From Stratiformator vulcanicus (lineage in GTDB: Bacteria > Planctomycetota > Planctomycetia > Planctomycetales > Planctomycetaceae): a DNA stretch of 64,000 nt. Positions 1-64,000 of this stretch are shown in pieces (position 1 is the stretch's first letter; every line of letters starts with the position of its first letter). The stretch is from the NCBI RefSeq assembly GCF_007744515.1, contig NZ_CP036268.1:3580712-3644711 (forward strand). The letters run 5' to 3'. Under the pieces are notes generated by a model, which was not told the DNA's origin, ran no database searches, and worked only from the letters and a program-made list of their open reading frames with translations. Made by a program: the position numbers and the translations under genes.

Positions 1-1466
1 TCATCGGCAGACGCCGGCTCTTCGCCAGTGTCGGCCTCCAGCGGCTCGGCTGAATCCGGATCGTCCTGCAGGAATGCGAACCCATTGAAGCTCTGCAGTG
101 GAAGCGATGACTGCGCATCGCTCTCCTCCGCATCGCCCGCCTCCTCGTCTGCTTCTGGGCTCTCACCGTCCCCGCTCTCGCCGTCCCCGCTGGCTGCATC
201 GGACGGATCAGCCTCACCGGAATCAGTTTCGTCCGACTCCGAAGAGCTCGGCGCGCCTTCGCTGCTCTCCGGCGTTTCGGTCGACTCCTCCGCAGCGTCC
301 TGTCCGGTTTGTTCTTCGGCTTCGGCCGGCCGACCGGCCTCGGCGGGCGGTGCGGTCACTGTGTCAGAGCCGCTGCCGGTTCCGCCGGTTCCGAACGGAT
401 CGAAAGCCGGGCCATCGAGCGACGGAATCGTCAGATCCTTAAGTAGGTCCGACTCTTCGCGACCGAATGCCGGGTTGCGGAAGAGCGTTTCCTTGTTCTC
501 TTCATAAAACGCTTTGACTTCCTTCTCGGTCGGTGCTTCGACTTGATCGAGCGCGGTGAGGTAGTCGGCTTCCAGATAAACGAGTTGAACCTTGCGATCC
601 TGACGAAAACCGGGTTCGCCGGGTCCGAGCTGTCCCGGACGGGCGGCCCGATACTGCTCGAAGAATTGTCGCAGTTCTTCCTCCGTCGGCTCCGGAACGT
701 CATCGCGAAACGCGGCGGCCGGGAGTTCAGCGATCGCCAACGACTCCCGAACGTTCGCCCGTTTGAACAACGTCCACAGTTCGCCCGGAGTAGGAGAAAC
801 CGACGGGCTGAGCACATAGGCCGCCCAGCGAGCCCGCAATTCCGAACGGAGTGCGTCGAAGACTTCGCTTTCGGCCGCACGCGTTGCCTTGAGCGCTTTG
901 CGATAACCGTCCGACGTTAAATCGTTTTGCGTGGCCTCTTTGATGAAATCGAGGACGGCCCGGTCGTCGACCTGAATCCCGAGCCGCTCCGCTTCTTTGG
1001 TCAACAAAAAGTGATTCAGCATCGCGTCGGGCGTCGGCTCGCCGAACTGCTGCATCCGTGTCCGAGGTTCTTCGCCCGACTCCTCAATCGCCTGACGCTG
1101 CGCTGAGATCAGAAAGGCGTTTGCGAGGGAGCGTTGTCGGCCGAGCCGATCCATTTCGTTGAAGGTCAGGCTGCCCGCATTGGTCGATGCGACGACTTGG
1201 CCCGGATTCAGGTACGGCATGAAGATGCCGATCGAAGCCCCCAGAATCGCTCCCACTGTGCCGATCGCGGCCCCCTCCCAGCCACTCTTGCCACTCAGAA
1301 ACCAAAGCGCGGCCCCCAGCATCAGGGCGGCCACGAGCGGCATCATGTTCCCGATCGTGCTCGGATCGGAGAAGCCGAACACGACAAAGGCGAACATCGA
1401 CAGCCCGATCAGAGGGACCATCAACGTCTTGGTGTTTTTCCGAAAAATATCGAACGGAGAGGACAT
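1..1466 (-). CDS. Partial membrane-anchored SurA/PpiD-like peptidyl-prolyl isomerase family protein
   Basis: The gene runs off the left edge, so only the first 488 or so residues are seen. The start chosen is the ATG at 1466 (MSSPFDIFRKN); an in-frame ATG at 1541 would add a non-hydrophobic leader. Two or three hydrophobic segments lie in residues 12-85, then a long helical region follows with the features of SurA_N/PpiD proteins (GSLTFNEMDRLGRQR, 'DAMLNHFLLTKEAERLGIQVDD', 'VLDFIKE'). From about residue 370 the chain becomes an acidic Glu/Ser/Asp/Ala-rich low-complexity stretch, probably a linker before a rotamase domain outside the window. In known PpiD-type proteins the membrane anchor holds a periplasmic chaperone that helps exported proteins fold. 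The family call is firm for the N-terminal half; catalytic activity cannot be judged from this fragment. Confidence 0.8.
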   Translation of the reverse strand, partial: MSSPFDIFRKNTKTLMVPLIGLSMFAFVVFGFSDPSTIGNMMPLVAALMLGAALWFLSGKSGWEGAAIGTVGAILGASIGIFMPYLNPGQVVASTNAGSLTFNEMDRLGRQRSLANAFLISAQRQAIEESGEEPRTRMQQFGEPTPDAMLNHFLLTKEAERLGIQVDDRAVLDFIKEATQNDLTSDGYRKALKATRAAESEVFDALRSELRARWAAYVLSPSVSPTPGELWTLFKRANVRESLAIAELPAAAFRDDVPEPTEEELRQFFEQYRAARPGQLGPGEPGFRQDRKVQLVYLEADYLTALDQVEAPTEKEVKAFYEENKETLFRNPAFGREESDLLKDLTIPSLDGPAFDPFGTGGTGSGSDTVTAPPAEAGRPAEAEEQTGQDAAEESTETPESSEGAPSSSESDETDSGEADPSDAASGDGESGDGESPEADEEAGDAEESDAQSSLPLQSFNGFAFLQDDPDSAEPLEADTGEEPASAD

Positions 1467-1665
1467 CGGTGTCGACTCGACTGGACGGGACGAAAGTGGG
1501 CTCCGGCGACCGGGGCCCTTGACAGGTTGCGCAGCGATCATTTAAGCATGCCCGTCTTGCGACGGCCTGCGCGGCCGCATTCTAACGCTGCGTACACAAC
1601 AGGCAAAGCTCGCCGGACGGGTCGTCCGGTCGCTCTCACGTCACCCCCCGACTGGACTTCGATCC

Positions 1666-4314
1666 GTGGTTGCCAAGGCGAAGAAGACGCTTGTTATCGT
1701 GGAATCGCCTGCCAAGGCGAAAAAGATTCAAAGCTTTCTCGGTCCGGGATACGAAGTTCTCGCCAGTTACGGGCACGTCCGTGACCTGCCGTCGAAGGCC
1801 GCCGAGATTCCCGAGAAGTTCAAAAAAGAGGCCTGGTCGAACCTCGGGGTCAACGTCGAGCAGGATTACGAACCCCTCTACGTGATCCCCAAGGACAAGA
1901 AAGATCGCGTCAAACAACTCAGAGATTCGCTCAAAAACGCGGACGAACTGCTCATCGCGACGGACGAAGACCGCGAGGGTGAGAGCATCGGCTGGCACCT
2001 GATCGAGTTGCTCAAGCCCAAAGTGCCGGTCCGGCGGATGGTCTTCGCGGAAATTACCAAAGACGCCATCCAGCGCGCGATCAACGACACGCGTGAATTG
2101 GACGAAAACCTCGTTGCCGCACAGGAAACACGCCGGGTCCTCGACAGACTGTACGGCTACACCCTCAGCCCGCTGCTGTGGAAAAAGATCGCCCGCGGGC
2201 TGTCGGCAGGTCGTGTTCAATCAGTCGCGGTGCGAATGCTCGTGGAACGGGAATTGGAGCGGGCCGCCTTCCGCAGCGGTAGCTACTGGGATCTCGCCGC
2301 GAACCTCAAGTCGGGGGAATCCACGCCCTTCGACGCCGCGTTGCAAACCGTCGGCGGGCGAAAGATCGCGTCGGGTAAAGACTTTGATGAGACCACCGGT
2401 CAACTCAAGACCGACGCAAATGTCCTGTTGCTCGACGAAGCCGCCGCGACCGAATTACGAGAACGAATCGAGAAATCGGACTGGTCGGTCGCCGAGGTCG
2501 AGACGCGTGACCAGAAACGCAATCCCTACCCGCCATTCACCACCAGTACGCTTCAGCAAGAGGCCAACCGTAAACTGAGTCTCTCAGCCCGGCAGACAAT
2601 GCAAATCGCCCAGAAACTCTACGAAGAGGGGCACATCACCTACATGCGGACCGACAGCGTCTCGCTCTCAAATGAAGCGGTTTCCGCCATTCGCCGCACG
2701 ATCGACAAGCGATACGGGCACGATTACCTGAGTCCCCAGACGCGGACGTTCTCCGGCAAATCGAAGAACGCCCAGGAAGCCCACGAGGCGATTCGACCCG
2801 CCGGAACGGCGATGCAAACCGCGAAGGAACTGGGCCTCAGCGGCGGTCAGGCGAAGCTCTATGATCTGGTCTGGAAACGGTCGGTCGCCTGCCAGATGGC
2901 CGAAGCACGCCTGAAATTCCAGACCGTCACGATCAAAGCGGACGATGCCGAGTTCCGGGCAACCGGTCGGCACGTCGAATTCCCCGGATTTTTTCGAGCC
3001 TACGTCGAAGGCTCTGACGATCCCGAGGCCGCGCTCGACGATACAGAGTCAGCGTTGCCCCCGCTCTCCCAGGGCGACCAACTCAATGTCGAAGAGTTGA
3101 AGGCGCTGCCGCACGAGACGAAACCGCCGGCGCGATTTACTGAAGCCTCTCTGGTTCGTCGGCTCGAAGCCGAGGGCATCGGTCGACCGAGTACCTATGC
3201 CAGCATCATCGGCACGGTGCAGGATCGCGGCTACGTCGAAAAGCAGGGGAGTCAACTCGTCCCGACATTCACCGCGGTTGCCGTGAATCGACTCCTACAA
3301 CAACACTTTCCGGACCTCGTCGATTACAGCTTCACCGCCGATATGGAGCAGAAGCTCGATGACATCTCGAACGGCGATAAGAACCGGCTGCCCTATCTGA
3401 ACCGGTTTTATTCGGGTCCGTCGGGGATCGATCAGCAGGTCAAATCGAAAGAGGAGGGGATCGACCCCCGAACTGCCTGCACCTTAAAACTGGACAACCT
3501 CGACCCGGACGTCCGCATTGGTCGGTACGGTCCGTTCTTTGAAGTTCAGTCAGACGGCGAACGGGTCACGGCTTCGATTCCGAATCACATCGCTCCGGCC
3601 GACCTTACGGAGGAAATGGCCGAAAAATTAATTCGGGAGAAAAAGGAAGGCCCCAAGAGCCTGGGTGCCCACCCCGAGGAAGGCCTCCCGATCTATATCA
3701 AGAACGGCCCGTACGGTCCCTACGTGCAACTGGGCGATATCACGGAAGAAACGCCTAAGCCGAAGCGTAGCGGCATACCCAAAAGCATTAATCCCGAAGA
3801 GGTCGATCTCGAAACGGCTATCAAGCTCTTAGGCCTCCCGCGACGACTCGGCCATCATCCCGACACGGGTAAAGTCGTTAACGTAGGCATTGGTCCTTAC
3901 GGACCGTACGTGCTGCACGACCGAAAATATGGGAGCTTCGACAAAAAGACCCACACGTTCGAATACGATGGCGAGTCTTACAATATTTTTAATGTTACGC
4001 TCGATGCGGCTTGCGAAATGTTGCGGCAGTCGAAGAGCCGCGGACCTGCCAAACCACTTCGCGAACTGGGAGAACACCCCGAAGATAAAAAACCGGTCGG
4101 CATCTTCGAAGGCCGTTACGGCTCTTATGTCAAACACGGCCGCACCAATGCGACCTTACCCAAAGACCGCGATATTAAAGAAGTGACACTCGAAGAAGCG
4201 GTCACAATGCTGAATGAAAAGGCCGCCAAGAAGGGCACAAAGAAAAAAGGCGCTAAGAAGAAGGCGACAAAGAAAAAAGCCGCCAAGAAAAAATCCGCGA
4301 AGAAAAAAACCTAA
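1666..4314 (+). CDS. topA: DNA topoisomerase I (type IA)
   Basis: This 882-residue enzyme relaxes negative supercoils through a transient 5'-phosphotyrosine link. The N-terminus is a Toprim domain (VIVESPAKAKKIQSFLG, then DEDREGE). The active-site tyrosine is Y326 in HITYMRTDS. The core ends near residue 590 and is followed not by Cys4 zinc fingers but by four TopoI C-terminal repeats with the pattern G-R/P-Y-G-P/S-Y/F (GRYGPFFEV, GPYGPYVQL, GPYGPYVLH, GRYGSYVKH). The last 30 or so residues are nearly all Lys/Ala/Thr/Ser, a histone H1-like tail that probably binds DNA. The start is GTG at 1666, in frame with the Toprim motif. The gene converges on ubiX, with a strong palindromic terminator between them. 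Confidence 0.97.
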   Translation: MVAKAKKTLVIVESPAKAKKIQSFLGPGYEVLASYGHVRDLPSKAAEIPEKFKKEAWSNLGVNVEQDYEPLYVIPKDKKDRVKQLRDSLKNADELLIATDEDREGESIGWHLIELLKPKVPVRRMVFAEITKDAIQRAINDTRELDENLVAAQETRRVLDRLYGYTLSPLLWKKIARGLSAGRVQSVAVRMLVERELERAAFRSGSYWDLAANLKSGESTPFDAALQTVGGRKIASGKDFDETTGQLKTDANVLLLDEAAATELRERIEKSDWSVAEVETRDQKRNPYPPFTTSTLQQEANRKLSLSARQTMQIAQKLYEEGHITYMRTDSVSLSNEAVSAIRRTIDKRYGHDYLSPQTRTFSGKSKNAQEAHEAIRPAGTAMQTAKELGLSGGQAKLYDLVWKRSVACQMAEARLKFQTVTIKADDAEFRATGRHVEFPGFFRAYVEGSDDPEAALDDTESALPPLSQGDQLNVEELKALPHETKPPARFTEASLVRRLEAEGIGRPSTYASIIGTVQDRGYVEKQGSQLVPTFTAVAVNRLLQQHFPDLVDYSFTADMEQKLDDISNGDKNRLPYLNRFYSGPSGIDQQVKSKEEGIDPRTACTLKLDNLDPDVRIGRYGPFFEVQSDGERVTASIPNHIAPADLTEEMAEKLIREKKEGPKSLGAHPEEGLPIYIKNGPYGPYVQLGDITEETPKPKRSGIPKSINPEEVDLETAIKLLGLPRRLGHHPDTGKVVNVGIGPYGPYVLHDRKYGSFDKKTHTFEYDGESYNIFNVTLDAACEMLRQSKSRGPAKPLRELGEHPEDKKPVGIFEGRYGSYVKHGRTNATLPKDRDIKEVTLEEAVTMLNEKAAKKGTKKKGAKKKATKKKAAKKKSAKKKT

Positions 4315-4325
4315 GAAGCAAGGCG

Positions 4326-4355
4326 AAAGCCCACGGGTTGCAACCCGTGGGCTTT
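4326..4355. terminator. Bidirectional palindromic terminator, family A copy 1
   Basis: A perfect 30-bp palindrome with 12-bp arms (AAAGCCCACGGG and its complement) around TTGCAA. It starts 12 nt after the topA stop and ends 18 nt before the convergent ubiX stop, so it can serve both strands, although no long T-run follows. The identical 30-mer recurs at 17349-17378. Confidence 0.8.
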
Positions 4356-4373
4356 GGTGATCGATTCTCGATT

Positions 4374-5027
4374 TTACTCCCCCCAGCGCTTCATCAGCGA
4401 AGCATCGACATCGAGTTGATCGCAGACGCGGGCAACGACGAAATCGATGAGGTCGTCGATGCAGGCGGGTTGATGATAGAACCCCGGCATGGCCGGCAGA
4501 ATGACGGCTCCTGCGTCACTGAGCGTTTTCATATTGCCGAGCTGAATACCGCTCAGCGGCGTTTCACGCGGGACCAGAATTAATTTTCGGCGCTCCTTTA
4601 AATGCACGCCCGCAGCGCGATGGATTAAGTTTGAACTTAACCCGCCCGCCAAGCTGCCCAGTGTGCCCATTGAGCAGGGGCAGATCGCCATACCCGCCGT
4701 CCGGAACGAGCCGCTCGCAATACCCGCGGAGTAGTCGTTCCCTGAGTGATAGACCAAGCGGCCCGCTTCGATCGCTTTATCGACTTCTTCCCCAAATGCC
4801 TCATCTCGACCGCGTGGCCCGAAATTCGGATTGCGGGCGGCAAGCAAATCTCGAATTTCAAAATTCTCGAGGTCGATCTTGATTCCCAATTCAGCGCGGA
4901 AGACCTCCGTCGCGGCGCGGCTGATCGTTAAATGCACTTCCCGACCCGCCGCGATTAAGACTTCAAGCAGCCGAACCCCGTACACGGACCCGCTGGCACC
5001 GCAGATGGCAAGGACGATCGGTTTCAT
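4374..5027 (-). CDS. ubiX: Flavin prenyltransferase UbiX
   Basis: The 217-residue protein matches the UbiX/Pad1 flavoprotein family: it opens with the FMN-binding Rossmann start PIVLAICGASGSVYGVRLLEVL and carries the conserved segments 'GMAICPCSMGTLGSLAGGLSSNLIHRAAGVHLKERRKLILVPRETPLS' (split here by family knowledge into the SMGT and PRETP motifs). UbiX joins dimethylallyl phosphate to FMN to make prenylated FMN, the cofactor of UbiD-type decarboxylases in quinone synthesis. Its ATG overlaps the ubiE stop by 4 nt (ATGA), so the two genes are translationally coupled, which supports a role in (mena)quinone biosynthesis. No UbiD partner lies in the window. Confidence 0.93.
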   Translation of the reverse strand: MKPIVLAICGASGSVYGVRLLEVLIAAGREVHLTISRAATEVFRAELGIKIDLENFEIRDLLAARNPNFGPRGRDEAFGEEVDKAIEAGRLVYHSGNDYSAGIASGSFRTAGMAICPCSMGTLGSLAGGLSSNLIHRAAGVHLKERRKLILVPRETPLSGIQLGNMKTLSDAGAVILPAMPGFYHQPACIDDLIDFVVARVCDQLDVDASLMKRWGE

Positions 5028-5779
5028 GCCGCGGCGTGATCATTAGCGGTTGCGGTTGAGGCATCCGGCTTGCGGGCGACGTAAAGCGTCGCAATGCCGA
5101 ACGTGAGCGGCTTCCAAGTTGCGTTGGTCATGCCGCACGATTCCATTAAGTCGGTTAATTCTTTCCCGTCGGGAAACTCGCCGACCGACTGCGGCAGATA
5201 ATCGTAGGCAGACTGGTCATTCCGGGCGAGTAATTGGCCGATCACGGGCAACACGTTTCGGAAGTACCACTGGTACAGCGGGCTGATGATCCTGTTCTTC
5301 GGCTTTGAGAACTCGAGCACCAGCACCTGACCACCCGGCTTGGTCACGCGGGCCATCTCTTTCAATCCGCGTTCGGTACTCGTGACGTTCCTTAATCCGA
5401 AGGCGACCGTCACCGCGGCAAACGTATCGTCGGCGAACGGAAGTTCCTGCGTATCGGCTTCGATAAAGGGAACACGGTCCGCGGCGGACTTGCCCGCCCG
5501 ATGCTTCTGGTTCGCGATCTCAAGCATTTGATGCGTGAAATCGCTGCCAACGACCAATCGAGAACCCTTTTGGTGCCGCGCGATCGCCAGGGCCAAATCG
5601 CCCGTGCCCGTGCAGGCATCAAGGATCGGTCCCTCGACTTCGAAATCGATCGCCGCGACCGTGCGATGTCGCCAGTAATAGTCGACACCGCCAGACAGGA
5701 CGTGATTGTTCAGATCATAGCGCGAGGAAATCTCCCCGAACATCTGCCGGATGCGTTGGCCGGACTTATCCACACTCAT
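5024..5779 (-). CDS. ubiE: Demethylmenaquinone/ubiquinone methyltransferase UbiE/MenG
   Basis: A 251-residue SAM-dependent C-methyltransferase. Visible signatures are the N-terminal 'MFGEISSRYDLNNHVLS', SAM motif I DACTGTGDLALA (residues 54-65) and 'VTVAFGLRNV' typical of the family. It adds the ring methyl group to demethylquinones; planctomycetes mostly use menaquinone, so that is the likely substrate (inference). The gene leads a two-gene minus-strand unit with ubiX. The start is the ATG at 5779; no clear Shine-Dalgarno sequence is visible. Confidence 0.94.
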   Translation of the reverse strand: MSVDKSGQRIRQMFGEISSRYDLNNHVLSGGVDYYWRHRTVAAIDFEVEGPILDACTGTGDLALAIARHQKGSRLVVGSDFTHQMLEIANQKHRAGKSAADRVPFIEADTQELPFADDTFAAVTVAFGLRNVTSTERGLKEMARVTKPGGQVLVLEFSKPKNRIISPLYQWYFRNVLPVIGQLLARNDQSAYDYLPQSVGEFPDGKELTDLMESCGMTNATWKPLTFGIATLYVARKPDASTATANDHAAA

Positions 5780-5981
5780 GCGGTCACTCAGTGAGGCGTT
5801 GCGGTTGCGTCAGGATTGTAGCAACCGCAGAACTCCTCGGCCTCTTCACCGGCCCGCCAATGTTACCGCAGGACGGGCGAAATCTGGTGAATGGACCGGC
5901 TTGCGCGACCCCTCCGACCTGGCTCCACGCTCCGGGCGTGCGAAAGCCTGCGTGATCGACGGTTGATCGCCGCAATCAGCC

Positions 5982-6263
5982 TCAACAGCCTTCGATCTGT
6001 TCTCGAAGTTCGTCGCGCTCTTTGCGCGTCATATCGAGGTCGAACATCAGGTATTTGATGTCGAGCCGCAGTTGGGCCAACGCCTCTTGGACGAGCGAGA
6101 GGATTCGCCGCCGCCGCTTTGTGGCATCGACGACCCGAACGTAGGCGGGTTCGAGTTCCGCCTGATATTCGGCCGGCAACTTCGCAATTTTCCGGGCCAT
6201 TTCGACCAGTTCGCGCGGCAGGGCTTCCTGATCGGGGTCCGGCAAGCGGGATTCGGTGCTCAT
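5982..6263 (-). CDS. Small coiled-coil protein of unknown function
   Basis: A 93-residue soluble, highly charged protein. Residues 45-90 (RRRRILSLVQEALAQLRLD, then a Arg/Glu-rich stretch ending ERDELREQIEGC) form a probable coiled coil. No enzymatic motif or signal peptide is seen, and I do not recognise the family. It is read on the minus strand 200 nt upstream of ubiE but is not tightly linked to it. Codon-like composition and the well-behaved helical profile support real coding; the opposite strand frame is less protein-like. Confidence 0.6.
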   Translation of the reverse strand: MSTESRLPDPDQEALPRELVEMARKIAKLPAEYQAELEPAYVRVVDATKRRRRILSLVQEALAQLRLDIKYLMFDLDMTRKERDELREQIEGC

Positions 6264-6638
6264 GGTGATTCAACTCTTGGTGACTTTTGGCAACGCAACG
6301 ATATTGAGATGCCCGACGACAAAACACAATCACCAATCACAAAGCTTTCCCAAATAAAGGGTTGCGCCCAATATGGCGATCCGACCCCGGTAGTTTCCCG
6401 AGGTTCAAAGCGATATAGGTCCGTCGCGTCAAACTTTGTAAATTTCAGCAGTTACGACGATATCGAGGTCGTGCGGGCCTGTTGACTTTCCGCAACACGG
6501 TTCCGCCAGCAAATTTGGTGATTTGAGGCAGGCGTGAACGATCCCATGTCGATCATGCGTATTGGAACGGTCGTGCGGACCGGTTTCTACGCGAAATGCC
6601 ACAGATTTCGGCGAAACGATGGCCCGAACCGGCTTTCG

Positions 6639-9587
6639 ATGCGGCCACAAGGCCGCCGGGGCCTTCGTGCGCAGCGTTGGTCTTGTTCTCGAAGACTAAT
6701 CTTCGGGGTGTTTCTCGCCGGAATGCTCGTCGCGGAAGGTTCGAATACCGCAGCGGCGAAACACTACACCGAGAGCTTCGACGACCCGAACACCACGACT
6801 CTGACCGCGGAACATCACGAGTCGGACGTGCGGCTGCTGGCCCACCGGCGAAACGATCGTGTGTTTCGCGAAGGCAAAGCCGCTGAGCAGTTTCAATTCG
6901 CGACGACGCGAATCGGGTCGATCGTTCAACTCAAACAGGCCCTTCCACCGGCCCGCAGGCTCGATGAGCTCTCAGCCTCGGTTCTGGTCCGCTCGAACGT
7001 GCCCGGCGTGACGGCCAACTTGCGGTTGGTCTTTCCCCACCAGATCGATCCGAGCACCGGAAAGAATCTGACGGCGCTCATCAGCGGCAATCGATACGTA
7101 CGTCCCGGCCAATGGGAGCGGCTGACCAGTCGGACCGATCAGAAAGCGTTGCGAGACGAGTTGCGGCGGATTCGATATCGGCTCGGCGTCTCGAAGATCG
7201 ATCAGCGTGATCTGTATGTCGACCAACTAGTGATTAGCGCCGCGGCCGGTGGGCCGACTCTCGAAATTCTGGTCGATGAGCTCAACTTCGGACCGATCGT
7301 CGAATCGAAAGCGAAATCGGCAATCGAGCAGGTTGCTTATGAAAGCGATGTCGAGATCGATGCTCCGGTTGAGTTCCGCCTTGGGCGATTTCGGGTGGAA
7401 CAGAAGCCGTTCTTCCCGCGGATGGCTCCCTATCGCGGTGAAGACCCGGCGGCATTTGCCGACGCCGGCTTCAATGTGGCCTGGATTTCCGACTATCGCG
7501 ACACCGAATTGATCAAACGCCTCGCCGCCCACGGGGTCTGGTGTTCGGCAACGCCGCCGCGGGCTCTGGATACCGAAGGAAATGTGTTGGCCGCACGCTC
7601 GGCCGATCTTGTACCGTTCACGGTCGATACGAAGCGCATTCTGTTCTGGAATCTCGGACGTCGCATCCCGGCCACCGCACTCGACGGTCTTGCCGATTGG
7701 CGGAAGCAAATTCGTCAAGCCGACCGCGCCTACAATCGACCACTGTTAGGCGACGTGACCGACGGGGAGCACGTCTACTCGCGATACCTCGAAATGCTCG
7801 GTGCGAGTCGAACAAGTACGAATACGACGTTCGGCTACCGTGACTACCGGGACTGGCTCGAGGAGAAGCGTCTGATTGCACGACCTGGAACGTATTTCTG
7901 GTCTTGGGTTCCGACCGAGCCGGCCTACGGCCTCTCCAGTCGACGAGAGGCCGCCGGGCTGGACCCTGTGATTGTCGAGCCTGAACAAATCCGCTTGCAG
8001 GTTTACAGCGCTATCAACGCCGGATGCCGGGCCGTCGGTTATTGGACGTCAGGCCCGATCGACCGCAACGACAACGTTTCGCTGGAGCGTCGGCTTGCAC
8101 TGTCGGCAATCAATACCGAGCTTTCGCTCGTCGATGACCTACTGGCGGAAGCGGTTGCGGTCGGTGAAGTGCCGTTTTATGTCGATCTTCGCAAGGCTGG
8201 GAGTTCAGGATACCGCATCCGATCTTCGAACACTCCGCTCCGTCCGGAAGATGACTTTTCGCCATTCGCGAAAAAGTCGACGGACGCGGGGGCAAGGCAG
8301 GCGGCGATGTACCGCACCGGCGGCGGGCTGCTCATTCTGCCGGTCTGGTTCGGTCGCGATGCTCAGTTGTGCCCGGGCCAGTTGGCAGCCTCCGACGTGT
8401 CGCTAATCGTTCCGGGTGTGAATGACTCGGCTTCGGCCTGGGAAATCACCCCGACTCGAATGCGGAGCCTGAAGCGGGAGCGCGTTCCGGGCGGCACCAG
8501 ACTGACGATTCCCCGGTTCGATCAGACGGCAATAATTCTGATCACGAGCGATCGCACCCTCATCGCCAAGCTGCGCGAACGCATCTCCGAGATTTCGCGC
8601 CGAGCGGCGGAGACTGAGGTCAAATTGGCCGAACTCAAACTGGAGCGGGTTCGAAAGACCAATGCTGCGCTCGCGGAATACAACGCCCGGCAATCGGACG
8701 GACCACAACTACTGGCCCGGTCGGAATCGACCGCGATGCAAGCTCGACAGGCATTGCAACGAGGCGATTACGACTTCGCCGCCGTCTCGGCAAAATCAGT
8801 TCGGCAATATCTGCGAATTCTGCAGCGGGCACACTGGGATGACGCCGTCCGCCCGATGTCGACACCGCTGAGCAGCCCGCACACCGCCGCATTCAGCACC
8901 CTGCCAGATCACTGGAGACTCCTTGCATCGCTTGGCTTGAGCGTTTCGCCCCCGATAGAAAACTCGAACAGCCTGCTCACCGGCGACTTTGAGTCGATCG
9001 ATGCCATGTTGACGGCTGGCTGGAAACACGAGCAGAATCGTCTCGAAGGCGTCCGCACAATGGCCGAACTGGTGCCGGACGCAAAAAGCGGCGAACACGC
9101 CCTCCGGCTGCTCGCGGCGCCGCAGGTGAAGAGTGAGACCCCACGCTCGATCAACGAGAGCCCGGTCACGATCGAGTCGCCGCCGGTCGATGTCGAACCC
9201 GGACAGATTATCCACATCAGTGGGTGGATCAAGATTGAGCGGCCGATCGTCTCAAACCTTGACGGGCTGACGATTCATGACAGCTTGAACGGTCCGTCAG
9301 GCGCGTTGCGGTGGAAGTCGACCGGGGGTTGGACCCGCTTCGAAATGCTTCGCGAAGCGTCCAGCTATGAGGTACTGACGGTGACGTTCGCGCTCAATGG
9401 ATTGGGTGAAGCAATCATTGACGACATCCGCATTATTGCGCATCGGCCCGGAACACTGACGGCAACAAAACCGGAGGAAACCCGCAGCGCACCGGTCCGA
9501 TTCCTCGACCGGCTCCCCGGGATCAACCGTTTGACCGGTCGACGCGGAGATAGCGATAAGTCGGGCAACGGCTCTGAACGGCGTTAA
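6639..9587 (+). CDS. Large exported protein with jelly-roll and TIM-barrel-like regions
   Basis: About 982 residues from the ATG at 6639, chosen because it places a signal peptide (RRLIFGVFLAGMLVAEG then Ala-rich cleavage region) near the N-terminus; a GTG at 6534 would add 35 residues. After the signal comes a beta-rich carbohydrate-binding-like region of about 190 residues, then a segment resembling a glycosidase-type barrel ('RGEDPAAFADAGFNVAWISDY', 'PLLGDVTDGEHVYSRYLEML', 'FWSWVPTEPAYG'), a charged coiled-coil stretch around residues 645-700, and a C-terminal beta-sandwich. Overall plan resembles the exported protein at 56797-59514. Substrate and catalytic residues cannot be assigned. AT-richer DNA at 6264-6638 probably holds its promoter. 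Confidence 0.75.
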   Translation: MRPQGRRGLRAQRWSCSRRLIFGVFLAGMLVAEGSNTAAAKHYTESFDDPNTTTLTAEHHESDVRLLAHRRNDRVFREGKAAEQFQFATTRIGSIVQLKQALPPARRLDELSASVLVRSNVPGVTANLRLVFPHQIDPSTGKNLTALISGNRYVRPGQWERLTSRTDQKALRDELRRIRYRLGVSKIDQRDLYVDQLVISAAAGGPTLEILVDELNFGPIVESKAKSAIEQVAYESDVEIDAPVEFRLGRFRVEQKPFFPRMAPYRGEDPAAFADAGFNVAWISDYRDTELIKRLAAHGVWCSATPPRALDTEGNVLAARSADLVPFTVDTKRILFWNLGRRIPATALDGLADWRKQIRQADRAYNRPLLGDVTDGEHVYSRYLEMLGASRTSTNTTFGYRDYRDWLEEKRLIARPGTYFWSWVPTEPAYGLSSRREAAGLDPVIVEPEQIRLQVYSAINAGCRAVGYWTSGPIDRNDNVSLERRLALSAINTELSLVDDLLAEAVAVGEVPFYVDLRKAGSSGYRIRSSNTPLRPEDDFSPFAKKSTDAGARQAAMYRTGGGLLILPVWFGRDAQLCPGQLAASDVSLIVPGVNDSASAWEITPTRMRSLKRERVPGGTRLTIPRFDQTAIILITSDRTLIAKLRERISEISRRAAETEVKLAELKLERVRKTNAALAEYNARQSDGPQLLARSESTAMQARQALQRGDYDFAAVSAKSVRQYLRILQRAHWDDAVRPMSTPLSSPHTAAFSTLPDHWRLLASLGLSVSPPIENSNSLLTGDFESIDAMLTAGWKHEQNRLEGVRTMAELVPDAKSGEHALRLLAAPQVKSETPRSINESPVTIESPPVDVEPGQIIHISGWIKIERPIVSNLDGLTIHDSLNGPSGALRWKSTGGWTRFEMLREASSYEVLTVTFALNGLGEAIIDDIRIIAHRPGTLTATKPEETRSAPVRFLDRLPGINRLTGRRGDSDKSGNGSERR

Positions 9588-9905
9588 ATCTAGTCGGCTG
9601 TCTCAACGTTCGTCGAAGGTGGTTCAGATTTGCTGACGAAACCGACGTTCCACAGTAGGTCAGTTCGCACGTAGCAGAATCTCAGAAGAGTGGCTGTGGA
9701 CGGCGTCTTTACGACGCCCACAGTGATCATGTTTTCGGCACAGCTCCGTCTCGGAATTCCGAGTTCGAGAGTTCGCATTCCGGGGGCGGCGAAAACGCCG
9801 TCCTCGGCCACCCGAAAAGTAGTACGTCTTTCTTTCTGAGCTGGTTCACGAACCGACAATCTGAAGGTTCGCCAACGCGGACGAGTGGCTCTATAATCCC
9901 GCGAG
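9588..9905. repeat. Gene-free stretch with two hairpins
   Basis: No convincing gene. A hairpin at 9694-9723 pairs CTGTGGACGGCGTC with GACGCCCACAG around TTTAC. A second, tighter one at about 9785-9801 pairs GGCGGCG with CGCCGTC around AAAA. Both read as inverted repeats that would stop plus-strand transcription from the preceding large gene. A minus-strand open frame (9590-9937) through them is judged spurious because most of its codons come from the repeats. Confidence 0.5.
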
Positions 9906-10373
9906 ATGAAGAATGATAAAGAAGTTTGTGAGTTCATTGATGAACTTGTTTCCGAAGCCGTCTCACTCGCCGCTCGCTCCCAGTTTCCGCTGCACTTCGA
10001 ACGGTCCGAAAGTAGCGAAGCCGTCTATCTGAGCGTCGCCCGCGACGCACCCGATGCTACGGTGTGGTATGGTTTGCGGATTGCAGCCCATCAGCCCGCC
10101 CACGTTTCATCGTTCGATTTCGAGCAATTGATTCTTCCGCAGCGATTGACCTGCGAGAGCCGCCATCTCGCCACGGCACAGGTCGGAACCTGGGTAGCGG
10201 ACGGCTCGGTCGTTGTTGCTGATCCCCGGGAAGTTGATGAAGCATTGACCGCCGAGGCTCTACAGCGGCGCCGGCAATACGGGCATTGGCGACTTTCGAA
10301 CCACGAGTTCTGCCAGATTCGCCATCGCGTCCACCTTCGAGCCAAATGGGCGTTCGAGTTGACGCGGGCCTGA
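9906..10373 (+). CDS. Conserved-looking soluble protein of unknown function
   Basis: A 155-residue cytoplasmic protein starting at the ATG at 9906. It has no signal peptide or membrane segment. The sequence alternates charged and hydrophobic residues evenly (for example EFIDELVSEAVSLAARSQ, VSSFDFEQLILPQRLT) and ends in an Arg/His-rich helix. I do not recognise a family or catalytic motif. It sits alone, 127 nt before the aldolase gene, which has its own ribosome-binding site. Confidence 0.6.
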   Translation: MKNDKEVCEFIDELVSEAVSLAARSQFPLHFERSESSEAVYLSVARDAPDATVWYGLRIAAHQPAHVSSFDFEQLILPQRLTCESRHLATAQVGTWVADGSVVVADPREVDEALTAEALQRRRQYGHWRLSNHEFCQIRHRVHLRAKWAFELTRA

Positions 10374-10500
10374 TATCTCGGATCAACTCACGTCCTCCGC
10401 GACCCGCTGCTTGAATGCCCGTGCGGACCGTGATATGACGGACGAAATTCAAATATCCGCCCGACGTTCGCTTCGTCGGGCCTGCTGAGAGGAACTTCCG

Positions 10501-11526
10501 ATGCCGATTGCGACACCGGCCCAATACGCCGAAATGCTCGATGCCGCCCAAGCTGGCGACTACGCCTACCCGGCGATCAATGTGACTTCGCTGATCACCA
10601 TCAATGGAGCGCTGAAGGCGTTTGCCGACAAAAAATCGGATGGCATCATTCAGGTCTCTCTCGGCGGCGGTAAGTTCGCCTCGGGATTGAACGTCGGCGA
10701 CTCCGTCTTCGGTGCGATCGTGCTGGCCGAAGCGACTCATCGATTGGCCGAAAAATACGATGTGCTGGTTGGCCTGCACACCGATCATTGCCAGCCGGGC
10801 AAAGTCGACGGATTCCTTAAGCCGCTCATCGCCGAAACCGCCCGACGGCGAGAAGCCGGACAGTCGAATCTGTTTCAGTCGCACATGCTCGATGCCTCGG
10901 AGCTTCCGCTCGACGAGAACATCGCGCTCTCCAAAGAGCTACTGAAGATGTGTGCCGACAACGAAATCATCCTCGAAGTCGAAGCCGGGGTCGTCGGTGG
11001 CGAAGAGGACGGCGTCGATAATTCCGACCTGCCCGATGACAAGCTCTACACCTCTCCTGAAGACATGCTCGCCGTGTACGAGAGTCTCGACGGCATCGGT
11101 CGCTACATGTTCGCGGCCACCTTCGGCAACGTGCATGGCAGCTACAAGCCGGGGGCAGTCAAACTACGGCCGGACATCTTGAAGCAGGGGCAGGAAGCGG
11201 TCATCGGCAAATATGGCGAGAAAGCCAAGTTCGACCTCGTTTTCCACGGGGGATCGGGCACACCGGTCGAGCAGATTCGCGAAACGCTCGATTACGGCGT
11301 CGTGAAAATGAATATCGACACCGACACGCAATACGCGTTCACGCGACCGATCGCCGATCACATGTTCAAGAACTACGACGGCGTGCTGAAGATCGAAGGC
11401 GAGATCGGCAACAAGAAGGTTTACGATCCGCGCTCCTACCTCAAAGCCGCAGAAGAAGGCACCGCGACCCGACTCGGCGAAGCCTGCGATGCACTGCGCT
11501 CCAGCGGCAAGTCGATCTATAAATAG
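10501..11526 (+). CDS. fba: Class II fructose-bisphosphate aldolase
   Basis: A 341-residue zinc aldolase of the FbaA (class IIA) type, cleaving fructose 1,6-bisphosphate to dihydroxyacetone phosphate and glyceraldehyde 3-phosphate in glycolysis and gluconeogenesis. Zinc-site histidines are visible: H96 in GLHTDHC, H212 in FGNVHGSY and H249 in VFHGGSG; D95 matches the catalytic Asp. 'KLRPDIL' and 'NIDTDTQYAF' are further family marks. A good Shine-Dalgarno site (GAGAGGA, 8 nt upstream) supports the ATG at 10501. The gene is followed at once by an intrinsic terminator and so is probably monocistronic. Confidence 0.96.
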   Translation: MPIATPAQYAEMLDAAQAGDYAYPAINVTSLITINGALKAFADKKSDGIIQVSLGGGKFASGLNVGDSVFGAIVLAEATHRLAEKYDVLVGLHTDHCQPGKVDGFLKPLIAETARRREAGQSNLFQSHMLDASELPLDENIALSKELLKMCADNEIILEVEAGVVGGEEDGVDNSDLPDDKLYTSPEDMLAVYESLDGIGRYMFAATFGNVHGSYKPGAVKLRPDILKQGQEAVIGKYGEKAKFDLVFHGGSGTPVEQIRETLDYGVVKMNIDTDTQYAFTRPIADHMFKNYDGVLKIEGEIGNKKVYDPRSYLKAAEEGTATRLGEACDALRSSGKSIYK

Positions 11527-11528
11527 CT

Positions 11529-11550
11529 TCGGGAGTGACGTCCCGATTTT
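11529..11550 (+). terminator. Intrinsic terminator of fba
   Basis: A 6-bp stem (TCGGGA/TCCCGA) with loop GTGACG is followed by TTTT, beginning 3 nt after the fba stop codon. A second T-rich run (CTTTTTTATT) lies near 11597, between the convergent genes. Confidence 0.7.
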
Positions 11551-11609
11551 GATGCAACCATCACGCCGGCTGCTCGTTCATAACCGGGCAGTCTGCTTTT
11601 TTATTCGCG

Positions 11610-12458
11610 CTAAGGCGTTTCGCCGGCATCGACGCCGACAAGACGAATCACAGCCAGCCGCCGCACCGGCCCGTTGTCGGTTTCATCGAGGAAGAACTGG
11701 CCGCCGGCCGTTTGCTCGGGATCGTTCGTCGCCGTAACGATGGCCATCTCGCCGGCATTGAGCGTCAGAGTAAATCGGTCTTCGAAGAAGCGATGGGCTT
11801 TTCGCCCGTTGCCCATTCGCCAGCCTTCTTCCGTCGCCACGGGGCGAAGTTTGTCGCCTCCGAAATGGATTTCCGGAAGGAAATCGAGCTCGGCCCATCC
11901 CTCCTGCAAACTTCGACAGGTGACCTGCAAAACGGGAGTGGCGCCGACCAGCTCTTTCTCCGGCGTTTGATCAGTCGCGGGCACGGTAATCGGTCGCCCC
12001 AGCGGAGCCGTCTCGACTTCGGTCGTTCCCCCCGATCGCAACACGAGTTTCCGGCCGGTAAATCGTCGCTGAGCCGGATCGAGTCCGATCTCATCGAGTT
12101 CGCCGAGTAATTTCTGCAATGCGACCGGCGGTCGAGAACTACTGATGCCGATGCGGAAGCCGTCCTGAGTCAGTTGTTCGCGTTTCCCAGGTTCCAACGC
12201 CCCGATCTGGTCAATTTCATCCCACAAGGCAGGTCCCAGCAGGGGATCATCAGCCGGACGTTCCAGATAGATGACTTCGACTCGCACGAGATCACCGGCG
12301 AGTTCCGAGAGCGGTCGCAGTACGGTACGCGGCCCCGAGACGTCTTCGGAATCACTTTCAATGCCCAATCCCGGTGTCAGCGCAGAGCAACCGGCAACGA
12401 ACGCGGCAATTGCCGCGCCGATCGTGAGCAGGCTCAAGGCTGAGTGGTATGGTCGCAC
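11610..12458 (-). CDS. Lipoprotein of unknown function
   Basis: A 282-residue protein with a lipoprotein signal: a hydrophobic segment (LLTIGAAIAAFVAGC) ending in a lipobox with Cys at residue 24. The mature part is predicted soluble and mixed alpha/beta, with 'RTVLRPLSELAGDLVRVEVIYLERP' near the start and a C-terminal beta-rich segment. It is probably attached to a membrane facing the periplasm. No known domain is recognised; the style (short lipobox leader plus unknown domain) is common in planctomycetes. The start is GTG at 12458. Confidence 0.75.
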   Translation of the reverse strand: MRPYHSALSLLTIGAAIAAFVAGCSALTPGLGIESDSEDVSGPRTVLRPLSELAGDLVRVEVIYLERPADDPLLGPALWDEIDQIGALEPGKREQLTQDGFRIGISSSRPPVALQKLLGELDEIGLDPAQRRFTGRKLVLRSGGTTEVETAPLGRPITVPATDQTPEKELVGATPVLQVTCRSLQEGWAELDFLPEIHFGGDKLRPVATEEGWRMGNGRKAHRFFEDRFTLTLNAGEMAIVTATNDPEQTAGGQFFLDETDNGPVRRLAVIRLVGVDAGETP

Positions 12459-12713
12459 GGAAGTCTAAGGGCAGAAGGGAATTGGCCCGCCCGGCGGAAG
12501 GGAATGGCGAAGGTGTAGACTGCCAAAGGCGTTAGTGTCAATTGCGATTTCCGATTCGAAGCGCCGCCACAACGGCTCGGCGATCACAAACGAGCATCTG
12601 CTCATAAACGACGCTCAAAGCGGTCACTAGAGCCGACGTTGCCGTTGCGGGTCATCTGGCCCGGCTTTACCATCCGCGTGAATTCCAACCACCCTCAAAT
12701 TCCCGCCCCAACT

Positions 12714-13202
12714 ATGTTTCGCGTCGGACTCGGTCAGGACTGCCACCAACTTGTGCCCGGCCGCCCCCTGCTTCTGGGCGGAGTTGTCATCGACCATGAG
12801 AAAGGCCTTCAGGGACACAGCGATGCCGATGTCCTGCTGCACGCGGTGACCGATGCGATTATTGGGGCGGTCGGACGCGGCGACATTGGCGAGTGGTTCC
12901 CGAATACCGACCCGAGCTTCCGCGGAGCCGATTCTCGACACCTACTGTCTGCAGTGATGCGTGAGGTGACCGCGGACGGTTGGACCGTGATCAATATCGA
13001 TTGCACGATCAACGCCGAGCGGCCCAAACTCAGTAAACACAAGGCCGCAATTCGCGAAAGCATTGCGGAACTGGTCGGCATTTCCGCAGAACTCGTCAAT
13101 GTGAAGGCCAAGACCGGCGAAAAGGTCGGACCCGTCGGACGTGAGGAAGCAATGACGGCCGAGGCCGTTGCTTTGTTGGAACGGCCGGATGCCGAAGATT
13201 AA
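12714..13202 (+). CDS. ispF: 2-C-methyl-D-erythritol 2,4-cyclodiphosphate synthase
   Basis: A 162-residue IspF, which cyclises CDP-ME 2-phosphate to MEcPP with loss of CMP in the MEP isoprenoid pathway. Metal ligands are D9 and H11 (GLGQDCHQL) and H43 (ADVLLHAVTDA); 'GDIGEWFPNTDP' and 'KAKTGEKVGPVGR' are family motifs. The ATG at 12714 is chosen because MFRVGLGQD is the normal N-terminus and the 25 codons upstream are not conserved-looking. Other MEP genes are not in the window; ruvC follows 88 nt later. Confidence 0.96.
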   Translation: MFRVGLGQDCHQLVPGRPLLLGGVVIDHEKGLQGHSDADVLLHAVTDAIIGAVGRGDIGEWFPNTDPSFRGADSRHLLSAVMREVTADGWTVINIDCTINAERPKLSKHKAAIRESIAELVGISAELVNVKAKTGEKVGPVGREEAMTAEAVALLERPDAED

Positions 13203-13290
13203 AAATTAGCGATCAGCTTGAGCGGCAGGCGCAAGTCGGCCTGCGAGATGTCGCCATCAACTGTTACGTCATGGATTGGCTACGAACGTC

Positions 13291-13809
13291 ATGGGCGAAA
13301 GGATCCTCGGCATCGACCCCGGCCTCCAGCGCACCGGGTACGCCATCATCGAGCGAACGCCGCGCGGGCCCCGTCTTGATGAAGGGGGTGTCGTCCGCTC
13401 CAACCCGGCCGACTCACTGGTCGATCGCGTGACGGAGATCGCCTCGGGGATCGAAGAGATACTCACCGAGTGTCGGCCCGACCGCGTCGCACTCGAACAG
13501 GTTTTCTCGCACGGGCGATTCCCCAAGACCGCCATTCTGATGTCGCACGCCCGCGGCGCGATCTTGGCCGCCATCGGACGCTCGAAGACGCCGCTGTCTC
13601 ACTACACGCCGACGCAGGTGAAACGGACCCTGACCGGGTCGGGTCGGGCCCCCAAAGAGCAAATGCAGGACGCGATCATGCGCGAGCTGCAATTAAAGGC
13701 CATCTTGGAACCTCACGACGTCGCCGACGCCGCCGCGATGGCCCTGTGCGGCTACTACGATTCCGCGAATGAGATTGCCCTGCGGCCCTCTCATAAATCT
13801 CCCACCTAA
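13291..13809 (+). CDS. ruvC: Crossover junction endodeoxyribonuclease RuvC
   Basis: A 172-residue Holliday-junction resolvase. The RNase H-fold acidic residues are visible: D9 in ILGIDPG, E69 in VALEQVF, and H142/D143/D146 in PHDVADA. The ATG at 13291 puts D9 in the normal position; a TTG at 13276 is the alternative. It is followed 14 nt later by ruvA, so the two resolve junctions from one transcript. ruvB, which often completes the set, is not nearby. Confidence 0.95.
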
Positions 13810-13823
13810 GGCCTCCGAACGAC

Positions 13824-14447
13824 GTGATCACCCGTATCTCCGGTATTCTCAACCGTGTCAGCGACTCCGAAGCCTTCGTGCAGGCCGGGCATTTCGAGTA
13901 TGAGGTATTAATCCCCGACTTCGTCCGCCGGCAGGTCCAGCCGCTGATGGGTAATGAGGTCCACCTCCGCACGATCGAATATCTGGAGGGCAACCCTCAA
14001 AAGGGCCGGCTCACCCCACGCCTCGTCGGATTCTTAAGTGACGCCGAGCGCGACTTCTTCGATTTAATTTGCAGCGTCGATGGAGTCGGCGTTCGCAAGG
14101 CGCTGCGTGCGATGGTTCGTCCCGTCCGCGAGGTCGCCCATGCGATCGAAGAGCAAGACACCAAGCAGCTCTCCACGCTCCCCGGCATCGGCCCCGCGAT
14201 GGCCGAACGCATTGTGGCGAAACTTCGCCGCAAGATGACCCGCTTCGCCTTAATGGCCGACCGCGACCTGCCCGCCGACTCGGAAACCGGCCACGACGTC
14301 CTCACCGAAGCCGCCGAAGCCTTAATCGCCCTCGGCCACACCCCCGCCGACGCGTCCGCCAAAGTCGAATCGGTCGTCCAAGGCGGCAAGAAATTTAAGT
14401 CCGTGGAAGACCTCTTAATGCAGATTTACCAGCGCGAGAATGGTTGA
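13824..14447 (+). CDS. ruvA: Holliday junction branch migration protein RuvA
   Basis: A 207-residue RuvA starting at GTG 13824. The N-terminal OB-fold ([12 protein letters not shown]) is followed by two helix-hairpin-helix motifs ([13 protein letters not shown] and [16 protein letters not shown]), then an acidic linker and a C-terminal domain III ('[20 protein letters not shown]') that in other bacteria contacts RuvB. RuvA tetramers hold the four-way junction flat for the RuvB motor. Coupled to ruvC upstream; a hairpin follows 3 nt after the stop. Confidence 0.95.
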
Positions 14448-14450
14448 GTG

Positions 14451-14471
14451 CTCGGGCCATACAAGCCCGAG
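14451..14471. terminator. Hairpin after ruvA
   Basis: A perfect 7-bp stem (CTCGGGC/GCCCGAG) with loop CATACAA starts 4 nt after the ruvA stop, in the gap between convergent genes. No T-run follows. Its right half (ACAAGCCCGAGGCGCGAG, from 14461) resembles the start of repeat family B described below, so it may be a decayed copy of that element. Confidence 0.5.
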
Positions 14472-14543
14472 GCGCGAGCCGAGGTATTTCGCCTGCTCAC
14501 CTGTAAATGTGTCGCAGGGGGGATTGAGCGACAACCTCGCCTC

Positions 14544-15506
14544 TTAATCCTTCCATTCAAAGGGCCGCTGGCTCGCCTTCTCAGCCGTCGGGAAGTCTTC
14601 GGGCACGGGGATCGTGACCTTGCCGGTGGCGGCCCATTCGGTGCCGCGGAGAAAGGTGGTGATGAAACTGACACCTTCGAACGCCGGGGTGTCGTCGCCG
14701 AGGATCGTGTGGAACACGCGACCCTTACCATAGTCGAGCACCATCAGTGCCGGCTCGTGCTTTACGAACTTTTTGGGCAGTGAAAGATCGAAGCCGGTCG
14801 CGAGGACCGTCATGTTCGTCGCGGGGCCGCGCAGGTGGGCATAGCATTCGTCTTGAGACGTCATCCAGACCGCCGGCAGCCCCTGCATGATGGGGTGATT
14901 CGGCTCACGCACCGTAATCGGGTATTCATGCTTGCTCCCGTGGGTCCCCGCCTTACCGGGAGACCGGTCCCGCACTTCCTTGCCGCCCTCGAAGTAAACG
15001 CGGGGCCCATCCTTCTCGGTCCGCCCGCCCCAGCCGCCGATGCCGATCATCTCGTTGTAGGCGGGCCATTCGGGAAAGGCATTGTTCGCCGCATGGACCA
15101 CGACAAATCCGCCCCCGCCTTTCATATATTCTTCGAACGACTTCTGCGTCGCCTCCGGCCACGGCGCCGCCTTCCAACCGTGGTTGTTAATGACGACATC
15201 GTATTCATTAAACTTCGGTGCGTAGTTCGGGTCGGTCTTCGATGCTTTAAGAAGCTCCTTCTCGCCGACGTCGGCGTGCGGCAGATACTTCCGCTCACGC
15301 TCCGCCTTCCACAGGTACTGAGTCCGGGCGACGTCGACGTCGAACAATCCGGTCTCCTCGAGATACTGCTTCATCATGACCGTCGACTTCGGCCAGACGG
15401 CGTGATTGTTCTGGCCGTCCAGAATCAACGCTTGCAGCTTCTCTGCGGCGTGTGACGAACTCGCGAGTACGGCCAATAGCAATGTGGTGGTGATGAGAAA
15501 CTTCAT
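14544..15506 (-). CDS. Exported ThuA-domain protein
   Basis: A 320-residue protein from the ATG at 15506, which gives a clean Sec signal peptide (MKFLITTTLLLAVLASSSHA). An in-frame start at 15530 would add eight residues. The mature protein is a ThuA-like (glutamine amidotransferase-fold) domain: 'ALILDGQNNHAVWPKST', 'YDVVINNHGW', 'GGGFVVVHAANNAFPEWPAY', 'DECYAHLRGP', 'GRVFHTILGDD'. ThuA domains are linked to sugar metabolism and are very common in planctomycete exported proteins, but the reaction is not established. It stands alone on the minus strand, convergent with ruvA. Confidence 0.88.
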   Translation of the reverse strand: MKFLITTTLLLAVLASSSHAAEKLQALILDGQNNHAVWPKSTVMMKQYLEETGLFDVDVARTQYLWKAERERKYLPHADVGEKELLKASKTDPNYAPKFNEYDVVINNHGWKAAPWPEATQKSFEEYMKGGGGFVVVHAANNAFPEWPAYNEMIGIGGWGGRTEKDGPRVYFEGGKEVRDRSPGKAGTHGSKHEYPITVREPNHPIMQGLPAVWMTSQDECYAHLRGPATNMTVLATGFDLSLPKKFVKHEPALMVLDYGKGRVFHTILGDDTPAFEGVSFITTFLRGTEWAATGKVTIPVPEDFPTAEKASQRPFEWKD

Positions 15507-15689
15507 TTTGGTCAACCTGCAATGAGTCACGGGTATTCTTCTGTCAGCGATCTAATCGCCAAGACATGAGCATGTCGACTGGGTCAGGCAAGGCACAGGG
15601 ACCACTCGAGAAGTTGAACGCCAAAAAGCGAACAGTCGAATCGATGATCGATTCAACCCCCATCTACGCAAGAAAATTCCGAGCCGTCC

Positions 15690-16226
15690 TCAGCCCGGAT
15701 GCGCAAACAGCCCCGAGAGCTGTACAACTAGAAATCCGTGGGCGTCAACGGACCCATCGCCCGTGACGGTAACCACCTTGCCGGGAGCTAGGTCGAAGAC
15801 GGTGCCTGCGGAGTGCGGTAGGACCTCTCCCTGTTGGTCAACCACCTGAATGACGGCGTAAGAGTCCTCTTCCTTCCACTTCCAGCGGCAGAATGGGCAG
15901 GTGCTGGGGTCGTGGTCCGGGCCGATGTTGTAGTCCGATTCGGGATAGCCTTCCGAGACATAAAACGTCGCCTGGTCCTCGGCAGACCAGTCTTCGAAGT
16001 TGCGATTGCCGACCTTCACGATGAGCGTGACTTCGGGATTGTCGGCGACCTGCCGTCGTGCCTGCTCGATCGTGACCGCCCCCTGCGGCTCCTGCTCCAG
16101 CAGCAGTTGCTCGCGAACGGTCAGCACCTCCGGCGGGACCGATTCACCGCATCCCCCCAGGGCCACACAGGCGACCGGGAGGGCCAGCAGCAGCATTGTT
16201 GGCAGGGCAGTTCGGCGGCGGCTCAC
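15690..16226 (-). CDS. Lipoprotein with CPFC motif, coupled to a His-rich lipoprotein
   Basis: A 178-residue lipoprotein: hydrophobic leader ending ALGGC (Cys about residue 26), then a small domain containing 'NPEVTLIVKVGNR', 'ATFYVSEGY' and DHDPSTCPFCRWKWKEED. The two cysteines of CPFC with nearby His and Asp suggest a metal site or a redox pair (inference). The GTG start overlaps the stop of the upstream gene (GTGA), so both are translated together; the upstream partner is rich in histidine, which supports a metal-related function. Family not recognised. Confidence 0.75.
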   Translation of the reverse strand: MSRRRTALPTMLLLALPVACVALGGCGESVPPEVLTVREQLLLEQEPQGAVTIEQARRQVADNPEVTLIVKVGNRNFEDWSAEDQATFYVSEGYPESDYNIGPDHDPSTCPFCRWKWKEEDSYAVIQVVDQQGEVLPHSAGTVFDLAPGKVVTVTGDGSVDAHGFLVVQLSGLFAHPG

Positions 16227-16732
16227 TCTTCCGCCCCGCCGGAGGACGCGAGGTTCTGCAGACTCGAAATGACCGAGTCGATATCGCTGCCGACGTCGTC
16301 CCAGGTCTTGCCCGATTCCTTCCCGTGAATCGTCTGGTCGAGTGCCCCGTACGACTCAAAAAGAGTCTCTTGAGCGGTCTCAACGGTGGCCTGTTGCTCT
16401 TCACTCAGGCCAGCCTTTTTCGCCAAGCTCACGAGGTCTTCGAGCACGTGCCCCACGGCGTGGACCGGCCCGTCGGCCTTTTTCAAATCGTTCTCCGCGA
16501 GCGCCGCTTTGACGGTGTCCCGCATTTCGGTCAGTTGTTCGACGGCCCCGGCGAACGTCTCCGGGTGCTCGTCGGCATGACCGTGATCGTGCCCGTGGTC
16601 GTGGTCGTGACCATGCTCGTCATGGCCTCCGCCCTGCTGCGCGGTCGTGTCGGCGGTCGGGGTTCCGTTCGTACATCCGAGCATCAGGAGGCCCGATGCC
16701 GCGAATGTGACCGAAAGTAAAAAACTCTTCAT
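16223..16732 (-). CDS. Histidine-rich lipoprotein
   Basis: A 169-residue protein from the ATG at 16732 (MKSFLLSVTF). The lipobox LMLGC puts the lipid-bearing cysteine at residue 20. Residues 37-56 are a run of His alternating with Asp, Glu and Gly, a pattern typical of zinc, nickel or copper binding in extracytoplasmic proteins. The rest is helical ('AVEQLTEMRDTVKAALAEND', 'VGHVLEDLVSLAKKAGLSEEQ'). First gene of a two-gene unit with the CPFC lipoprotein. A role in metal capture or buffering outside the cytoplasm is inferred only from composition. Confidence 0.75.
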   Translation of the reverse strand: MKSFLLSVTFAASGLLMLGCTNGTPTADTTAQQGGGHDEHGHDHDHGHDHGHADEHPETFAGAVEQLTEMRDTVKAALAENDLKKADGPVHAVGHVLEDLVSLAKKAGLSEEQQATVETAQETLFESYGALDQTIHGKESGKTWDDVGSDIDSVISSLQNLASSGGAEE

Positions 16733-17053
16733 GATGGCGACGCTCAATTCGTTAGCAGGTTACATGGAGCACAACGGCTCCGGCAGTCTCGTCCGCATGC
16801 AGTACGGTGGAAAAGTCCGGACTGTTGGGGCGGAAGCTCTGGTTTTTGATATCTTTCGAAGACCGCAAGGTGATTCAGTTCTTCCAGTTATGGAGAACGA
16901 GGTAAATGTCACGCCGAGCGGTTCTTGTTCCGTCGACTCTACCGTCAGGGCGGTCACATTACCTGCCCCCCGCTCTCATAAGGCAGCTCTATAAAACCGT
17001 CCTCAGCCACCATATTGGAATGAAGACATGATTAGCCGGGTGTTATTTCCCCA
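16733..17053. other. Gene-free stretch
   Basis: 321 bases between two minus-strand genes. Short open frames on both strands show no protein-like pattern, signal peptide or motif. It probably holds the promoter of the His-rich lipoprotein gene; no operator or repeat was recognised. Confidence 0.4.
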
Positions 17054-17251
17054 TCACTCCTCACCGGAGTCGGTCGCCGCGCCGACGACCACCAGAATCA
17101 GCCCCACGACGGCCATCCCGATGCGGATGCCCCAGCCGATGGTGGGGCCCCAGAGGTCGACCCACATCAGCAGGATGAACTCGAGGCCGAGCAGGTTGAG
17201 GATCATCGAGCCGATGCCGAACAGGAGCAGGGTTCCGCCGAGCTTTGCCAT
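17054..17251 (-). CDS. Small two-helix membrane protein
   Basis: A 65-residue protein, almost wholly hydrophobic. Segment 1 is about residues 4-29 (GGTLLLFGIGSMILNLLGLEF and on) and segment 2 about residues 40-58 (WGIRIGMAVVGLILVVVGAA), with a short acidic C-terminus. No known family is recognised. The clean two-span pattern supports real coding. It is 154 nt downstream of the desaturase gene on the same strand, with a strong terminator between them, so it is probably transcribed separately. Confidence 0.65.
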   Translation of the reverse strand: MAKLGGTLLLFGIGSMILNLLGLEFILLMWVDLWGPTIGWGIRIGMAVVGLILVVVGAATDSGEE

Positions 17252-17348
17252 GTTTGAACTCCGGTGAGTCTTGCGTTTAAAGCGAGCAAGAACGGCAGGG
17301 TATCGTTTCGCTCATAGTGAACAAGTCATCGCGGATCGGCGCATAAAA

Positions 17349-17378
17349 AAAGCCCACGGGTTGCAACCCGTGGGCTTT
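17349..17378 (-). terminator. Palindromic terminator, family A copy 2 (after desaturase)
   Basis: A perfect 30-bp palindrome identical to 4326-4355: 12-bp arms beginning AAAGCCCACGGG and central TTGCAA. On the minus strand it follows the desaturase stop by 27 nt and runs into seven U residues (A-run at 17344-17350 on the plus strand), the classic intrinsic-terminator form. Confidence 0.85.
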
Positions 17379-17405
17379 GCGATGATTTCTAAACGCCGAT
17401 GCCAC

Positions 17406-18371
17406 TCAGTGAGAGTGAGCGGGGTTCTTGTCTTTGACGTCGTAGGCGAGGCCCGTGGCTTTGAGACCGCAGATGACCCAGTAGGTGGGATCGAATTCCC
17501 ACCACTTGTGGCCAGCCCGAGCGTTCGACGGGTGGGCGTGGTGATTGTTGTGCCAGCCTTCGCCGTAGGCGGCGATGGCGACCCACCAGAGGTTCTTGCT
17601 CTCGTCGCGGCTCTCGTAGTTACGATAACCCCACAGGTGGGTGGCACTGTTAACGAACCACGTGCTGTGGTAGCCGCAGACCATTCGCAGGCACAGGGCC
17701 CACAGGACCATCGGGATGCCGCCGATCGCGTAGAGGATCACGCCGGTGCCGATCAGCCACCAGACGTAAGTCTTCTCGTACATTAAGAGCAGCTTGCGGT
17801 CTTTCAGCTCCGGAGCGTAATGATCGAGCAGCATGTCGGCTTCGGCCTGCGGTCGCTTCAGGAACATCCACAAGATGTGAGCCCACCAGGCCCCTTCATT
17901 GGGAGCGTGCGGGTCGCCGTGTTGATCCGATTGCTGATGGTGCAGGCGGTGCGTCGCGGCCCAGCGGAGCGGGGTGCCTTCACCGGAAATCACGCCGCAG
18001 AAGATCACGAACCAGTCCGCCGGATGCCGCAGCTTGAGTGAACGGTGAGCGAGAAAGCGGTGATAACCCAGGCAAATGCCAATGCTCATGGTCATCCAGT
18101 GGAGCACGACGGCCGCGGCCAGAGCCTGCCACGTGAAGAAAAACGGGGCCGCCAAGGCTCCCGCGTGCATGCCGACGATCCACGCCGTGATCGGCCAGTC
18201 GACCTCGCTCCATTTTAAGCGATCAGGCGCGAACGAATCGTGGACCGCTTCGCGCTCCAGTTGTTTCTGCGACTTTTCCGGCTTCGGCTCGGCGACGGCG
18301 GTATCGAGCGTGTCATTGGTATCGATAAAAGCGTCGACGGACGCCGGTGCTTCAAGTAGGTCGGTAGGCAT
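17406..18371 (-). CDS. Membrane fatty-acid (acyl-CoA/acyl-lipid delta-9 type) desaturase
   Basis: A 321-residue integral membrane desaturase from the ATG at 18371; a GTG at 18407 is possible. All three histidine boxes that bind the di-iron centre are present: HRFLAH, HRLHH and, near the C-terminus, HNNHH. Four hydrophobic segments are expected; two are clear around residues 58-95. The first 50 residues are polar and variable. The enzyme uses O2 and reducing equivalents to insert a cis double bond into a fatty acyl chain, adjusting membrane fluidity. Followed by a strong terminator, so probably a single-gene unit. Confidence 0.9.
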   Translation of the reverse strand: MPTDLLEAPASVDAFIDTNDTLDTAVAEPKPEKSQKQLEREAVHDSFAPDRLKWSEVDWPITAWIVGMHAGALAAPFFFTWQALAAAVVLHWMTMSIGICLGYHRFLAHRSLKLRHPADWFVIFCGVISGEGTPLRWAATHRLHHQQSDQHGDPHAPNEGAWWAHILWMFLKRPQAEADMLLDHYAPELKDRKLLLMYEKTYVWWLIGTGVILYAIGGIPMVLWALCLRMVCGYHSTWFVNSATHLWGYRNYESRDESKNLWWVAIAAYGEGWHNNHHAHPSNARAGHKWWEFDPTYWVICGLKATGLAYDVKDKNPAHSH

Positions 18372-18559
18372 GGTCTGCTCTCGGTGGGTCTGAGGATCAG
18401 GGGCCACTCGGCCGCCGCACCGGGGGATTTCCTAGGTGCGAACGCCAAGGCGGTCGATCTACGTGAAACTATACCGACGCCACAAGAGCGATCGGTCAGC
18501 CGACCGTCACGGTACTGTCACACTTGTGTCACAGCCGTAAGCCGTTTCACAAGAATACG

Positions 18560-19285
18560 TTACGAGTCGCTTCGGGCGCGGAATTTATAGCCTGTTCCGC
18601 GGACGGACAGCAGGAACTGAGGATTGGCGGGGTCGGCCTCGATCATGCGTCGGAGCCGCATGACAAAATTGTCGATAGTTCGGGTTGTGACGTCGGAGTC
18701 GGGGGGCCACACGTTCTCGAGGATTTCCATTCGCGGAAGGACCCGGCCTTCATGCTGAATGAAGTAGCGGAGGAGTTGGGCTTCGAGGGTGGTCAGTTCA
18801 TGCTTTTCCTGCTTGTCGGGCCGGTCGATCACCACCTGAAATTGATCGAAATCGATTGTCACGCCGTCGAACTGAAACTGGCCGCCGGGCGTTGAAGACG
18901 TCACCTCCGCCTCCCGGTCGGAACGCCGGGCCAGCAGATTCTTCACGCGGGAGATGACCTCGGGCAGAGAAAACGGCTTCGACAGGTACTGGTCGGTCCC
19001 GGCGTCGAAGGCGAGGGTGCGATCCTCGGGAAGCTGTCGGGCGCTGAGAATCAGAATCGGCACCCGGCGATCCTGCTTGCGAATCTCCCGGCAAACGTCG
19101 TAACCGCTCATGCCCGGGAGCATCAGGTCGAGAATGATCACGTCAAAAGGCGACTTATCGCCGGAATAGTGATTCAGCGCGCTGCGGCCGTCCATCGCCA
19201 CGGTGACGGCGTAGCCTTCCTGCTTAAAATTGAACGCTAGCCCGGCGGCCAGCGCTTCCTCATCTTCAACGATTAAGAGTTTCAT
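18560..19285 (-). CDS. OmpR/PhoB-family response regulator
   Basis: A 241-residue two-domain regulator. The receiver domain (1-120) has the acidic pair in LLIVEDEEAL, the phospho-acceptor D53 in VIILDLMLPGMSGYDV, the conserved Ser in LILSAR and the Lys in YLSKPF. The C-terminal winged-helix domain (about 140-238) has 'LTTLEAQLLRYFIQHEGRVL' and 'RTIDNFVMRLRRMIE', ending in RGTGYKF as in PhoB relatives. It overlaps the upstream kinase gene by 4 nt. Target genes are unknown. Confidence 0.93.
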   Translation of the reverse strand: MKLLIVEDEEALAAGLAFNFKQEGYAVTVAMDGRSALNHYSGDKSPFDVIILDLMLPGMSGYDVCREIRKQDRRVPILILSARQLPEDRTLAFDAGTDQYLSKPFSLPEVISRVKNLLARRSDREAEVTSSTPGGQFQFDGVTIDFDQFQVVIDRPDKQEKHELTTLEAQLLRYFIQHEGRVLPRMEILENVWPPDSDVTTRTIDNFVMRLRRMIEADPANPQFLLSVRGTGYKFRARSDS

Positions 19286-20187
19286 CCTTCCCGCCCCGGC
19301 AGTTCGACTTCGAAGATGCTCCCCGGCTTGCGGTAGCGGTTATAGACGTGGATGTGGCCGCGGAGAATGTGGACCAGCGTGCGGACGATGTAAAGCCCCA
19401 GCCCGGTCCCTTTTCGAGTGCGTTGCAGTTCGTTGCCGCCACGATAGAAGAGATCGAAAATCTTCTTTCGCTGTTCGGGCGGCACGCCGGGGCCGCTGTC
19501 GGCGATCCGCGTGACGACGCGGCGACGATGCACGCGGACCTCCACTTCAACGGATGGTTCATCACCGCCATATTTAACGGCGTTGTCGAGCAGATTACCG
19601 AAGATCATCTCGAGCAGCATCGGTCGGGCGTGCACGAAAGCGGGGTGGGCATCGAAAGCGAAGACCGGTTCGAATTCGACCTGATGATGTTTGCAAGCGT
19701 TTTCAGCACATTTGCGGAGGAGCGGTTCCAACGCCACATCCTCGGGAGAGGTCTCCTCGCCGAGGCGCTCGAGCCGGCCGACCTCGAGTAATTGATTTAT
19801 TAATTCTTCGAGACGACTGAGTTCTCGGGCCATGGTCTCATAGAACTCAGTCCGCTGCTCCGCATCGAGTTCCTGTCGCATCCGCAGCGTGTCGATATAG
19901 AGCCGCAGTGACGCGATCGGACTTTTCAATTCGTGCGTCACGCTGTCGACGAAATTAATCTGCCGCTGGTGCAGACGGACTGATTTGATGCTCAGCACAA
20001 GATAGAAGGTCAGCCCGACCAGAATCAGCGCGAACAAAACCGTCCCGACCGTGAGCGCCGACCATTGCGACCCTTGGGCTAAAAAGATGATCCAGCAGAC
20101 CATCAGCGCGATATTCAGCGACATCAGAACCACGCTGAGCGTGATCGGCAAGTGCAGCGTTCGCGATTTCCGAATGAGGGTGGGCAA
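19282..20187 (-). CDS. Sensor histidine kinase, partner of the adjacent regulator
   Basis: A 301-residue membrane kinase. Two transmembrane helices (about residues 14-37 and 45-67) are separated by only a few residues, so there is almost no periplasmic sensing domain; signal input may come through the membrane or a partner. The phospho-accepting H85 lies in VDSVTHELKSPIASL. N-box NLLDNAVKYGG, G1 DSGPGV, F-box 'KIFDLFYRG' and G2 GTGLGLYIV are all present, so the kinase should be active. The start is TTG at 20187. Its stop overlaps the regulator start (ATGA). Confidence 0.9.
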   Translation of the reverse strand: MPTLIRKSRTLHLPITLSVVLMSLNIALMVCWIIFLAQGSQWSALTVGTVLFALILVGLTFYLVLSIKSVRLHQRQINFVDSVTHELKSPIASLRLYIDTLRMRQELDAEQRTEFYETMARELSRLEELINQLLEVGRLERLGEETSPEDVALEPLLRKCAENACKHHQVEFEPVFAFDAHPAFVHARPMLLEMIFGNLLDNAVKYGGDEPSVEVEVRVHRRRVVTRIADSGPGVPPEQRKKIFDLFYRGGNELQRTRKGTGLGLYIVRTLVHILRGHIHVYNRYRKPGSIFEVELPGREG

Positions 20188-20303
20188 AAGGAGAGTTTAG
20201 AGTCTAGAGGCTAGTGTTGAGAGAACCGAAACGCGACCCGGTCTACCCATGGGGAGTCTAATATTTCAGCGGGGCCTTCGTCCGAACACACGTCGACCTG
20301 TCG

Positions 20304-20639
20304 TTAAGTCTCATCTGGAGCACGTTCATCAAGGACCCCGATCTCGTGGTACAGGGCATCCATCAGATCACCAACGACGCGGGCATGTTGAAACAGTTCC
20401 GGATGAAGAAGTATCGTCGGATGATCCTCCATGAAGTCTGCCCAAGTATTTCGAATGAGATGGGCACGGTCGAGTGCCTCATGCGCACCGAACGTCCCGG
20501 GGCCGAAACTCGATTCGAGCGTCGGCCCCTCGGACGTATCGCAGTGGTTGAATCGAGCTTCTTTCAACATATCAGCGTGATCGTGTAACGCCTCCGCGAG
20601 CGTCGACTTGAAGGCAGACTCCAATTCTACTGAATTCAT
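20304..20639 (-). CDS. Small soluble protein of unknown function
   Basis: A 111-residue protein rich in His, Asp and Glu with no signal or membrane segment. Helical segments include 'ELESAFKSTLAEALHDHADML' and 'HARVVGDLMDALYHEIGVL'. No family is recognised. The plus-strand frame over the same DNA is less protein-like. The surrounding DNA (20188-20303 and 20640-20760) is AT-richer than its neighbours, and the gene is not obviously part of an operon. Confidence 0.5.
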   Translation of the reverse strand: MNSVELESAFKSTLAEALHDHADMLKEARFNHCDTSEGPTLESSFGPGTFGAHEALDRAHLIRNTWADFMEDHPTILLHPELFQHARVVGDLMDALYHEIGVLDERAPDET

Positions 20640-20760
20640 TCAAATCTCCGTAGCTTCATTAACTACCCCTACTGACTGCCAACCACTTTACTTACAACGT
20701 CTTTAATTTCGATCTCATTGAAGGAAGTCGCAATGACAGGCGACAACTTGTCTTTAACAT

Positions 20761-21606
20761 CTATGCCTCTGCGTAGATAATGGCTTCGATGTGATTGTCT
20801 AATTTAAGAACTTCGTCGAATTTGTAGCCATCGGTTGAGCGGAGAATCCGACCTTTCCAGTGCGAGCCGACGAAGACGCCATCGCCGTAGCAGCAGGCGA
20901 GCGGGGCGTTCTCGTTGGGGATTCGCTCCCACGAGCGGCCGTTGGGCGACTCGAGTGTGCCCCCGTTGCCGACGGCTACGAATTTCTCTCCAGTCCAAAT
21001 CACGGTATTAAAGTGTTCGCCTTCGAGCCCGCGTTCTTTAAAGTTCCATTTCAGGCCGTCCTGGCTCGACATCCGCAAGCCGTGCAGTCCGACACCGACA
21101 TAGGTTCCGTCACCATAGGCGACGTCGATCAATGTATCGATCGGCTTGGTATCAGGGGCGTCTTCCCACTTTCTCCCGTCTTTCGAACGGGCGATGCGGC
21201 CGCTCCCGCCGACGGCGACGTATTGGTTGTCGCCCCAGACCAATCGAAGCAGCCCTTTGCCCTTTTGATCGTCTTTGGTCCAATTCTGGCCGTCGTCGGT
21301 GTAGTAAAACGTCGTGCCATTGTAGTTAACGTCGGTGCCGGTGCCGATGAATTGGCCGTTGCCATAAGTGATAAACCCGATGCCGTTCCCACCCTTGGGT
21401 AATGATTGAGCTTTCGACCAATTCTTACCGTCTTTGGTGACGGAATAATCATTCTTGCCCGCAGCGATCGCGGTGTTGTTGCCGAAAGCGACCGTTCGGA
21501 AGTATCGGCGATCGTCCATTTCCGGCTTCGACCACGTTCTCGCGTCCCGCGAGCTCATGCGGACGCCTTTGTGACCGACCGCGAGGTAGAAACCATTTTT
21601 TGCCAT
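20761..21606 (-). CDS. Seven-Asp-box beta-propeller protein
   Basis: A 281-residue protein built from seven repeats of about 40 residues, each carrying an Asp-box (S/T-x-D/N-G-x-x-W/F): near residues 18, 57, 103, 141, 180, 220 and 257 (for example TKDGKNWS, SKDGRKWE, STDGYKFD). Between boxes comes a strand with 'YGNGQFIGTG' or 'WGDNQYVAVGG' patterns. This predicts a seven-bladed propeller like sialidase/BNR or Ycf48-type proteins, but no catalytic residues of sialidases are evident. It has no signal peptide, so it is probably cytoplasmic or exported by another route. Ligand unknown. Confidence 0.8.
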   Translation of the reverse strand: MAKNGFYLAVGHKGVRMSSRDARTWSKPEMDDRRYFRTVAFGNNTAIAAGKNDYSVTKDGKNWSKAQSLPKGGNGIGFITYGNGQFIGTGTDVNYNGTTFYYTDDGQNWTKDDQKGKGLLRLVWGDNQYVAVGGSGRIARSKDGRKWEDAPDTKPIDTLIDVAYGDGTYVGVGLHGLRMSSQDGLKWNFKERGLEGEHFNTVIWTGEKFVAVGNGGTLESPNGRSWERIPNENAPLACCYGDGVFVGSHWKGRILRSTDGYKFDEVLKLDNHIEAIIYAEA

Positions 21607-21683
21607 GGGACTGAGCTATTTTGATGTGGGAGACAATTAAGGTTCACAACGCGACTCTATCAGAGCGATCCGAATCAGACTGA

Positions 21684-22775
21684 TCAATTCAGTTCAGCAT
21701 ACTCAAGTCCGAACGTATCGGCGACGGCGCGATTGGTGACGCGACCGCCTTGAAGGTTGATGGCCGATCGCAGCGCCGCGTCGGTTTGCAACTGGCCCTG
21801 CGCGATGCGCATCACGAACGGAAATGTCACGTTGCACAGCGCATAGGTGCTGGTGCGACCGACGGCGCCGGGCATGTTCGTGACGCAGTAGTGCACAATG
21901 TCATCGACAATATAGGTCGGCTCGGCGTGCGTCGTCGGGCGAGATGTTTCGAAGCAACCGCCCTGATCGATGCAAACGTCGACGATCACGGCCCCCGCCT
22001 TCATCTCTTTAAGATCATCAGCCGTGACGAGCCGCGGTGCGCGGGCCCCGGGAATTAAGACGCCACCAATCACGAGATCGGCTCGGCGGACCTGATCTCG
22101 GATATTGTGCCGATCGCTAAACAGTGTCGTGACGTTGGATGGCATCACGTCTTCAAGGTGCCGCAGGCGGTCGACGTTGATATCCAGAATGACGACCTCG
22201 GCTCCGAAGCCGGCGGCGATCCGGGCCGCCTCTTTGCCGACGATTCCCCCGCCGAGCACCACGATCGTCGCCGGTAATACCCCGGGGACGCCACCGAGCA
22301 GAATGCCGCGGCCCTCCTGCGGGCGTTCCAGATATTTCGCGCCCTCCTGAATACTCATCCGCCCGGCAACCTCGCTCATGGGGGTGAGCAAGGGAAGATC
22401 GCCTTTAACGCCGCGGAGTGTCTCATAGGCGATCGCCGTGATGCCGCGTTGGAGCAACGCCTTCGTCAATTCCTCACTGGCGGCGAGGTGATAGTACGTG
22501 AAGACCATCTGTCCTGATCGGAGTAATGGCCACTCTTCAGGCTGCGGCTCTTTGACTTTCACCAAGAGTTCAGCAGCCGCAAAGACGTCTTCTGCCGAGT
22601 CGACGATCGTCGCCCCGTTGGCGGCGTAGACCTCATCGGGCAGACCGCTACCGTCGCCGGCGCCACGTTCAACAAGCACCTCGTGCCCCGCGGTGACAAG
22701 TTCCTCCACTCCCGCGGGCAGCATCGCCACGCGATACTCGTCCGATTTCACTTCCCGCGGCACACCGACGATCAT
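21684..22775 (-). CDS. ald: Alanine dehydrogenase
   Basis: A 363-residue enzyme that interconverts L-alanine and pyruvate plus ammonia with NAD. The ATG at 22775 gives the normal N-terminus MIVGVPREVKSDEYRVA; upstream in-frame codons to 22865 are not expected in the family. K75 (VKVKEP) and H96 (FTYYHLA) match the catalytic Lys and His. The NAD-binding Rossmann motif is VVLGGGIVGKEAA. 'HAEPTYIVDDIVHYCVTNMPG' and 'GRTSTYALCN' are close to known sequences of the family. It is divergently placed against the Nif3-like gene. Confidence 0.95.
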   Translation of the reverse strand: MIVGVPREVKSDEYRVAMLPAGVEELVTAGHEVLVERGAGDGSGLPDEVYAANGATIVDSAEDVFAAAELLVKVKEPQPEEWPLLRSGQMVFTYYHLAASEELTKALLQRGITAIAYETLRGVKGDLPLLTPMSEVAGRMSIQEGAKYLERPQEGRGILLGGVPGVLPATIVVLGGGIVGKEAARIAAGFGAEVVILDINVDRLRHLEDVMPSNVTTLFSDRHNIRDQVRRADLVIGGVLIPGARAPRLVTADDLKEMKAGAVIVDVCIDQGGCFETSRPTTHAEPTYIVDDIVHYCVTNMPGAVGRTSTYALCNVTFPFVMRIAQGQLQTDAALRSAINLQGGRVTNRAVADTFGLEYAELN

Positions 22776-22942
22776 GGACGCTCCCTTGGCTCGATTCCTC
22801 TTACGCAAAATCATACGTTGAGAGGCCGGGATCTGCAGCCACACACGAAGAACCCGACCTTTCAATCAATCGACCGGCAAGTGTGCGCGTTGCCGTCACC
22901 GTCGATGTCGCCGAATCGCCAAAGCGCTCACAGGACAACTTC

Positions 22943-23821
22943 ATGCCGACCGTTCACGACCTCCGTCGGGCGCTGGAAACCATCGCGCCGCCTACGATCG
23001 CCGAAGACTGGGACAACGTCGGGCTGTTGCTCGGCGATCCCGAGGCGGAGGTGAACCGCGTCTTGACCTGCCTGACGCTCACGCCCGATGTCGCCGCCGA
23101 AGCCGTCGAGGACGAAGCCGACCTGATCGTGACCCACCATCCGATCTTCTTTCGTGGGACGAAGCGAATCACGACTGAGACTTCAGACGGGGCGATGATC
23201 CTGAAACTCGCTCGGGCCGGGGTGGCGGTATATTCGCCACACACCAGTTACGACAGCGGCCCCGCGGGAATCAATCGCCAGATCGCCAACCGCCTCGGCC
23301 TCGACGATGTCCGCCCGCTCCGCGTGATTGAGCCCGCTTCTACACAAGCCCGCAGCGCCAGCAAGGGACCAACAGAGGAATGCCGAGCAGATTTGAACGA
23401 GTCAACAAACGAAAATCAGTCCGACCCCGCCGAACTCGGCGCGGGACGCTACGGAGTGCTGAACCCGCCTTTGGAAGTGCATGAATTCCTACGACGGGTC
23501 AAAGTCGCCTTCGGGATCGACTCCTTGCGTCACGTGCCGGCTGATACCGAACTGGTCGGTCGCGTCGCAATCGCCTGCGGCTCGGCGGGCGAGTTCCTCT
23601 CCGACGCGTCAGCGCACTGCTGCCAATATCTGCTGACCGGTGAAACGAGCTTTCACACCTGCCTGGAAGCCCGGGCCGCAGGAATGGGGCTAATTTTGCT
23701 CGGCCACTATCGAAGCGAGCGGTTCGCCATGGACCGACTGGCCGAGATGCTCTCCGGCGAATTTCCGGAAATCTCGGCCACGTCGAGCCACGCCGAAAGC
23801 GACCCCATCACCAGGAGCTAA
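22943..23821 (+). CDS. Nif3-like (YbgI) dinuclear metal-centre protein with a repeat-derived insertion
   Basis: A 292-residue Nif3/YbgI-family protein, also called GTP cyclohydrolase I type 2-like; members form hexameric rings with two metal ions per subunit, and function is uncertain. The N-terminal half has metal ligands H65/H66 in VTHHPIFFRG and H100 plus D104 in SPHTSYDSG. The C-terminal half has 'LLTGETSFHTCLEARAAGMGLILLGHYRSER' motifs (GHYRSE carries ligands). Between them, residues 134-142 (TQARSASKG) are encoded by a dispersed repeat, followed by a polar stretch up to about residue 170. The ATG at 22943 is preferred; a GTG at 22883 would add 20 residues. nadC follows within 140 nt. 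Confidence 0.9.
   Translation: MPTVHDLRRALETIAPPTIAEDWDNVGLLLGDPEAEVNRVLTCLTLTPDVAAEAVEDEADLIVTHHPIFFRGTKRITTETSDGAMILKLARAGVAVYSPHTSYDSGPAGINRQIANRLGLDDVRPLRVIEPASTQARSASKGPTEECRADLNESTNENQSDPAELGAGRYGVLNPPLEVHEFLRRVKVAFGIDSLRHVPADTELVGRVAIACGSAGEFLSDASAHCCQYLLTGETSFHTCLEARAAGMGLILLGHYRSERFAMDRLAEMLSGEFPEISATSSHAESDPITRS
23344..23368 (+). repeat. Family B dispersed repeat inside the Nif3-like gene
   Basis: A 25-nt match to repeat family B (begins ACAAGCCCGCAGCGC, ends AAGGGA), differing from the copy at 62288 at a few positions. It is read in frame as QARSASKG in the linker between the two Nif3 half-domains. Other copies are intergenic (44827-44851, 44861-44885, 62288-62312, 62355-62379). 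Confidence 0.75.
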
Positions 23822-23959
23822 GTGCAATCACCACAAGCCGCGATTCCTGAGAACCGCGGACCGAACGCCGCGTCAAACTTTGAAAAGCACTCTCAAACTG
23901 GCAACGCAATCGATCACCGCCAAATAGGAAGCGATACTTTTTTGGAGACCGTTCATTCG

Positions 23960-24850
23960 ATGCTGACTTCTGACGAACTGGTCGCAGCCGACAGGTTGAT
24001 TGAACTCGCGCTGGCTGAGGATCTCGGGCCAGATCGTGACGACATCACCAGTCGCGTAACGCTGCCGGAAGAGGCGACCGGTTCGGTCGAAATTGTCGCC
24101 CGCCAAGCCGGCGTCCTCGCCGGATTGCCGATCGCCGCGCGGGTCTTCGAGCGACTCGGGGCGGAGGTCGCCTTCGAAATGCTGACCCGAGACGGAGCGA
24201 ACCTCGAACCCGGGACGGCGGTCGCGGCGCTCTCGGGACCGCTGCGAACCTTGCTGACCGGAGAGCGGACGGCTCTGAATTTTTTGACGCTTCTGAGCGG
24301 TGTCGCGAGCCTGACGCGGCAATTCGTCGACCGCGTTGAAGGGACGAGTGCGGTGATCCTAGATACGCGAAAGACACTGCCCGGTTACCGCCTGCTGGAG
24401 AAATATGCCGTTCGAAAAGGGGGTGGCACGAACCATCGCATGGGTCTGCACGACGGCTGCCTGATCAAGGACAATCATCTTGCCGGTCGGAAGTCGACCC
24501 ATCCCAATGAGTCTTTAGCCGAGATGTTGCGTAATGTTCGCCGCGAGCTCGGCGCTGAGCGATCGATCGAGATCGAGGTGGACACGTTGGATCAATTGCG
24601 TGAAGCGCTGCCGGGGGAACCGGACATCGTGCTGCTCGACAATATGCCCCCCGACACGCTGCGAACCGCGGTCCGACTGCGAGACGAACTCGCACCGGCA
24701 GCACTGCTTGAAGCGTCGGGTGGCGTGACGCTTGAGACGGTGCGGGGAATCGCGGAGGCAGGCGTCGACCGCATCAGCATCGGTGGGCTGACGCATTCGG
24801 CCCCGGCACTCGACCTCGGATTTGACTGGTCCGACCGGGCGACAGCATGA
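23960..24850 (+). CDS. nadC: Nicotinate-nucleotide pyrophosphorylase (carboxylating)
   Basis: A 296-residue quinolinate phosphoribosyltransferase that converts quinolinate and PRPP to nicotinate mononucleotide in NAD synthesis. Key motifs: 'ALAEDLGPDRDDITSR' at the N-terminus, the active-site block DTRKTLPGYRLLEKYAVRKG followed by GGTNHRMGLHDG, 'IKDNH', 'IEIEVDTLDQ' and 'DNMPPD'. The ATG at 23960 is chosen since the 46 upstream codons to 23822 are not family-like; that longer frame begins directly after the Nif3-gene stop. Its stop overlaps the next gene by 4 nt. nadA and nadB are not nearby. Confidence 0.94.
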   Translation: MLTSDELVAADRLIELALAEDLGPDRDDITSRVTLPEEATGSVEIVARQAGVLAGLPIAARVFERLGAEVAFEMLTRDGANLEPGTAVAALSGPLRTLLTGERTALNFLTLLSGVASLTRQFVDRVEGTSAVILDTRKTLPGYRLLEKYAVRKGGGTNHRMGLHDGCLIKDNHLAGRKSTHPNESLAEMLRNVRRELGAERSIEIEVDTLDQLREALPGEPDIVLLDNMPPDTLRTAVRLRDELAPAALLEASGGVTLETVRGIAEAGVDRISIGGLTHSAPALDLGFDWSDRATA

Positions 24851-27138
24851 GCCGAAGATCGATGACCAAGTCAGACCAAATTGCCGCGAGCGAGGATCGT
24901 AGTTCTTTGGTTCGGCTGATTCCGATTGCGATCGGAGCCTGGCTGGTACTCGCCGGGATATTGTTCGCCACAGTGACACTCACCAATGCCGGGAGCGACT
25001 GGACACGGCTCAAGATCGCATTCGTGCTGCTCGATGGTATCGCAAGGGAACTCCCATCGGGCGTGCAGTTCCTTCCGCAGCGGATCGATCTTCTCCTCAC
25101 GGCGATCAGTATCGTCGCGGGAGCGTTCGCGATGGGTCGCCTGCTTGTGCGGTCGGTTATCCCGCGAGATTTCGCGACGGCGTTAGAGCGTCAGCTCTTC
25201 GCGATCGCGATCGGTTACTCCGCCGTCTCGCTTTTGACGCTGGCTGCCGGACTTGTCGGCGCACTTTCGAGACCGCTTTTCATGGTGGTTCTTGTCGCCG
25301 CGGTGCTTGCAGAATGCGCGCTGACGGTGGTCGACCGACGATGCAACAGCGGTACGAAATTGCGATGGCCAAAGCTGGGCCGGGTCGAGATTATCTGCAT
25401 CGCGACCGCCACTCCGTTTGTGATTCTCGCTTTGCTCGGAGCGATGTTTCCGCCAATGGAATTCGACGTGAAGGAATATCATTTAGGCGGCCCCAAGGAA
25501 TTTTTCGTAGGCGGAGCGGTCACGTTTCTGCCGCACAACGCCTATACAAGTTTTCCATTCTTCAGCGAGATGCTCTCGTTGTGCGCGATGGTCTTGCGAG
25601 ACGATTGGTATCGCGGCGCGTTGGCGGGCAAGCTGGTGCTCGCGACGTTCGGCCCCCTGACGGGCTTAGCGATCTACGCGGCGGGCAAGCGATTATTCTC
25701 ACCGGCCACCGGAGCCGTTGCCGGGCTGTTTTACGTCAGCGCGCCTTGGACGTACCGCCTGTCAGTGATCGCGTACGTGGAAGGCGCGCTCTCGTTCTAC
25801 GTGGCAATGGCGATCTTGTCCGGTGTCGTCGCGGTCATTGCGATCCGAGAGGGCACCGCGGGTGCATGGAGAGTATCTCTGCTACTCGGACTCATTAGCG
25901 GAACCGCGGTCGCGTGCAAATATCCCGGGCTGGTGCAGGTTGTGATCCCCGCGGGTGCCCTGATGATCGCCGCCGTACTCTTTGCTCGGAGACGGTTTGC
26001 TCGGAGAAGATCCCACCAACCGGCAGAAGATACCGAATCGACTGAGAGACCGTCCGGTCGTCCGATGCGACTTCTGACTGGTTCCGTCTTCGCACTCGGA
26101 GTCTTGCTCACCTGCGGCCCCTGGCTGCTGAAGAACACGATCGAAACTGGCAACCCGGTCTATCCGTTGCTCTTCTCCGTACTCGGCGGAGCAGACTGGG
26201 ACCCCGAACTCGATGCCAAATGGGGCGATGCGCACTCGCCGCCGCACTTTCGCCCGGTCACATTAGCCACCGAGGCGTTCGGAATTGCTGCTAAGAACGA
26301 CTGGCAGACTGCTGTGGTCCTGTTGTTCGCGCCTCTCTCTCTCTTAAGAGTCCGAGAGCCTCGGACCGCGATTCTGTGTGGCCTGTCTCTTTACCTTTAT
26401 CTGGCGTGGTGGCTGCTGACTCATCGCATCGATCGCTTTTGGGTGCCGATGCTGCCTGCGCTCGTGTTGCTGAGCGCTGTCGGATTTGAAACGGCGAGGC
26501 GATCAATCGGTAACGCGATGCCGGTCGGAATGGCGGGCATCGCAATCGCCTTCAATCTGGGGCTGATCTTTACTGGCATCTGCGGCCCGGCTGAAGTTCT
26601 GGCTGACCTCGACGCCGCCCGAAAATACTCGGAGCGCAGTTCGACCGGCATCGCCGCAGTCAACAAGTTGGTGGAGCCGGGTGACCGAGTGTTGCTGGTC
26701 GGCGAAGCGGAGATCTTCGACGCACGATTCCGCCCGATTTACAACACGGTCTTCGACAAAAACATCGTCGAAGAATGGATGGGTGATCGCAGCGGATACC
26801 AACCGTTCGGCGGAATGGATTCACTTCCGCCCGAGACTATTGCGAAGACACTCGAAGACCAAGAGATCAAGTACATCCTCGTCAACTGGAGCGAGATCGC
26901 ACGCTACCGCACGACCTACGGCTACAGTGACTTTGTGACTCCGGCGATCTTCGACGACCTGGTCGCAGCCGGCGTGCTCGGCGAGCCGATTGCCGCGGCG
27001 TTTGTCGAACTCGATGCCCTCCCTTCCAATCAGAGGAAGCTCATCGAACGGGAATTCCCGCAATTAATAAAAGAAGGGCGACCGACCGTTTTTCTCGCGG
27101 AGACGATCTACCGCATCCGCAGTCGGGCGAAAAAATGA
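24847..27138 (+). CDS. GT39-like polytopic membrane glycosyltransferase
   Basis: A 763-residue integral membrane protein with roughly ten hydrophobic helices. The loop after an early helix reads MEFDVKEYHLGGPKEFF, resembling the acidic first-loop motif of PMT/ArnT-type (GT39/GT83) enzymes that take sugars from polyprenyl phosphate. 'HRIDRFWVPMLPALVLLSA' is the kind of R-x-W/F loop seen in such proteins. The C-terminal 200 or so residues are soluble and extracytoplasmic. It overlaps nadC by 4 nt (ATGA), yet the functions look unrelated. A GT2 polyprenyl-sugar synthase-like gene and a flippase lie downstream on the opposite strand, which fits lipid-linked sugar transfer (inference). Confidence 0.75.
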   Translation: MSRRSMTKSDQIAASEDRSSLVRLIPIAIGAWLVLAGILFATVTLTNAGSDWTRLKIAFVLLDGIARELPSGVQFLPQRIDLLLTAISIVAGAFAMGRLLVRSVIPRDFATALERQLFAIAIGYSAVSLLTLAAGLVGALSRPLFMVVLVAAVLAECALTVVDRRCNSGTKLRWPKLGRVEIICIATATPFVILALLGAMFPPMEFDVKEYHLGGPKEFFVGGAVTFLPHNAYTSFPFFSEMLSLCAMVLRDDWYRGALAGKLVLATFGPLTGLAIYAAGKRLFSPATGAVAGLFYVSAPWTYRLSVIAYVEGALSFYVAMAILSGVVAVIAIREGTAGAWRVSLLLGLISGTAVACKYPGLVQVVIPAGALMIAAVLFARRRFARRRSHQPAEDTESTERPSGRPMRLLTGSVFALGVLLTCGPWLLKNTIETGNPVYPLLFSVLGGADWDPELDAKWGDAHSPPHFRPVTLATEAFGIAAKNDWQTAVVLLFAPLSLLRVREPRTAILCGLSLYLYLAWWLLTHRIDRFWVPMLPALVLLSAVGFETARRSIGNAMPVGMAGIAIAFNLGLIFTGICGPAEVLADLDAARKYSERSSTGIAAVNKLVEPGDRVLLVGEAEIFDARFRPIYNTVFDKNIVEEWMGDRSGYQPFGGMDSLPPETIAKTLEDQEIKYILVNWSEIARYRTTYGYSDFVTPAIFDDLVAAGVLGEPIAAAFVELDALPSNQRKLIEREFPQLIKEGRPTVFLAETIYRIRSRAKK

Positions 27139-27148
27139 TTCAGACTCG

Positions 27149-27364
27149 CTACTCGGTCGGAAATTGATTCCGCTGCAGTTCGCGATTCGTGCCACCGCGG
27201 ACGCAGCGCTTGGCGACCTCGGGGATCGCGTAGTCTTCCGGCAGAAAACTGCCGGTATCGACCAATTGACGGTCGTCATCCGCCGCGGTGCCGTACTCCA
27301 ATGTGCGGTCCTGCGGCCCGGCGAATTCCTCACAATGAGGTTTGAGTTCGTCGATTTCTCTCAT
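27149..27364 (-). CDS. Small hypothetical protein
   Basis: A 71-residue acidic soluble protein from the ATG at 27364 (MREIDELKPHCEEFAGPQD). It contains 'TGSFLPEDYAIPEVAKRCV', which looks protein-like, but no family is recognised. The open frame continues upstream to 27469 with poorer composition. It lies between the convergent GT39-like gene (ends 27138) and the GT2 gene (ends 27547). The remaining bases up to 27546 show nothing else. Confidence 0.45.
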   Translation of the reverse strand: MREIDELKPHCEEFAGPQDRTLEYGTAADDDRQLVDTGSFLPEDYAIPEVAKRCVRGGTNRELQRNQFPTE

Positions 27365-27546
27365 CGCTAGGTCTCCCGGGCCCGCACCAAACGAAGCTTG
27401 CCGGGAAATGGCCATTTCGAATTCGGCCCTTCCCGACGAGCAGCACCGTTCGCTCACGCGAATGCGCAACGCCAGATTGTGACACGACGGGCGAGAAACT
27501 TCAAATTTATTTCGTGCGACAGGCGGTTAGACAGGGAGGATTCCGC

Positions 27547-28545
27547 TCAAATCGCGATCGCGTGCGGGTCTTCATCGTCCCGTTCGGTCGTCGTTGCCAC
27601 GCTATATGCGTCACGGTCGCGGGTCGTGTAGGCGACCAGCAATTCTGCCAATAAGCCCAGCGACAAAGCCTGTGCCCCCAGAATGACCGCCACGATCGAA
27701 TACATCAGCAACGGGCGGTTGCCGATCGGCGTCGGTTCCCACACCCCGAACACATTCATGAAGACCCACTCGACGGCCAGATACGTCAGCCCAGCCGAGC
27801 CGATTCCAAAGAAGCCAAGCCCGATCGCTCCCATCAGATGCTGCGGTCGCTGACGGAAGCTGATCAAGAACGCCACCGTGATGAGGTCGAGCAACCCCCG
27901 CAGAAACCTGACGACGCCGTACTTGGAATAGCCGTGGACCCGCGGCCGGTGATGTACCGGTAATTCAGCCACGCGAAACCCACGCGAGTGTGCCAGCACG
28001 GCAATGAAGCGGTGCAGTTCCCCGTAGATGCGAATTTCCGAGGCGACTTCGCTCGTGAAGAGTTTCAGTCCGCAATTGTGATCGTGCAATTTTAAGCCGG
28101 TCATCGCCCCGACGAGCCAGTTGAAGACTTTGCTGGGGTACGTCTTGTGCCACGGGTCGAGACGCCGTTCTTTCCAACCGTTGACGACGTCGAAACCCTC
28201 GTCCATCTTCTGCATGAACTTCGGAATCTCCGCCGGGTCATCCTGCAGGTCGGCGTCCATCATCAAAATGCGTTCGCCGCGAGTGGCACGCATTCCGGCA
28301 GTCAGCGCCGCGGCTTTGCCGAAGTTACGGCGGAGTCGAATGCCGGAAACGCGATCATCTGCGCCGGCGAGTTCGTCGATGATCGCCCAGCTTCGATCGG
28401 TCGAGCCGTCGTCGATGAGAATCAGTTCGAACGTAATCTGAGCGGACTCACACGAACTCTTCACTTGGGTGAACAGTTCGCCGAGGCTGTCAGCTTCGTT
28501 CAGGACGGGGACGATGATGGAGAGTTTGGGGCATTCGTCTTGCAT
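27547..28545 (-). CDS. Family 2 glycosyltransferase of the polyprenyl-phosphate sugar synthase type
   Basis: A 332-residue protein with a cytosolic GT-A domain: '[18 protein letters not shown]' at the N-terminus, DDGSTD (45-50), the metal-binding DAD at 97-99 ([10 protein letters not shown]), and '[10 protein letters not shown]'. After residue 230 come two transmembrane helices, the DPM1/GtrB/ArnC plan, in which UDP- or GDP-sugar is moved to a polyprenyl phosphate at the inner membrane face. Its first 46 nt overlap the end of the flippase gene, an unusually long overlap for this window. The pair together suggests synthesis and flipping of a lipid-linked sugar. Confidence 0.88.
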
Positions 28546-29684
28546 GACGACTCCTCAGGGGGGAGGTCGGCTTCCTGCCGAGAAATTGATTCATCCATAG
28601 GGCGGGACGCCGACTTGGCCAGTCGGCGCGGGTGGACTGCCATATAGAGTACACCGGCCACGATGATTTCGGTAACGAACCAGACCACTCGGACCAGGAC
28701 CGTTGCCAGGATCGCCGCCCGAGGGCCGACGTCGGGTTGTAATTTCAGTAGATTGAGCACCAGTCCTTCACGCACGCCGAGTCCGCCCGGCGAGAACACC
28801 GCGAGGAATCCGCCGACAGTCCCGATCGTCGATATCTCGGTCCAGACGTTGATGTCGGCCAAGGCCGCATCACTTCCGACGGCCCGCAGGCTCGCCCACA
28901 GGCTCAGCCCCTGCAAATACCACGCGACGACAAAACTGACCAAGCCGGCACCAATCAACTTCCAGTCGATCGGTCGACGCAGCGTTTCGGCATCGACACC
29001 GGCTGGCGCCGCTTTGACCGCGACGATCGTGAGCAGGCGAGAGATTAATGGCAGAGCGAGCAGGCAGGCCACGAATGTGAGAATCGGGGCGAGGTAGGGC
29101 TGCTCGACGAGTGAAATAAGTGACGTATCGGCCAGAAATTTCTGCATCGCTTCGGGCACGCGCGAACCGACTTCGGCGGGGAACAGGGCCGGGGCGAGTG
29201 CGACCATCACCGCCAGCCCGCAGCCCATCATGATCAGCGTTTCGTAAAACACCGTCACGACCGCCGTCCGCATTCGGCCGCCAGCCGCGGCACACATCTG
29301 CCCGCGAATGATCACCACGAACGCTTTGCCGGGCAGGTATTTGCCCAGATGGCCGCAGTAATAAGCTCGAGCAACCGCTTGCCACGGGATGTGGTCGCCC
29401 ATCCGCCGCATCAGCCGCTGCCAGAACCAGATCGAAGGGAACCACCCGACCGCGTAAAATAAGCCGGACAGCGCGAGCCACCCGTAGTGCAACTGAATTT
29501 CTCCGGCCGAATCACGACCGTCGTTCCAGAGTTTCCAGCCCTGCATTCCGACGAAAATCAGAACGGCAACGCACAGCAACCAGTTGAAGACTTTCCAACT
29601 GATGGAGCGGGCTTTGGGGCTGAGCCGAACCGATTTGAACCGTTCGCCGAACGTCATGGCAACTGTATTACTGACCGCCGACAT
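28500..29684 (-). CDS. Lysylphosphatidylglycerol-synthase TM-type (UPF0104/AglD) flippase-like membrane protein
   Basis: A 394-residue polytopic protein with about eight helices and the family signature PGGLGVREG at residues 299-307, as well as '[13 protein letters not shown]' in an early loop. The domain occurs in MprF flippase halves and in AglD-like proteins next to glycosyltransferases, where a role in moving lipids or lipid-linked sugars across the membrane is suspected. It is directly coupled to the GT2 gene: the last 46 nt, encoding a polar Glu/Ser/Pro-rich tail, overlap the GT2 start. The start is ATG 29684; ATG 29657 is the alternative. Confidence 0.85.
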
Positions 29685-29726
29685 TGTACTCGCCCGAAAC
29701 CGCTCTGAGGAAAGTCGACGCGGCGG

Positions 29727-30233
29727 TCACAGGAACTCATCTCCCTCGGCGAGATCCTGCTCCGTCACGACCGTCAAATCTGTCGGCTCCAGCGCCGTCA
29801 GCGCCAAGTCGAGGTCATCGACATAAAGCGCGACCGATCCTTGGCCCCTCCGACGGTGCATCAGCGGGTACGCATAATGAATATTGACTTCAGCCCGCAA
29901 GAGCGGTCGGCAGATCTCAGTGAACGGTTGCGGATCATCCGGCAGGACAATCCCGATGACATCGTTCTCGAACACGGTCAAACCGGTGAGAGCAAAGATT
30001 TCGTGAGCCCGCTCATAATTGTCCATAATCATGCGGGTGACGGCGAAGTCGACCGAGTCGAGAATACTCAAACCGACGACTTTCAGATCATCGCGCTCGA
30101 TTTGTCGCATCAGGTCGGTCAGATTACCGACGCGGTTTTCCATAAAGACGCTGAACTGCCGCAGGCACGCCCAAGGACGACCGCGCGCGGTCTCTGTCTC
30201 CGTTGGTGTCATTGCTCCGTAATCACTCGACAT
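29727..30233 (-). CDS. Tandem ACT-domain protein
   Basis: A 168-residue protein with two ACT-like beta-alpha-beta-beta-alpha-beta units: the first at about 25-95 ('[34 protein letters not shown]'), the second at about 95-160 with '[19 protein letters not shown]' and '[15 protein letters not shown]'. ACT domains bind amino acids or other small ligands and regulate enzymes in amino-acid metabolism; stand-alone proteins of this kind occur in planctomycetes. No catalytic domain is attached. The ATG at 30233 is used; ATG 30212 is possible. It lies 43 nt upstream of the flippase gene. Confidence 0.8.
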
Positions 30234-30507
30234 GGCCCGTCCCCGCCCTGTCCGTTACCGATTGCCGACGCATCACGATGAGCCGAGACACTTGTCTCGC
30301 CAACGTCGCGAACGCCCGAACTCTTTACCAAGCGGTAAGTTACGAGAAATCATCTGGCGGGTCAATCACCCCGTCAGCGGTCTGCACCGCAGCAGGCGAT
30401 CGGCATGACCTAAAATGGGCAAGCCTGACGCGGTTGCGATCGGAAATCACTGACCCCAATGATTACTGGGAACCCGGCTTTTCTTTCCGGCCAAATCCGG
30501 AGGATCG

Positions 30508-31134
30508 TCAGCAGTCTGCCGCGTTCAAGAATTGGGCACCAGCGACAATCAGGGAGGCGATTTGCACGGCTTCAAGGATGGCTTCGTCCTGGACGCCGAG
30601 AGTTCTCGCCTTCTTGACGTGCCCGGCGACACAGGGCTTGCAGGCGTTGAGATTACTGACGGCGACGCTGAGCAGTTCCACCGTCTGATCGTCGAACGAA
30701 GTATTTTGAAACGCGTGCGCCCGCAAACTCACCGGCATGCCTTCGAACACGTCACTCCCGGCGATATCACGAAATTTGAAGAACGAGTTGTACATGGCGT
30801 TCGACGCCACAATGGCTCCGATGTCGCCGATGTGCTTTTCGTCGAGACCGCGCGATGAACCCATGTCGGTCAGAAAATCGACGAGGGGAGAACATTCTTC
30901 CTTGAGGGCGACCGCGAGCGCGATCGCCGTTTTCGTAGGCGGGTCGAGCTTGCCTTCTTTCACCACGAACTTCTTGAAGTTCATGTAGAAGTCCTGCAGG
31001 AACGCCGGCACACGGCCCATGACCAGAAAGACTGGCGGGACCTCGTCGGCGTCCAGCATCTCTTTGATGCGGCCGTAAGTCGTTGCGGTTTTATCGGTCG
31101 CTTCGCTTTCCCGCAGTGGCGCAATCCGTTTCAT
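30508..31134 (-). CDS. AhpD-like alkylhydroperoxidase/carboxymuconolactone decarboxylase family protein
   Basis: A 208-residue all-helical protein. The redox motif of AhpD is present at C165/C168 with His172 (NACKPCVAGHVKKA). The first half repeats the fold (ALAVALKEECSPLVDFLTDMG) but has only one cysteine (C81), so the protein is an internal duplication with one degenerate active site. A Shine-Dalgarno site (GAGAGGA, 8 nt upstream) supports ATG 31134. It lies downstream of ahpC on the same strand, separated by a terminator hairpin, consistent with a peroxide-reducing pair in which AhpD re-reduces AhpC (established for actinobacterial AhpD). Confidence 0.88.
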   Translation of the reverse strand: MKRIAPLRESEATDKTATTYGRIKEMLDADEVPPVFLVMGRVPAFLQDFYMNFKKFVVKEGKLDPPTKTAIALAVALKEECSPLVDFLTDMGSSRGLDEKHIGDIGAIVASNAMYNSFFKFRDIAGSDVFEGMPVSLRAHAFQNTSFDDQTVELLSVAVSNLNACKPCVAGHVKKARTLGVQDEAILEAVQIASLIVAGAQFLNAADC

Positions 31135-31177
31135 CTCAGCGTTCCTCTCCGAGGAGTTTTGGAGGAGTCTTGATAAA

Positions 31178-31207
31178 AAAGCCCACGGGTGAATCCCCGC
31201 GGGCTTT
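31178..31207 (-). terminator. Palindromic terminator, family A copy 3 (after ahpC)
   Basis: A 30-nt element with the same geometry as copies 1 and 2: 12-nt arms beginning AAAGCCCACGGG, 6-nt loop TGAATC, one A.C mismatch inside the stem. On the minus strand it follows the ahpC stop by 24 nt and leads into U residues (A-run 31175-31180 on the plus strand). Some read-through would allow the AhpD-like gene to be co-transcribed. Confidence 0.8.
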
Positions 31208-31231
31208 CAAATTCTTGAACCAGCTCATGCA

Positions 31232-31801
<570 letters not shown>

Positions 31802-32050
31802 TCTACTGTTCCTTAATCTCAGATGATTCGATTGTCTTCGGGACGGAAAAATGGAATCGGCTCGTGCAGACGCAAAGCCGATATGAGTCGCTATTCAGTA
31901 AGGAGTATAGACAGCCCCTTGACCCGTTCAAGCAACGCCGATCTCGAACGGGCCGAGGCCGCTACTACTGCTGAGGCCGCACGGATCAAACCGTATTCGG
32001 CTCTCACGACAGTTGAGAAGTGCCCGTATTTCAAAGGCACAAACCGTCTT

Positions 32051-32076
32051 GGGCGGGAGAGCCGAACGCCTCCCGC
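32051..32076 (-). terminator. Hairpin after the hendecad-repeat propeller gene
   Basis: An 8-bp perfect stem (GGCGGGAG/CTCCCGCC) with a 10-nt loop, 24 nt after the minus-strand stop at 32100. No long U-run follows. The rest of 31802-32099 shows no gene and probably contains the ahpC promoter at its left end. Confidence 0.5.
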
Positions 32077-32099
32077 CGACCGATCGAGCTGACGCCGAA

Positions 32100-33398
32100 T
32101 TACAGTCCGGCATCAATCACGATCAGCGTTCCGGGTGAGAGCGGTTTGCCGTCGCTGGCCTTTTTGCTCTCGTCCGCGGTGCCGACGACACAGACGAACA
32201 AACGCCCGTCCTTGTCGAACGCAATCCCCGCCGGTTTATCGAGGCTGAGGACCTTCTTTGTCGTCACTTCATCGCCGTCAATCATGACTTCGAACAAGCC
32301 GGCGTTGTCAGGCTCGGCCCAAGCGAAATCGGTGACGTACATCTTGTCGGTCTTCGGGCTGATCGCGAGACCGGCCGGGTCGCTCAGTCCGAGTTCATAC
32401 TTCTTTTTCAGTTCTTTTGATTCGGCGTCAAAAGCGAGCAGCAGGGCATCGCCCGGGAGATTGATCTCTCCCATCTGCCCGACGTAGAGCGTCTTGCCGT
32501 CTTTGCTGAGCTCAACCGGCACGGGAGCATCGACGCCGACCAATTCTTTCGTGGCAATTCCCGGCTTCAGTTCGGTCGGCTTGCCATCTTCAATGGGAAT
32601 TTCGAGTACCCAGCCCTTGGTGTCGTCGCCATTGGCACTGACGAAAATCGAATTTTCGCCGACGGCCACGTCGTAGAAGTTACCCTCGCCTTTGCCGACT
32701 TCGGCATCCGGCTTGAGTGGACCAAGGGTGAACTTGGCGTCTTTGGCCTCGTCCATCGGATTTTCGGCCGGCTCGTTCTTCACCTGATAAATGCGGACGA
32801 CCTCTTCGTTGTCGGGTCGGCTTCCGTCGCCGACCACGAGCATGTCGGCTCCCATGAAGTCGAGTCCGAGCGGGCCGATGTCATACTTCGGACCCTTGCC
32901 GTAGACATCTTTGGGGTAGCCGGCGATCTCAAGCGAAACGGCGTGTCCTTTCGGATCGTAGCGGTAAATGCCGTAGCGGCTGGCGACAAACACGTGGCCG
33001 GTCGCTTCATGCACGGCAACGCCTGTCGGCGTTTCAAGATTCGTGACAAGGACCGTCGGCTCAGGGCCTTCCGGCTCCTTCTCGCCTTCTTTCTCTTCGC
33101 CCTCTCCGGTCACTTCCTCAGCCGCTTCCTCAACTTTTTCTTTGACTTCTTTTGCGGCTTCCTTGGTTTTTTCAGCCGCTTCTTTGGCGGTCTCTTCGAC
33201 CGACTCCGCGGCATCTTCGACAGCTTTCTTGGTCTCTTCAGCCGCATTTTCAGCAGCCTCTTTGGTCTCTTCGACGACTTCTTCGGCGGTCGTTTCGCCT
33301 TCCTTCTCGCCCTCTTGATCCTGGGCATAGAGCGGCATCGATGCCGCAAACATGAAGAGTGCCGTCAATAGCCAAGCCGCAGTCAATCGAAGGTTCAT
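32100..33398 (-). CDS. Exported protein: five-fold 11-residue helix repeat plus NHL/SMP30-like propeller
   Basis: A 432-residue protein from the ATG at 33398 (AGGA 5 nt upstream; TTG 33410 is less likely). A signal peptide ends near LYA (residue 25). Residues 41-95 are five tandem 11-mers rich in Glu, Lys and Ala (VVEETKEAAEN, AAEETKKAVED, AAESVEETAKE, AAEKTKEAAKE, VKEKVEEAAEE), the hendecad pattern of LEA group 3 and apolipoprotein-like amphipathic helices. From residue 110 on the repeats 'TPTGVAVHEATGHVFVASRYGIYRYD', 'DVAVGENSIFVSANG' and 'PAGIAFDKDGRLFVCVVG' predict a six-bladed propeller. Location is periplasmic or outside. The role is unknown; the helix could bind membranes or protect against drying (inference). 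Confidence 0.8.
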   Translation of the reverse strand: MNLRLTAAWLLTALFMFAASMPLYAQDQEGEKEGETTAEEVVEETKEAAENAAEETKKAVEDAAESVEETAKEAAEKTKEAAKEVKEKVEEAAEEVTGEGEEKEGEKEPEGPEPTVLVTNLETPTGVAVHEATGHVFVASRYGIYRYDPKGHAVSLEIAGYPKDVYGKGPKYDIGPLGLDFMGADMLVVGDGSRPDNEEVVRIYQVKNEPAENPMDEAKDAKFTLGPLKPDAEVGKGEGNFYDVAVGENSIFVSANGDDTKGWVLEIPIEDGKPTELKPGIATKELVGVDAPVPVELSKDGKTLYVGQMGEINLPGDALLLAFDAESKELKKKYELGLSDPAGLAISPKTDKMYVTDFAWAEPDNAGLFEVMIDGDEVTTKKVLSLDKPAGIAFDKDGRLFVCVVGTADESKKASDGKPLSPGTLIVIDAGL

Positions 33399-33561
33399 CG
33401 TCGTCCTCAATCCGTATTGTCCGAACGGTTATTCGTATATCCGCGGGATTTCGTCGATCACCCGCAACGCTGAGGCTATCCATCCTGCCCCATTGATTCA
33501 AATTGATCCGGAGTAATTCCCGACCAACGAGACGATCACGGGGGTCGGATGAAAGCTTCGT

Positions 33562-34581
33562 CTACTCCGGTAGGTCAGGTGCGCTGATATCCGGATAGGA
33601 TTCGCTGCTGAGTCCTTCTTCCAAGAAAATCACGAGGTCGCTCTTCTCGTTCTCCGTCAGGTTGAGTTCGAACAACTCCTCGTCGAGATACTCGTTCTTG
33701 ATACCGCCCTTGTCGTAATGTTCGACGACTTCCCGAAGCGTCTTGATGCTGCCGTCGTGCATGTACGGGCCGGTCCGTTTGATTTCTCGAAGCGTCGGCG
33801 TTTTGAACGACCCGGTGTCGCCACCGAGCCCGCTGACCACGACGCGGCCTTTGTCGAAGTCGGGTTTGTCCATCCCGATTCCGATGTTGTGAAACGCGTT
33901 GTCGGTGAAGTTCGCCCCGGCATGACAGGCCGAGCAATTCGCCTTCCCGAAGAACAACTCCATCCCACGCTTCGCCGCGGGCGAGAGGGCCTCTTTGTCG
34001 CCATCCTCGAATTTGTCGTACGGGGCGTTGCCCGACAGGATCGTCCGTTCGAATGCTGCGATGGCGACGGCAATTCGCCCTTCGGTCACTTCACCACCGA
34101 AGACCTCTTCGAATTGCCGGCGGTACCCGTCAACGGAATTGAGCCGTTCGATGACACCGTCATTGCCTCCCATGGCCATACCCATTTCGATGGGGTTCTG
34201 AATCGGCCCGAGCGCCTGTTCTTCGAGCGATTTGGCTCGGCCGTCCCAGAATTGGAAGCGGTTGAATGCCGTGTTGATGACGGTCGGTGCATTGCGACCA
34301 CCTTTTTGCCCGCCGACGCCTGACGAAACGGGATTCGGATCGGCCCAACCATGTTTCGGATCGTGGCAACTGGCGCACGAGATCGACTTATCCTTCGACA
34401 GCCGTTTGTCGAAGTAGAGCTGCTTGCCGAGGCTGACCAGTTCGCCGGTCATCTTCGTTCCCTTGGGAATCGGCACTTCGTCGAGCCCTCCCGGAACCTG
34501 CAGAAACGAGTGCACGTCATCGGCTGCGGAACAGATGCCGCAGCAAGTCAGTGTGAAGAGTGCGAACAGGATCGGTCGCAT
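33562..34581 (-). CDS. Diheme cytochrome c peroxidase (CcpA/MauG family)
   Basis: A 339-residue periplasmic protein. ATG 34581 gives a signal peptide (MRPILFALFTLTCCGICSA); the frame is open to 34731 but that part falls in repeats. Two c-type heme sites are present: CASCH (69-73) and CSACH (216-220). 'LGKQLYFDKRLSKDKSISC', 'NAPTVINTAFNRFQFWDGRA', and 'FKTPTLREIKRTGPYMHDGS' are family motifs. The enzyme reduces hydrogen peroxide with electrons from a periplasmic cytochrome. Its nearness to ahpC and the AhpD-like gene makes this a peroxide-defence region, though each seems to have its own promoter. Confidence 0.93.
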   Translation of the reverse strand: MRPILFALFTLTCCGICSAADDVHSFLQVPGGLDEVPIPKGTKMTGELVSLGKQLYFDKRLSKDKSISCASCHDPKHGWADPNPVSSGVGGQKGGRNAPTVINTAFNRFQFWDGRAKSLEEQALGPIQNPIEMGMAMGGNDGVIERLNSVDGYRRQFEEVFGGEVTEGRIAVAIAAFERTILSGNAPYDKFEDGDKEALSPAAKRGMELFFGKANCSACHAGANFTDNAFHNIGIGMDKPDFDKGRVVVSGLGGDTGSFKTPTLREIKRTGPYMHDGSIKTLREVVEHYDKGGIKNEYLDEELFELNLTENEKSDLVIFLEEGLSSESYPDISAPDLPE

Positions 34582-34687
34582 TGGGAACCTCGCAAAAACT
34601 GGAACATGCCGTGAGTGATGATCTCCCGTTGTAAATGTCGTTCGAACGCGACACAAGCCGCGTGCGATGTCCACGAGCGCAATCGAG

Positions 34688-34763
34688 CACAAGCCGCGCA
34701 CGAAGTAAGCGGGTAAGGGAACACGCCCCACACGCTATCCGCTTACTTCGTGCGCGGCTTGTG
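34688..34763. repeat. 25-bp perfect inverted repeat between divergent genes
   Basis: Two 25-bp arms (34688-34712, beginning CACAAGCCGCGCACGAAG, and 34739-34763) flank a 26-nt centre. Related shorter pieces (CACAAGCCGCG, GGCGGCTTGTGCGCG) occur at about 34653 and 34784, so the spot holds a cluster of such sequences. The motif resembles family B in starting ACAAGCC and ending in AAGGGA. It lies in the intergenic gap between the peroxidase (-) and asnS (+) genes and must sit close to both promoters. Confidence 0.8.
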
Positions 34764-34858
34764 TTGTCCCTTCGAATCCCGTGGGCGGCTTGTGCGCGAA
34801 ATTCGTGGCAGGGATACTCGTCATTCGGAGCGACATTCCATCATTTGCAGGACGCAGC

Positions 34859-36253
34859 ATGACCGCCCTTCCGCGCATCAATCACTTACTCACCTCCGGG
34901 AAACCGGGAGAGTCCGTTCGCATCCGCGGCTGGGTCCGCACGCGCCGCGACTCGAAGCAGGGCTTCTCGTTCGTCGAGGTCAACGACGGAAGTTGCATGG
35001 GCAACATCCAGGTCGTCGTACCGGGCGAGGTGCCGGGCTACGCGGAGACAATCAAGTCGGTCACCACCGGAGCGAGCATCGAAGTTGAAGGCGAGTTGAA
35101 GGAGTCACCCGGCAAGGGGCAGCGGGTTGAGGTCGAAGCGTCATCGCTCCGCGTGATCGGTTCAGCCGACCCGGAGAAATATCCGCTCCAAAAGAAGCGG
35201 CACAGCTTCGAATACCTGCGCGAGATCGCTCACCTGCGGCCGCGATCGAATACCTTCGGAGCGGTCGCCCGCGTGCGAAACCGCATCAGCTACGCTGTCC
35301 ACGAGTTCTTTCAGTCACGCGGATTTCTCTACATCAATACCCCCGTCATCACGACCAGCGACTGCGAGGGCGCCGGCGAAATGTTTCAGGTCACCACCCT
35401 CGACCTCGCCAAGCTCGCACAGCTTCAGACGACGCTCGACTTCTCGCAGGACTTTTTCGGCAAGCCGGCTTCGCTGACAGTGAGCGGGCAATTGGAGGCC
35501 GAAATCTACGCGACGTCACTCGGTGACTGCTACACCTTCGGTCCGACGTTCCGCGCCGAGAACTCGAATACCGCTCGGCATCTGGCCGAGTTCTGGATGA
35601 TCGAACCGGAGATGCCCTTCTACGAACTGCCGGAGAATATGTCGCTCGCCGAGGAGTTCATCAAATCGGTCTGTCGGGCCGTGCTCGACGACTGTCAGGA
35701 AGATATGGATTTCTTCAATAAGCGGATCGACGACACGGTTCTCGCGACGCTCGACAACATCCTCGCTCACGAATTCATCCGGCTGCCCTACACGGAGGCG
35801 ATCGACATCCTTGAGAAGTCGGGCCAAGAGTTCGAGTACCCGATCGAGTGGGGCCGTGACCTACAGTCGGAGCATGAGCGCTATCTGACCGAGCAGCACT
35901 TCAAGCAGCCGGTGATCCTGCACGACTACCCGCGAACCATCAAACCGTTCTACATGCGGTGCAACGAAGACGGCAAAACGGTCCGGGCGATGGATGTGCT
36001 CGTCCCCCGCGTGGGCGAGATCATCGGCGGCAGCCAACGCGAAGAGCGGCTCGATGTCCTCACCGATCGCATGCAAGAACAGGACCTCGACCCCGCCGAG
36101 TACTGGTGGTACTGCGAACTCCGCGAATACGGCACCGTCCCCCACAGCGGCTTCGGCTTAGGCTTGGAACGTCTTGTCCAGTTAGTGACCGGGATGCAAA
36201 ATATCCGCGACGTGATTCCGTTTCCTAGAACGCCGGGACATGCGGAGTTTTGA
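34859..36253 (+). CDS. asnS: Asparaginyl-tRNA synthetase
   Basis: A 464-residue class IIb synthetase that charges tRNA-Asn. The OB-fold anticodon-binding domain (15-105: [22 protein letters not shown]) precedes the class II core with motif 2 ([23 protein letters not shown]) and motif 3 ([15 protein letters not shown]), and it ends [11 protein letters not shown], the AsnRS hallmark. ATG 34859 gives the usual N-terminus; the longer frame to 34781 is in repeats. The initiator tRNA gene follows 130 nt downstream on the same strand. Confidence 0.97.
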
Positions 36254-36382
36254 TGATTTCGCGCGAACCTTCAGCCAGCTTGTCCTGTCAGGACCGGAAC
36301 AAACCGGGAGATCGGCGAAATTCCGCGCGGTACTGTTGCCGATCGCCCCACATCGCCGATAGTATTCCTCGCCCACACATGA

Positions 36383-36456
<74 letters not shown>

Positions 36457-36466
36457 CTTTTTCAGT

Positions 36467-36534
36467 GCAGGTGCCAAGCCAATTGGCACCTGCGACAGAA
36501 TTTCAGTGCCGGAGCCAAGCCAATTGACTCCGGC
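36467..36534. repeat. Two tandem hairpins sharing CCAAGCCAATT (family E)
   Basis: The first hairpin (36467-36493) has a perfect 10-bp stem GCAGGTGCCA with loop AGCCAAT. The second (36508-36534) has a 7-bp outer stem GCCGGAG/CTCCGGC and the same core GCCAAGCCAATTG. Both are preceded by TTCAGTGC, so the unit is a direct repeat of about 41 nt. They lie between the tRNA 3' end and a strong terminator and may affect 3' processing. Confidence 0.7.
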
Positions 36535-36545
36535 GAATCGATCTC

Positions 36546-36575
36546 AAAGCCCACCGGTTGCAACCGGTGGGCTTT
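36546..36575 (+). terminator. Palindromic terminator, family A copy 4 (after the tRNA)
   Basis: A perfect 30-bp palindrome with the same loop TTGCAA as copies 1 and 2 but with arms AAAGCCCACCGG: the tenth arm base is changed from G to C, and its partner is changed to match, so pairing is preserved. It continues into TTTTTG on the plus strand, making a good intrinsic terminator for the tRNA-fMet transcript. Confidence 0.85.
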
Positions 36576-36674
36576 TTGCATTGGCGACATTTCATCTGGC
36601 AAAGTGGTCCGTTCGTGTTCTAACTTTCCGGCAGAAGGGAAATTCACAAGTCGCAGCATTCAAGCAGACCCGAC

Positions 36675-37748
36675 ATGCCATTTCGCATCCTTTCCCTTGA
36701 TGGCGGCGGCATCCGTGGCGCCTTTGGGGCCGCATTTCTCGCTGAGATCGAAGAACGGTGCGAATGCCCGCTGGCCGAGTATTTTGATCTGATCGCCGGC
36801 ACTTCGACGGGATCGATTATCGCGCTGGCGATCGCATCAGGGCTGAAAGCCTCGGAGGTCGTCACGCTTTATGAAGAGCACGGCCATGACATCTTTCATC
36901 CGCGGCCGCGATTCGTCCCCCAAAATTGGACGAAGATGGTTTACCCGCTCGTCCGTTTCATCTTTCAGCGGCGCACCGGTTCCGACATCGACGACTTCTT
37001 CCGCTCGCTGTATTGCCCGCAGGCTCTTGAATACGCCTTTGAGTCGACCTTCGGGGACCTGCGGATGCAGGATCTCCGTGATTCGCGGGTGATTGTACCA
37101 TCGGTCAACCTGAGCCGCGGCAAGGTCCATGTATTCCGCACCCCGCACCTTCCCGGCGTGGGTGACGCGGCTGACCTCAGATTGGTCGACATCCTACTCG
37201 CGGCCACGGCGGCACCGACTTATTTCCCGCACAAGATGATGCCCGACGGCGACGCCTACTGCGACGGCGGCGTGTGGGCGAACAATCCAGCCGTCATCGC
37301 CGTCGCCGAAGCCGTGAAAATTCGCGACTACTACCGCTGCCCCGAAGATACCGCGCCGGTCGACTTGTCCGATGTCCATGTCCTGTCGATTGGCACCGGA
37401 GATCTGCGGTACGAACTAACGCCGCCCGGCAGCGACGCCGGCTCGCTGTTCTGGGCGCGACACATCGCCGATGTGATGGGCACCTCGCAGGTGCAAGGTT
37501 CGCAGCTCCCGCTCGATTTCATCCTTGGAAATCGGTACGTGACGATCAATTTCCCGCTTGAAGACCCATCGTGGACGCTCGACGCCGTCGATCAGATCGA
37601 CAATTTTCTCCAACTGGGGCGGGAAAAGGCGAACCGACTGTCCGAGTTTGTCTGCGACCAGTTTCTTGACCGACCGACAGATCGATTCGTTCCCTGTTCA
37701 GAGGCGGAACATCGAACCGCGCCGGTCTCGGCGGCGTCTCGTCAATAA
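36675..37748 (+). CDS. Patatin-like phospholipase
   Basis: A 357-residue lipid hydrolase. The oxyanion loop DGGGIRG is at residues 9-15, the nucleophile elbow GTSTG at 42-46 (S44), and the catalytic Asp is D197 in DGGVWANNP; the Ser-Asp dyad is intact. 'LSLDGGGIRGAFGAAFLAEIE' at the extreme N-terminus and the overall length resemble CapV-type effectors of CBASS defence and also housekeeping patatins. No CD-NTase (cGAS-like) gene, CapV partner or other defence gene is near, so a general phospholipase role is equally likely. No signal peptide: cytoplasmic. It follows the tRNA terminator and probably has its own promoter. Confidence 0.9.
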   Translation: MPFRILSLDGGGIRGAFGAAFLAEIEERCECPLAEYFDLIAGTSTGSIIALAIASGLKASEVVTLYEEHGHDIFHPRPRFVPQNWTKMVYPLVRFIFQRRTGSDIDDFFRSLYCPQALEYAFESTFGDLRMQDLRDSRVIVPSVNLSRGKVHVFRTPHLPGVGDAADLRLVDILLAATAAPTYFPHKMMPDGDAYCDGGVWANNPAVIAVAEAVKIRDYYRCPEDTAPVDLSDVHVLSIGTGDLRYELTPPGSDAGSLFWARHIADVMGTSQVQGSQLPLDFILGNRYVTINFPLEDPSWTLDAVDQIDNFLQLGREKANRLSEFVCDQFLDRPTDRFVPCSEAEHRTAPVSAASRQ

Positions 37749-37788
37749 GATGATCCGCAGCCGGAGGTATCTCGTTCAGTTCCCACGT

Positions 37789-37838
37789 GTCGGGATTTCC
37801 CCGTTGCCAGTTCGCAAGAGTCGGGATTTCCCCGTTGC
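37789..37838. repeat. Direct repeat upstream of the DUF2007 gene
   Basis: A 19-nt sequence (GTCGGGATTTCCCCGTTGC) occurs twice, at 37789-37807 and 37820-37838, 31 nt apart, about three DNA turns. The core CGGGATTTCCCCG is partly palindromic. The spacing suits a dimeric operator on one helix face, but it may also be a copy of a dispersed repeat. Confidence 0.55.
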
Positions 37839-37951
37839 GAAGCCCTCTTTCTCCGCGTGGAATCAGGTGAGGCATTTCACCGCAGTGCCTCTTCTTAAAT
37901 TTCACAAACTTCTTGAATTTCGCAATTCCTGCATCTCGATCCACAATCACC

Positions 37952-38296
37952 ATGTACCGAATTTTCTCGGCCCCCGAGGCGGCAACTGTCTACATCGCCA
38001 AGCAAGCGCTGGAGAATCATGGGATCGAGTCAATCGTCCAGAACGATGGCCTCCAGCAAGCGGCCGGCGATCTTGCGCCAATCAATGCGTGGGCGGAGCT
38101 CTGGATTCTCGACGAAAGTCGACTCACTGAAGCGTCGGCGGTGCTAAGGGATGCCTTCGAGAACCGTGGCGAGGATGAAAACAGTCTCGGCGCCTGGCAA
38201 TGCGAATCGTGCGGCGAGAAACTGCCACCGAGTTTTGACGTCTGCTGGAAGTGCGGCGACAACCGGCCGGAGCCGATCACGGGCACGATCAGTTGA
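37952..38296 (+). CDS. DUF2007-like protein with C-terminal zinc ribbon
   Basis: A 114-residue soluble protein from ATG 37952 (MYRIFSAPEAATVYIAKQALE). The first 70 residues match the putative signal-transducing DUF2007 fold (beta-alpha-beta; 'AKQALENHGIESIVQND', 'AELWILDESRLTEASAVLRD'). The tail is a rubredoxin-like zinc ribbon with two CxxC knuckles (CESCGEKLPP and DVCWKCG). Such proteins are thought to bind partners rather than act as enzymes. Two direct repeats precede it. No operon partner. Confidence 0.8.
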   Translation: MYRIFSAPEAATVYIAKQALENHGIESIVQNDGLQQAAGDLAPINAWAELWILDESRLTEASAVLRDAFENRGEDENSLGAWQCESCGEKLPPSFDVCWKCGDNRPEPITGTIS

Positions 38297-38739
38297 AAAT
38301 AAAAGCCTTCGGGATTGCTACGACGGCGGTTCAGAGGTATTGTCCTGCAGCGATCGTGATCATGATTTCACGATCCACCCACCAACGCGGCGCTGCCGAA
38401 CGAGAGGCCCACTAAGAAATTCGGGCCACTGTAACGTCGCTTTCTAGACTTTCGGTAAGCTTATGGGGCGATCAGTCGCCCGAGACGCTTGCCACCGCTA
38501 CCCGCCCTTGGTTCGCTGAACCGATTCGGCCGGTTGCACGCGTTCATTGAAACGCACGATCTCTGCGATCCACTCGTTTGTCGCCGGGCTCAAACCTCGA
38601 AATCGACGCGTCAGCAATGTCGCCGACTCGAGGAGCCAACGGCGCGCTTCCGCTCCTTCCCTATCACGGGAATGGTGCTCAAAGCCCGTACGGGCGACAT
38701 CACGCATCAAATGACCTACCGGACGAGCATTCTTGTCGA
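38297..38739. other. Gene-poor stretch upstream of the helicase
   Basis: About 440 bases. A 12-nt perfect palindrome GCCCGTACGGGC is at 38684-38695. A minus-strand open frame of 70 codons (38498-38710) has a somewhat protein-like middle but no motif, and is left uncalled. The helicase promoter must lie here or just downstream. Confidence 0.4.
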
Positions 38740-38820
38740 ATGACCGTCCAACGCTTGGCAGCCGAACCCCTGAAGGGAACTTACGGCTCCGAAGCGACCA
38801 CCGTTTCTGAAGGAAATACG

Positions 38821-40236
38821 TTGAAGAATTTTGCAGACTCTCAGTTAATCGCTCCGGTACTTAAAGCACTCGTTCAAGAGGGCTACGAAGTACCGACCGC
38901 CATTCAGGCCGAAACGATCCCCGCGGCGATGGCCGGCCGTGACGTTCTCGGCTGTGCGCAAACAGGCACCGGCAAGACCGCCGCGTTCGCGTTACCCCTG
39001 CTGCACCGGCTCGGCACCAAGCCCGGCAAGGCAAAGCCGAACCAGCCACGGGTGCTTGTGCTGGCACCAACCCGTGAACTCGCCATCCAAATTGGCGACA
39101 GCTTCTCCACGTATGGTCGGCAAATGCATCTGCGGCAGGCCCTCGTCTACGGCGGTGTCGGCCAGCAAAAGCAGGTGCAGGCGCTCCGTCGCGGTGTCCA
39201 CATTCTCGTCGCAACGCCGGGACGGTTGCTCGACCTGATGAATCAGGGACACATTTCGCTTGATCAATTGGAAGCGTTCGTTGTCGATGAAGCCGACCGG
39301 ATGCTCGACATGGGCTTCCTGCCGAGCCTCAAGAAAATCATCGCCACGCTGCCCGTTGAACGGCAGTCGCTGTTTTTCTCCGCCACGATGCCGCCGAAGA
39401 TCGTCGAACTGACCGAGCAACTGCTCAATGATCCGCTTCAGATCACGATCGAGCCCGAACAGGCCGATACCGAGCGGATTGCCCAGCGCGTGTTGTTCGT
39501 CGAGCAGAGCGATAAGACCAAAGTGCTCGAAGGGCTGCTGACCGCCGACGATGTCGGCCAAGCGGTCGTGTTTACGCGGACGAAACGCCGCGCGAACGAC
39601 CTTGCCGCCCGGCTCAGTCACCACGGCCTTGCCGCCGACGCGATTCACGGCAACAAGTCTCAAAACGCCCGGCAGCGGACGCTCGACGCGTTCCGACGCG
39701 GCAAATTTCGAGTACTCGTCGCGACCGATCTTGCCGCTCGCGGAATTGACGTCGACGGCATCACCCACGTCATCAATTTCGAACTGCCCGATGAAGCGGA
39801 GAACTATTTGCACCGCATCGGCCGGACCGGACGGGCCGGAGCCACCGGCTGGGCGCTGACCTTGTGCAGCGGCGGCGAGCGCGGAGACCTCAAAGCGATT
39901 GAGCGGCTACTCGGTAATGCGATCCCGGTCGATCCGGAGCACCCGGCCCGCGGCTTTTCCGGTGGTGGCGGCTCCGGCGAGAAGCCACGTCGCAATCGCC
40001 GACGAGACTCGGGTCCCGGCAAACGACCCAAAGGGGGACCTCGTTCAAAGTCGAAGTCGTCGGGTGGTACGCCCTCATCCGGTTCATCGCACTCAGGCTC
40101 GTCGAGTTCGGGCTCGTCAAGTTCGCACTCAGGCGGCCCGAAGTCGTCCGGCAAGTCTGATGGCAAGGTTCAACGTCGTCGCCGGAATCGAAGCCGGACC
40201 GATCGAAACGCCGCAACGAACATGCAAAGCAGCTGA
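38821..40236 (+). CDS. DEAD-box ATP-dependent RNA helicase (RhlE-like)
   Basis: 471 residues from TTG 38821. This start is chosen because GAAGGA stands 6 nt upstream and LKNFADSQLIAPVLKAL is the normal RhlE-type N-terminus; ATG 38740 in the same frame would add 27 polar residues. Motifs in order: Q motif (GYEVPTAIQ), AQTGTGKT, PTRELA, ATPGR, DEAD (VVDEADRM), SAT (FFSATMPP), 'VFTRTKRRAND', 'ATDLAARGID', HRIGRTGR. After residue 360 comes a low-complexity tail, first Gly/Arg/Lys-rich and then Ser/Gly/His-rich, ending in RRRRNRSR: likely unspecific RNA binding. It unwinds RNA in ribosome assembly or decay, often during cold shock. A hairpin terminator follows at 40261. Confidence 0.93.
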   Translation: MKNFADSQLIAPVLKALVQEGYEVPTAIQAETIPAAMAGRDVLGCAQTGTGKTAAFALPLLHRLGTKPGKAKPNQPRVLVLAPTRELAIQIGDSFSTYGRQMHLRQALVYGGVGQQKQVQALRRGVHILVATPGRLLDLMNQGHISLDQLEAFVVDEADRMLDMGFLPSLKKIIATLPVERQSLFFSATMPPKIVELTEQLLNDPLQITIEPEQADTERIAQRVLFVEQSDKTKVLEGLLTADDVGQAVVFTRTKRRANDLAARLSHHGLAADAIHGNKSQNARQRTLDAFRRGKFRVLVATDLAARGIDVDGITHVINFELPDEAENYLHRIGRTGRAGATGWALTLCSGGERGDLKAIERLLGNAIPVDPEHPARGFSGGGGSGEKPRRNRRRDSGPGKRPKGGPRSKSKSSGGTPSSGSSHSGSSSSGSSSSHSGGPKSSGKSDGKVQRRRRNRSRTDRNAATNMQSS

Positions 40237-40260
40237 TCGGCGAGTTTGCATCGGCCCCGC

Positions 40261-40288
40261 AAAGCCCGTGGTGTCGACTGCGGGCTTT
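40261..40288 (+). terminator. Intrinsic-type terminator after the helicase
   Basis: Perfect 8-bp stem AAAGCCCG/CGGGCTTT with a 12-nt loop, 24 nt after the stop codon. The outer AAAGCCC matches the arm ends of family A, but the inner part differs and the length is 28 nt. Confidence 0.65.
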
Positions 40289-40332
40289 CGCGTACTCGGT
40301 TTGATTCGGTGTCGCGGTTGATTAGTTTCGTT

Positions 40333-40364
40333 CAGGCATTCGTCGTTGCGATGACGAATGCCTG
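40333..40364. terminator. Second hairpin between helicase and exported-protein gene
   Basis: Perfect 12-bp arms (CAGGCATTCGTC and its complement) with an 8-nt loop, 36 nt before the next start codon at 40400. With no U-run it could be either a back-up terminator or an mRNA leader structure of the downstream gene. Confidence 0.5.
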
Positions 40365-40399
40365 TTCGTCTCATTCTTCAAGCTGAACCGCGTGCCCGC

Positions 40400-41386
40400 A
40401 TGTCATTCGTTGCGTCGCCAACTCTCTTCGCGAAATCGCTCATCGTCGCCGGAATTCTGACGGTAGCAGCCACCGTGTCGGCTGATTTTAAGGTCACCGA
40501 CCTCGGCAAGCAATTTTCGCCGAGCGCGTCCGTGATCGTGTCTCAACCGGTGTGCAATACCGGCGGGAACACGAGCGTCCGCAACTTCGACCGCGACAGC
40601 ATGGTTTGGAAAGACAAAGGCTACTACCAACGCAGTCGCGATCTCGGCCAGACCTTCACCGCCCCGCGCGATTTTACGCTTCAATCAATTGTGCTGAGGA
40701 CAGGGCCCGCACACTTGGCAGTGCTTCCGGGCACACCGAACGCACCGCTCTTCGTTCAGTTCTTCGAGATCATCGGAGAGCCGGTCATCGACGACAACGG
40801 GACGCCCCGCGGAACCAAGGCCAAGCACGGTTTCAGCAAGAATCACCGCTGCGACGATTTCATTGAAGGGATCGAGTACCGCAGCATCGCTGTCGTCAAA
40901 GGGGCGGTCTTCCCCGATATGCCGTTGTCGAGAAATGAGCAGGGGGTCACGCTGCCCGGCGACGATGCGAATTTTCGATACATGCGTTGGGCCTTCACCG
41001 GCGAGGATCGCCTGTCGTTCGAAGAAGGACGCCGATACGCATTTATGGTCGGTTTTGCCGAACCGGGCGACGGTCGCAATTTCACGCTCGCCAATTCGAA
41101 TGCCGCGGCTCGACGCGACAAACCGGCAATCAACGGAAAAGGTGACCTTTATGGGGGCGGTTGGGCCATTCGTCGCGAAGGTGACGGCACACTGCCTCCC
41201 GACACGGTCCCGGGGGCTGATCCGCCAAAGAACACTGAAGTCCGGAACGAGCTAATTTCGCAATCGCTCTTCGGCGAGGGCGAGGCCCACTACAAGCTCA
41301 GCCCCACGACCGAAGGGTATCCCGACGTCGACACCTATCGTGATCTGGAGTTCTATCTCGAAGCGAGCGACGCAGATGGCGAGTAG
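40400..41386 (+). CDS. Exported protein of unknown function, coupled to the phosphatase-cytochrome gene
   Basis: A 328-residue protein from ATG 40400 with a signal peptide (MSFVASPTLFAKSLIVAGIL and on, cleavage near VSA). The mature part is beta-rich with 'RSRDLGQTFTAPRDFTLQSIVLRTGP', 'FVQFFEIIGEP', 'WAFTGEDRLSFEEGRRYAFMVGF', suggesting a jelly-roll/sandwich domain like those of secreted planctomycete carbohydrate-binding proteins. No catalytic motif is recognised. Its last 11 nt overlap the next gene, so the two are likely translated together and may work on the same side of the membrane. Confidence 0.75.
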   Translation: MSFVASPTLFAKSLIVAGILTVAATVSADFKVTDLGKQFSPSASVIVSQPVCNTGGNTSVRNFDRDSMVWKDKGYYQRSRDLGQTFTAPRDFTLQSIVLRTGPAHLAVLPGTPNAPLFVQFFEIIGEPVIDDNGTPRGTKAKHGFSKNHRCDDFIEGIEYRSIAVVKGAVFPDMPLSRNEQGVTLPGDDANFRYMRWAFTGEDRLSFEEGRRYAFMVGFAEPGDGRNFTLANSNAAARRDKPAINGKGDLYGGGWAIRREGDGTLPPDTVPGADPPKNTEVRNELISQSLFGEGEAHYKLSPTTEGYPDVDTYRDLEFYLEASDADGE

Positions 41387-42356
41387 TTTTGCCGCCGGGC
41401 AACGCCGACCGCTGCGTCATCTGCTCATGATGTCGCTCTTGCCCATAGTGGCGATAGCGAATGGCGGTGCCGCCGAGAGCGTAAGCGGTGTTTCGCATGA
41501 CATCGCCCGGCTGGATTCCGAATTTCTTCCGAATGCCATCCGAGTCCATCCGAGAGTGATTTCGGGCGGAACACCGGACGGCTCGAACGCATTCGCAGAA
41601 CTTCGCACCATGGGCGTTAGAACGTTGATCAGCGTCGACGGAATGACGCCAGATGTCGAATCGGCGAAGAAATACGGCTTGCGATATGTCCACCTGCCGC
41701 ACGGCTACGACGGCATCGCCGATGACCGTTTCAAATCGCTGGCTAAGGGGGTCCGCACGCTGCCCGGCCCGATCTACATCCACTGCCATCACGGCAAGCA
41801 CCGCAGCCCCGCGGCCGCGGCGGCCGGTTGCGTCGGCGCAGGACTCATCTCGAAGGATGAGGCAGAAGAACTGCTGAAATTGGCGGGGACCGGCAAGAAC
41901 TACAAGGGGCTGTTCGCCGTGGTGCATAAGGCTGAGCCGCTCGACGAAGATGAGATCGACGCGATTCCCGCCGACTTCCCGGAGACTACTGAAATCGCCC
42001 CGATGGCCGAGGCAATGGTCAAAATCGCGCAGGCATTTCACAATCTTGAACGATTGCAGGCGTCGGGTTGGAAAGCACCCGCTGATCACCCTGACCTCGA
42101 CGCCGTTCACGAGGCACTGCTTCTCCGCGAACATTACACCGAGATGCTTCGGACGGACGATGCCCGAAGTCGACCAAAGAGATTTTATCAGATTCTGGCA
42201 GAGGGTCGCGATCTGGCTCAGCGGCTTGAGGTTGAGCTCGATGAGCACAGGGCATCAGCGGCGCAGCCGCGAAGTGGCGAGCGACTGCTGACGGCCCTCG
42301 GCAACAACTGCAAAGCCTGTCACGTCAAATTCCGCGACAATGCTTTCGCCGATTGA
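41376..42356 (+). CDS. Exported tyrosine-phosphatase-like domain fused to a C-terminal c-type heme motif
   Basis: A 326-residue protein from ATG 41376, overlapping the upstream gene. A hydrophobic signal (RHLLMMSLLPIVAIANGGAA) ends near residue 33. Residues 55-185 form a cysteine-phosphatase-like fold ('HPRVISGGTPDGSNAFAELRTMGVRTLISVDG') with the loop I-H-C-H-H-G-K-H-R-S: C137 and R143 fit the C-x5-R signature of dual-specificity phosphatases. Residues 205-300 are helical, and CKACH at 312-316 then K and R residues fit covalent heme attachment as in cytochrome c'-like helical domains. Phosphatase activity and heme are predicted from motifs only. The partner and substrate are unknown. Confidence 0.8.
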   Translation: MASSFAAGQRRPLRHLLMMSLLPIVAIANGGAAESVSGVSHDIARLDSEFLPNAIRVHPRVISGGTPDGSNAFAELRTMGVRTLISVDGMTPDVESAKKYGLRYVHLPHGYDGIADDRFKSLAKGVRTLPGPIYIHCHHGKHRSPAAAAAGCVGAGLISKDEAEELLKLAGTGKNYKGLFAVVHKAEPLDEDEIDAIPADFPETTEIAPMAEAMVKIAQAFHNLERLQASGWKAPADHPDLDAVHEALLLREHYTEMLRTDDARSRPKRFYQILAEGRDLAQRLEVELDEHRASAAQPRSGERLLTALGNNCKACHVKFRDNAFAD

Positions 42357-42463
42357 ATCGCAGCGGTGGGCGCAGTTCGTCCGGCTTACTTCTCGCTCGA
42401 TGCTGATCGGGACGCTTCGAGAACCTGAGCCGCTCGGGTAACATCCGGCTTGCCACAACCATC

Positions 42464-44137
42464 TTGAGCCGACGAGCCGCCTTGCATTTCGACGAACTCA
42501 TCCATGACCTGCTTGTCATCGTGACCGCAGGATTTTTGGCCGGCTCGGTCTGCCGACGGCTAAATATCTCGATGTTGATCGGCTATTTAATCGCCGGTGC
42601 GGTCATTGGTCACGGCGGACTGGGATTCGTTGCCGAGGAAGGCGACGAGTTGGCGCACATTGCCGAAGCCGGCGCGCTGCTGCTGCTGTTCGCCGTCGGA
42701 ATCGAATTCTCGTTAGAAGAATTAAAACGGCTCAGCCGCTTCTTCCTGATCGGTGGGCCAACGCAGATGATCGCCGTAGCGGCCCCTCTGATCCTGGTGG
42801 GGCGGTTTTACGGCTTGCCGTGGAACGCGGCGATTCTGGCCGGAAGTGCCGGTGCTCTCAGTTCGACAGTACTCGTCTTCAAAGCGTTGACCGAACTTGG
42901 CCAAACACCGACGCCGCATGGCCGGCGGGCGATCGGGGTGCTGCTATTTCAGGATGTCGCGCTGGTTCCGCTGATGCTGTTGATCCCATTGTTGACCGGC
43001 GGTGACGACGGACCGTCGGCCGACCAGTACGGGCGATTATTGGCAGAGTCGGTCATATTTGTGGCTGCCATCGCGGTTCTACGCTGGCTCTTCGCGTCGT
43101 TCATGGTGCCGTGGCTGATCCGAATGCGGAGCGTCGAGCTTGTGGTGCTGTTCACGCTGACGCTGTTGGGAGGGATTTGCGTCGGATCGGAATGGATCGG
43201 CATTCCCGCCGCCGTCGGTGCTCTGGCTGCCGGGCTTGTGATGAGCGGAAATCGACTCAGCAAACAAATCGATACCGTGGTTCTACCGTTCCGTGAAACG
43301 TTCGCCGCGATCTTCTTCGTTTCACTCGGCACGTTGCTCGATGTCCGCACGTTTCTGGAGGCGCCGGTCCTGCTCAGTACCGGCCTCGTCGCGATGATCG
43401 CCTTGAAGACCGGCGCCGCCGCTCTCGCCTTGCGCGCAACGGGCCTCAGTTGGCAGGCTGCGTTCGGTATGGGACTAGGGCTGTCACAATTAGGCGAATT
43501 CTCTTTTCTGGTGGTTTCCGCCGGCGTCGGCACGGGACTGATCGATGAGGACACGTACCATCGCATGTTGTTCGTCGCGCTCGGAACGCTCATCCTCACC
43601 CCTCAATTGCTAAAGATCGGATTGCGTTGGTGCCACGGGTATGCCGATGAATCGCACGACCGCGTTCGATTCGGCGAGGACTTAACGGAACTTCCGCGAG
43701 CCTTGATCGTCGGGATCGGCCCGATCGGCAAGGCCGTCGCGTCCCAGCTTGAGACGTCGGGCGTCGACACCGTGCTCCTCGACCAAAGCCCAATCAATGT
43801 CTATCCCTTTGCGCAAATCGGGTTTTCCACCGTGGCGGGAGACGCCCGCGATCCGAGAATATTAAGAGACGCAAAAATTGAAGATCGAACTCTAGTTGTC
43901 ATCTGCGTGCCGGACGACGCGGTTGCACAACAAGTCGTTCGGTCGGTGCGGTCGCTGAACCAATCGGCCTCGGTCTTGGTCCGCTGCCGCTATCAAAGCA
44001 ACTCGCAAGCACTTCAAAGTGCGGGCGCCGATGAAGTCGTTAGCGAAGAAACGGAAGCGTCGGGCAAACTGTTGGGCCTCTGCCGCGACCTATTAATGCG
44101 AGAAAGTGAACACCATGAGCAAGATGAAAGTCTTTAA
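42464..44137 (+). CDS. Kef-type (CPA2) monovalent cation/proton antiporter with TrkA-N domain
   Basis: A 557-residue transporter. Residues 1-380 contain about 12 membrane helices with '[22 protein letters not shown]', '[20 protein letters not shown]', '[20 protein letters not shown]' and '[16 protein letters not shown]', all typical of KefB/KefC relatives. From residue 405 a Rossmann domain ([18 protein letters not shown], then LLDQSPINV and '[16 protein letters not shown]') should bind nucleotide and gate transport. It exchanges K+ or Na+ for H+. The start is TTG 42464. Its end overlaps the next gene by 23 nt, implying coupled translation. Confidence 0.93.
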
Positions 44138-44744
44138 TACCGAACCACCCGAATACGGCAAAGACTACGGGCGCGGATGGATCGGCTTTAATCATGCGGG
44201 CTCATGGTTCTCATCGGCGATCGCGCACGTGCAGCGCTGGGACAAGAAAGAGGACATCGACATTTCCCACGTCTTGATCGTCAGCGGTGAAGACGAGTGC
44301 ATTGAAGCGGCGTACCCGAAAGGCGTTGTTCGCACGGGCCTGACTGAAGGCTATTGGGACAAGACAGATCGCTACGTCGTCTTCCGCCAGCCCAAAGACT
44401 TGACGGAAGATATCGCCGATCAATTAATCGAAACGGCCGAGAGAGAGTTGGGCAATAAATTTGATTATTCGTCGGTCGCGAATATGGCGGTCCAGAAGAA
44501 CTTCGTCGGCTGGATGATTAATAAGATGTTCTTTAACAAGCCTGCGGAACTGGCTGACAAATTAAACACGGATGACGACGAATGGGTCTGCAGTTCACTG
44601 GCGGCCTACTGCATGGCACAAATTGATCAATATGAGGACGCGGAATTGCTGCAACGACCGCCCGGCGTGATCTCGCCACAGGAATTGTTCGAAGCGGACG
44701 GACTCTTCGAACCGTTTCCCGACGATGACGAGGTCGATGAGTAG
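44115..44744 (+). CDS. YiiX/YebB-like permuted NlpC/P60 cysteine hydrolase
   Basis: A 209-residue protein from ATG 44115, inside the end of the antiporter gene. The order of catalytic residues fits the permuted papain fold: His52 in [17 protein letters not shown] comes early, Cys159 in [11 protein letters not shown] late. '[22 protein letters not shown]' precedes the His as in YiiX relatives. Members cleave amide bonds in lipids or peptidoglycan-related compounds, mostly unproved. No signal peptide, so cytoplasmic like the TrkA-N domain of its neighbour. The C-terminal 20 residues are acidic. Confidence 0.78.
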
Positions 44745-44825
44745 CGACCGTTTAAAGGCCGCCGGAGATTTCCTGCCTCGCGTTGAAGCGATTGAAGCCA
44801 TCTAAGCGGGAAGCCGGGCGATCGG

Positions 44826-44893
44826 GTCCCTTGCTCGCGCTGCGGGCTTGTGTTTGAAGGCCCCTTGTTCGCGCTGCGGGCTTGTGTTTGAAG
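44826..44893 (-). repeat. Two tandem 34-nt repeats of family B
   Basis: Copies at 44826-44859 and 44860-44893 differ at two positions. Each contains the 25-nt family B core in reverse orientation (plus strand begins TCCCTTGCTCGCGCTGCGG and ends GCTTGT), then GTTTGAAG. They fill the gap between the YiiX-like gene (+) and the lipoprotein gene (-) that converge here. Confidence 0.8.
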
Positions 44894-44909
44894 ACACGCT
44901 GGTGCGTGT

Positions 44910-46520
44910 TTAACGCACCGTAAAGTTCGCCGAATCGGTCGTCACTTTGCCCGAGAGGGTGTCCGTGATCGTCAGCTTAAGAATATGGGGTCCCAAGGCC
45001 AGCTTCTGCGGGACTTTTAACTCATAGCTGTGAAAGTAGTCCTGCCGTTGTGAGCGGCATAGATCGACTGTTTCCGGGAAGTCGATCTCATGGACGAGCG
45101 GTCCGCCGTTGCCGGAGCGATAAATCTCGATCCGCGACTTAAGCTGGGTGCGATACATCCCGTCAGCCGGCTGAGTCTTACTCGCAAAGTTCTTTACCTC
45201 GCAGTACAGCAGCAGACGTTGGCCGGGATTAAATTCATCCCGCTCAAACCGCTCGTAGTTGCCGAAGCTCGCGATTTTGTGGCAGAAAGATAAATTGCGT
45301 AGCTCAAGCCGGGCTTTGCCCTGCAAATGTGACGCGGCTTTGCGGAACTGTGAGACCGCCTGTGTCGCGCGATCGGCATGATCGGGCATCGTCCGCGTGT
45401 CAAAGTAATTCACCATGCCCCAGATCGCCTGCTGCCAGAACTCCTGTTCCGACGACTCGATGCCGGGGACCGCCAAGACCGCGCGAGATTGATTTCCCGC
45501 CATCATGTAAAGCATTCTCAGGTCGACCTGCGCCTTCACATATTCGGCTTTAATTGCCGACGGGTCACCGGTCTCCTGCAAACCGCTCTCGGCTTCGAGG
45601 TACCTGGTCCGTGCAGTCTCGGCCCGCTCTTCGGCGAGAGCGATCAGTTGATCGATTTCGTTGTCCCAATCGGAACGTGATGAACCGGAAGCCGGTGAAA
45701 GTTCGATCGGAGGCATCTCGGCTGCGTCGACTGGTAATGGTGCCGGAGCCGGACTCGGCGATTTTTCGGCCGACGAGCCGCGGCCGAGAAGGCGGTTGGT
45801 AAATCCGATCGGCCCCCCGGCAATGATCGAATGACCGAAACCTTGGTTTTCGGGTTGTCGATTTCCGGCAGGGCGGACCTGCGGATCGGCAAAGGCGATA
45901 CCGTCCCGTTCTGCCTTCGGCTCCTCGACGACAGCGGGCGTCACAAGCGGATCGGACCGAAACTGCCCCGCGGTCGAGAAACCGTCATCGATCCGCCCCG
46001 GGAATTCGCCCCCGGCGAGCTGAATGTGATCGCCCGCCGTCGGGGTCGCAGGGAAAGAACCGTCGGCGATGCCTGTCGATTCGGAATCCTGCATCTGCCT
46101 CACCATGCGTCGAATGCGGATGAGCTGACGCACAGCCGGTTCGTCTAATTTCTTCCATTCGGTGATTAACTGCTGCCGTTCGGCGTCACTTGCCTGATCG
46201 AGTTCGGATTTGACCAATTCGGAAAAGTCGCCGTCGGTAGCCAAGTCAGCGATTTCTTGAGCCGCAGTGGCGCCCCCGGACTTCTCAGGTTTGAAAGGCG
46301 AGTCTGCCCCGGTCAGTTCGATTGCGTCTGGTTCGGCCGACGCTTCGGCCGAATCGGAATCGTCTGGAGAGGCCTCGGCTGCCAACGATTTCGGTCGTTC
46401 ATCGCGACCGGCAAAAGGCGTCCCGAATCGCGACGAGGCGCATCCCGACAGCGCAAGCGACATCAGCACCGCGTATGCGGCGAATTGTCGATGTTTGCTC
46501 GGAGGATTCAGCAGGTTCAT
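44910..46520 (-). CDS. Large lipoprotein with long disordered middle region
   Basis: A 536-residue protein from ATG 46520 (MNLLNPPSKHRQF), leader AVLMSLALSGC with lipobox Cys about residue 27. An acidic, Ser/Ala-rich stretch follows, then a helical segment ('SELDQASDAERQQLITEWKKLDEPAVRQLIRIRRMVR'), a Pro/Gly-rich disordered region around 135-260, a helical region with 'IDQLIALAEERAETARTRYLEAESG', and a C-terminal beta-domain ('GQRLLLYCEVKNFASK', 'YELKVPQKLALGPHILKLTITDTLSG'). It is presumably anchored in the outer or inner membrane. No family is recognised. It diverges from the 46755 lipoprotein gene. Confidence 0.75.
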   Translation of the reverse strand: MNLLNPPSKHRQFAAYAVLMSLALSGCASSRFGTPFAGRDERPKSLAAEASPDDSDSAEASAEPDAIELTGADSPFKPEKSGGATAAQEIADLATDGDFSELVKSELDQASDAERQQLITEWKKLDEPAVRQLIRIRRMVRQMQDSESTGIADGSFPATPTAGDHIQLAGGEFPGRIDDGFSTAGQFRSDPLVTPAVVEEPKAERDGIAFADPQVRPAGNRQPENQGFGHSIIAGGPIGFTNRLLGRGSSAEKSPSPAPAPLPVDAAEMPPIELSPASGSSRSDWDNEIDQLIALAEERAETARTRYLEAESGLQETGDPSAIKAEYVKAQVDLRMLYMMAGNQSRAVLAVPGIESSEQEFWQQAIWGMVNYFDTRTMPDHADRATQAVSQFRKAASHLQGKARLELRNLSFCHKIASFGNYERFERDEFNPGQRLLLYCEVKNFASKTQPADGMYRTQLKSRIEIYRSGNGGPLVHEIDFPETVDLCRSQRQDYFHSYELKVPQKLALGPHILKLTITDTLSGKVTTDSANFTVR

Positions 46521-46754
46521 GTGCGAAGCGTCAATCGGCGACTTCGACTGTCGGCAAGTCCGGCTCGGCCGTGTCCAATACATTGGGCCGAACGCGCACC
46601 GCCGCGATCGTTCTCAGATGGCGGAAAAGCTAGAACAGTCGGCTTGCCACCACAAGATCGGATTTAACACGTGTAAAATGAACAGGTTCGGGCGACCCTC
46701 GGCATCGAGTCTGCGGCCTCGCTGCGTTACACTCCCCGGCGGCCTCGCATCCTT

Positions 46755-48164
46755 ATGGCAGACGCGCTCATGCACACCGTTTTCTCCGGCATCGAAAAGC
46801 AGTTCGCCGGGCTCGCCAAAGCGAAGGCGTCCTCCCGCCCATTGGCAGCGATGATGTCCGCCATCGTGATCGCTTTCGTCAGCGGCTGCGACTCGACCGA
46901 ACCGGCAACCAATCCCGGCACTAAGCCACCGGTCATCTCGCCGGAAGTCGTGACGCGGGAATCAAATCAAGATCAGCGGAACATCAAGTCGAGCGAAGAC
47001 TGGAAGAGCATTTCGGAACTTTCGGCCGAACAAACCGCGGAGCGACTTATGTTGTTTGTCGAGGCCGAAGCATCGACCGAACAGCAGCATCCCACTCTTT
47101 CAGACGCACTTTCAGACACATTGGCTTTGATACCGCTGCAATTCCAACATGATCTTGGAACCGTCTGGGACGACTACCAGACGTTGACGCCCCCGGTACG
47201 CAAGTCCATCCGCTCCGCGGCGGCTTCGCTGAGCGATCTCATTGCGGAGCAGCAAACGTTCCTCACAACGACTGATCGAATCGAGTTTGGAACCGGTCCG
47301 TATCGCGGCGACCGTGAGTCGTTCTTCCGAAACATCCGCACGATCGCCGAATTGATCGCAACCGTCGATCCGGCTTCGCCCTCCGATCGCGATCGTGCCG
47401 CCATAAGGCTATTCGCGAGTCCGTTCGGCCCGGCCGACGATTTTGAAATCGTGGGAAGCCGCCCCTCGAACGACGAAGGCGTCCGAGCGCAGGGGGGGAG
47501 CGAACCGGAAACGTCGCGCCAACGGGTCGTGCTCATTCTGCAACGCAGGACGAGCGGGCCCAATGATACCGACGAGACTTTGGTGCCCATGATTCGGATC
47601 GGAAACCGATGGGTACCGGAACAGATTGCGGGCCGTTGGGAGGGTCTCGTCTCTTCGCTTCGCCAGCAAATCACGCGGTTGAACGACGAGAATGAAACTG
47701 AAATCGGATCGACGGTGACCTGGCTGGCACAATTCCGCGATGAGACCGAAAGCCTGACCTCCGCCAAGACGCAGATGGAATTCGATGCGGAGTTGGATCG
47801 CATTCGACTGGCGATGTTCGCTCAGCTCGCCGACGCATCGGGAACTGGCGACGAACCAACGACCGCGAACGAGCCGGTCAAGGTGACAGACGAAGAGTCG
47901 GTGCGAATCGAGATCGTCGGAAATATCCCGAAACCAATTGCAGCGTCGCTGCTGAAGGCGGCGGCTGACGCGACGGACCGGCCGAATAGTGCCGTCGTTG
48001 ATGCCGTGACGACTGCGGACCCCGGACTGACGATCTTCGCGGGGCCGATCACCGATGTGCCGACGTTTGCGAATCGGCTCAAATCGGTTCGGGGGTTGTC
48101 GATCGATTCCGTTGATGAAAGAACACGTGTCGTCCGTGGGAACTTCTCCACGGACGACACGTGA
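46755..48164 (+). CDS. Lipoprotein of unknown function
   Basis: A 469-residue protein; the first 45 residues include a long polar start and a hydrophobic leader with lipobox (MMSAIVIAFVSGC). The mature part is helical at first ('EQTAERLMLFVEAEAST', 'LGTVWDDYQTLTPPVRKSIRSAAASLSDLI') with a beta-segment 'VPMIRIGNRWVPEQIAGRWEGLVSSLRQQI' and a C-terminal 'IVGNIPKPIAASLLKAAADATD' domain. No family is recognised. It pairs divergently with the other lipoprotein. The final codons (ERTRVVRGNFSTDDT) are encoded in a hairpin that includes the stop codon. Confidence 0.75.
   Translation: MADALMHTVFSGIEKQFAGLAKAKASSRPLAAMMSAIVIAFVSGCDSTEPATNPGTKPPVISPEVVTRESNQDQRNIKSSEDWKSISELSAEQTAERLMLFVEAEASTEQQHPTLSDALSDTLALIPLQFQHDLGTVWDDYQTLTPPVRKSIRSAAASLSDLIAEQQTFLTTTDRIEFGTGPYRGDRESFFRNIRTIAELIATVDPASPSDRDRAAIRLFASPFGPADDFEIVGSRPSNDEGVRAQGGSEPETSRQRVVLILQRRTSGPNDTDETLVPMIRIGNRWVPEQIAGRWEGLVSSLRQQITRLNDENETEIGSTVTWLAQFRDETESLTSAKTQMEFDAELDRIRLAMFAQLADASGTGDEPTTANEPVKVTDEESVRIEIVGNIPKPIAASLLKAAADATDRPNSAVVDAVTTADPGLTIFAGPITDVPTFANRLKSVRGLSIDSVDERTRVVRGNFSTDDT
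48124..48163. terminator. Hairpin spanning the stop codon of the 46755 lipoprotein gene
   Basis: A perfect 16-bp inverted repeat: arm CACGTGTCGTCCGTGG at 48124-48139, loop 48140-48147, complementary arm 48148-48163. The TGA stop codon (48162-48164) lies at the end of the right arm, so the terminator is inside the coding region and translating ribosomes must melt it. Confidence 0.8.
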
Positions 48165-48218
48165 AACGCTACGGACGACCGACGCAATGGCTCGTGGTCG
48201 GAGATTTGCCTGAGGAAA

Positions 48219-48428
48219 TCAGGCGGCTTCGGCGATGTCAGCATCGCCTTCTTCTTCGTAGACGAGGAGGTAGATTTCGTTCGATGCCTCTTCGAGGATT
48301 GCGCGGATGTTTTCGCTTTCGACTGTTTCGCTCAGTCGTTCCAGCGCCATGACGACACGATCGACTTCATCACTTTGGATTTCTTCGTATTCGTCGGCAG
48401 AGTCAATCTTGAGAATGTTTTCTGACAT
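48219..48428 (-). CDS. Small acidic protein of unknown function
   Basis: A 69-residue soluble protein, about a third Glu/Asp (NILKIDSADEYEEIQSDEV, 'MALERLSETVESENIRAILE', 'IYLLVYEEEG'). The start is the ATG at 48428, supported by AGGAG 9 nt upstream; a longer frame to 48725 has no such site and low-quality sequence. No family is recognised. It ends 55 nt from the convergent lipoprotein stop. Confidence 0.7.
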   Translation of the reverse strand: MSENILKIDSADEYEEIQSDEVDRVVMALERLSETVESENIRAILEEASNEIYLLVYEEEGDADIAEAA

Positions 48429-48882
48429 AGAAGGCGGCTCCTGGGTCGACGGTCTGACCGCCGAAATTGATACAATCCTTGTCCAATCGGGACATTGCCC
48501 GGCAAAGGAATTTATCGGAGCTTGACTCGGGCGAATTGAGCATTTGAAGTCTGGCCCCGCAGGGACGGAATGTCCGTCAATGTCCCCCGGTTCGCTCCCT
48601 TGGTTACAGTTAGACCCGGTCCACGCTGAATTTTGTTTGAGGCGACCGGCGTTCAAGTCGAGCGGCATGTCCGACAGCGTTGTGGCCCGCCAGACTTCGT
48701 TCCGGCCTGACATCGCAGCGGTCACGACTAGCAGTTCCCCTTATGCTCCACCGGTCGAACCGTGATTCGAAGTCCGGTTGTGCGTTCTGGTCGGAGTTCA
48801 CACAATCCACATCACCATTGGACCCCCGGGGGCCGAGCAGTCGAGAATCTGCGGGACGCCTCGTCGAAATATGTGACTGAAA
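48429..48882. other. Gene-free divergent promoter region
   Basis: 454 bases between the small acidic gene (-) and the repeat-motif protein gene (+). No gene is supported on either strand. Promoters for both directions are expected here; the text GGACATTGCCC and GGACGGAATGTCC-like short palindromes near 48560 were seen but are too weak to call. Confidence 0.4.
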
Positions 48883-49665
48883 ATGACGACAGCCGAAGTT
48901 ATCACGCTCGCCCGCTCTCAGGATGGGGGCGAACCATTGCCGGATGATTTTGCCCCGGCTGCATCGGGAACGGGCTCGGCTACTTTGAAGGAAGAGTCGA
49001 CAGAAAGTGTCGGTTCCCAAGAGAGTCCCGCTCTCTTTGAACAAAATGAGGTCGCGTCGAGTTCGTCGTCGGACGGGACAACGCCACCATCAATCCGGGC
49101 GATGCTCAGAGACATCGGGGTTATCTCTACCCAACCATCCAAGTCGGCGAGTTCCTCGTCGCAAAAGCCGGCAGCACGCTCCGCTCCTCCTTCGATCGGA
49201 CGAATGCTTGCGGAAATACGCGGGGAACAAGCGGTTGGCAATAACGGCTTTGGGAAAGTCGAGCCGCCTTCGATTCGTCAGATGCTGTTGGAGGTCGGCT
49301 GCGAACCAAATCGTAGTGCCAAGTCGTCGATTCAGACGAATGAGCAATCTGCCGCCACTGCCGGCAACGGCAGGTCGAGCATTTCTGACGTATTGGCCGC
49401 AGCGCGACACCAAGACGCCGGCGAGCCAGCAGCGTCGGCTTCGACTCCGCAACAAAATGAGCAGAAGCCCGCGGGCGAATCGACGCAACAGCTATCGGCG
49501 GACGAGTTAGAGGAGCTGCAAGCATTGCCGGTCGAGACGATGCTTACCGCGTTTCGCGATGATGCCACTTACAAAAACTCTGTCCGCGACCGGGTTCGGC
49601 GGAATTCGAGGCGATTCCGCTTCATCACGCCTTCGGCTCTGTGGCACCATCTGCTCGGTCGCTGA
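48883..49665 (+). CDS. Repeat-motif protein (PPSIRxML), unknown function, upstream of the oxidase-assembly genes
   Basis: A 260-residue soluble, largely disordered protein with short helical motifs repeated in a polar Ser/Gln/Ala background. Three clear copies: PPSIRAMLRDIG (68-79), PPSIGRMLAEIR (102-113), PPSIRQMLLEVG (128-139). A fourth and fifth related pair, TAEVITLARSQDGGEP (3-18) and SISDVLAAARHQDAGEP (166-182), share the pattern hydrophobic-x-x-hydrophobic-L then QDxGEP. The last 60 residues are helical (ADELEELQALPVETMLTAF), then Arg-rich (RDRVRRNSRRFRF), and end in LWHHLLGR. Repeated identical motifs suggest a scaffold that binds the same partner several times. No homolog is recognised. 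It is 119 nt upstream of a cytochrome c gene. Confidence 0.72.
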   Translation: MTTAEVITLARSQDGGEPLPDDFAPAASGTGSATLKEESTESVGSQESPALFEQNEVASSSSSDGTTPPSIRAMLRDIGVISTQPSKSASSSSQKPAARSAPPSIGRMLAEIRGEQAVGNNGFGKVEPPSIRQMLLEVGCEPNRSAKSSIQTNEQSAATAGNGRSSISDVLAAARHQDAGEPAASASTPQQNEQKPAGESTQQLSADELEELQALPVETMLTAFRDDATYKNSVRDRVRRNSRRFRFITPSALWHHLLGR

Positions 49666-49784
49666 ATCGAGCTTTCGCGACTCCGCTCCAGCGGATTGCG
49701 GGGCGGATGCGGCAAATTTGCGGATCGACGCATACCGACCCGCTCGCAAGGATACTGAAGAACTCTTCAGGAGCCTTTTTTGCC

Positions 49785-51062
49785 ATGTGCTCAAGACGAC
49801 GGGCACTCCCGTTCGCTCTATCACTCACGTTCGTAGTCGGCGGCCTCAGCGGATGCGGCGACGGCAGCGGCGATCAATTTACGCCGAGCGAAGGGTTTCT
49901 GAGTCTCCCTGAGATTCTTCGCGACGGCCCGCCTGAGGGAGCGGCCTCAACAACGACAGAATCAAGGAATCTCACCGACCCAAGCCGGACGGTGACCGGA
50001 CTCGGTCCGCACCTGAATCGGCGATTCGGGACGCTGAAAGATCCCAGAATCTGGAAAGATCTCCCGCTCGACTTCCATACGTTAGAGCAATCGGAATCGG
50101 CAGTGTCCGATCACGCGGCTGCGACGGACAATCTGAGCAAGGCAGGAGTCTTGTTTCGCAAGAATTGCGCTCAGTGCCACGGTTCTTCAGGTGCCGGAGA
50201 CGGGCCGTCCGCGAAGTATTTTTCGCCCCGCCCCCGAGATTATCGGCCCGGCATCTTCAAGTTCACGTCGACCGGCTCGGCAGGTCGACCGAGCCGATCC
50301 GATTTGGAAGCGACCATTCGGCGGGGAATTCCCGGGACGAACATGCCTTCGTTCGATCGGCTCGCCGATTCCGATATTCGCCTGCTGGTTGAGTATGTTC
50401 GTTGGCTCTCGATGCGGGGCGAACTTGAACTCGCGTTGGTCCGCGAGGTCGAATTCGATTTCGGAGACGAGATATGGAAGGCCCGAATCGCTGATGGTGA
50501 GTCGGAAGCCGATCTCAATCAGGAAGCGATCGATTTTTTGCAGCACGATCTTCCATTCGTAGCCGCGAATGCCGAACAAAATTTGATCGAGCGCTGGAGC
50601 ACCGACGACGTTGACTCGTCAGCCGTAAGCTCCGAACACGATCCGCCGCCTGATACGCCGCAGTCGCGGCGCCGCGGAGAGCTCTTATTTCTGTCCCAAC
50701 GCGGCAAGTGTGTCTCCTGTCATGGGAAAGCGGGGCGAGGCGACGGGCCACTGACGGCTTCATTTCACGTCGACCCGCGAACCGGCGAAGAGTACCCGCA
50801 GCGCGGTCTGCACGACGTCTGGGGCGACGTGATCGTGCCGCGTGACCTGACCGGGGGGGCATTCGGCGGCGGCGACCGTCCCGTTGATCTTTATCGGCGT
50901 ATCGCTTTCGGAATCAACGGCACACCGATGCCGGCCTATCAACCGACGCTCGACGAGCAGGAGATTTGGGATCTCGTCCACTACGTCAGGTCCTTGTCCG
51001 GAACGCCGATACCAGTGTCGCCGTCTGAGGATAACAATTCCGATAAGGGGGAGGGGACATGA
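49785..51062 (+). CDS. Diheme cytochrome c lipoprotein
   Basis: A 425-residue protein from ATG 49785 (AGGAG 12 nt upstream); a longer frame to 49641 overlaps the preceding gene and lacks a signal. The leader ends LSGC (lipid Cys at 24). Two c-type heme domains: CAQCH at 128-132 with a Met ligand in NMPSF (M187), and CVSCH at 309-313 with GTPMPAYQP as ligand loop. Each has the mono-heme cytochrome c pattern (DIRLLVEYVRWLS, 'EIWDLVHYVRSLS'). It should carry electrons at the membrane surface, to a cytochrome oxidase by context. Its stop overlaps ctaA (ATGA). Confidence 0.9.
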   Translation: MCSRRRALPFALSLTFVVGGLSGCGDGSGDQFTPSEGFLSLPEILRDGPPEGAASTTTESRNLTDPSRTVTGLGPHLNRRFGTLKDPRIWKDLPLDFHTLEQSESAVSDHAAATDNLSKAGVLFRKNCAQCHGSSGAGDGPSAKYFSPRPRDYRPGIFKFTSTGSAGRPSRSDLEATIRRGIPGTNMPSFDRLADSDIRLLVEYVRWLSMRGELELALVREVEFDFGDEIWKARIADGESEADLNQEAIDFLQHDLPFVAANAEQNLIERWSTDDVDSSAVSSEHDPPPDTPQSRRRGELLFLSQRGKCVSCHGKAGRGDGPLTASFHVDPRTGEEYPQRGLHDVWGDVIVPRDLTGGAFGGGDRPVDLYRRIAFGINGTPMPAYQPTLDEQEIWDLVHYVRSLSGTPIPVSPSEDNNSDKGEGT

Positions 51063-52156
51063 GTGCCAATGTGACTGAAATCGCACCAAATCAATTTCGG
51101 GTGGTCGACGCAACGCCCGCGGTCGACCACAATGCGGGTGCCCGCGCGATCCTTTCCTCGCCACCTGTCCCCGTTCGAATGCGCTACAAAGCTTGGAATC
51201 ACTGGATCGCCGTGCTGACGGTCGTGACGTCGCTCTTGCCGATTACCGTCGGCGTGTTGACGACGACGTTCGATGCCGGGATGGCGTTTCTCGACTGGCC
51301 GACCTCCGATCAGCAGAACATGTTTCTGTACGACATGCTCAGCGATATCCGGGAAGGGCGAACCGACAAGGTCTTGGAACACGGGCATCGTCTGGCGGGA
51401 GCGCTGCTCGGTGTCGTATCGATTTTGCTTGCCGGTGTGCTGTTCGTGAGGGACGAACGGGTTTGGGTCAAGCGGTTGGGAATCCTGGTACTGTTGGGCG
51501 TGATCGTGCAGGGTTTGATCGGCGGGTTTCGTGTCCGGCTCGACGAGCGGTTCCTCGCGTTGTTTCACGGAACCTTCGGAGCGATCGTCTTTTCGGCAAT
51601 CTGTCTGGCGGCGTTGGTGACGTCCCGTCGCTGGCTGTCGTATCGGGTGCCGATTACCGATTCACGACCGCGGGGGCTGATGCCGGTTCTCGTGATAATT
51701 CCTGTCGCGATTGTCGTGCAGTACAGCCTTGGTGGTATGGTCAGACATCTCGGACTCGGATTGTATGAGCATCTCGGGATGGCGGCGGTCGTCTGGCTTC
51801 TGGCGAATATCGGAGCCGCATTGTCGATTCGCACCGGCGAGAAGTTCTTGATTTCCAACGGTTATCTGCTGGCTGCTGCGGCTACGATGCAGGTGGCGCT
51901 AGGCTTTGGCGCGTGGATCGTGAAGTTCGGGTGGAAAGCCCAAGGCTACGTCGCGGTCCAAAATTCCGCGGAGCAGGTGCTTTTCCGGAGCGGTCACACG
52001 GTCGTCGGGATGGTCTTATTGGCCGCGGCGGTTTGTCTGCTGGCCAAAGCCGTTAAACTTTCACGTCTTGGGTGGAAACCTGCGGAACGGGAATATTCGA
52101 ATCACTTCGACGTCGGCGGTGAACCTGCCGGGACTTCGGGCGGGAAATTAGCATGA
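51059..52156 (+). CDS. ctaA: Heme A synthase (CtaA/Cox15)
   Basis: A 365-residue membrane protein with eight predicted helices in two four-helix halves. Heme-ligand histidines are seen as H-pairs: EHGHRLAG and LFHGTFGA in the first half, YEHLGMAAV and RSGHTVVGM in the second. The enzyme oxidises the methyl group of heme O to the formyl group of heme A. N-terminal 40 residues are polar. Its start overlaps the cytochrome gene stop and its stop overlaps ctaB, so these three are one translational unit for cytochrome oxidase maturation. Confidence 0.93.
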   Translation: MSANVTEIAPNQFRVVDATPAVDHNAGARAILSSPPVPVRMRYKAWNHWIAVLTVVTSLLPITVGVLTTTFDAGMAFLDWPTSDQQNMFLYDMLSDIREGRTDKVLEHGHRLAGALLGVVSILLAGVLFVRDERVWVKRLGILVLLGVIVQGLIGGFRVRLDERFLALFHGTFGAIVFSAICLAALVTSRRWLSYRVPITDSRPRGLMPVLVIIPVAIVVQYSLGGMVRHLGLGLYEHLGMAAVVWLLANIGAALSIRTGEKFLISNGYLLAAAATMQVALGFGAWIVKFGWKAQGYVAVQNSAEQVLFRSGHTVVGMVLLAAAVCLLAKAVKLSRLGWKPAEREYSNHFDVGGEPAGTSGGKLA

Positions 52157-53100
52157 GTGTTGGCGAAGTCGGAACCGCAGACGGAACGGCCATGGCGCCA
52201 CACGTGTTTCCGCGTGAGGATGCCGCGCCCGGTCTGCTCGTGCGACTGGCGGATTATCGCGAACTCGCGAAGCCCCGGATCGCTCTGATGGCTCTCATCA
52301 CCGTTGCCGTCGGCTATTTCGTCGCAGGCGGCGCGGCGGAGCCGTGGCGGCTTCTCGCCACATTTGCCGGGATCGGACTCATCGCCGCCGCCAGCGGTGC
52401 CCTGAACCAGTGGCTTGAATCGGATACCGACGCCCTTATGCTCCGGACCGCTGATCGGCCACTGCCGGCAGGTCGACTTTCATCAAATTCCGCGCTGCTG
52501 TTTGGAGTCTTTTGCGCGGTCGGCGGAACGGTCTGGCTGCTGGCAGGTGTCAACTTGCTGACGGCGGCATTGGCCGTAGCAACTCTTCTGCTTTACGTCT
52601 TCGTTTACACACCGCTCAAACGTGTCAGCTCGGCCAGCACGGCGATCGGCGCAATCCCCGGTGCTTTGCCGCCGGTGCTCGGTTGGACGGCGGCAACCGG
52701 CGAGTTGTCGAGCGGAGCGCTCGTGCTGTTCGGAATCCTGTTTCTCTGGCAATTCCCCCACTTCTTGGCGATCGCGTGGTTATATCGCCGCCAATACGAG
52801 TCCGCGGGGCTGAAGCTGTTGCCGGGTGGTGGAATCATCGATGGCATGACGGGCTGGATTGCTGTTGTCTACGCCGTGCTGCTGATCCCGACGAGTCTGT
52901 TGGCGATTTCGCTCGGCCTTGGCGGGGTAGGCTACGCCATTGTGGCGGGCGTCCTGGGAGCGGGATACGCAGTGTGCAGCGTGGCTTTTGCACTTTCAGA
53001 GTCGACGAAGACCGCGCGGCGACTGCTATGGGCGTCACTCGTTTACCTGCCGACCGTGCTGATCGCTTTGACGATCGATGCCTTCGGCGTCTACGGTTAA
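52153..53100 (+). CDS. ctaB: Protoheme IX farnesyltransferase (heme O synthase)
   Basis: A 315-residue UbiA-superfamily prenyltransferase with nine helices. The first Asp-rich motif is NQWLESDTDALMLRTADRP, followed by 'FVYTPLKRVSSASTAIGAIPGALPPVLGW' and 'FLWQFPHFLAIAWLYRRQYESAG', all typical of CtaB/Cox10. It attaches a farnesyl group to heme B giving heme O, the substrate of CtaA. It overlaps ctaA by 4 nt. An ABC transporter follows 40 nt downstream. Confidence 0.95.
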   Translation: MSVGEVGTADGTAMAPHVFPREDAAPGLLVRLADYRELAKPRIALMALITVAVGYFVAGGAAEPWRLLATFAGIGLIAAASGALNQWLESDTDALMLRTADRPLPAGRLSSNSALLFGVFCAVGGTVWLLAGVNLLTAALAVATLLLYVFVYTPLKRVSSASTAIGAIPGALPPVLGWTAATGELSSGALVLFGILFLWQFPHFLAIAWLYRRQYESAGLKLLPGGGIIDGMTGWIAVVYAVLLIPTSLLAISLGLGGVGYAIVAGVLGAGYAVCSVAFALSESTKTARRLLWASLVYLPTVLIALTIDAFGVYG

Positions 53101-53140
53101 GCAACACGCCTTCGCGCTCACTCTGCCTCATCGCACCCAC

Positions 53141-54082
53141 ATGATCCCTTCGTCAGACGCCATCACCATCAGCGACCTGGAGCACCATTACGGTGAACTC
53201 CGGGCGCTCGCGGGCGTAAGTTTCGATGTCCGACCCGGCGAAATATTTGGTCTGCTCGGACCAAACGGTGGCGGGAAGACGACCCTCTTTCGCATTCTGT
53301 CGACATTGCTGCCGGTCCAGAAAGGGCGGGCTTCCATCGGCGGTTTTGATGTCGCCACGCAACCCGGTCGGGTCCGCGCCCTTGTTGGAGTGACGTTCCA
53401 GTCACCCAGTCTTGATGGAAAATTGACGGTCCGAGAGAACCTTAAACATCAAGGTCACCTCTACGGGCTACGCGGCAAAATGCTGCAGGAACGCATCGAA
53501 CACGCCACGAATCGTCTGCAATTGAGCGATCGATTGCATGACCGGGCCGATTCGCTATCAGGCGGGTTGAAGCGTCGGGTCGAAATTGCGAAGGGGTTGC
53601 TGCACAACCCGGACGTGCTGCTGCTTGACGAACCCAGCACCGGGCTCGACCCCGGCGCTCGGCACGACCTGTGGCGATTCTTGGGCGACCTGCGGGGCGA
53701 CGGACGGATGACCGTTCTCGTCACGACCCATTTGATGGAAGAAGCCGAGCGATGCGACCGGCTCGGCATCCTGAATCGAGGCGAACTGGTCGCTTGCGAC
53801 ACGCCGGATGCCTTGCGGGCGTCGATCGGCGGGGACTGCCTCACGATTCGCTCCGGGGAACCGGAAGTACTTGCCGAACGGGTCAGAGACCGCTTTCAGG
53901 TCGACGTCGGACGGTTGGGAGACCAACTTCGCATCGAATCACAGGACGGTCATGAGTTGCTGCGCGATCTTGTCGCCGAGTTTTCACCGCAAGTCGAAGC
54001 GGTCACGCTCGGCAAACCCACGCTGGAGGACGTATTCATCGCACGGACCGGCCACCAATTTTGGGAGGAGGAAAGCCCATGA
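53141..54082 (+). CDS. ABC transporter ATP-binding protein of the ABC-2 type
   Basis: A 313-residue ATPase from ATG 53141. Walker A is GPNGGGKTT (40-48; Gly instead of the common Ala at one position), Q-loop 'TFQSPSLDGKLT', signature LSGGLKRR (139-146), Walker B VLLLDEP (159-165) and H-switch in VLVTTHLMEEAERC. The C-terminal domain is that of drug/heme-type ABC-2 exporters. The next gene, overlapping by 4 nt, is the permease. In oxidase-assembly clusters such transporters are often found next to ctaA/ctaB and sco, with a substrate not established. Confidence 0.93.
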   Translation: MIPSSDAITISDLEHHYGELRALAGVSFDVRPGEIFGLLGPNGGGKTTLFRILSTLLPVQKGRASIGGFDVATQPGRVRALVGVTFQSPSLDGKLTVRENLKHQGHLYGLRGKMLQERIEHATNRLQLSDRLHDRADSLSGGLKRRVEIAKGLLHNPDVLLLDEPSTGLDPGARHDLWRFLGDLRGDGRMTVLVTTHLMEEAERCDRLGILNRGELVACDTPDALRASIGGDCLTIRSGEPEVLAERVRDRFQVDVGRLGDQLRIESQDGHELLRDLVAEFSPQVEAVTLGKPTLEDVFIARTGHQFWEEESP

Positions 54083-54981
54083 GTGCTCCCGCCCCTCCTG
54101 AAGACGCCGTGGCAACTGTCGATGCTCCGGTTGAAAATTCGAAGACGGAAGCTCCCGAGTACGCGGCCGTTTGGCTCCCGGCGTGGTCGCTGGCGGTCCG
54201 TGAGTTGGTCCGTTTCTTCAGACAACGAACGCGAGTAATCGGCGCCGTTGGTCAGCCGGTCGTGTTCTGGATTTTGCTCGGCGCCGGACTTCACGGTTCG
54301 TTCGAACCGCCCGAGTGGGCTCCTGCGGAGATGACCTATCAGGAATTCTTCTTCCCCGGCATCGCGGTCCTGATCATCTTGTTCACGGCGATTTTTTCGA
54401 CCATTTCGATCATCGAAGATCGGCGGGAGGGCTTTCTGCAAGGAGTGCTCGTCGCACCGGTCCCGCGCATTTCGATTGTGATGGGCAAGGTCGGCGGCGG
54501 GGCGGCGATCGCGATACTGCAGGCCACGATCTTTCTAATCGTCGGTCCGTTGCTGTCGTTGGTGGGACTGGCTCCGGGCCTGGAACTGTCGGTTTCACTC
54601 TCCGTCATTCCGGCAACGCTGGCGATGCTTGTGGTCATTGCCGTCGGATTGACCGCGTTGGGTTATTGCCTGGCATGGCCGATGGAATCAACGCAAGGAT
54701 ATCACGCCGTCATGAGCGTGTTCCTGCTGCCCATGTGGCTGTTGTCGGGTTCGTTTTTCCCGGCCAGTTCTGGATGGCTCGGCTGGGTCGTCTTTCTTAA
54801 CCCCTTATCGTACGGAGTGGCGGGGCTCCGGCGGGCGATGTACCCGGCCGGCACCCTCGGCGAGGCCGCGGGCCTTCCGTCGGGACCGATTTGTGCCGCG
54901 GTCTCGGTCGGTTTCGCCGTCGTCTGCATGGGAGTTGCCGTGTGGCTGTCGAATCGACGCACCACAACTGATCTGCGGTAG
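54079..54981 (+). CDS. ABC-2 type permease
   Basis: A 300-residue membrane protein with six helices (for example 'VIGAVGQPVVFWILLGAGLHGSF', 'FFFPGIAVLIILFTAIFSTISIIEDR', 'FLLPMWLLSGSFFPASSG'). ATG 54079 overlaps the ATPase stop (ATGA). 'IIEDRREGFLQGVLVAPVPR' is the ABC-2 permease signature at the coupling helix. It partners the upstream ATPase as exporter. Sco follows after 78 nt. Confidence 0.92.
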   Translation: MSAPAPPEDAVATVDAPVENSKTEAPEYAAVWLPAWSLAVRELVRFFRQRTRVIGAVGQPVVFWILLGAGLHGSFEPPEWAPAEMTYQEFFFPGIAVLIILFTAIFSTISIIEDRREGFLQGVLVAPVPRISIVMGKVGGGAAIAILQATIFLIVGPLLSLVGLAPGLELSVSLSVIPATLAMLVVIAVGLTALGYCLAWPMESTQGYHAVMSVFLLPMWLLSGSFFPASSGWLGWVVFLNPLSYGVAGLRRAMYPAGTLGEAAGLPSGPICAAVSVGFAVVCMGVAVWLSNRRTTTDLR

Positions 54982-55059
54982 AGGTTGATCGCTACAATGT
55001 GATGGCTGAACACAGCGTCTAGATTCTCAGCAGCGTTCCGCAAGGATCGAGAACTTTCC

Positions 55060-55749
55060 GTGAGTATTCCGCAGCAGAGCACTCGTTCGACCGCGCCGAT
55101 CCGTCGCCCCGCGTTAATATTCGGAGGCGTTCTGTGGCTCGTCGCGTTTGGAGCATTAATTCTTCTGTTCTATAAGATGCCGGAGGGGGCACTGACGTCC
55201 GAAGTTCCACCTGTCGAAGAACAGTCGGAATCGATCTGGGGGAATGAACCGATCCGCAATTTCTCGCTCACCGACTCCACCGGGTCGGAAGTGACGCGTC
55301 AGGATCTCGCAGGGAAGCCGTTCGTCGTGGGTTTCATCTTCACACGATGTGCGGGACCCTGTCCGAGGGTCAGCGGACAGATGCGGCTCTTGCAGGACAA
55401 GATGAAAGCCTTAAAGATCGACGCCCGGCTCGTCACATTGACCGTCGACCCCGATTACGACACTCCGGAGATACTCGCTCAGTACGCTGAAATCTTCGGG
55501 GCCGACTCCGAAAGATGGATTTTTTTGACCGGTCAGAAAAGTAATGTCTATCAATTAATTACCGACGACTTCCTGATGCCGGTACAGGAGATGGAAGGCG
55601 ACGAGCGACAGCCCGGTTTCGAAGTCTTGCACACGACGAATCTGTTGCTCATCGATGAAGACGGCGTCGTCCGCGGAAAATATAACGCGGTGCTGCCGAA
55701 TGAAATGGAAGACTTGAAACGTGAACTGGCAACGAGGGCTGGCTCCTAA
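55060..55749 (+). CDS. SCO1/SenC-family copper chaperone
   Basis: A 229-residue membrane-anchored thioredoxin-fold protein from GTG 55060. One transmembrane helix (about 17-38) is followed by the SCO domain with the copper-binding cysteines C97 and C101 (FTRCAGPCPR) and His191 (EVLHTTNLLL). 'VTLTVDPDYDTPEIL' is the typical family stretch. SCO proteins deliver copper to the CuA site of cytochrome oxidase, which fits its place after ctaA, ctaB and the ABC transporter. Confidence 0.93.
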   Translation: MSIPQQSTRSTAPIRRPALIFGGVLWLVAFGALILLFYKMPEGALTSEVPPVEEQSESIWGNEPIRNFSLTDSTGSEVTRQDLAGKPFVVGFIFTRCAGPCPRVSGQMRLLQDKMKALKIDARLVTLTVDPDYDTPEILAQYAEIFGADSERWIFLTGQKSNVYQLITDDFLMPVQEMEGDERQPGFEVLHTTNLLLIDEDGVVRGKYNAVLPNEMEDLKRELATRAGS

Positions 55750-55866
55750 GTGAACGAGCAGCCTGTGAGAGAGATGCTAACTCTCAAATATTATTTCACC
55801 AATCGCATTCCCTGCGAACACTGAAGACTTTGAAGAAACTATACAGCCACGTAAACGAAAACCGCC

Positions 55867-56331
55867 GTGCCTGACGAACTACCAGATTGGATTGCCGCAT
55901 TGCCCGCGATCAATGCGGCGCTCAATTCGCTCGCCACGCTCTGCCTGGCCGCTGCGTTTATTGCGATTAAGAAGAAGCGAGTTCATCTGCATCGAAATTT
56001 GATGCTGACGGCCTTTGGGATCTCGATCGCATTTCTTGCCTGCTACCTGACCTACCACGAGGGCTTGCGACAATACACCGGCGAGGCGGGCCGCGCCTTT
56101 ACGGGGCAGGGCATCATCCGGCCGATTTACTTCACCATCTTAATTTCTCACATCATCCTGGCTGTCACCGTCCCGGTTTTGGCAATCGCCGCGATTTACC
56201 AAGCCTGGCGAAAGAACTGGTCGGCCCACAAAAGCGTGGTGAAGTATGCGTTTCCAGTTTGGATGTACGTTTCGGTCACCGGTGTTGTGATATATTTCAT
56301 GCTGTACCACTGGGTCGGTCCCGCATTGTGA
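55867..56331 (+). CDS. DUF420 membrane protein
   Basis: A 154-residue protein with four transmembrane helices (LPAINAALNSLATLCLAAAF, 'LMLTAFGISIAFLACYLTYHEG', 'IYFTILISHIILAVTVPVLAI', 'PVWMYVSVTGVVIYFMLYHW') and conserved histidines in 'KRVHLHRNLML' and 'ISHIILA', 'SAHKSVVKY', as in DUF420/YozB proteins. These accompany sco and ctaA/ctaB in oxidase clusters and may help assembly. The start is GTG 55867; its stop overlaps the next gene. Confidence 0.88.
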   Translation: MPDELPDWIAALPAINAALNSLATLCLAAAFIAIKKKRVHLHRNLMLTAFGISIAFLACYLTYHEGLRQYTGEAGRAFTGQGIIRPIYFTILISHIILAVTVPVLAIAAIYQAWRKNWSAHKSVVKYAFPVWMYVSVTGVVIYFMLYHWVGPAL

Positions 56332-56789
56332 AAGACCACAAGCCCGCTCTCGTCTTCCGGATGGCCTACACAGCTGCCGGCTTGCTCGTCCTATTCGCGA
56401 TCCTCACGACCGGTTTTCGGTGGTTTGCGACCGCCGAGCGTGCACTTTCGCTGAATGCGGATCAAATCGTCAAAGCAGAGATGACCGTCTACGACGACCC
56501 AGACATCCTGCCGTGGGGCGAATACGAAATCGACCCGGCGGCGGCTCGCCGTGTCTATCACCAATTAGGCAAGAGCGTAACCGGTAGCCCATCGCCTTGG
56601 TTTTCCTCCTTCGACATCCGATTTAAGACAGACGACGGCACCGTCGATGAAGTGCAGTTTAGCAGCGAAATTAAACAAGTGAGAGTGAACGGCCGGTACT
56701 TTCGAACCTCCGAGTCCGCCCGGGAATTAATTCAAGAGATCTTTCACGAATTAAGCAATCAGAACAAGCAATCTGCTTCGGGAACTTGA
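56328..56789 (+). CDS. Single-pass membrane protein of unknown function, end of the oxidase-assembly cluster
   Basis: A 153-residue protein from GTG 56328, which overlaps the DUF420 stop (GTGA); the frame is open to 56259 but that part lies in the DUF420 gene. One transmembrane helix (about residues 10-30: MAYTAAGLLVLFAILTTGF) leads to a small extracytoplasmic domain ('DQIVKAEMTVYDDPDILPWGEYEI', 'FDIRFKTDDGTVDEVQFSSEI'). No family is recognised. Tight coupling suggests a role in the same assembly process. Confidence 0.72.
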   Translation: MKDHKPALVFRMAYTAAGLLVLFAILTTGFRWFATAERALSLNADQIVKAEMTVYDDPDILPWGEYEIDPAAARRVYHQLGKSVTGSPSPWFSSFDIRFKTDDGTVDEVQFSSEIKQVRVNGRYFRTSESARELIQEIFHELSNQNKQSASGT

Positions 56790-56796
56790 GCAGAAG

Positions 56797-59514
56797 TTAT
56801 TCCCAGTCTTCACCCACGAGCCAGCGGTAATTCAAGACACGCCGGCCGCCTTCCTGTTCAGCCCGAATCCAGAGTTCTTTACCCCGATGGGCCTCGGCAT
56901 CGGGGAGCTTGTAAAATTTGGTATCGGTGCCGCTGCCCAGTTTTGTAACGGTTCGAATCTGACGTTGAGAGCCGGGGACGAATAAGCTGCAACGGAAGTC
57001 GAGAACCTCGACGGGTGACGTGCGGTTGGTAATTTTCTGTTCGATCTCGAGTAGACCGTCGTTTAATTTCCGATCAGTCACGAGCAGATGCAGGTCGCCG
57101 AAGCCGACTTCAAGAGTTCGCCGGACCGTGAATCGGTAGGGGCGATCGCCGACCACCGAGAACTCGAGTTCGACCGGCGTCGTTCCGAGACTGGCGTTGG
57201 GCGGCAAAGACAATCCGACGGGCAATCGAAACGCTTCGCCCGGTCCGAGGGAGAACTCCCAGCGATCTCGGTCGGACTCCCACTCTCGTGGTAAATGAAG
57301 CGTGACGGTCCCGCTGACTCCCTGATTCAGCGAATTGCGTCCGACGATGGCATCGCGTTGTTCTCCGTGCTGACTCTGCAAGCGTCCATTTTCGAAACGG
57401 ACGGACGTGCGCCAGCGAGCCACCGCCTCTGAGCCGCCGGTGATGATCAGTGGTTCCGGGCCGATATCGAGGAGCTGACGCCCGGTCGAATCCTTCGGGA
57501 TCGTCCGCTGCAGGCCGAAGATGTCGATGCTCTTGGCTGTTTCGCCGAGATAAATGATTTCGCGAACCGGCTCATCACTCCAAAGCACGATGCTTGCACC
57601 GCTTGCGCCCACGAATACTTCGTTGCGGACGCCGGGGCTCATCGTCAAAGAGCCGAGATGTTCGGCCTCGCGCAGGGCGAGCGCCGTCGTTCTCCAAGGT
57701 AGAAACAGATCGGTGGGTGCACCGTCGTCGCGAAGCAAACCATGCTCTTTGTCGAACACGTCCGCTGCAAAAATGAGGTCTGCGCCCGATGTCCGAGCCG
57801 TGATCATTCGGCGGATTAAGTCCGCGGCCCGAACGGCGGTTGAATGTTCGCTACGTGGAAGTGGCGTTAATACATCCCAATGGGCGTGCGGACCGTCCCA
57901 GGTGGGCGACGTCGAATCGAGAGTGGTCGAATTCCGAGAGAAAACCAACGGAAACTGCGGTGTGATGGCTGCGGTTGGCCGGCCGCCTTCCCAAGGCACG
58001 ATCAGTTTGGCTTCGCGGCCGACACGTTCGAATTCCGACTTCAGCACCTCGAGCATCGACTCGAAGTCTTTCATTCCGGTGAAGCCGGTATCATTGTCGC
58101 CGCCGACCTGCCAATGCCTGACCCGCGACGAATAGCGGGCCACGACCGGCTCGAGCGACGGTAGCCACACGTCGGACGGCAGTGTGAACAGTTCGCTCGC
58201 CCCCTTCCAATTGTGGGCAAACTTCGCGCGAAGTTCTCTAGGCGGGTGGTTCAACGTACCGACGGTGCGAAGGCCGGCGGAGCCAAGCTTGTCGATCAAT
58301 ACGGCGGTGCGTCCGGCTGCGATCGGGTCATCAACCGCCTGCTGCCAGACCGGATACTTAATCCAGTTGATCCCCGCCTGTGTCGCCGCAGATGCCAACT
58401 CGTCTGCCCCGAGTTTCGTTGGTCGGTCGATGCTCCAACCGAAGTCACCATGGTCGACCGGCTCCACCAAATCCATCACGGCGAACGAAGTCATTTCCCT
58501 AAGAACAGGTCGGCCATCGTCTAACAACGTCGCGCGGACTTCGTAATAGCCGTAGTCGAGCGGATCGAGCTTCCACAAAATTTCGCCGGTCTCGTTGGAA
58601 CGTCCGTCAGCGGCTGCGGAAAGCCGGACCGGCGTCACTTCGAGCGAACCGCGGTCTGTAGCTGCGTAAATGGGCATTCGATCGGATGTGCTGATCGAAA
58701 GGAGCGGGTGATTAACCGCGCGGGCCAAGTTCGGCGCACCCAGTGAGAAATCGCGACTAAGAATCGTCTTTTCGCCGGCTACCAATTCGAGTTTCAGGTT
58801 GTACTCGTGGCCCGGCTCCAAACCGGAGGCTTTCGATCGGATCTCGACCGGGACGTCACGTCGTCGAAATTGCGAGTGAAAATTGCTGTGAAGTTGCAAC
58901 TCGGGCAGTCGCCCCAGCCACAAGTCATCGAAGTAGACGCGCCCGGCAAGATCGTGACGCTGCGAACCGACGAGATGGCATCCGATGACCAGAAAATGCT
59001 GCTCCGGCGTCGATTTGATCGGTCCGACCGCTAGCCGGACCCAACCGTTTGAGGTCGCAGTGACGGCGCCGCTGACGTGGCGAGAGATGCGGTGACGGCG
59101 ATGATCAAGGATCGAGACGGTAAACCGCGCCGCGTCGAAGCGAAGCCCCTCGGTCTTCACCCAGCCTTCGAACACGTGTCCGTGAATCCGATCGATGCGG
59201 ATCGGATCGGAATAGATGGCACACGCCCCGCCATCGGGAGTGATGCTCAATGAGCCCGGCTCCGATCGGCCGACATCGAGATCAAGTTCGACCTCAATGT
59301 ATCCCGGGAAGTCCGGGCCGCGGCGTCGCGACCATCCGTCCGGAAACCGATCGAAATCGCGATCTGCTTCGTGTCCGAAGCGAAATTTGGTGACTTCCGT
59401 CGCCGCCGCGGACATGCGGGCAGACTCTTTGTCAGCAGCGCGCACATCGTCTTGCCCCGCGGCAATGCCGAGCAGGAAGAGAGCCAATGTGCGAAATCCG
59501 AGCCGCCAAGTCAC
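56797..59514 (-). CDS. Large exported protein with carbohydrate-binding and glycosidase-like regions
   Basis: A protein of about 905 residues. GTG 59514 is preferred as it gives a standard signal peptide (MTWRLGFRTLALFLLGIAAG, cleavage near RAA); TTG 59535 adds seven residues. The order is an N-terminal jelly-roll ('GHVFEGWVKTEG', 'GRVYFDDLWLGRLPEL'), a second beta-sandwich, then a TIM-barrel-like region from about residue 340 ('FGWSIDRPTKLGADELASAATQAGINWIKYP', 'VRHWQVGGDNDTGFTGMKDFESMLEVL') and C-terminal beta-domains. 'HWQVGGDND' stands where GH5/GH39-type enzymes often have the N-E pair, but has D for E, so activity is doubtful. It converges on the oxidase cluster. Confidence 0.75.
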   Translation of the reverse strand: MTWRLGFRTLALFLLGIAAGQDDVRAADKESARMSAAATEVTKFRFGHEADRDFDRFPDGWSRRRGPDFPGYIEVELDLDVGRSEPGSLSITPDGGACAIYSDPIRIDRIHGHVFEGWVKTEGLRFDAARFTVSILDHRRHRISRHVSGAVTATSNGWVRLAVGPIKSTPEQHFLVIGCHLVGSQRHDLAGRVYFDDLWLGRLPELQLHSNFHSQFRRRDVPVEIRSKASGLEPGHEYNLKLELVAGEKTILSRDFSLGAPNLARAVNHPLLSISTSDRMPIYAATDRGSLEVTPVRLSAAADGRSNETGEILWKLDPLDYGYYEVRATLLDDGRPVLREMTSFAVMDLVEPVDHGDFGWSIDRPTKLGADELASAATQAGINWIKYPVWQQAVDDPIAAGRTAVLIDKLGSAGLRTVGTLNHPPRELRAKFAHNWKGASELFTLPSDVWLPSLEPVVARYSSRVRHWQVGGDNDTGFTGMKDFESMLEVLKSEFERVGREAKLIVPWEGGRPTAAITPQFPLVFSRNSTTLDSTSPTWDGPHAHWDVLTPLPRSEHSTAVRAADLIRRMITARTSGADLIFAADVFDKEHGLLRDDGAPTDLFLPWRTTALALREAEHLGSLTMSPGVRNEVFVGASGASIVLWSDEPVREIIYLGETAKSIDIFGLQRTIPKDSTGRQLLDIGPEPLIITGGSEAVARWRTSVRFENGRLQSQHGEQRDAIVGRNSLNQGVSGTVTLHLPREWESDRDRWEFSLGPGEAFRLPVGLSLPPNASLGTTPVELEFSVVGDRPYRFTVRRTLEVGFGDLHLLVTDRKLNDGLLEIEQKITNRTSPVEVLDFRCSLFVPGSQRQIRTVTKLGSGTDTKFYKLPDAEAHRGKELWIRAEQEGGRRVLNYRWLVGEDWE

Positions 59515-59770
59515 AGCGTACCGCCTTAACCACAAACGATATTCGTCGCGCGCGATCTATTTCCATTCTGAAAATTGCGTTGAAATCGAACGCCCGCGTA
59601 CTTATTGCTTCGGCTATCGACACCGCTTGTCTGCGTGGAAACACGACTTCTGTCGCCGGACACCTCGGGTATTCCGAGTCGAGTCGATTTTGCCGTGAAG
59701 TCGACCGCGGTAGAGTGATCCCCTCTCAGACAATCGACTCCCCCCCGCAAAGACACAGCGCCGATTCATC

Positions 59771-60577
59771 ATGCCGGAGACGCTTCTCAAAGCCGCCGTT
59801 CCCACGCGTCTGTTCGAAACGGGTATCAAGCAGGCCATCGAAAATGCCGCCACCTTTGGTGTCACTGGCGTGCAAGTCGACGTCCGCAGCGAATTGACGG
59901 CCGATGAATTTGGCGAGTCCGCGCGGAGACAGCTCACGAATCTGCTGGGAGATTTCGGCCTGAAAATCGCCGCCGCGGAATTTCCGCTGAAGCGCAAATT
60001 TATGGACGAATACGGTCTCGATGAACGCATCGCCGTACTAACCGCCGCCATCGAATTTGCTGCCGTGATGAAAGCGCCGGTGCTCTCGTTCCCGATCTGG
60101 GGACTGCCGACGGCCGATCACGATGAAGACCAAAATGAGTACCGATTGGCGGTCGAGTTATTGGCCGACCTCGCCCGTCTCGGCGACCACTTCGGCGTGC
60201 TGCTCGCCCCGATGCCGGTGGGCAATGAGGCGTTGCGGCTCGGTCGCATTTTGGCCGAAGTCGATACCGGTCCGACCGGCGTATATCTCGACCCCGCCGC
60301 AGTCGCAGTTAGCGGCGACAAACTCCGGACCGTCGTTTCCGAGCTGCACGACCGCATCGCTCAAGTGCGAATCCGGGACGCCGTTCGTGATATGGACGGT
60401 CGCGTCCTCGAGGTTCCCGTCGGTCGCGGTGAAGTCGATTGGAGCGAGACGATCGCCGTGCTGCAGGAGGCGTCGTTCGATGGCTGGTATATCGCCGATC
60501 GATCCGAAGGATCAGAAAAACTTGGCGACGTCTCGCGGGCACTGAGCTTTCTCCACAATGTCGCGTTCGGATCGTGA
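59771..60577 (+). CDS. Sugar phosphate isomerase/epimerase-like TIM-barrel protein
   Basis: A 268-residue protein of the AP endonuclease 2/xylose isomerase-like TIM-barrel superfamily: 'ENAATFGVTGVQVDVRS', 'APVLSFPIWGLPT', 'GVLLAPMPVGNEALRLG', 'VYLDPAAVAVSG', 'AQVRIRDAVRDMDGRVLEVPVGRGEVDWSETI', 'FDGWYIADRSEG'. The acidic metal ligands usual in the family are partly replaced (LLAPMP where LLENH is common), so activity may differ or be lost. No signal peptide. It lies 10 nt upstream of xseA, but functional linkage is unclear. Confidence 0.78.
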   Translation: MPETLLKAAVPTRLFETGIKQAIENAATFGVTGVQVDVRSELTADEFGESARRQLTNLLGDFGLKIAAAEFPLKRKFMDEYGLDERIAVLTAAIEFAAVMKAPVLSFPIWGLPTADHDEDQNEYRLAVELLADLARLGDHFGVLLAPMPVGNEALRLGRILAEVDTGPTGVYLDPAAVAVSGDKLRTVVSELHDRIAQVRIRDAVRDMDGRVLEVPVGRGEVDWSETIAVLQEASFDGWYIADRSEGSEKLGDVSRALSFLHNVAFGS

Positions 60578-60586
60578 GGCGGTGCG

Positions 60587-61825
60587 ATGAATGTTCCCGA
60601 GCCGCTCGGCGTTGCCGAATTAACGCGTCAACTCAAGGAACTCGTCGAAGCGAATTTTCCGCACGTCGCGGTCCGCGGTGAAGTCTCCGGGCTGATGCGG
60701 GCGGGTTCGGGGCACGTCTATTTCACGCTGAAAGATGAGAAAGCCCAAATCCGCGGCGTCATGTGGCGAACCCGAGCGAGCCGCCTGCGATTCGACCTCG
60801 AAGATGGCATGGATGTCATCGCGGCCGGGCCGGTCGAGATTTACGCTGCCCGCGGCAGCTATCAGCTCATCTGCGAAGAACTCATTCCTGTCGGCGTTGG
60901 CCCGCTCGAACTGGCTTTTCGGCAGTTGCAGGAAAAGCTCTCGCGTGAGGGCTTATTCGACTCCGAACGAAAGCGACCGCTGCCTCGAATTCCGAATCGC
61001 ATTGCGATCGTCACCAGCCCGACGAGTGCGGCCGTTCGCGATATGCTGCAGGTGATTTCGCGCCGCTGGCCGGCAGCGCCGATCGTCATTCTGCCGGTTC
61101 GAGTGCAGGGGGAGGGTGCCGCGAAGGAGATTGCCGCAGCCCTTGGCCAAATTCACCGACTCCTCGACGTCGACCTCGTGATCACCGGCCGCGGCGGCGG
61201 CAGCCTCGAAGACCTGTGGGCCTTCAATGAGGAGATTGTCGCCCGCGCCATCGCGGAGTGTCCGGTGCCGGTCGTTTCGGCCGTCGGGCACGAGATTGAC
61301 GTGACGATTGCCGATCTCGTCGCCGACCGCCGGGCACTGACCCCCAGCGAAGCGGGCGAACTTGCTGTTCCCGATCGAGCCGAGTGGCGAGCGTTGCTCG
61401 ATCGCCAGTCCGACCGACTGATGCGGGGACTGCGATCCACAGCCGATCGAGCCCGCACCCGGCTCGAATCCGTCAAGAATCATCGCGTCTTCAACCGCCC
61501 CGAGGAGATCATCCGCGAACGGACGCAACACGTTGACCTGTTGCAGGAACGCTTTACCCGCGGCGCCCGCGAACTACTCCGCCGGCAACGCTCGGCCCTT
61601 GATGCCCGCGCCGCCGAGCTTGATGCCCTCAGCCCGCTCGGCGTCCTCCGAAGGGGATACAGCGTCACAACTCGCTGTGAGAGCGGGCAGGTCGTCCGCG
61701 ATGCTTCCTACGTCGAAGTGGACGCCACGATTGAAACCCGGCTCGCATCGGGCAAACTCATCAGTCGCATTGAACAAGTCATCAAAAGCGAGCCGGAAGC
61801 GTCAGCGCCCGGAGTTGAGTCTTAG
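60587..61825 (+). CDS. xseA: Exodeoxyribonuclease VII large subunit
   Basis: A 412-residue XseA. It has the N-terminal OB-fold (LTRQLKELVEANFPHVAVRGEVSG, 'HVYFTLKDEKAQIRGVMW'), catalytic core ('PNRIAIVTSPTSAAVRDMLQVI', 'DLVITGRGGGSLEDLWAFNEE', 'PVVSAVGHEIDVTIADLVAD') and a helical C-terminus. With XseB it degrades single-stranded DNA from both ends to oligonucleotides. The last nine codons before VES (SEPEASAPG) come from the left arm of a 27-bp inverted repeat, and the stop codon lies in the loop. xseB follows 71 nt later. Confidence 0.96.
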   Translation: MNVPEPLGVAELTRQLKELVEANFPHVAVRGEVSGLMRAGSGHVYFTLKDEKAQIRGVMWRTRASRLRFDLEDGMDVIAAGPVEIYAARGSYQLICEELIPVGVGPLELAFRQLQEKLSREGLFDSERKRPLPRIPNRIAIVTSPTSAAVRDMLQVISRRWPAAPIVILPVRVQGEGAAKEIAAALGQIHRLLDVDLVITGRGGGSLEDLWAFNEEIVARAIAECPVPVVSAVGHEIDVTIADLVADRRALTPSEAGELAVPDRAEWRALLDRQSDRLMRGLRSTADRARTRLESVKNHRVFNRPEEIIRERTQHVDLLQERFTRGARELLRRQRSALDARAAELDALSPLGVLRRGYSVTTRCESGQVVRDASYVEVDATIETRLASGKLISRIEQVIKSEPEASAPGVES

Positions 61826-61864
61826 CAACCCGCAATTCTCCGGGCGCTGACGCTTCCGGCTCGC
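61788..61864. repeat. 27-bp perfect inverted repeat overlapping the end of xseA
   Basis: Arms at 61788-61814 (begins GCGAGCCGGAAGCGTCAG, ends CCCGGAG) and 61838-61864 are exact complements; the 23-nt loop contains the xseA stop codon (61823-61825). The left arm encodes SEPEASAPG. It may act as terminator or mRNA processing site between xseA and xseB. Confidence 0.85.
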
Positions 61865-61896
61865 CATGCACCAGTGTTCTAGCCTCTCGCCTTTTT

Positions 61897-62268
61897 ATGC
61901 CAAAGAAGTCTGAATCATCCGACGAGCAGCCCAGCTTCGAGTCGTCTGTCGACGAACTGGAGCAGATCGTCCGCGATCTCGAAGAGGGCCATCTCGGCCT
62001 GCAGGAGTCGCTGGGACGCTTCGAAACAGGGGTGAAGCTGCTGAAGACCTGTTACCGGACGTTGGAGGACGCCGAGAAAAGGATCGAAGTCCTGGCCGGC
62101 TGGAGCGAAGACGGCTCACCCGACCTCGAAGACTTCGACGCCTCCGCAACCGCTGATGAATCGGACAAGAAAGCGGGCCGCAGGAAATCGGCAGGCCGGA
62201 AGAAGGCCTCGAAAAAGAAAGCTGAGCCCGAAGAATCCTCCAACGAAGACAATCAACTCTTTTCATGA
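61897..62268 (+). CDS. xseB: Exodeoxyribonuclease VII small subunit
   Basis: A 123-residue XseB, longer than the usual 60-80. Residues 12-75 are the helical hairpin that packs along XseA (FESSVDELEQIVRDLEEGHLGLQESLGRFE, 'LKTCYRTLEDAEKRIEVLAG'). The tail is acidic, then Lys/Arg-rich (residues 88-108), and ends DNQLFS. The QLF near the C-terminus resembles a sliding-clamp-binding peptide (inference). Lies directly after xseA. Confidence 0.92.
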   Translation: MPKKSESSDEQPSFESSVDELEQIVRDLEEGHLGLQESLGRFETGVKLLKTCYRTLEDAEKRIEVLAGWSEDGSPDLEDFDASATADESDKKAGRRKSAGRKKASKKKAEPEESSNEDNQLFS

Positions 62269-62287
62269 AAATGCTTACTCCCATGAA

Positions 62288-62379
62288 ACAAGCCCGCAGC
62301 GCGAGTAAGGGATATTCTGAGTCGGGTTTGCTAATTCGTGACGCTTCAATTGAGTCCCTTGCTCGCGCTGCGGGCTTGT
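62288..62379. repeat. Inverted pair of family B repeats
   Basis: Left copy 62288-62312 (begins ACAAGCCCGCAGCGCGAG) and right copy 62355-62379 (its reverse complement with one mismatch) face each other across a 42-nt spacer after the xseB stop. The pair can fold into a long hairpin and may terminate xseAB. Confidence 0.8.
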
Positions 62380-62473
62380 GTGTCCGCTACAATAGTTGAG
62401 TCAGGGCGAACTCCGTTAATCGTTGCCGTGTCGATTCCGAGTCCCACCAGAATATCTGCTTCCCGAGCCCCGC

Positions 62474-63574
62474 ATGTCGCCTTTTCGTCCCGCCGTCGAT
62501 GCCATCGAGGGCTACGTGCCCGGCGAGCAGCCGCAGGAGACCGGCTGGGTCAAACTCAATACGAACGAGAATCCTTACCCGCCGTCGCAACAAGCGATTG
62601 AAGCAATCGTCGGCAAAGCGAACGATCGCCTCAACGTTTATCCCGACCCGCTTGCCCGGGGATTCTGCCAACTCGTCGCGGAGCAGATGGACCTCGATCC
62701 CGAGTGGATTCTCCCCGCCAATGGCAGCGACGAAAACCTGACGATTTTGCTCCGCTCGTTTGTCGAGCCGGGCGAGCAGATCGCGTGTCCGTATCCGAGC
62801 TACATTCTTTACGAAACCCTCGCGGCAATTCAGGGAGCTGGTACGCAGCGACTGCTTCTCAACGCGGATTGGTCATTCGATTTCGCTGCTGCCGAACGCA
62901 CGATTGCGAATTCAAAGCTGGTCCTCGTCCCGAACCCGAATTCGCCCTCCGGCACGAAATGGTCGCACGACGATCTTCTTCGACTCGTCCCGCCGAAGGG
63001 CGTATTCGTATTGGATGAAGCGTACGGTGCGTTTGCCGACAACCCGCACGATGGTTCAGTCTTACAGTCCGAGGCGGGCCGACGCATCGTAATGACGCGG
63101 ACTGTAAGCAAAGCGTTTAGCCTCGCGGGGCTGCGATTCGGATACGCGATCGCCCACCCCGACCTCATCCGCGGCATGAGGAAGGTCAAGGACAGCTACA
63201 ACTGCGATGCCCTCGCGATCGCCGGCGCCACCGCCGCTCTGGCCGATACCGAGTGGCTCACCGAGACGACCGCCAAAATCCGCGCCACCCGTCGACGACT
63301 TTCCGCCGCCCTCGCAGAACTCGGATTCGAAGTCACGCCGAGTCAGGCGAATTTCGTGTGGGTCACCCATCCCGACCGGAATCATCAGTCGATTTACCAA
63401 TCGCTCAAAGAAAACCGCGTTCTTATCCGTTATATGCAATATCCGGAGGCTCCCGCCTTCGGCGCGCACGGCCTCGACGGGCTCCGTATCACGATCGGTA
63501 CCGACGCCGAAATTGACCGCTTTCTTGACGTGCTTCGAATCGTCCTCGGCCGCGATTCGACTTCCAACGTTTAG
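62474..63574 (+). CDS. hisC: Histidinol-phosphate aminotransferase
   Basis: A 366-residue PLP enzyme (fold type I) converting imidazole acetol phosphate and glutamate to histidinol phosphate. ATG 62474 gives the usual start (MSPFRPAVDAIEGYVPGEQP); the longer frame to 62423 is not family-like. 'LNTNENPYPPS', 'NGSDENLTILLRSF', 'PNPNSPSG', 'VLDEAYGAF' and the PLP lysine K213 in TRTVSKAFSLAGLRFGYA are all seen. hisB follows 50 nt downstream, the start of a histidine operon. Confidence 0.95.
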   Translation: MSPFRPAVDAIEGYVPGEQPQETGWVKLNTNENPYPPSQQAIEAIVGKANDRLNVYPDPLARGFCQLVAEQMDLDPEWILPANGSDENLTILLRSFVEPGEQIACPYPSYILYETLAAIQGAGTQRLLLNADWSFDFAAAERTIANSKLVLVPNPNSPSGTKWSHDDLLRLVPPKGVFVLDEAYGAFADNPHDGSVLQSEAGRRIVMTRTVSKAFSLAGLRFGYAIAHPDLIRGMRKVKDSYNCDALAIAGATAALADTEWLTETTAKIRATRRRLSAALAELGFEVTPSQANFVWVTHPDRNHQSIYQSLKENRVLIRYMQYPEAPAFGAHGLDGLRITIGTDAEIDRFLDVLRIVLGRDSTSNV

Positions 63575-63624
63575 CCGCGACCGCCAGGAAGCGCGCCTGA
63601 TGTGTTTCACGAAGTGAAGAACTC

Positions 63625-64000
63625 ATGCCCCGCACCGCAACGATTAATCGCTCCACCAAAGAAACGACGATCGAACTCTCCCTCGATCTCGACGGGGCAG
63701 GCAACAGCGACATCGCAACCGGTGTCGGGTTCTTCGATCACATGCTGACGCTATTGGCCCGACACGGTCTGTTCGATTTAAACGTTAAAGCCGATGGCGA
63801 TCTTGATGTCGATGCCCATCACACTGTCGAAGACGTCGGCATCTGTCTCGGGCAGGCGATGCGCGAAGCCCTCGGCGACAAAAAGGGCCTGACCCGTTAT
63901 GGCTCGATTACTCTACCGATGGAGGAAACGCTGATCACCTCCGCCGTCGACTTGGGCGGGCGAATGATGCTGGTCTTCGACGTCGCCTTCGAGACCGAAA
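63625..64000 (+). CDS. hisB: Imidazoleglycerol-phosphate dehydratase, 3' end outside the window
   Basis: The first 125 residues of HisB. '[20 protein letters not shown]' and '[31 protein letters not shown]' hold the metal-binding His clusters; the product removes water from imidazole glycerol phosphate to imidazole acetol phosphate, the substrate of HisC. Begins at ATG 63625. The remaining 70 or so residues lie beyond 64000. Confidence 0.95.

Follow-up and report, generated by a model that had tools for sequence, protein, structure and literature searches.

The window, that is, the whole stretch of 64,000 nucleotides analyzed here, comes from Stratiformator vulcanicus, whose genome is a single contig of 5,228,745 bases. 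Translation of positions 41376-42356 (+ strand, as are all features of this gene given below) yielded an ORF of 326 aa plus stop. The deduced N-terminus, RRPLRHLLMMSLLPIVAIANGGAA, was recognized by eye as a putative signal peptide (residues 1-33, 41376-41474), in which basic residues, a run of hydrophobic ones and, near residue 33, a site with small residues could be seen. A P-loop, IHCHHGKHR, occupies residues 135-143 and holds C137 and R143, and a CKACH motif is found at residues 312-316. These positions are exactly those given in the first-pass annotation, which had also reported the overlap with an upstream ORF; this ORF (40400-41386) shares 11 bases with the gene. Using a crude pattern, a lipobox-like motif was detected in 32 of 112 family members, the window protein being without one. 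Based on the translation, homologue search and alignment, the whole gene was assigned to an exported phosphatase-cytochrome fusion. We are nearly certain of the two-domain architecture, in which a PTP/DSP-type domain and a cytochrome-type domain are joined in one exported chain.

The AlphaFold2 model of residues 32-326, obtained from 79 sequences (pLDDT 94.2, pTM 0.87), displayed a PTP/DSP fold around C137, followed by a four-helix bundle. The phosphatase domain (about residues 50-200, 41523-41975) was delimited from this model, the Pfam matches of relatives, and profile and fold searches. The best solved relatives by profile were the chains of TpbA (PA3885, Pseudomonas aeruginosa), with values of 4.2e-7 and 1.4e-6, and Foldseek also ranked TpbA first (E 7.3e-7). 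In VIA, TpbA (Z 15.8, rmsd 3.1 over 155 residues) was tied with DUSP23 (15.7, the value given for 2img), with Siw14 and AtPFA-DSP1 showing Z values of 14.9 and 14.6, respectively. The window protein alone stayed under every Pfam cut-off (BLH_phosphatase 0.054, Tc-R-P 0.094). Among 33 family members, matches at E<=0.1 were obtained to Tc-R-P (32), PTP-SAK (27), PTP-NADK (25, best 3.7e-10), BLH_phosphatase (19) and DSPc (13).

The segment HCHHGKHR (residues 136-143, 41781-41804), with the nucleophile C137, R143 and the conserved H142, has the HC-x5-R form of the phosphate-binding loop of the cysteine-based PTP/DSP superfamily, whose fold is also the one seen in the model. In the profile alignment, D112 (41709-41711), C137 and R143 fell in the columns of TpbA D105, C132 and R138, the TpbA residues being counted by hand from C132. 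In TpbA, D105 is the likely general acid and the loop reads 131-HCKHGNNR-138, according to the available part of PMC4409338. We consider it likely that the C137-bearing domain carries out phosphoryl hydrolysis.

The second half of the protein was assigned to a four-helix bundle of the cytochrome c'/b562 type (about residues 209-321, 42000-42338) from the Pfam matches of relatives, a profile search and models. The family Cytochrom_C_2 (PF01322) matched 28 of the 33 members at E<=0.1 (best 3e-8), with the window protein being under its gathering score (15.6 vs 26.5 bits). The profile search with the bundle retrieved cytochrome c' (2.2e-5) and b562 (0.0012). VIA on the full model compared chiefly residues 13-166, for which reason a separate model of the bundle was made and used as query. 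The resulting model (pLDDT 94.0) presented helices at model residues 10-30, 44-59, 69-91 and 100-121, and its top VIA matches were NaxLS (Z 12.9, 106 residues, rmsd 2.9), Shewanella cytochrome c' (12.0-12.2) and cb562 variants (about 11.4-12.1). BRIL fusions were among these matches, as these contain b562. The best Foldseek E value was 0.1, and VIA Z values of 11-13 can be reached by helical bundles through their arrangement, some unrelated helical proteins scoring close. Taken alone, the modelled fold match of the bundle is weak evidence.

The cytochrome assignment was drawn from sequence motif, fold and invariance taken together. A four-helix bundle with CxxCH and a following Arg characterizes the cytochrome c' family (PF01322), and all these elements are present here. 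The heme c attachment motif CKACH (42309-42323) provides the proximal ligand H316, and R320 (42333-42335), located by profile search and alignment, is the Arg of the CxxCHxxxR signature. Two genes of the host genome scored above cut-off for the cytochrome c assembly family, which makes heme attachment feasible, and the presence of heme c on the cytochrome half is very likely. Three other PF01322 stretches were found in the same genome (L143, L144 and L145; G000:C1:2053092-2053412, 1504348-1504494 and 3192439-3192588). Two of them belong to long proteins which, by eye, begin like lipoproteins and have no phosphatase loop.

Of 59 related genomes, 34 were matched in the whole-protein search, and in 33 of these (own genome included) the open frame carried both halves; the one other match, in G003, was weak and lay in the phosphatase half. 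When 294 genomes across the phylum were searched with the profile, 198 were matched at E<=0.001, many of them by a short match limited to the phosphatase half. A full-length match, defined as starting at profile position <=60 and ending at >=300, of 314, was obtained in at least 114 of the 294 genomes, under at least 26 family labels. In addition, a scan of genome contigs confirmed at least 504 of 594 pattern stretches as relatives. The phosphatase-cytochrome fusion is a widespread, real family, with both parts intact together in many bacteria of the phylum.

The residues invariant in the 33-row alignment include H136, C137, H138, G140, H142, R143, M214, E252, E256, R259, C312, C315 and H316. 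To these 33 homologues from the whole-protein search we have added 20 distant members, hand-picked among the full-length profile matches over a spread of family labels, the weakest included; none of the resulting 53 members was selected by motif. C137, G140, R143, H106, P108, Y111, M214, C312, C315 and H316 were present in 53/53 members, and H136, H142 and R320 in 52/53. H138 was kept in 45 and K141 in 40, and E252 (40/53), E256 (37/53) and R259 (37/53) drifted in the distant members, being nearly fixed in close relatives. M214 and CxxCH were also found in all rows of a larger, partly motif-picked set of 112 (106 when six near-identical pairs are counted once). As P-loop and YVH patterns had served to find the 80 loci of the contig scan, the conservation of the P-loop in this set is in part built in; those patterns did not include M214 or CxxCH. 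L135 gave no usable ORF, and L133, which is without the Arg after CxxCH, was omitted from alignments A2 and A3, yet included in a wider relatives count. The start codons of relatives were set by a simple rule.

These data agree with the first-pass annotation, in which the locus had been read as a phosphatase domain fused to a c-type heme motif lying in a helical region. The fold predicted around C137 is that of a PTP/DSP, the helical region is a four-helix bundle, and the two are conserved together. The pairing of C-x5-R with CxxCH is not due to chance, as C137, R143, C312, C315 and H316 were invariant in the 33 homologues and the 20 distant members, and each of the full-length relatives examined had both motifs.

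The VIA range ends were used to place the heme ligands. Model residues 9-121 were aligned with b562 residues 1-106, and model residues 8-125 with NaxLS residues 25-132. If no gap lies near the ends, M214 (42015-42017) pairs with residue 7 of b562 and residue 32 of NaxLS, and H316 with residue 102 of b562. Met7 and His102 are the heme ligands of b562. The sequence alignment to b562 disagrees with this placement, M214 being three residues off Met7. NaxLS (Kusta0087/Kusta0088, Kuenenia), the best fold match of the bundle, is a two-chain cytochrome without a phosphatase, and its residue 32 is a Cys, as judged from the deposited variants C32M and C32G, instead of the Met of the fusion family; the existence of these variants indicates that position 32 was thought important.

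With an invariant Met214 at the predicted position of the distal heme ligand of these bundles, a six-coordinate His/Met heme c is expected, which would act in redox reactions and not as a gas sensor with an open site. The bundle shares its four-helix arrangement and the CxxCHxxxR near the C-terminus with cytochromes c', c556 and b562; it differs from them in being joined to a phosphatase, with His/Met ligation predicted. Typical cytochromes c' have an open distal heme site, and the conservation of M214 suggests that here this site is filled. This weakens the NO or peroxide sensor contemplated in the first-pass annotation, although NO could still displace the Met. Such a sensor, in which NO, CO or peroxide would displace M214 and alter the phosphatase activity, seems improbable to us. 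NO binding by fold matches of the bundle argues for it: the publication on NaxLS, listed among the references of PMC8388095, calls it NO-binding in its title, and cytochrome c' binds NO according to the title of a deposited structure. An unrelated heme-c Cache domain is likewise an NO sensor (PMC12889525, in the part available). The invariant Met at the predicted distal position points the other way, since an open site is then probably missing.

The upstream ORF had been proposed to encode a partner of the fusion protein. Its product (P0002) is an exported-looking orphan for which searches of Pfam and NCBIfam gave nothing at E<=1. Among 36 genomes, with the own genome counted as a separate match, a single homologue was detected (57% identity), in a genome that is without the fusion (G021), and none of the ORFs at the remaining family loci was recognized as a relative. 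The partnership was therefore rejected. We have also found no conserved operon or neighbourhood in the family loci, where ORFs were taken as simple frames of >=100 aa in stretches of differing length; the largest cluster of neighbours comprised 14 loci, in mixed orientation and distance. As no neighbour recurs in a fixed arrangement, the fusion protein seems to work as a self-contained unit.

The joint retention of both parts hints at a possible control of the phosphatase by redox conditions outside the cytoplasm. Cysteine phosphatases are redox-sensitive. The reading we favour, held tentatively and at somewhat below even chances, is an extracytoplasmic cysteine phosphatase controlled by the redox state of its own heme. 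Redox control of the phosphatase had also been considered in the first-pass annotation. Sequence and models show the folds, the residues and their joint retention, and the coupling of the two domains is inferred, as are heme occupancy, iron coordination, activity and substrate. The protein would be exported and its heme c attached covalently outside the cytoplasm by the host cytochrome c assembly machinery. The iron, six-coordinate through His316 and Met214, would switch from Fe(III) to Fe(II) and back as the compartment becomes more reducing or more oxidizing. The phosphatase would in turn be controlled by this redox state, either because the packed helices change position or because the thiol of the active site receives an electron. 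In catalysis, C137 would attack the phosphate and R143 bind it, with D112 and/or H142 handling protons. Against this reading stand the lack of D112 in 17 of the 53 members, the absence of a universal second Cys, the three-residue register difference of M214 in the sequence alignment, the modest fold scores of the bundle and the position of the window protein under all Pfam cut-offs. A second Cys suited for a disulfide switch was looked for, and no position was shared by all of the 112 members; another Cys within residues 50-200 occurred in 109/112, most commonly at site 152 (90/112).

The cytochrome domain could instead be an electron carrier, a docking or a structural module, attached to a phosphatase that it does not regulate. 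We give this possibility rather low odds, roughly those of one case in several. Four-helix cytochromes with His/Met ligands, among them b562 and c556, are of the electron-transfer type, which is in its favour, as are the three other PF01322 stretches of the host genome, two of them in proteins that look lipoprotein-like by eye. However, all full-length members examined had the two halves joined, and in the model the domains are predicted to take up a defined arrangement relative to each other (pTM 0.87). A broader version of heme-controlled dephosphorylation, which we put forward with more reserve than redox control in this single protein, is that phylum-wide heme-c phosphatases read the extracytoplasmic redox state through a His/Met heme that directly gates dephosphorylation, possibly by delivering an electron to the catalytic thiol.

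The column of the general acid was more variable than the P-loop cysteine. D112 was kept in 36 of the 53 members and replaced by S (7), R (3), N (2), K (2), A, E or Q (1 each) in the others. On a tree built by a quick method and with many open forks, the D112 state required 10 changes, at least four of which were forced by starred branches. The dispensability of this Asp in 17 members would fit a sulfur or thiol redox enzyme with no phosphatase activity, where C137 would carry a persulfide or an oxidized thiol and the heme would exchange electrons. The occurrence of a thiol and a heme within one chain also fits, and the best NCBIfam match was the sulfur transferase/dioxygenase Blh (E 0.0024). 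We nevertheless hold such an enzyme to be very unlikely. Membership in Blh was rejected, as the match reached 16.8 bits against a cut-off of 625 and covered residues 93-167 only. Moreover, the HCxxGxxR loop and the fold are nearest to TpbA and the DUSPs, and AtPFA-DSP1 is a phosphatase that manages without a catalytic acid (available part of PMC9038691).

For a C137-dependent phosphatase, the substrate would be an extracytoplasmic phosphoryl compound. It could be a phosphoprotein, like that of TpbA, or a phosphoanhydride, like those of Siw14-type enzymes. The fusion resembles TpbA as an exported or periplasmic DSP, TpbA being its best profile and fold match. The window protein also has the TpbA-like general acid Asp, a trait not general in the family (36/53). 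TpbA differs in having no cytochrome domain and no His before the Arg of its loop, HCKHGNNR, and its substrate is TpbB/YfiN. With the PFA-DSP/Siw14 inositol pyrophosphatases, the fusion has in common a similar fold and the P-loop C-x-x-G-K-H-R, in which a His adjoins the Arg. Those enzymes have no heme domain and no general acid in the loop, whereas the window protein has D112, 17 of the 53 members being without it.

The loop of AtPFA-DSP1, Cys-Lys-Arg-Gly-Lys-His-Arg (Lys151, Arg152, Lys154, His155 and Arg156 after Cys150), shares five of seven positions with that of the window protein, and a change of His155 abolished 95-98% of the activity, as given in the available part of PMC9038691. In the accessible portion of PMC10653929, the substrates of S. 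pombe Siw14 are pyrophosphate, polyphosphate and inositol pyrophosphates. Given this chemistry, the replacement of D112 in 17/53 members and the retention of H142 in 52/53, we infer by analogy that a phosphoanhydride may be as possible a substrate as a phosphoprotein.

Both halves are of known kinds, and their combination is a TpbA-like phosphatase with a built-in cytochrome. No description of a phosphatase-cytochrome fusion was found in searches of open-access literature, and no Pfam or NCBIfam entry with this combination matched the window protein above cut-off. The Heme-Cache (DUF3365/Tll0287) sensor domains likewise couple an extracytoplasmic covalent heme c to a signalling module, with a different heme fold (Cache) and different output modules, and no phosphatase fusion appears among them in the available part of PMC12889525. 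If heme control of the phosphatase were true, a dedicated heme redox centre inside a cysteine phosphatase would be a new mode of control. The protein would then, by itself, connect electron transport with phospho-signalling or phosphoanhydride turnover outside the cytoplasm. To our knowledge, extracytoplasmic phosphorylation has been little described in this phylum, which would thereby gain an assayable signalling enzyme. The idea is directly testable, since the gene is widespread, stand-alone and small.

Some relatives deserve separate mention. Shorter relatives of the phosphatase half, covering about positions 7-188 of the profile, occur in many genomes of the phylum (e.g., G107:C9:306356-306835 and G158:C75:28304-28789). 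Two full-length members (L134 and L136) come from MAGs labelled Pedosphaera, a verrucomicrobial name, pointing to either a spread beyond the phylum or mislabelled bins, and two further loci (L101 and L103) carry the MAG label Candidatus Kuenenia. The remote member L148 (G208:C1, about 1254200-1255700) has the loop Thr-Cys-Glu-Thr-Gly-Arg-Asp-Arg, in which the counterparts of C137 and R143 are kept and both His are lost. By eye, its frame runs upstream into the apparent end of a cation exchanger membrane protein, and in this member the fusion may be attached to a transporter.
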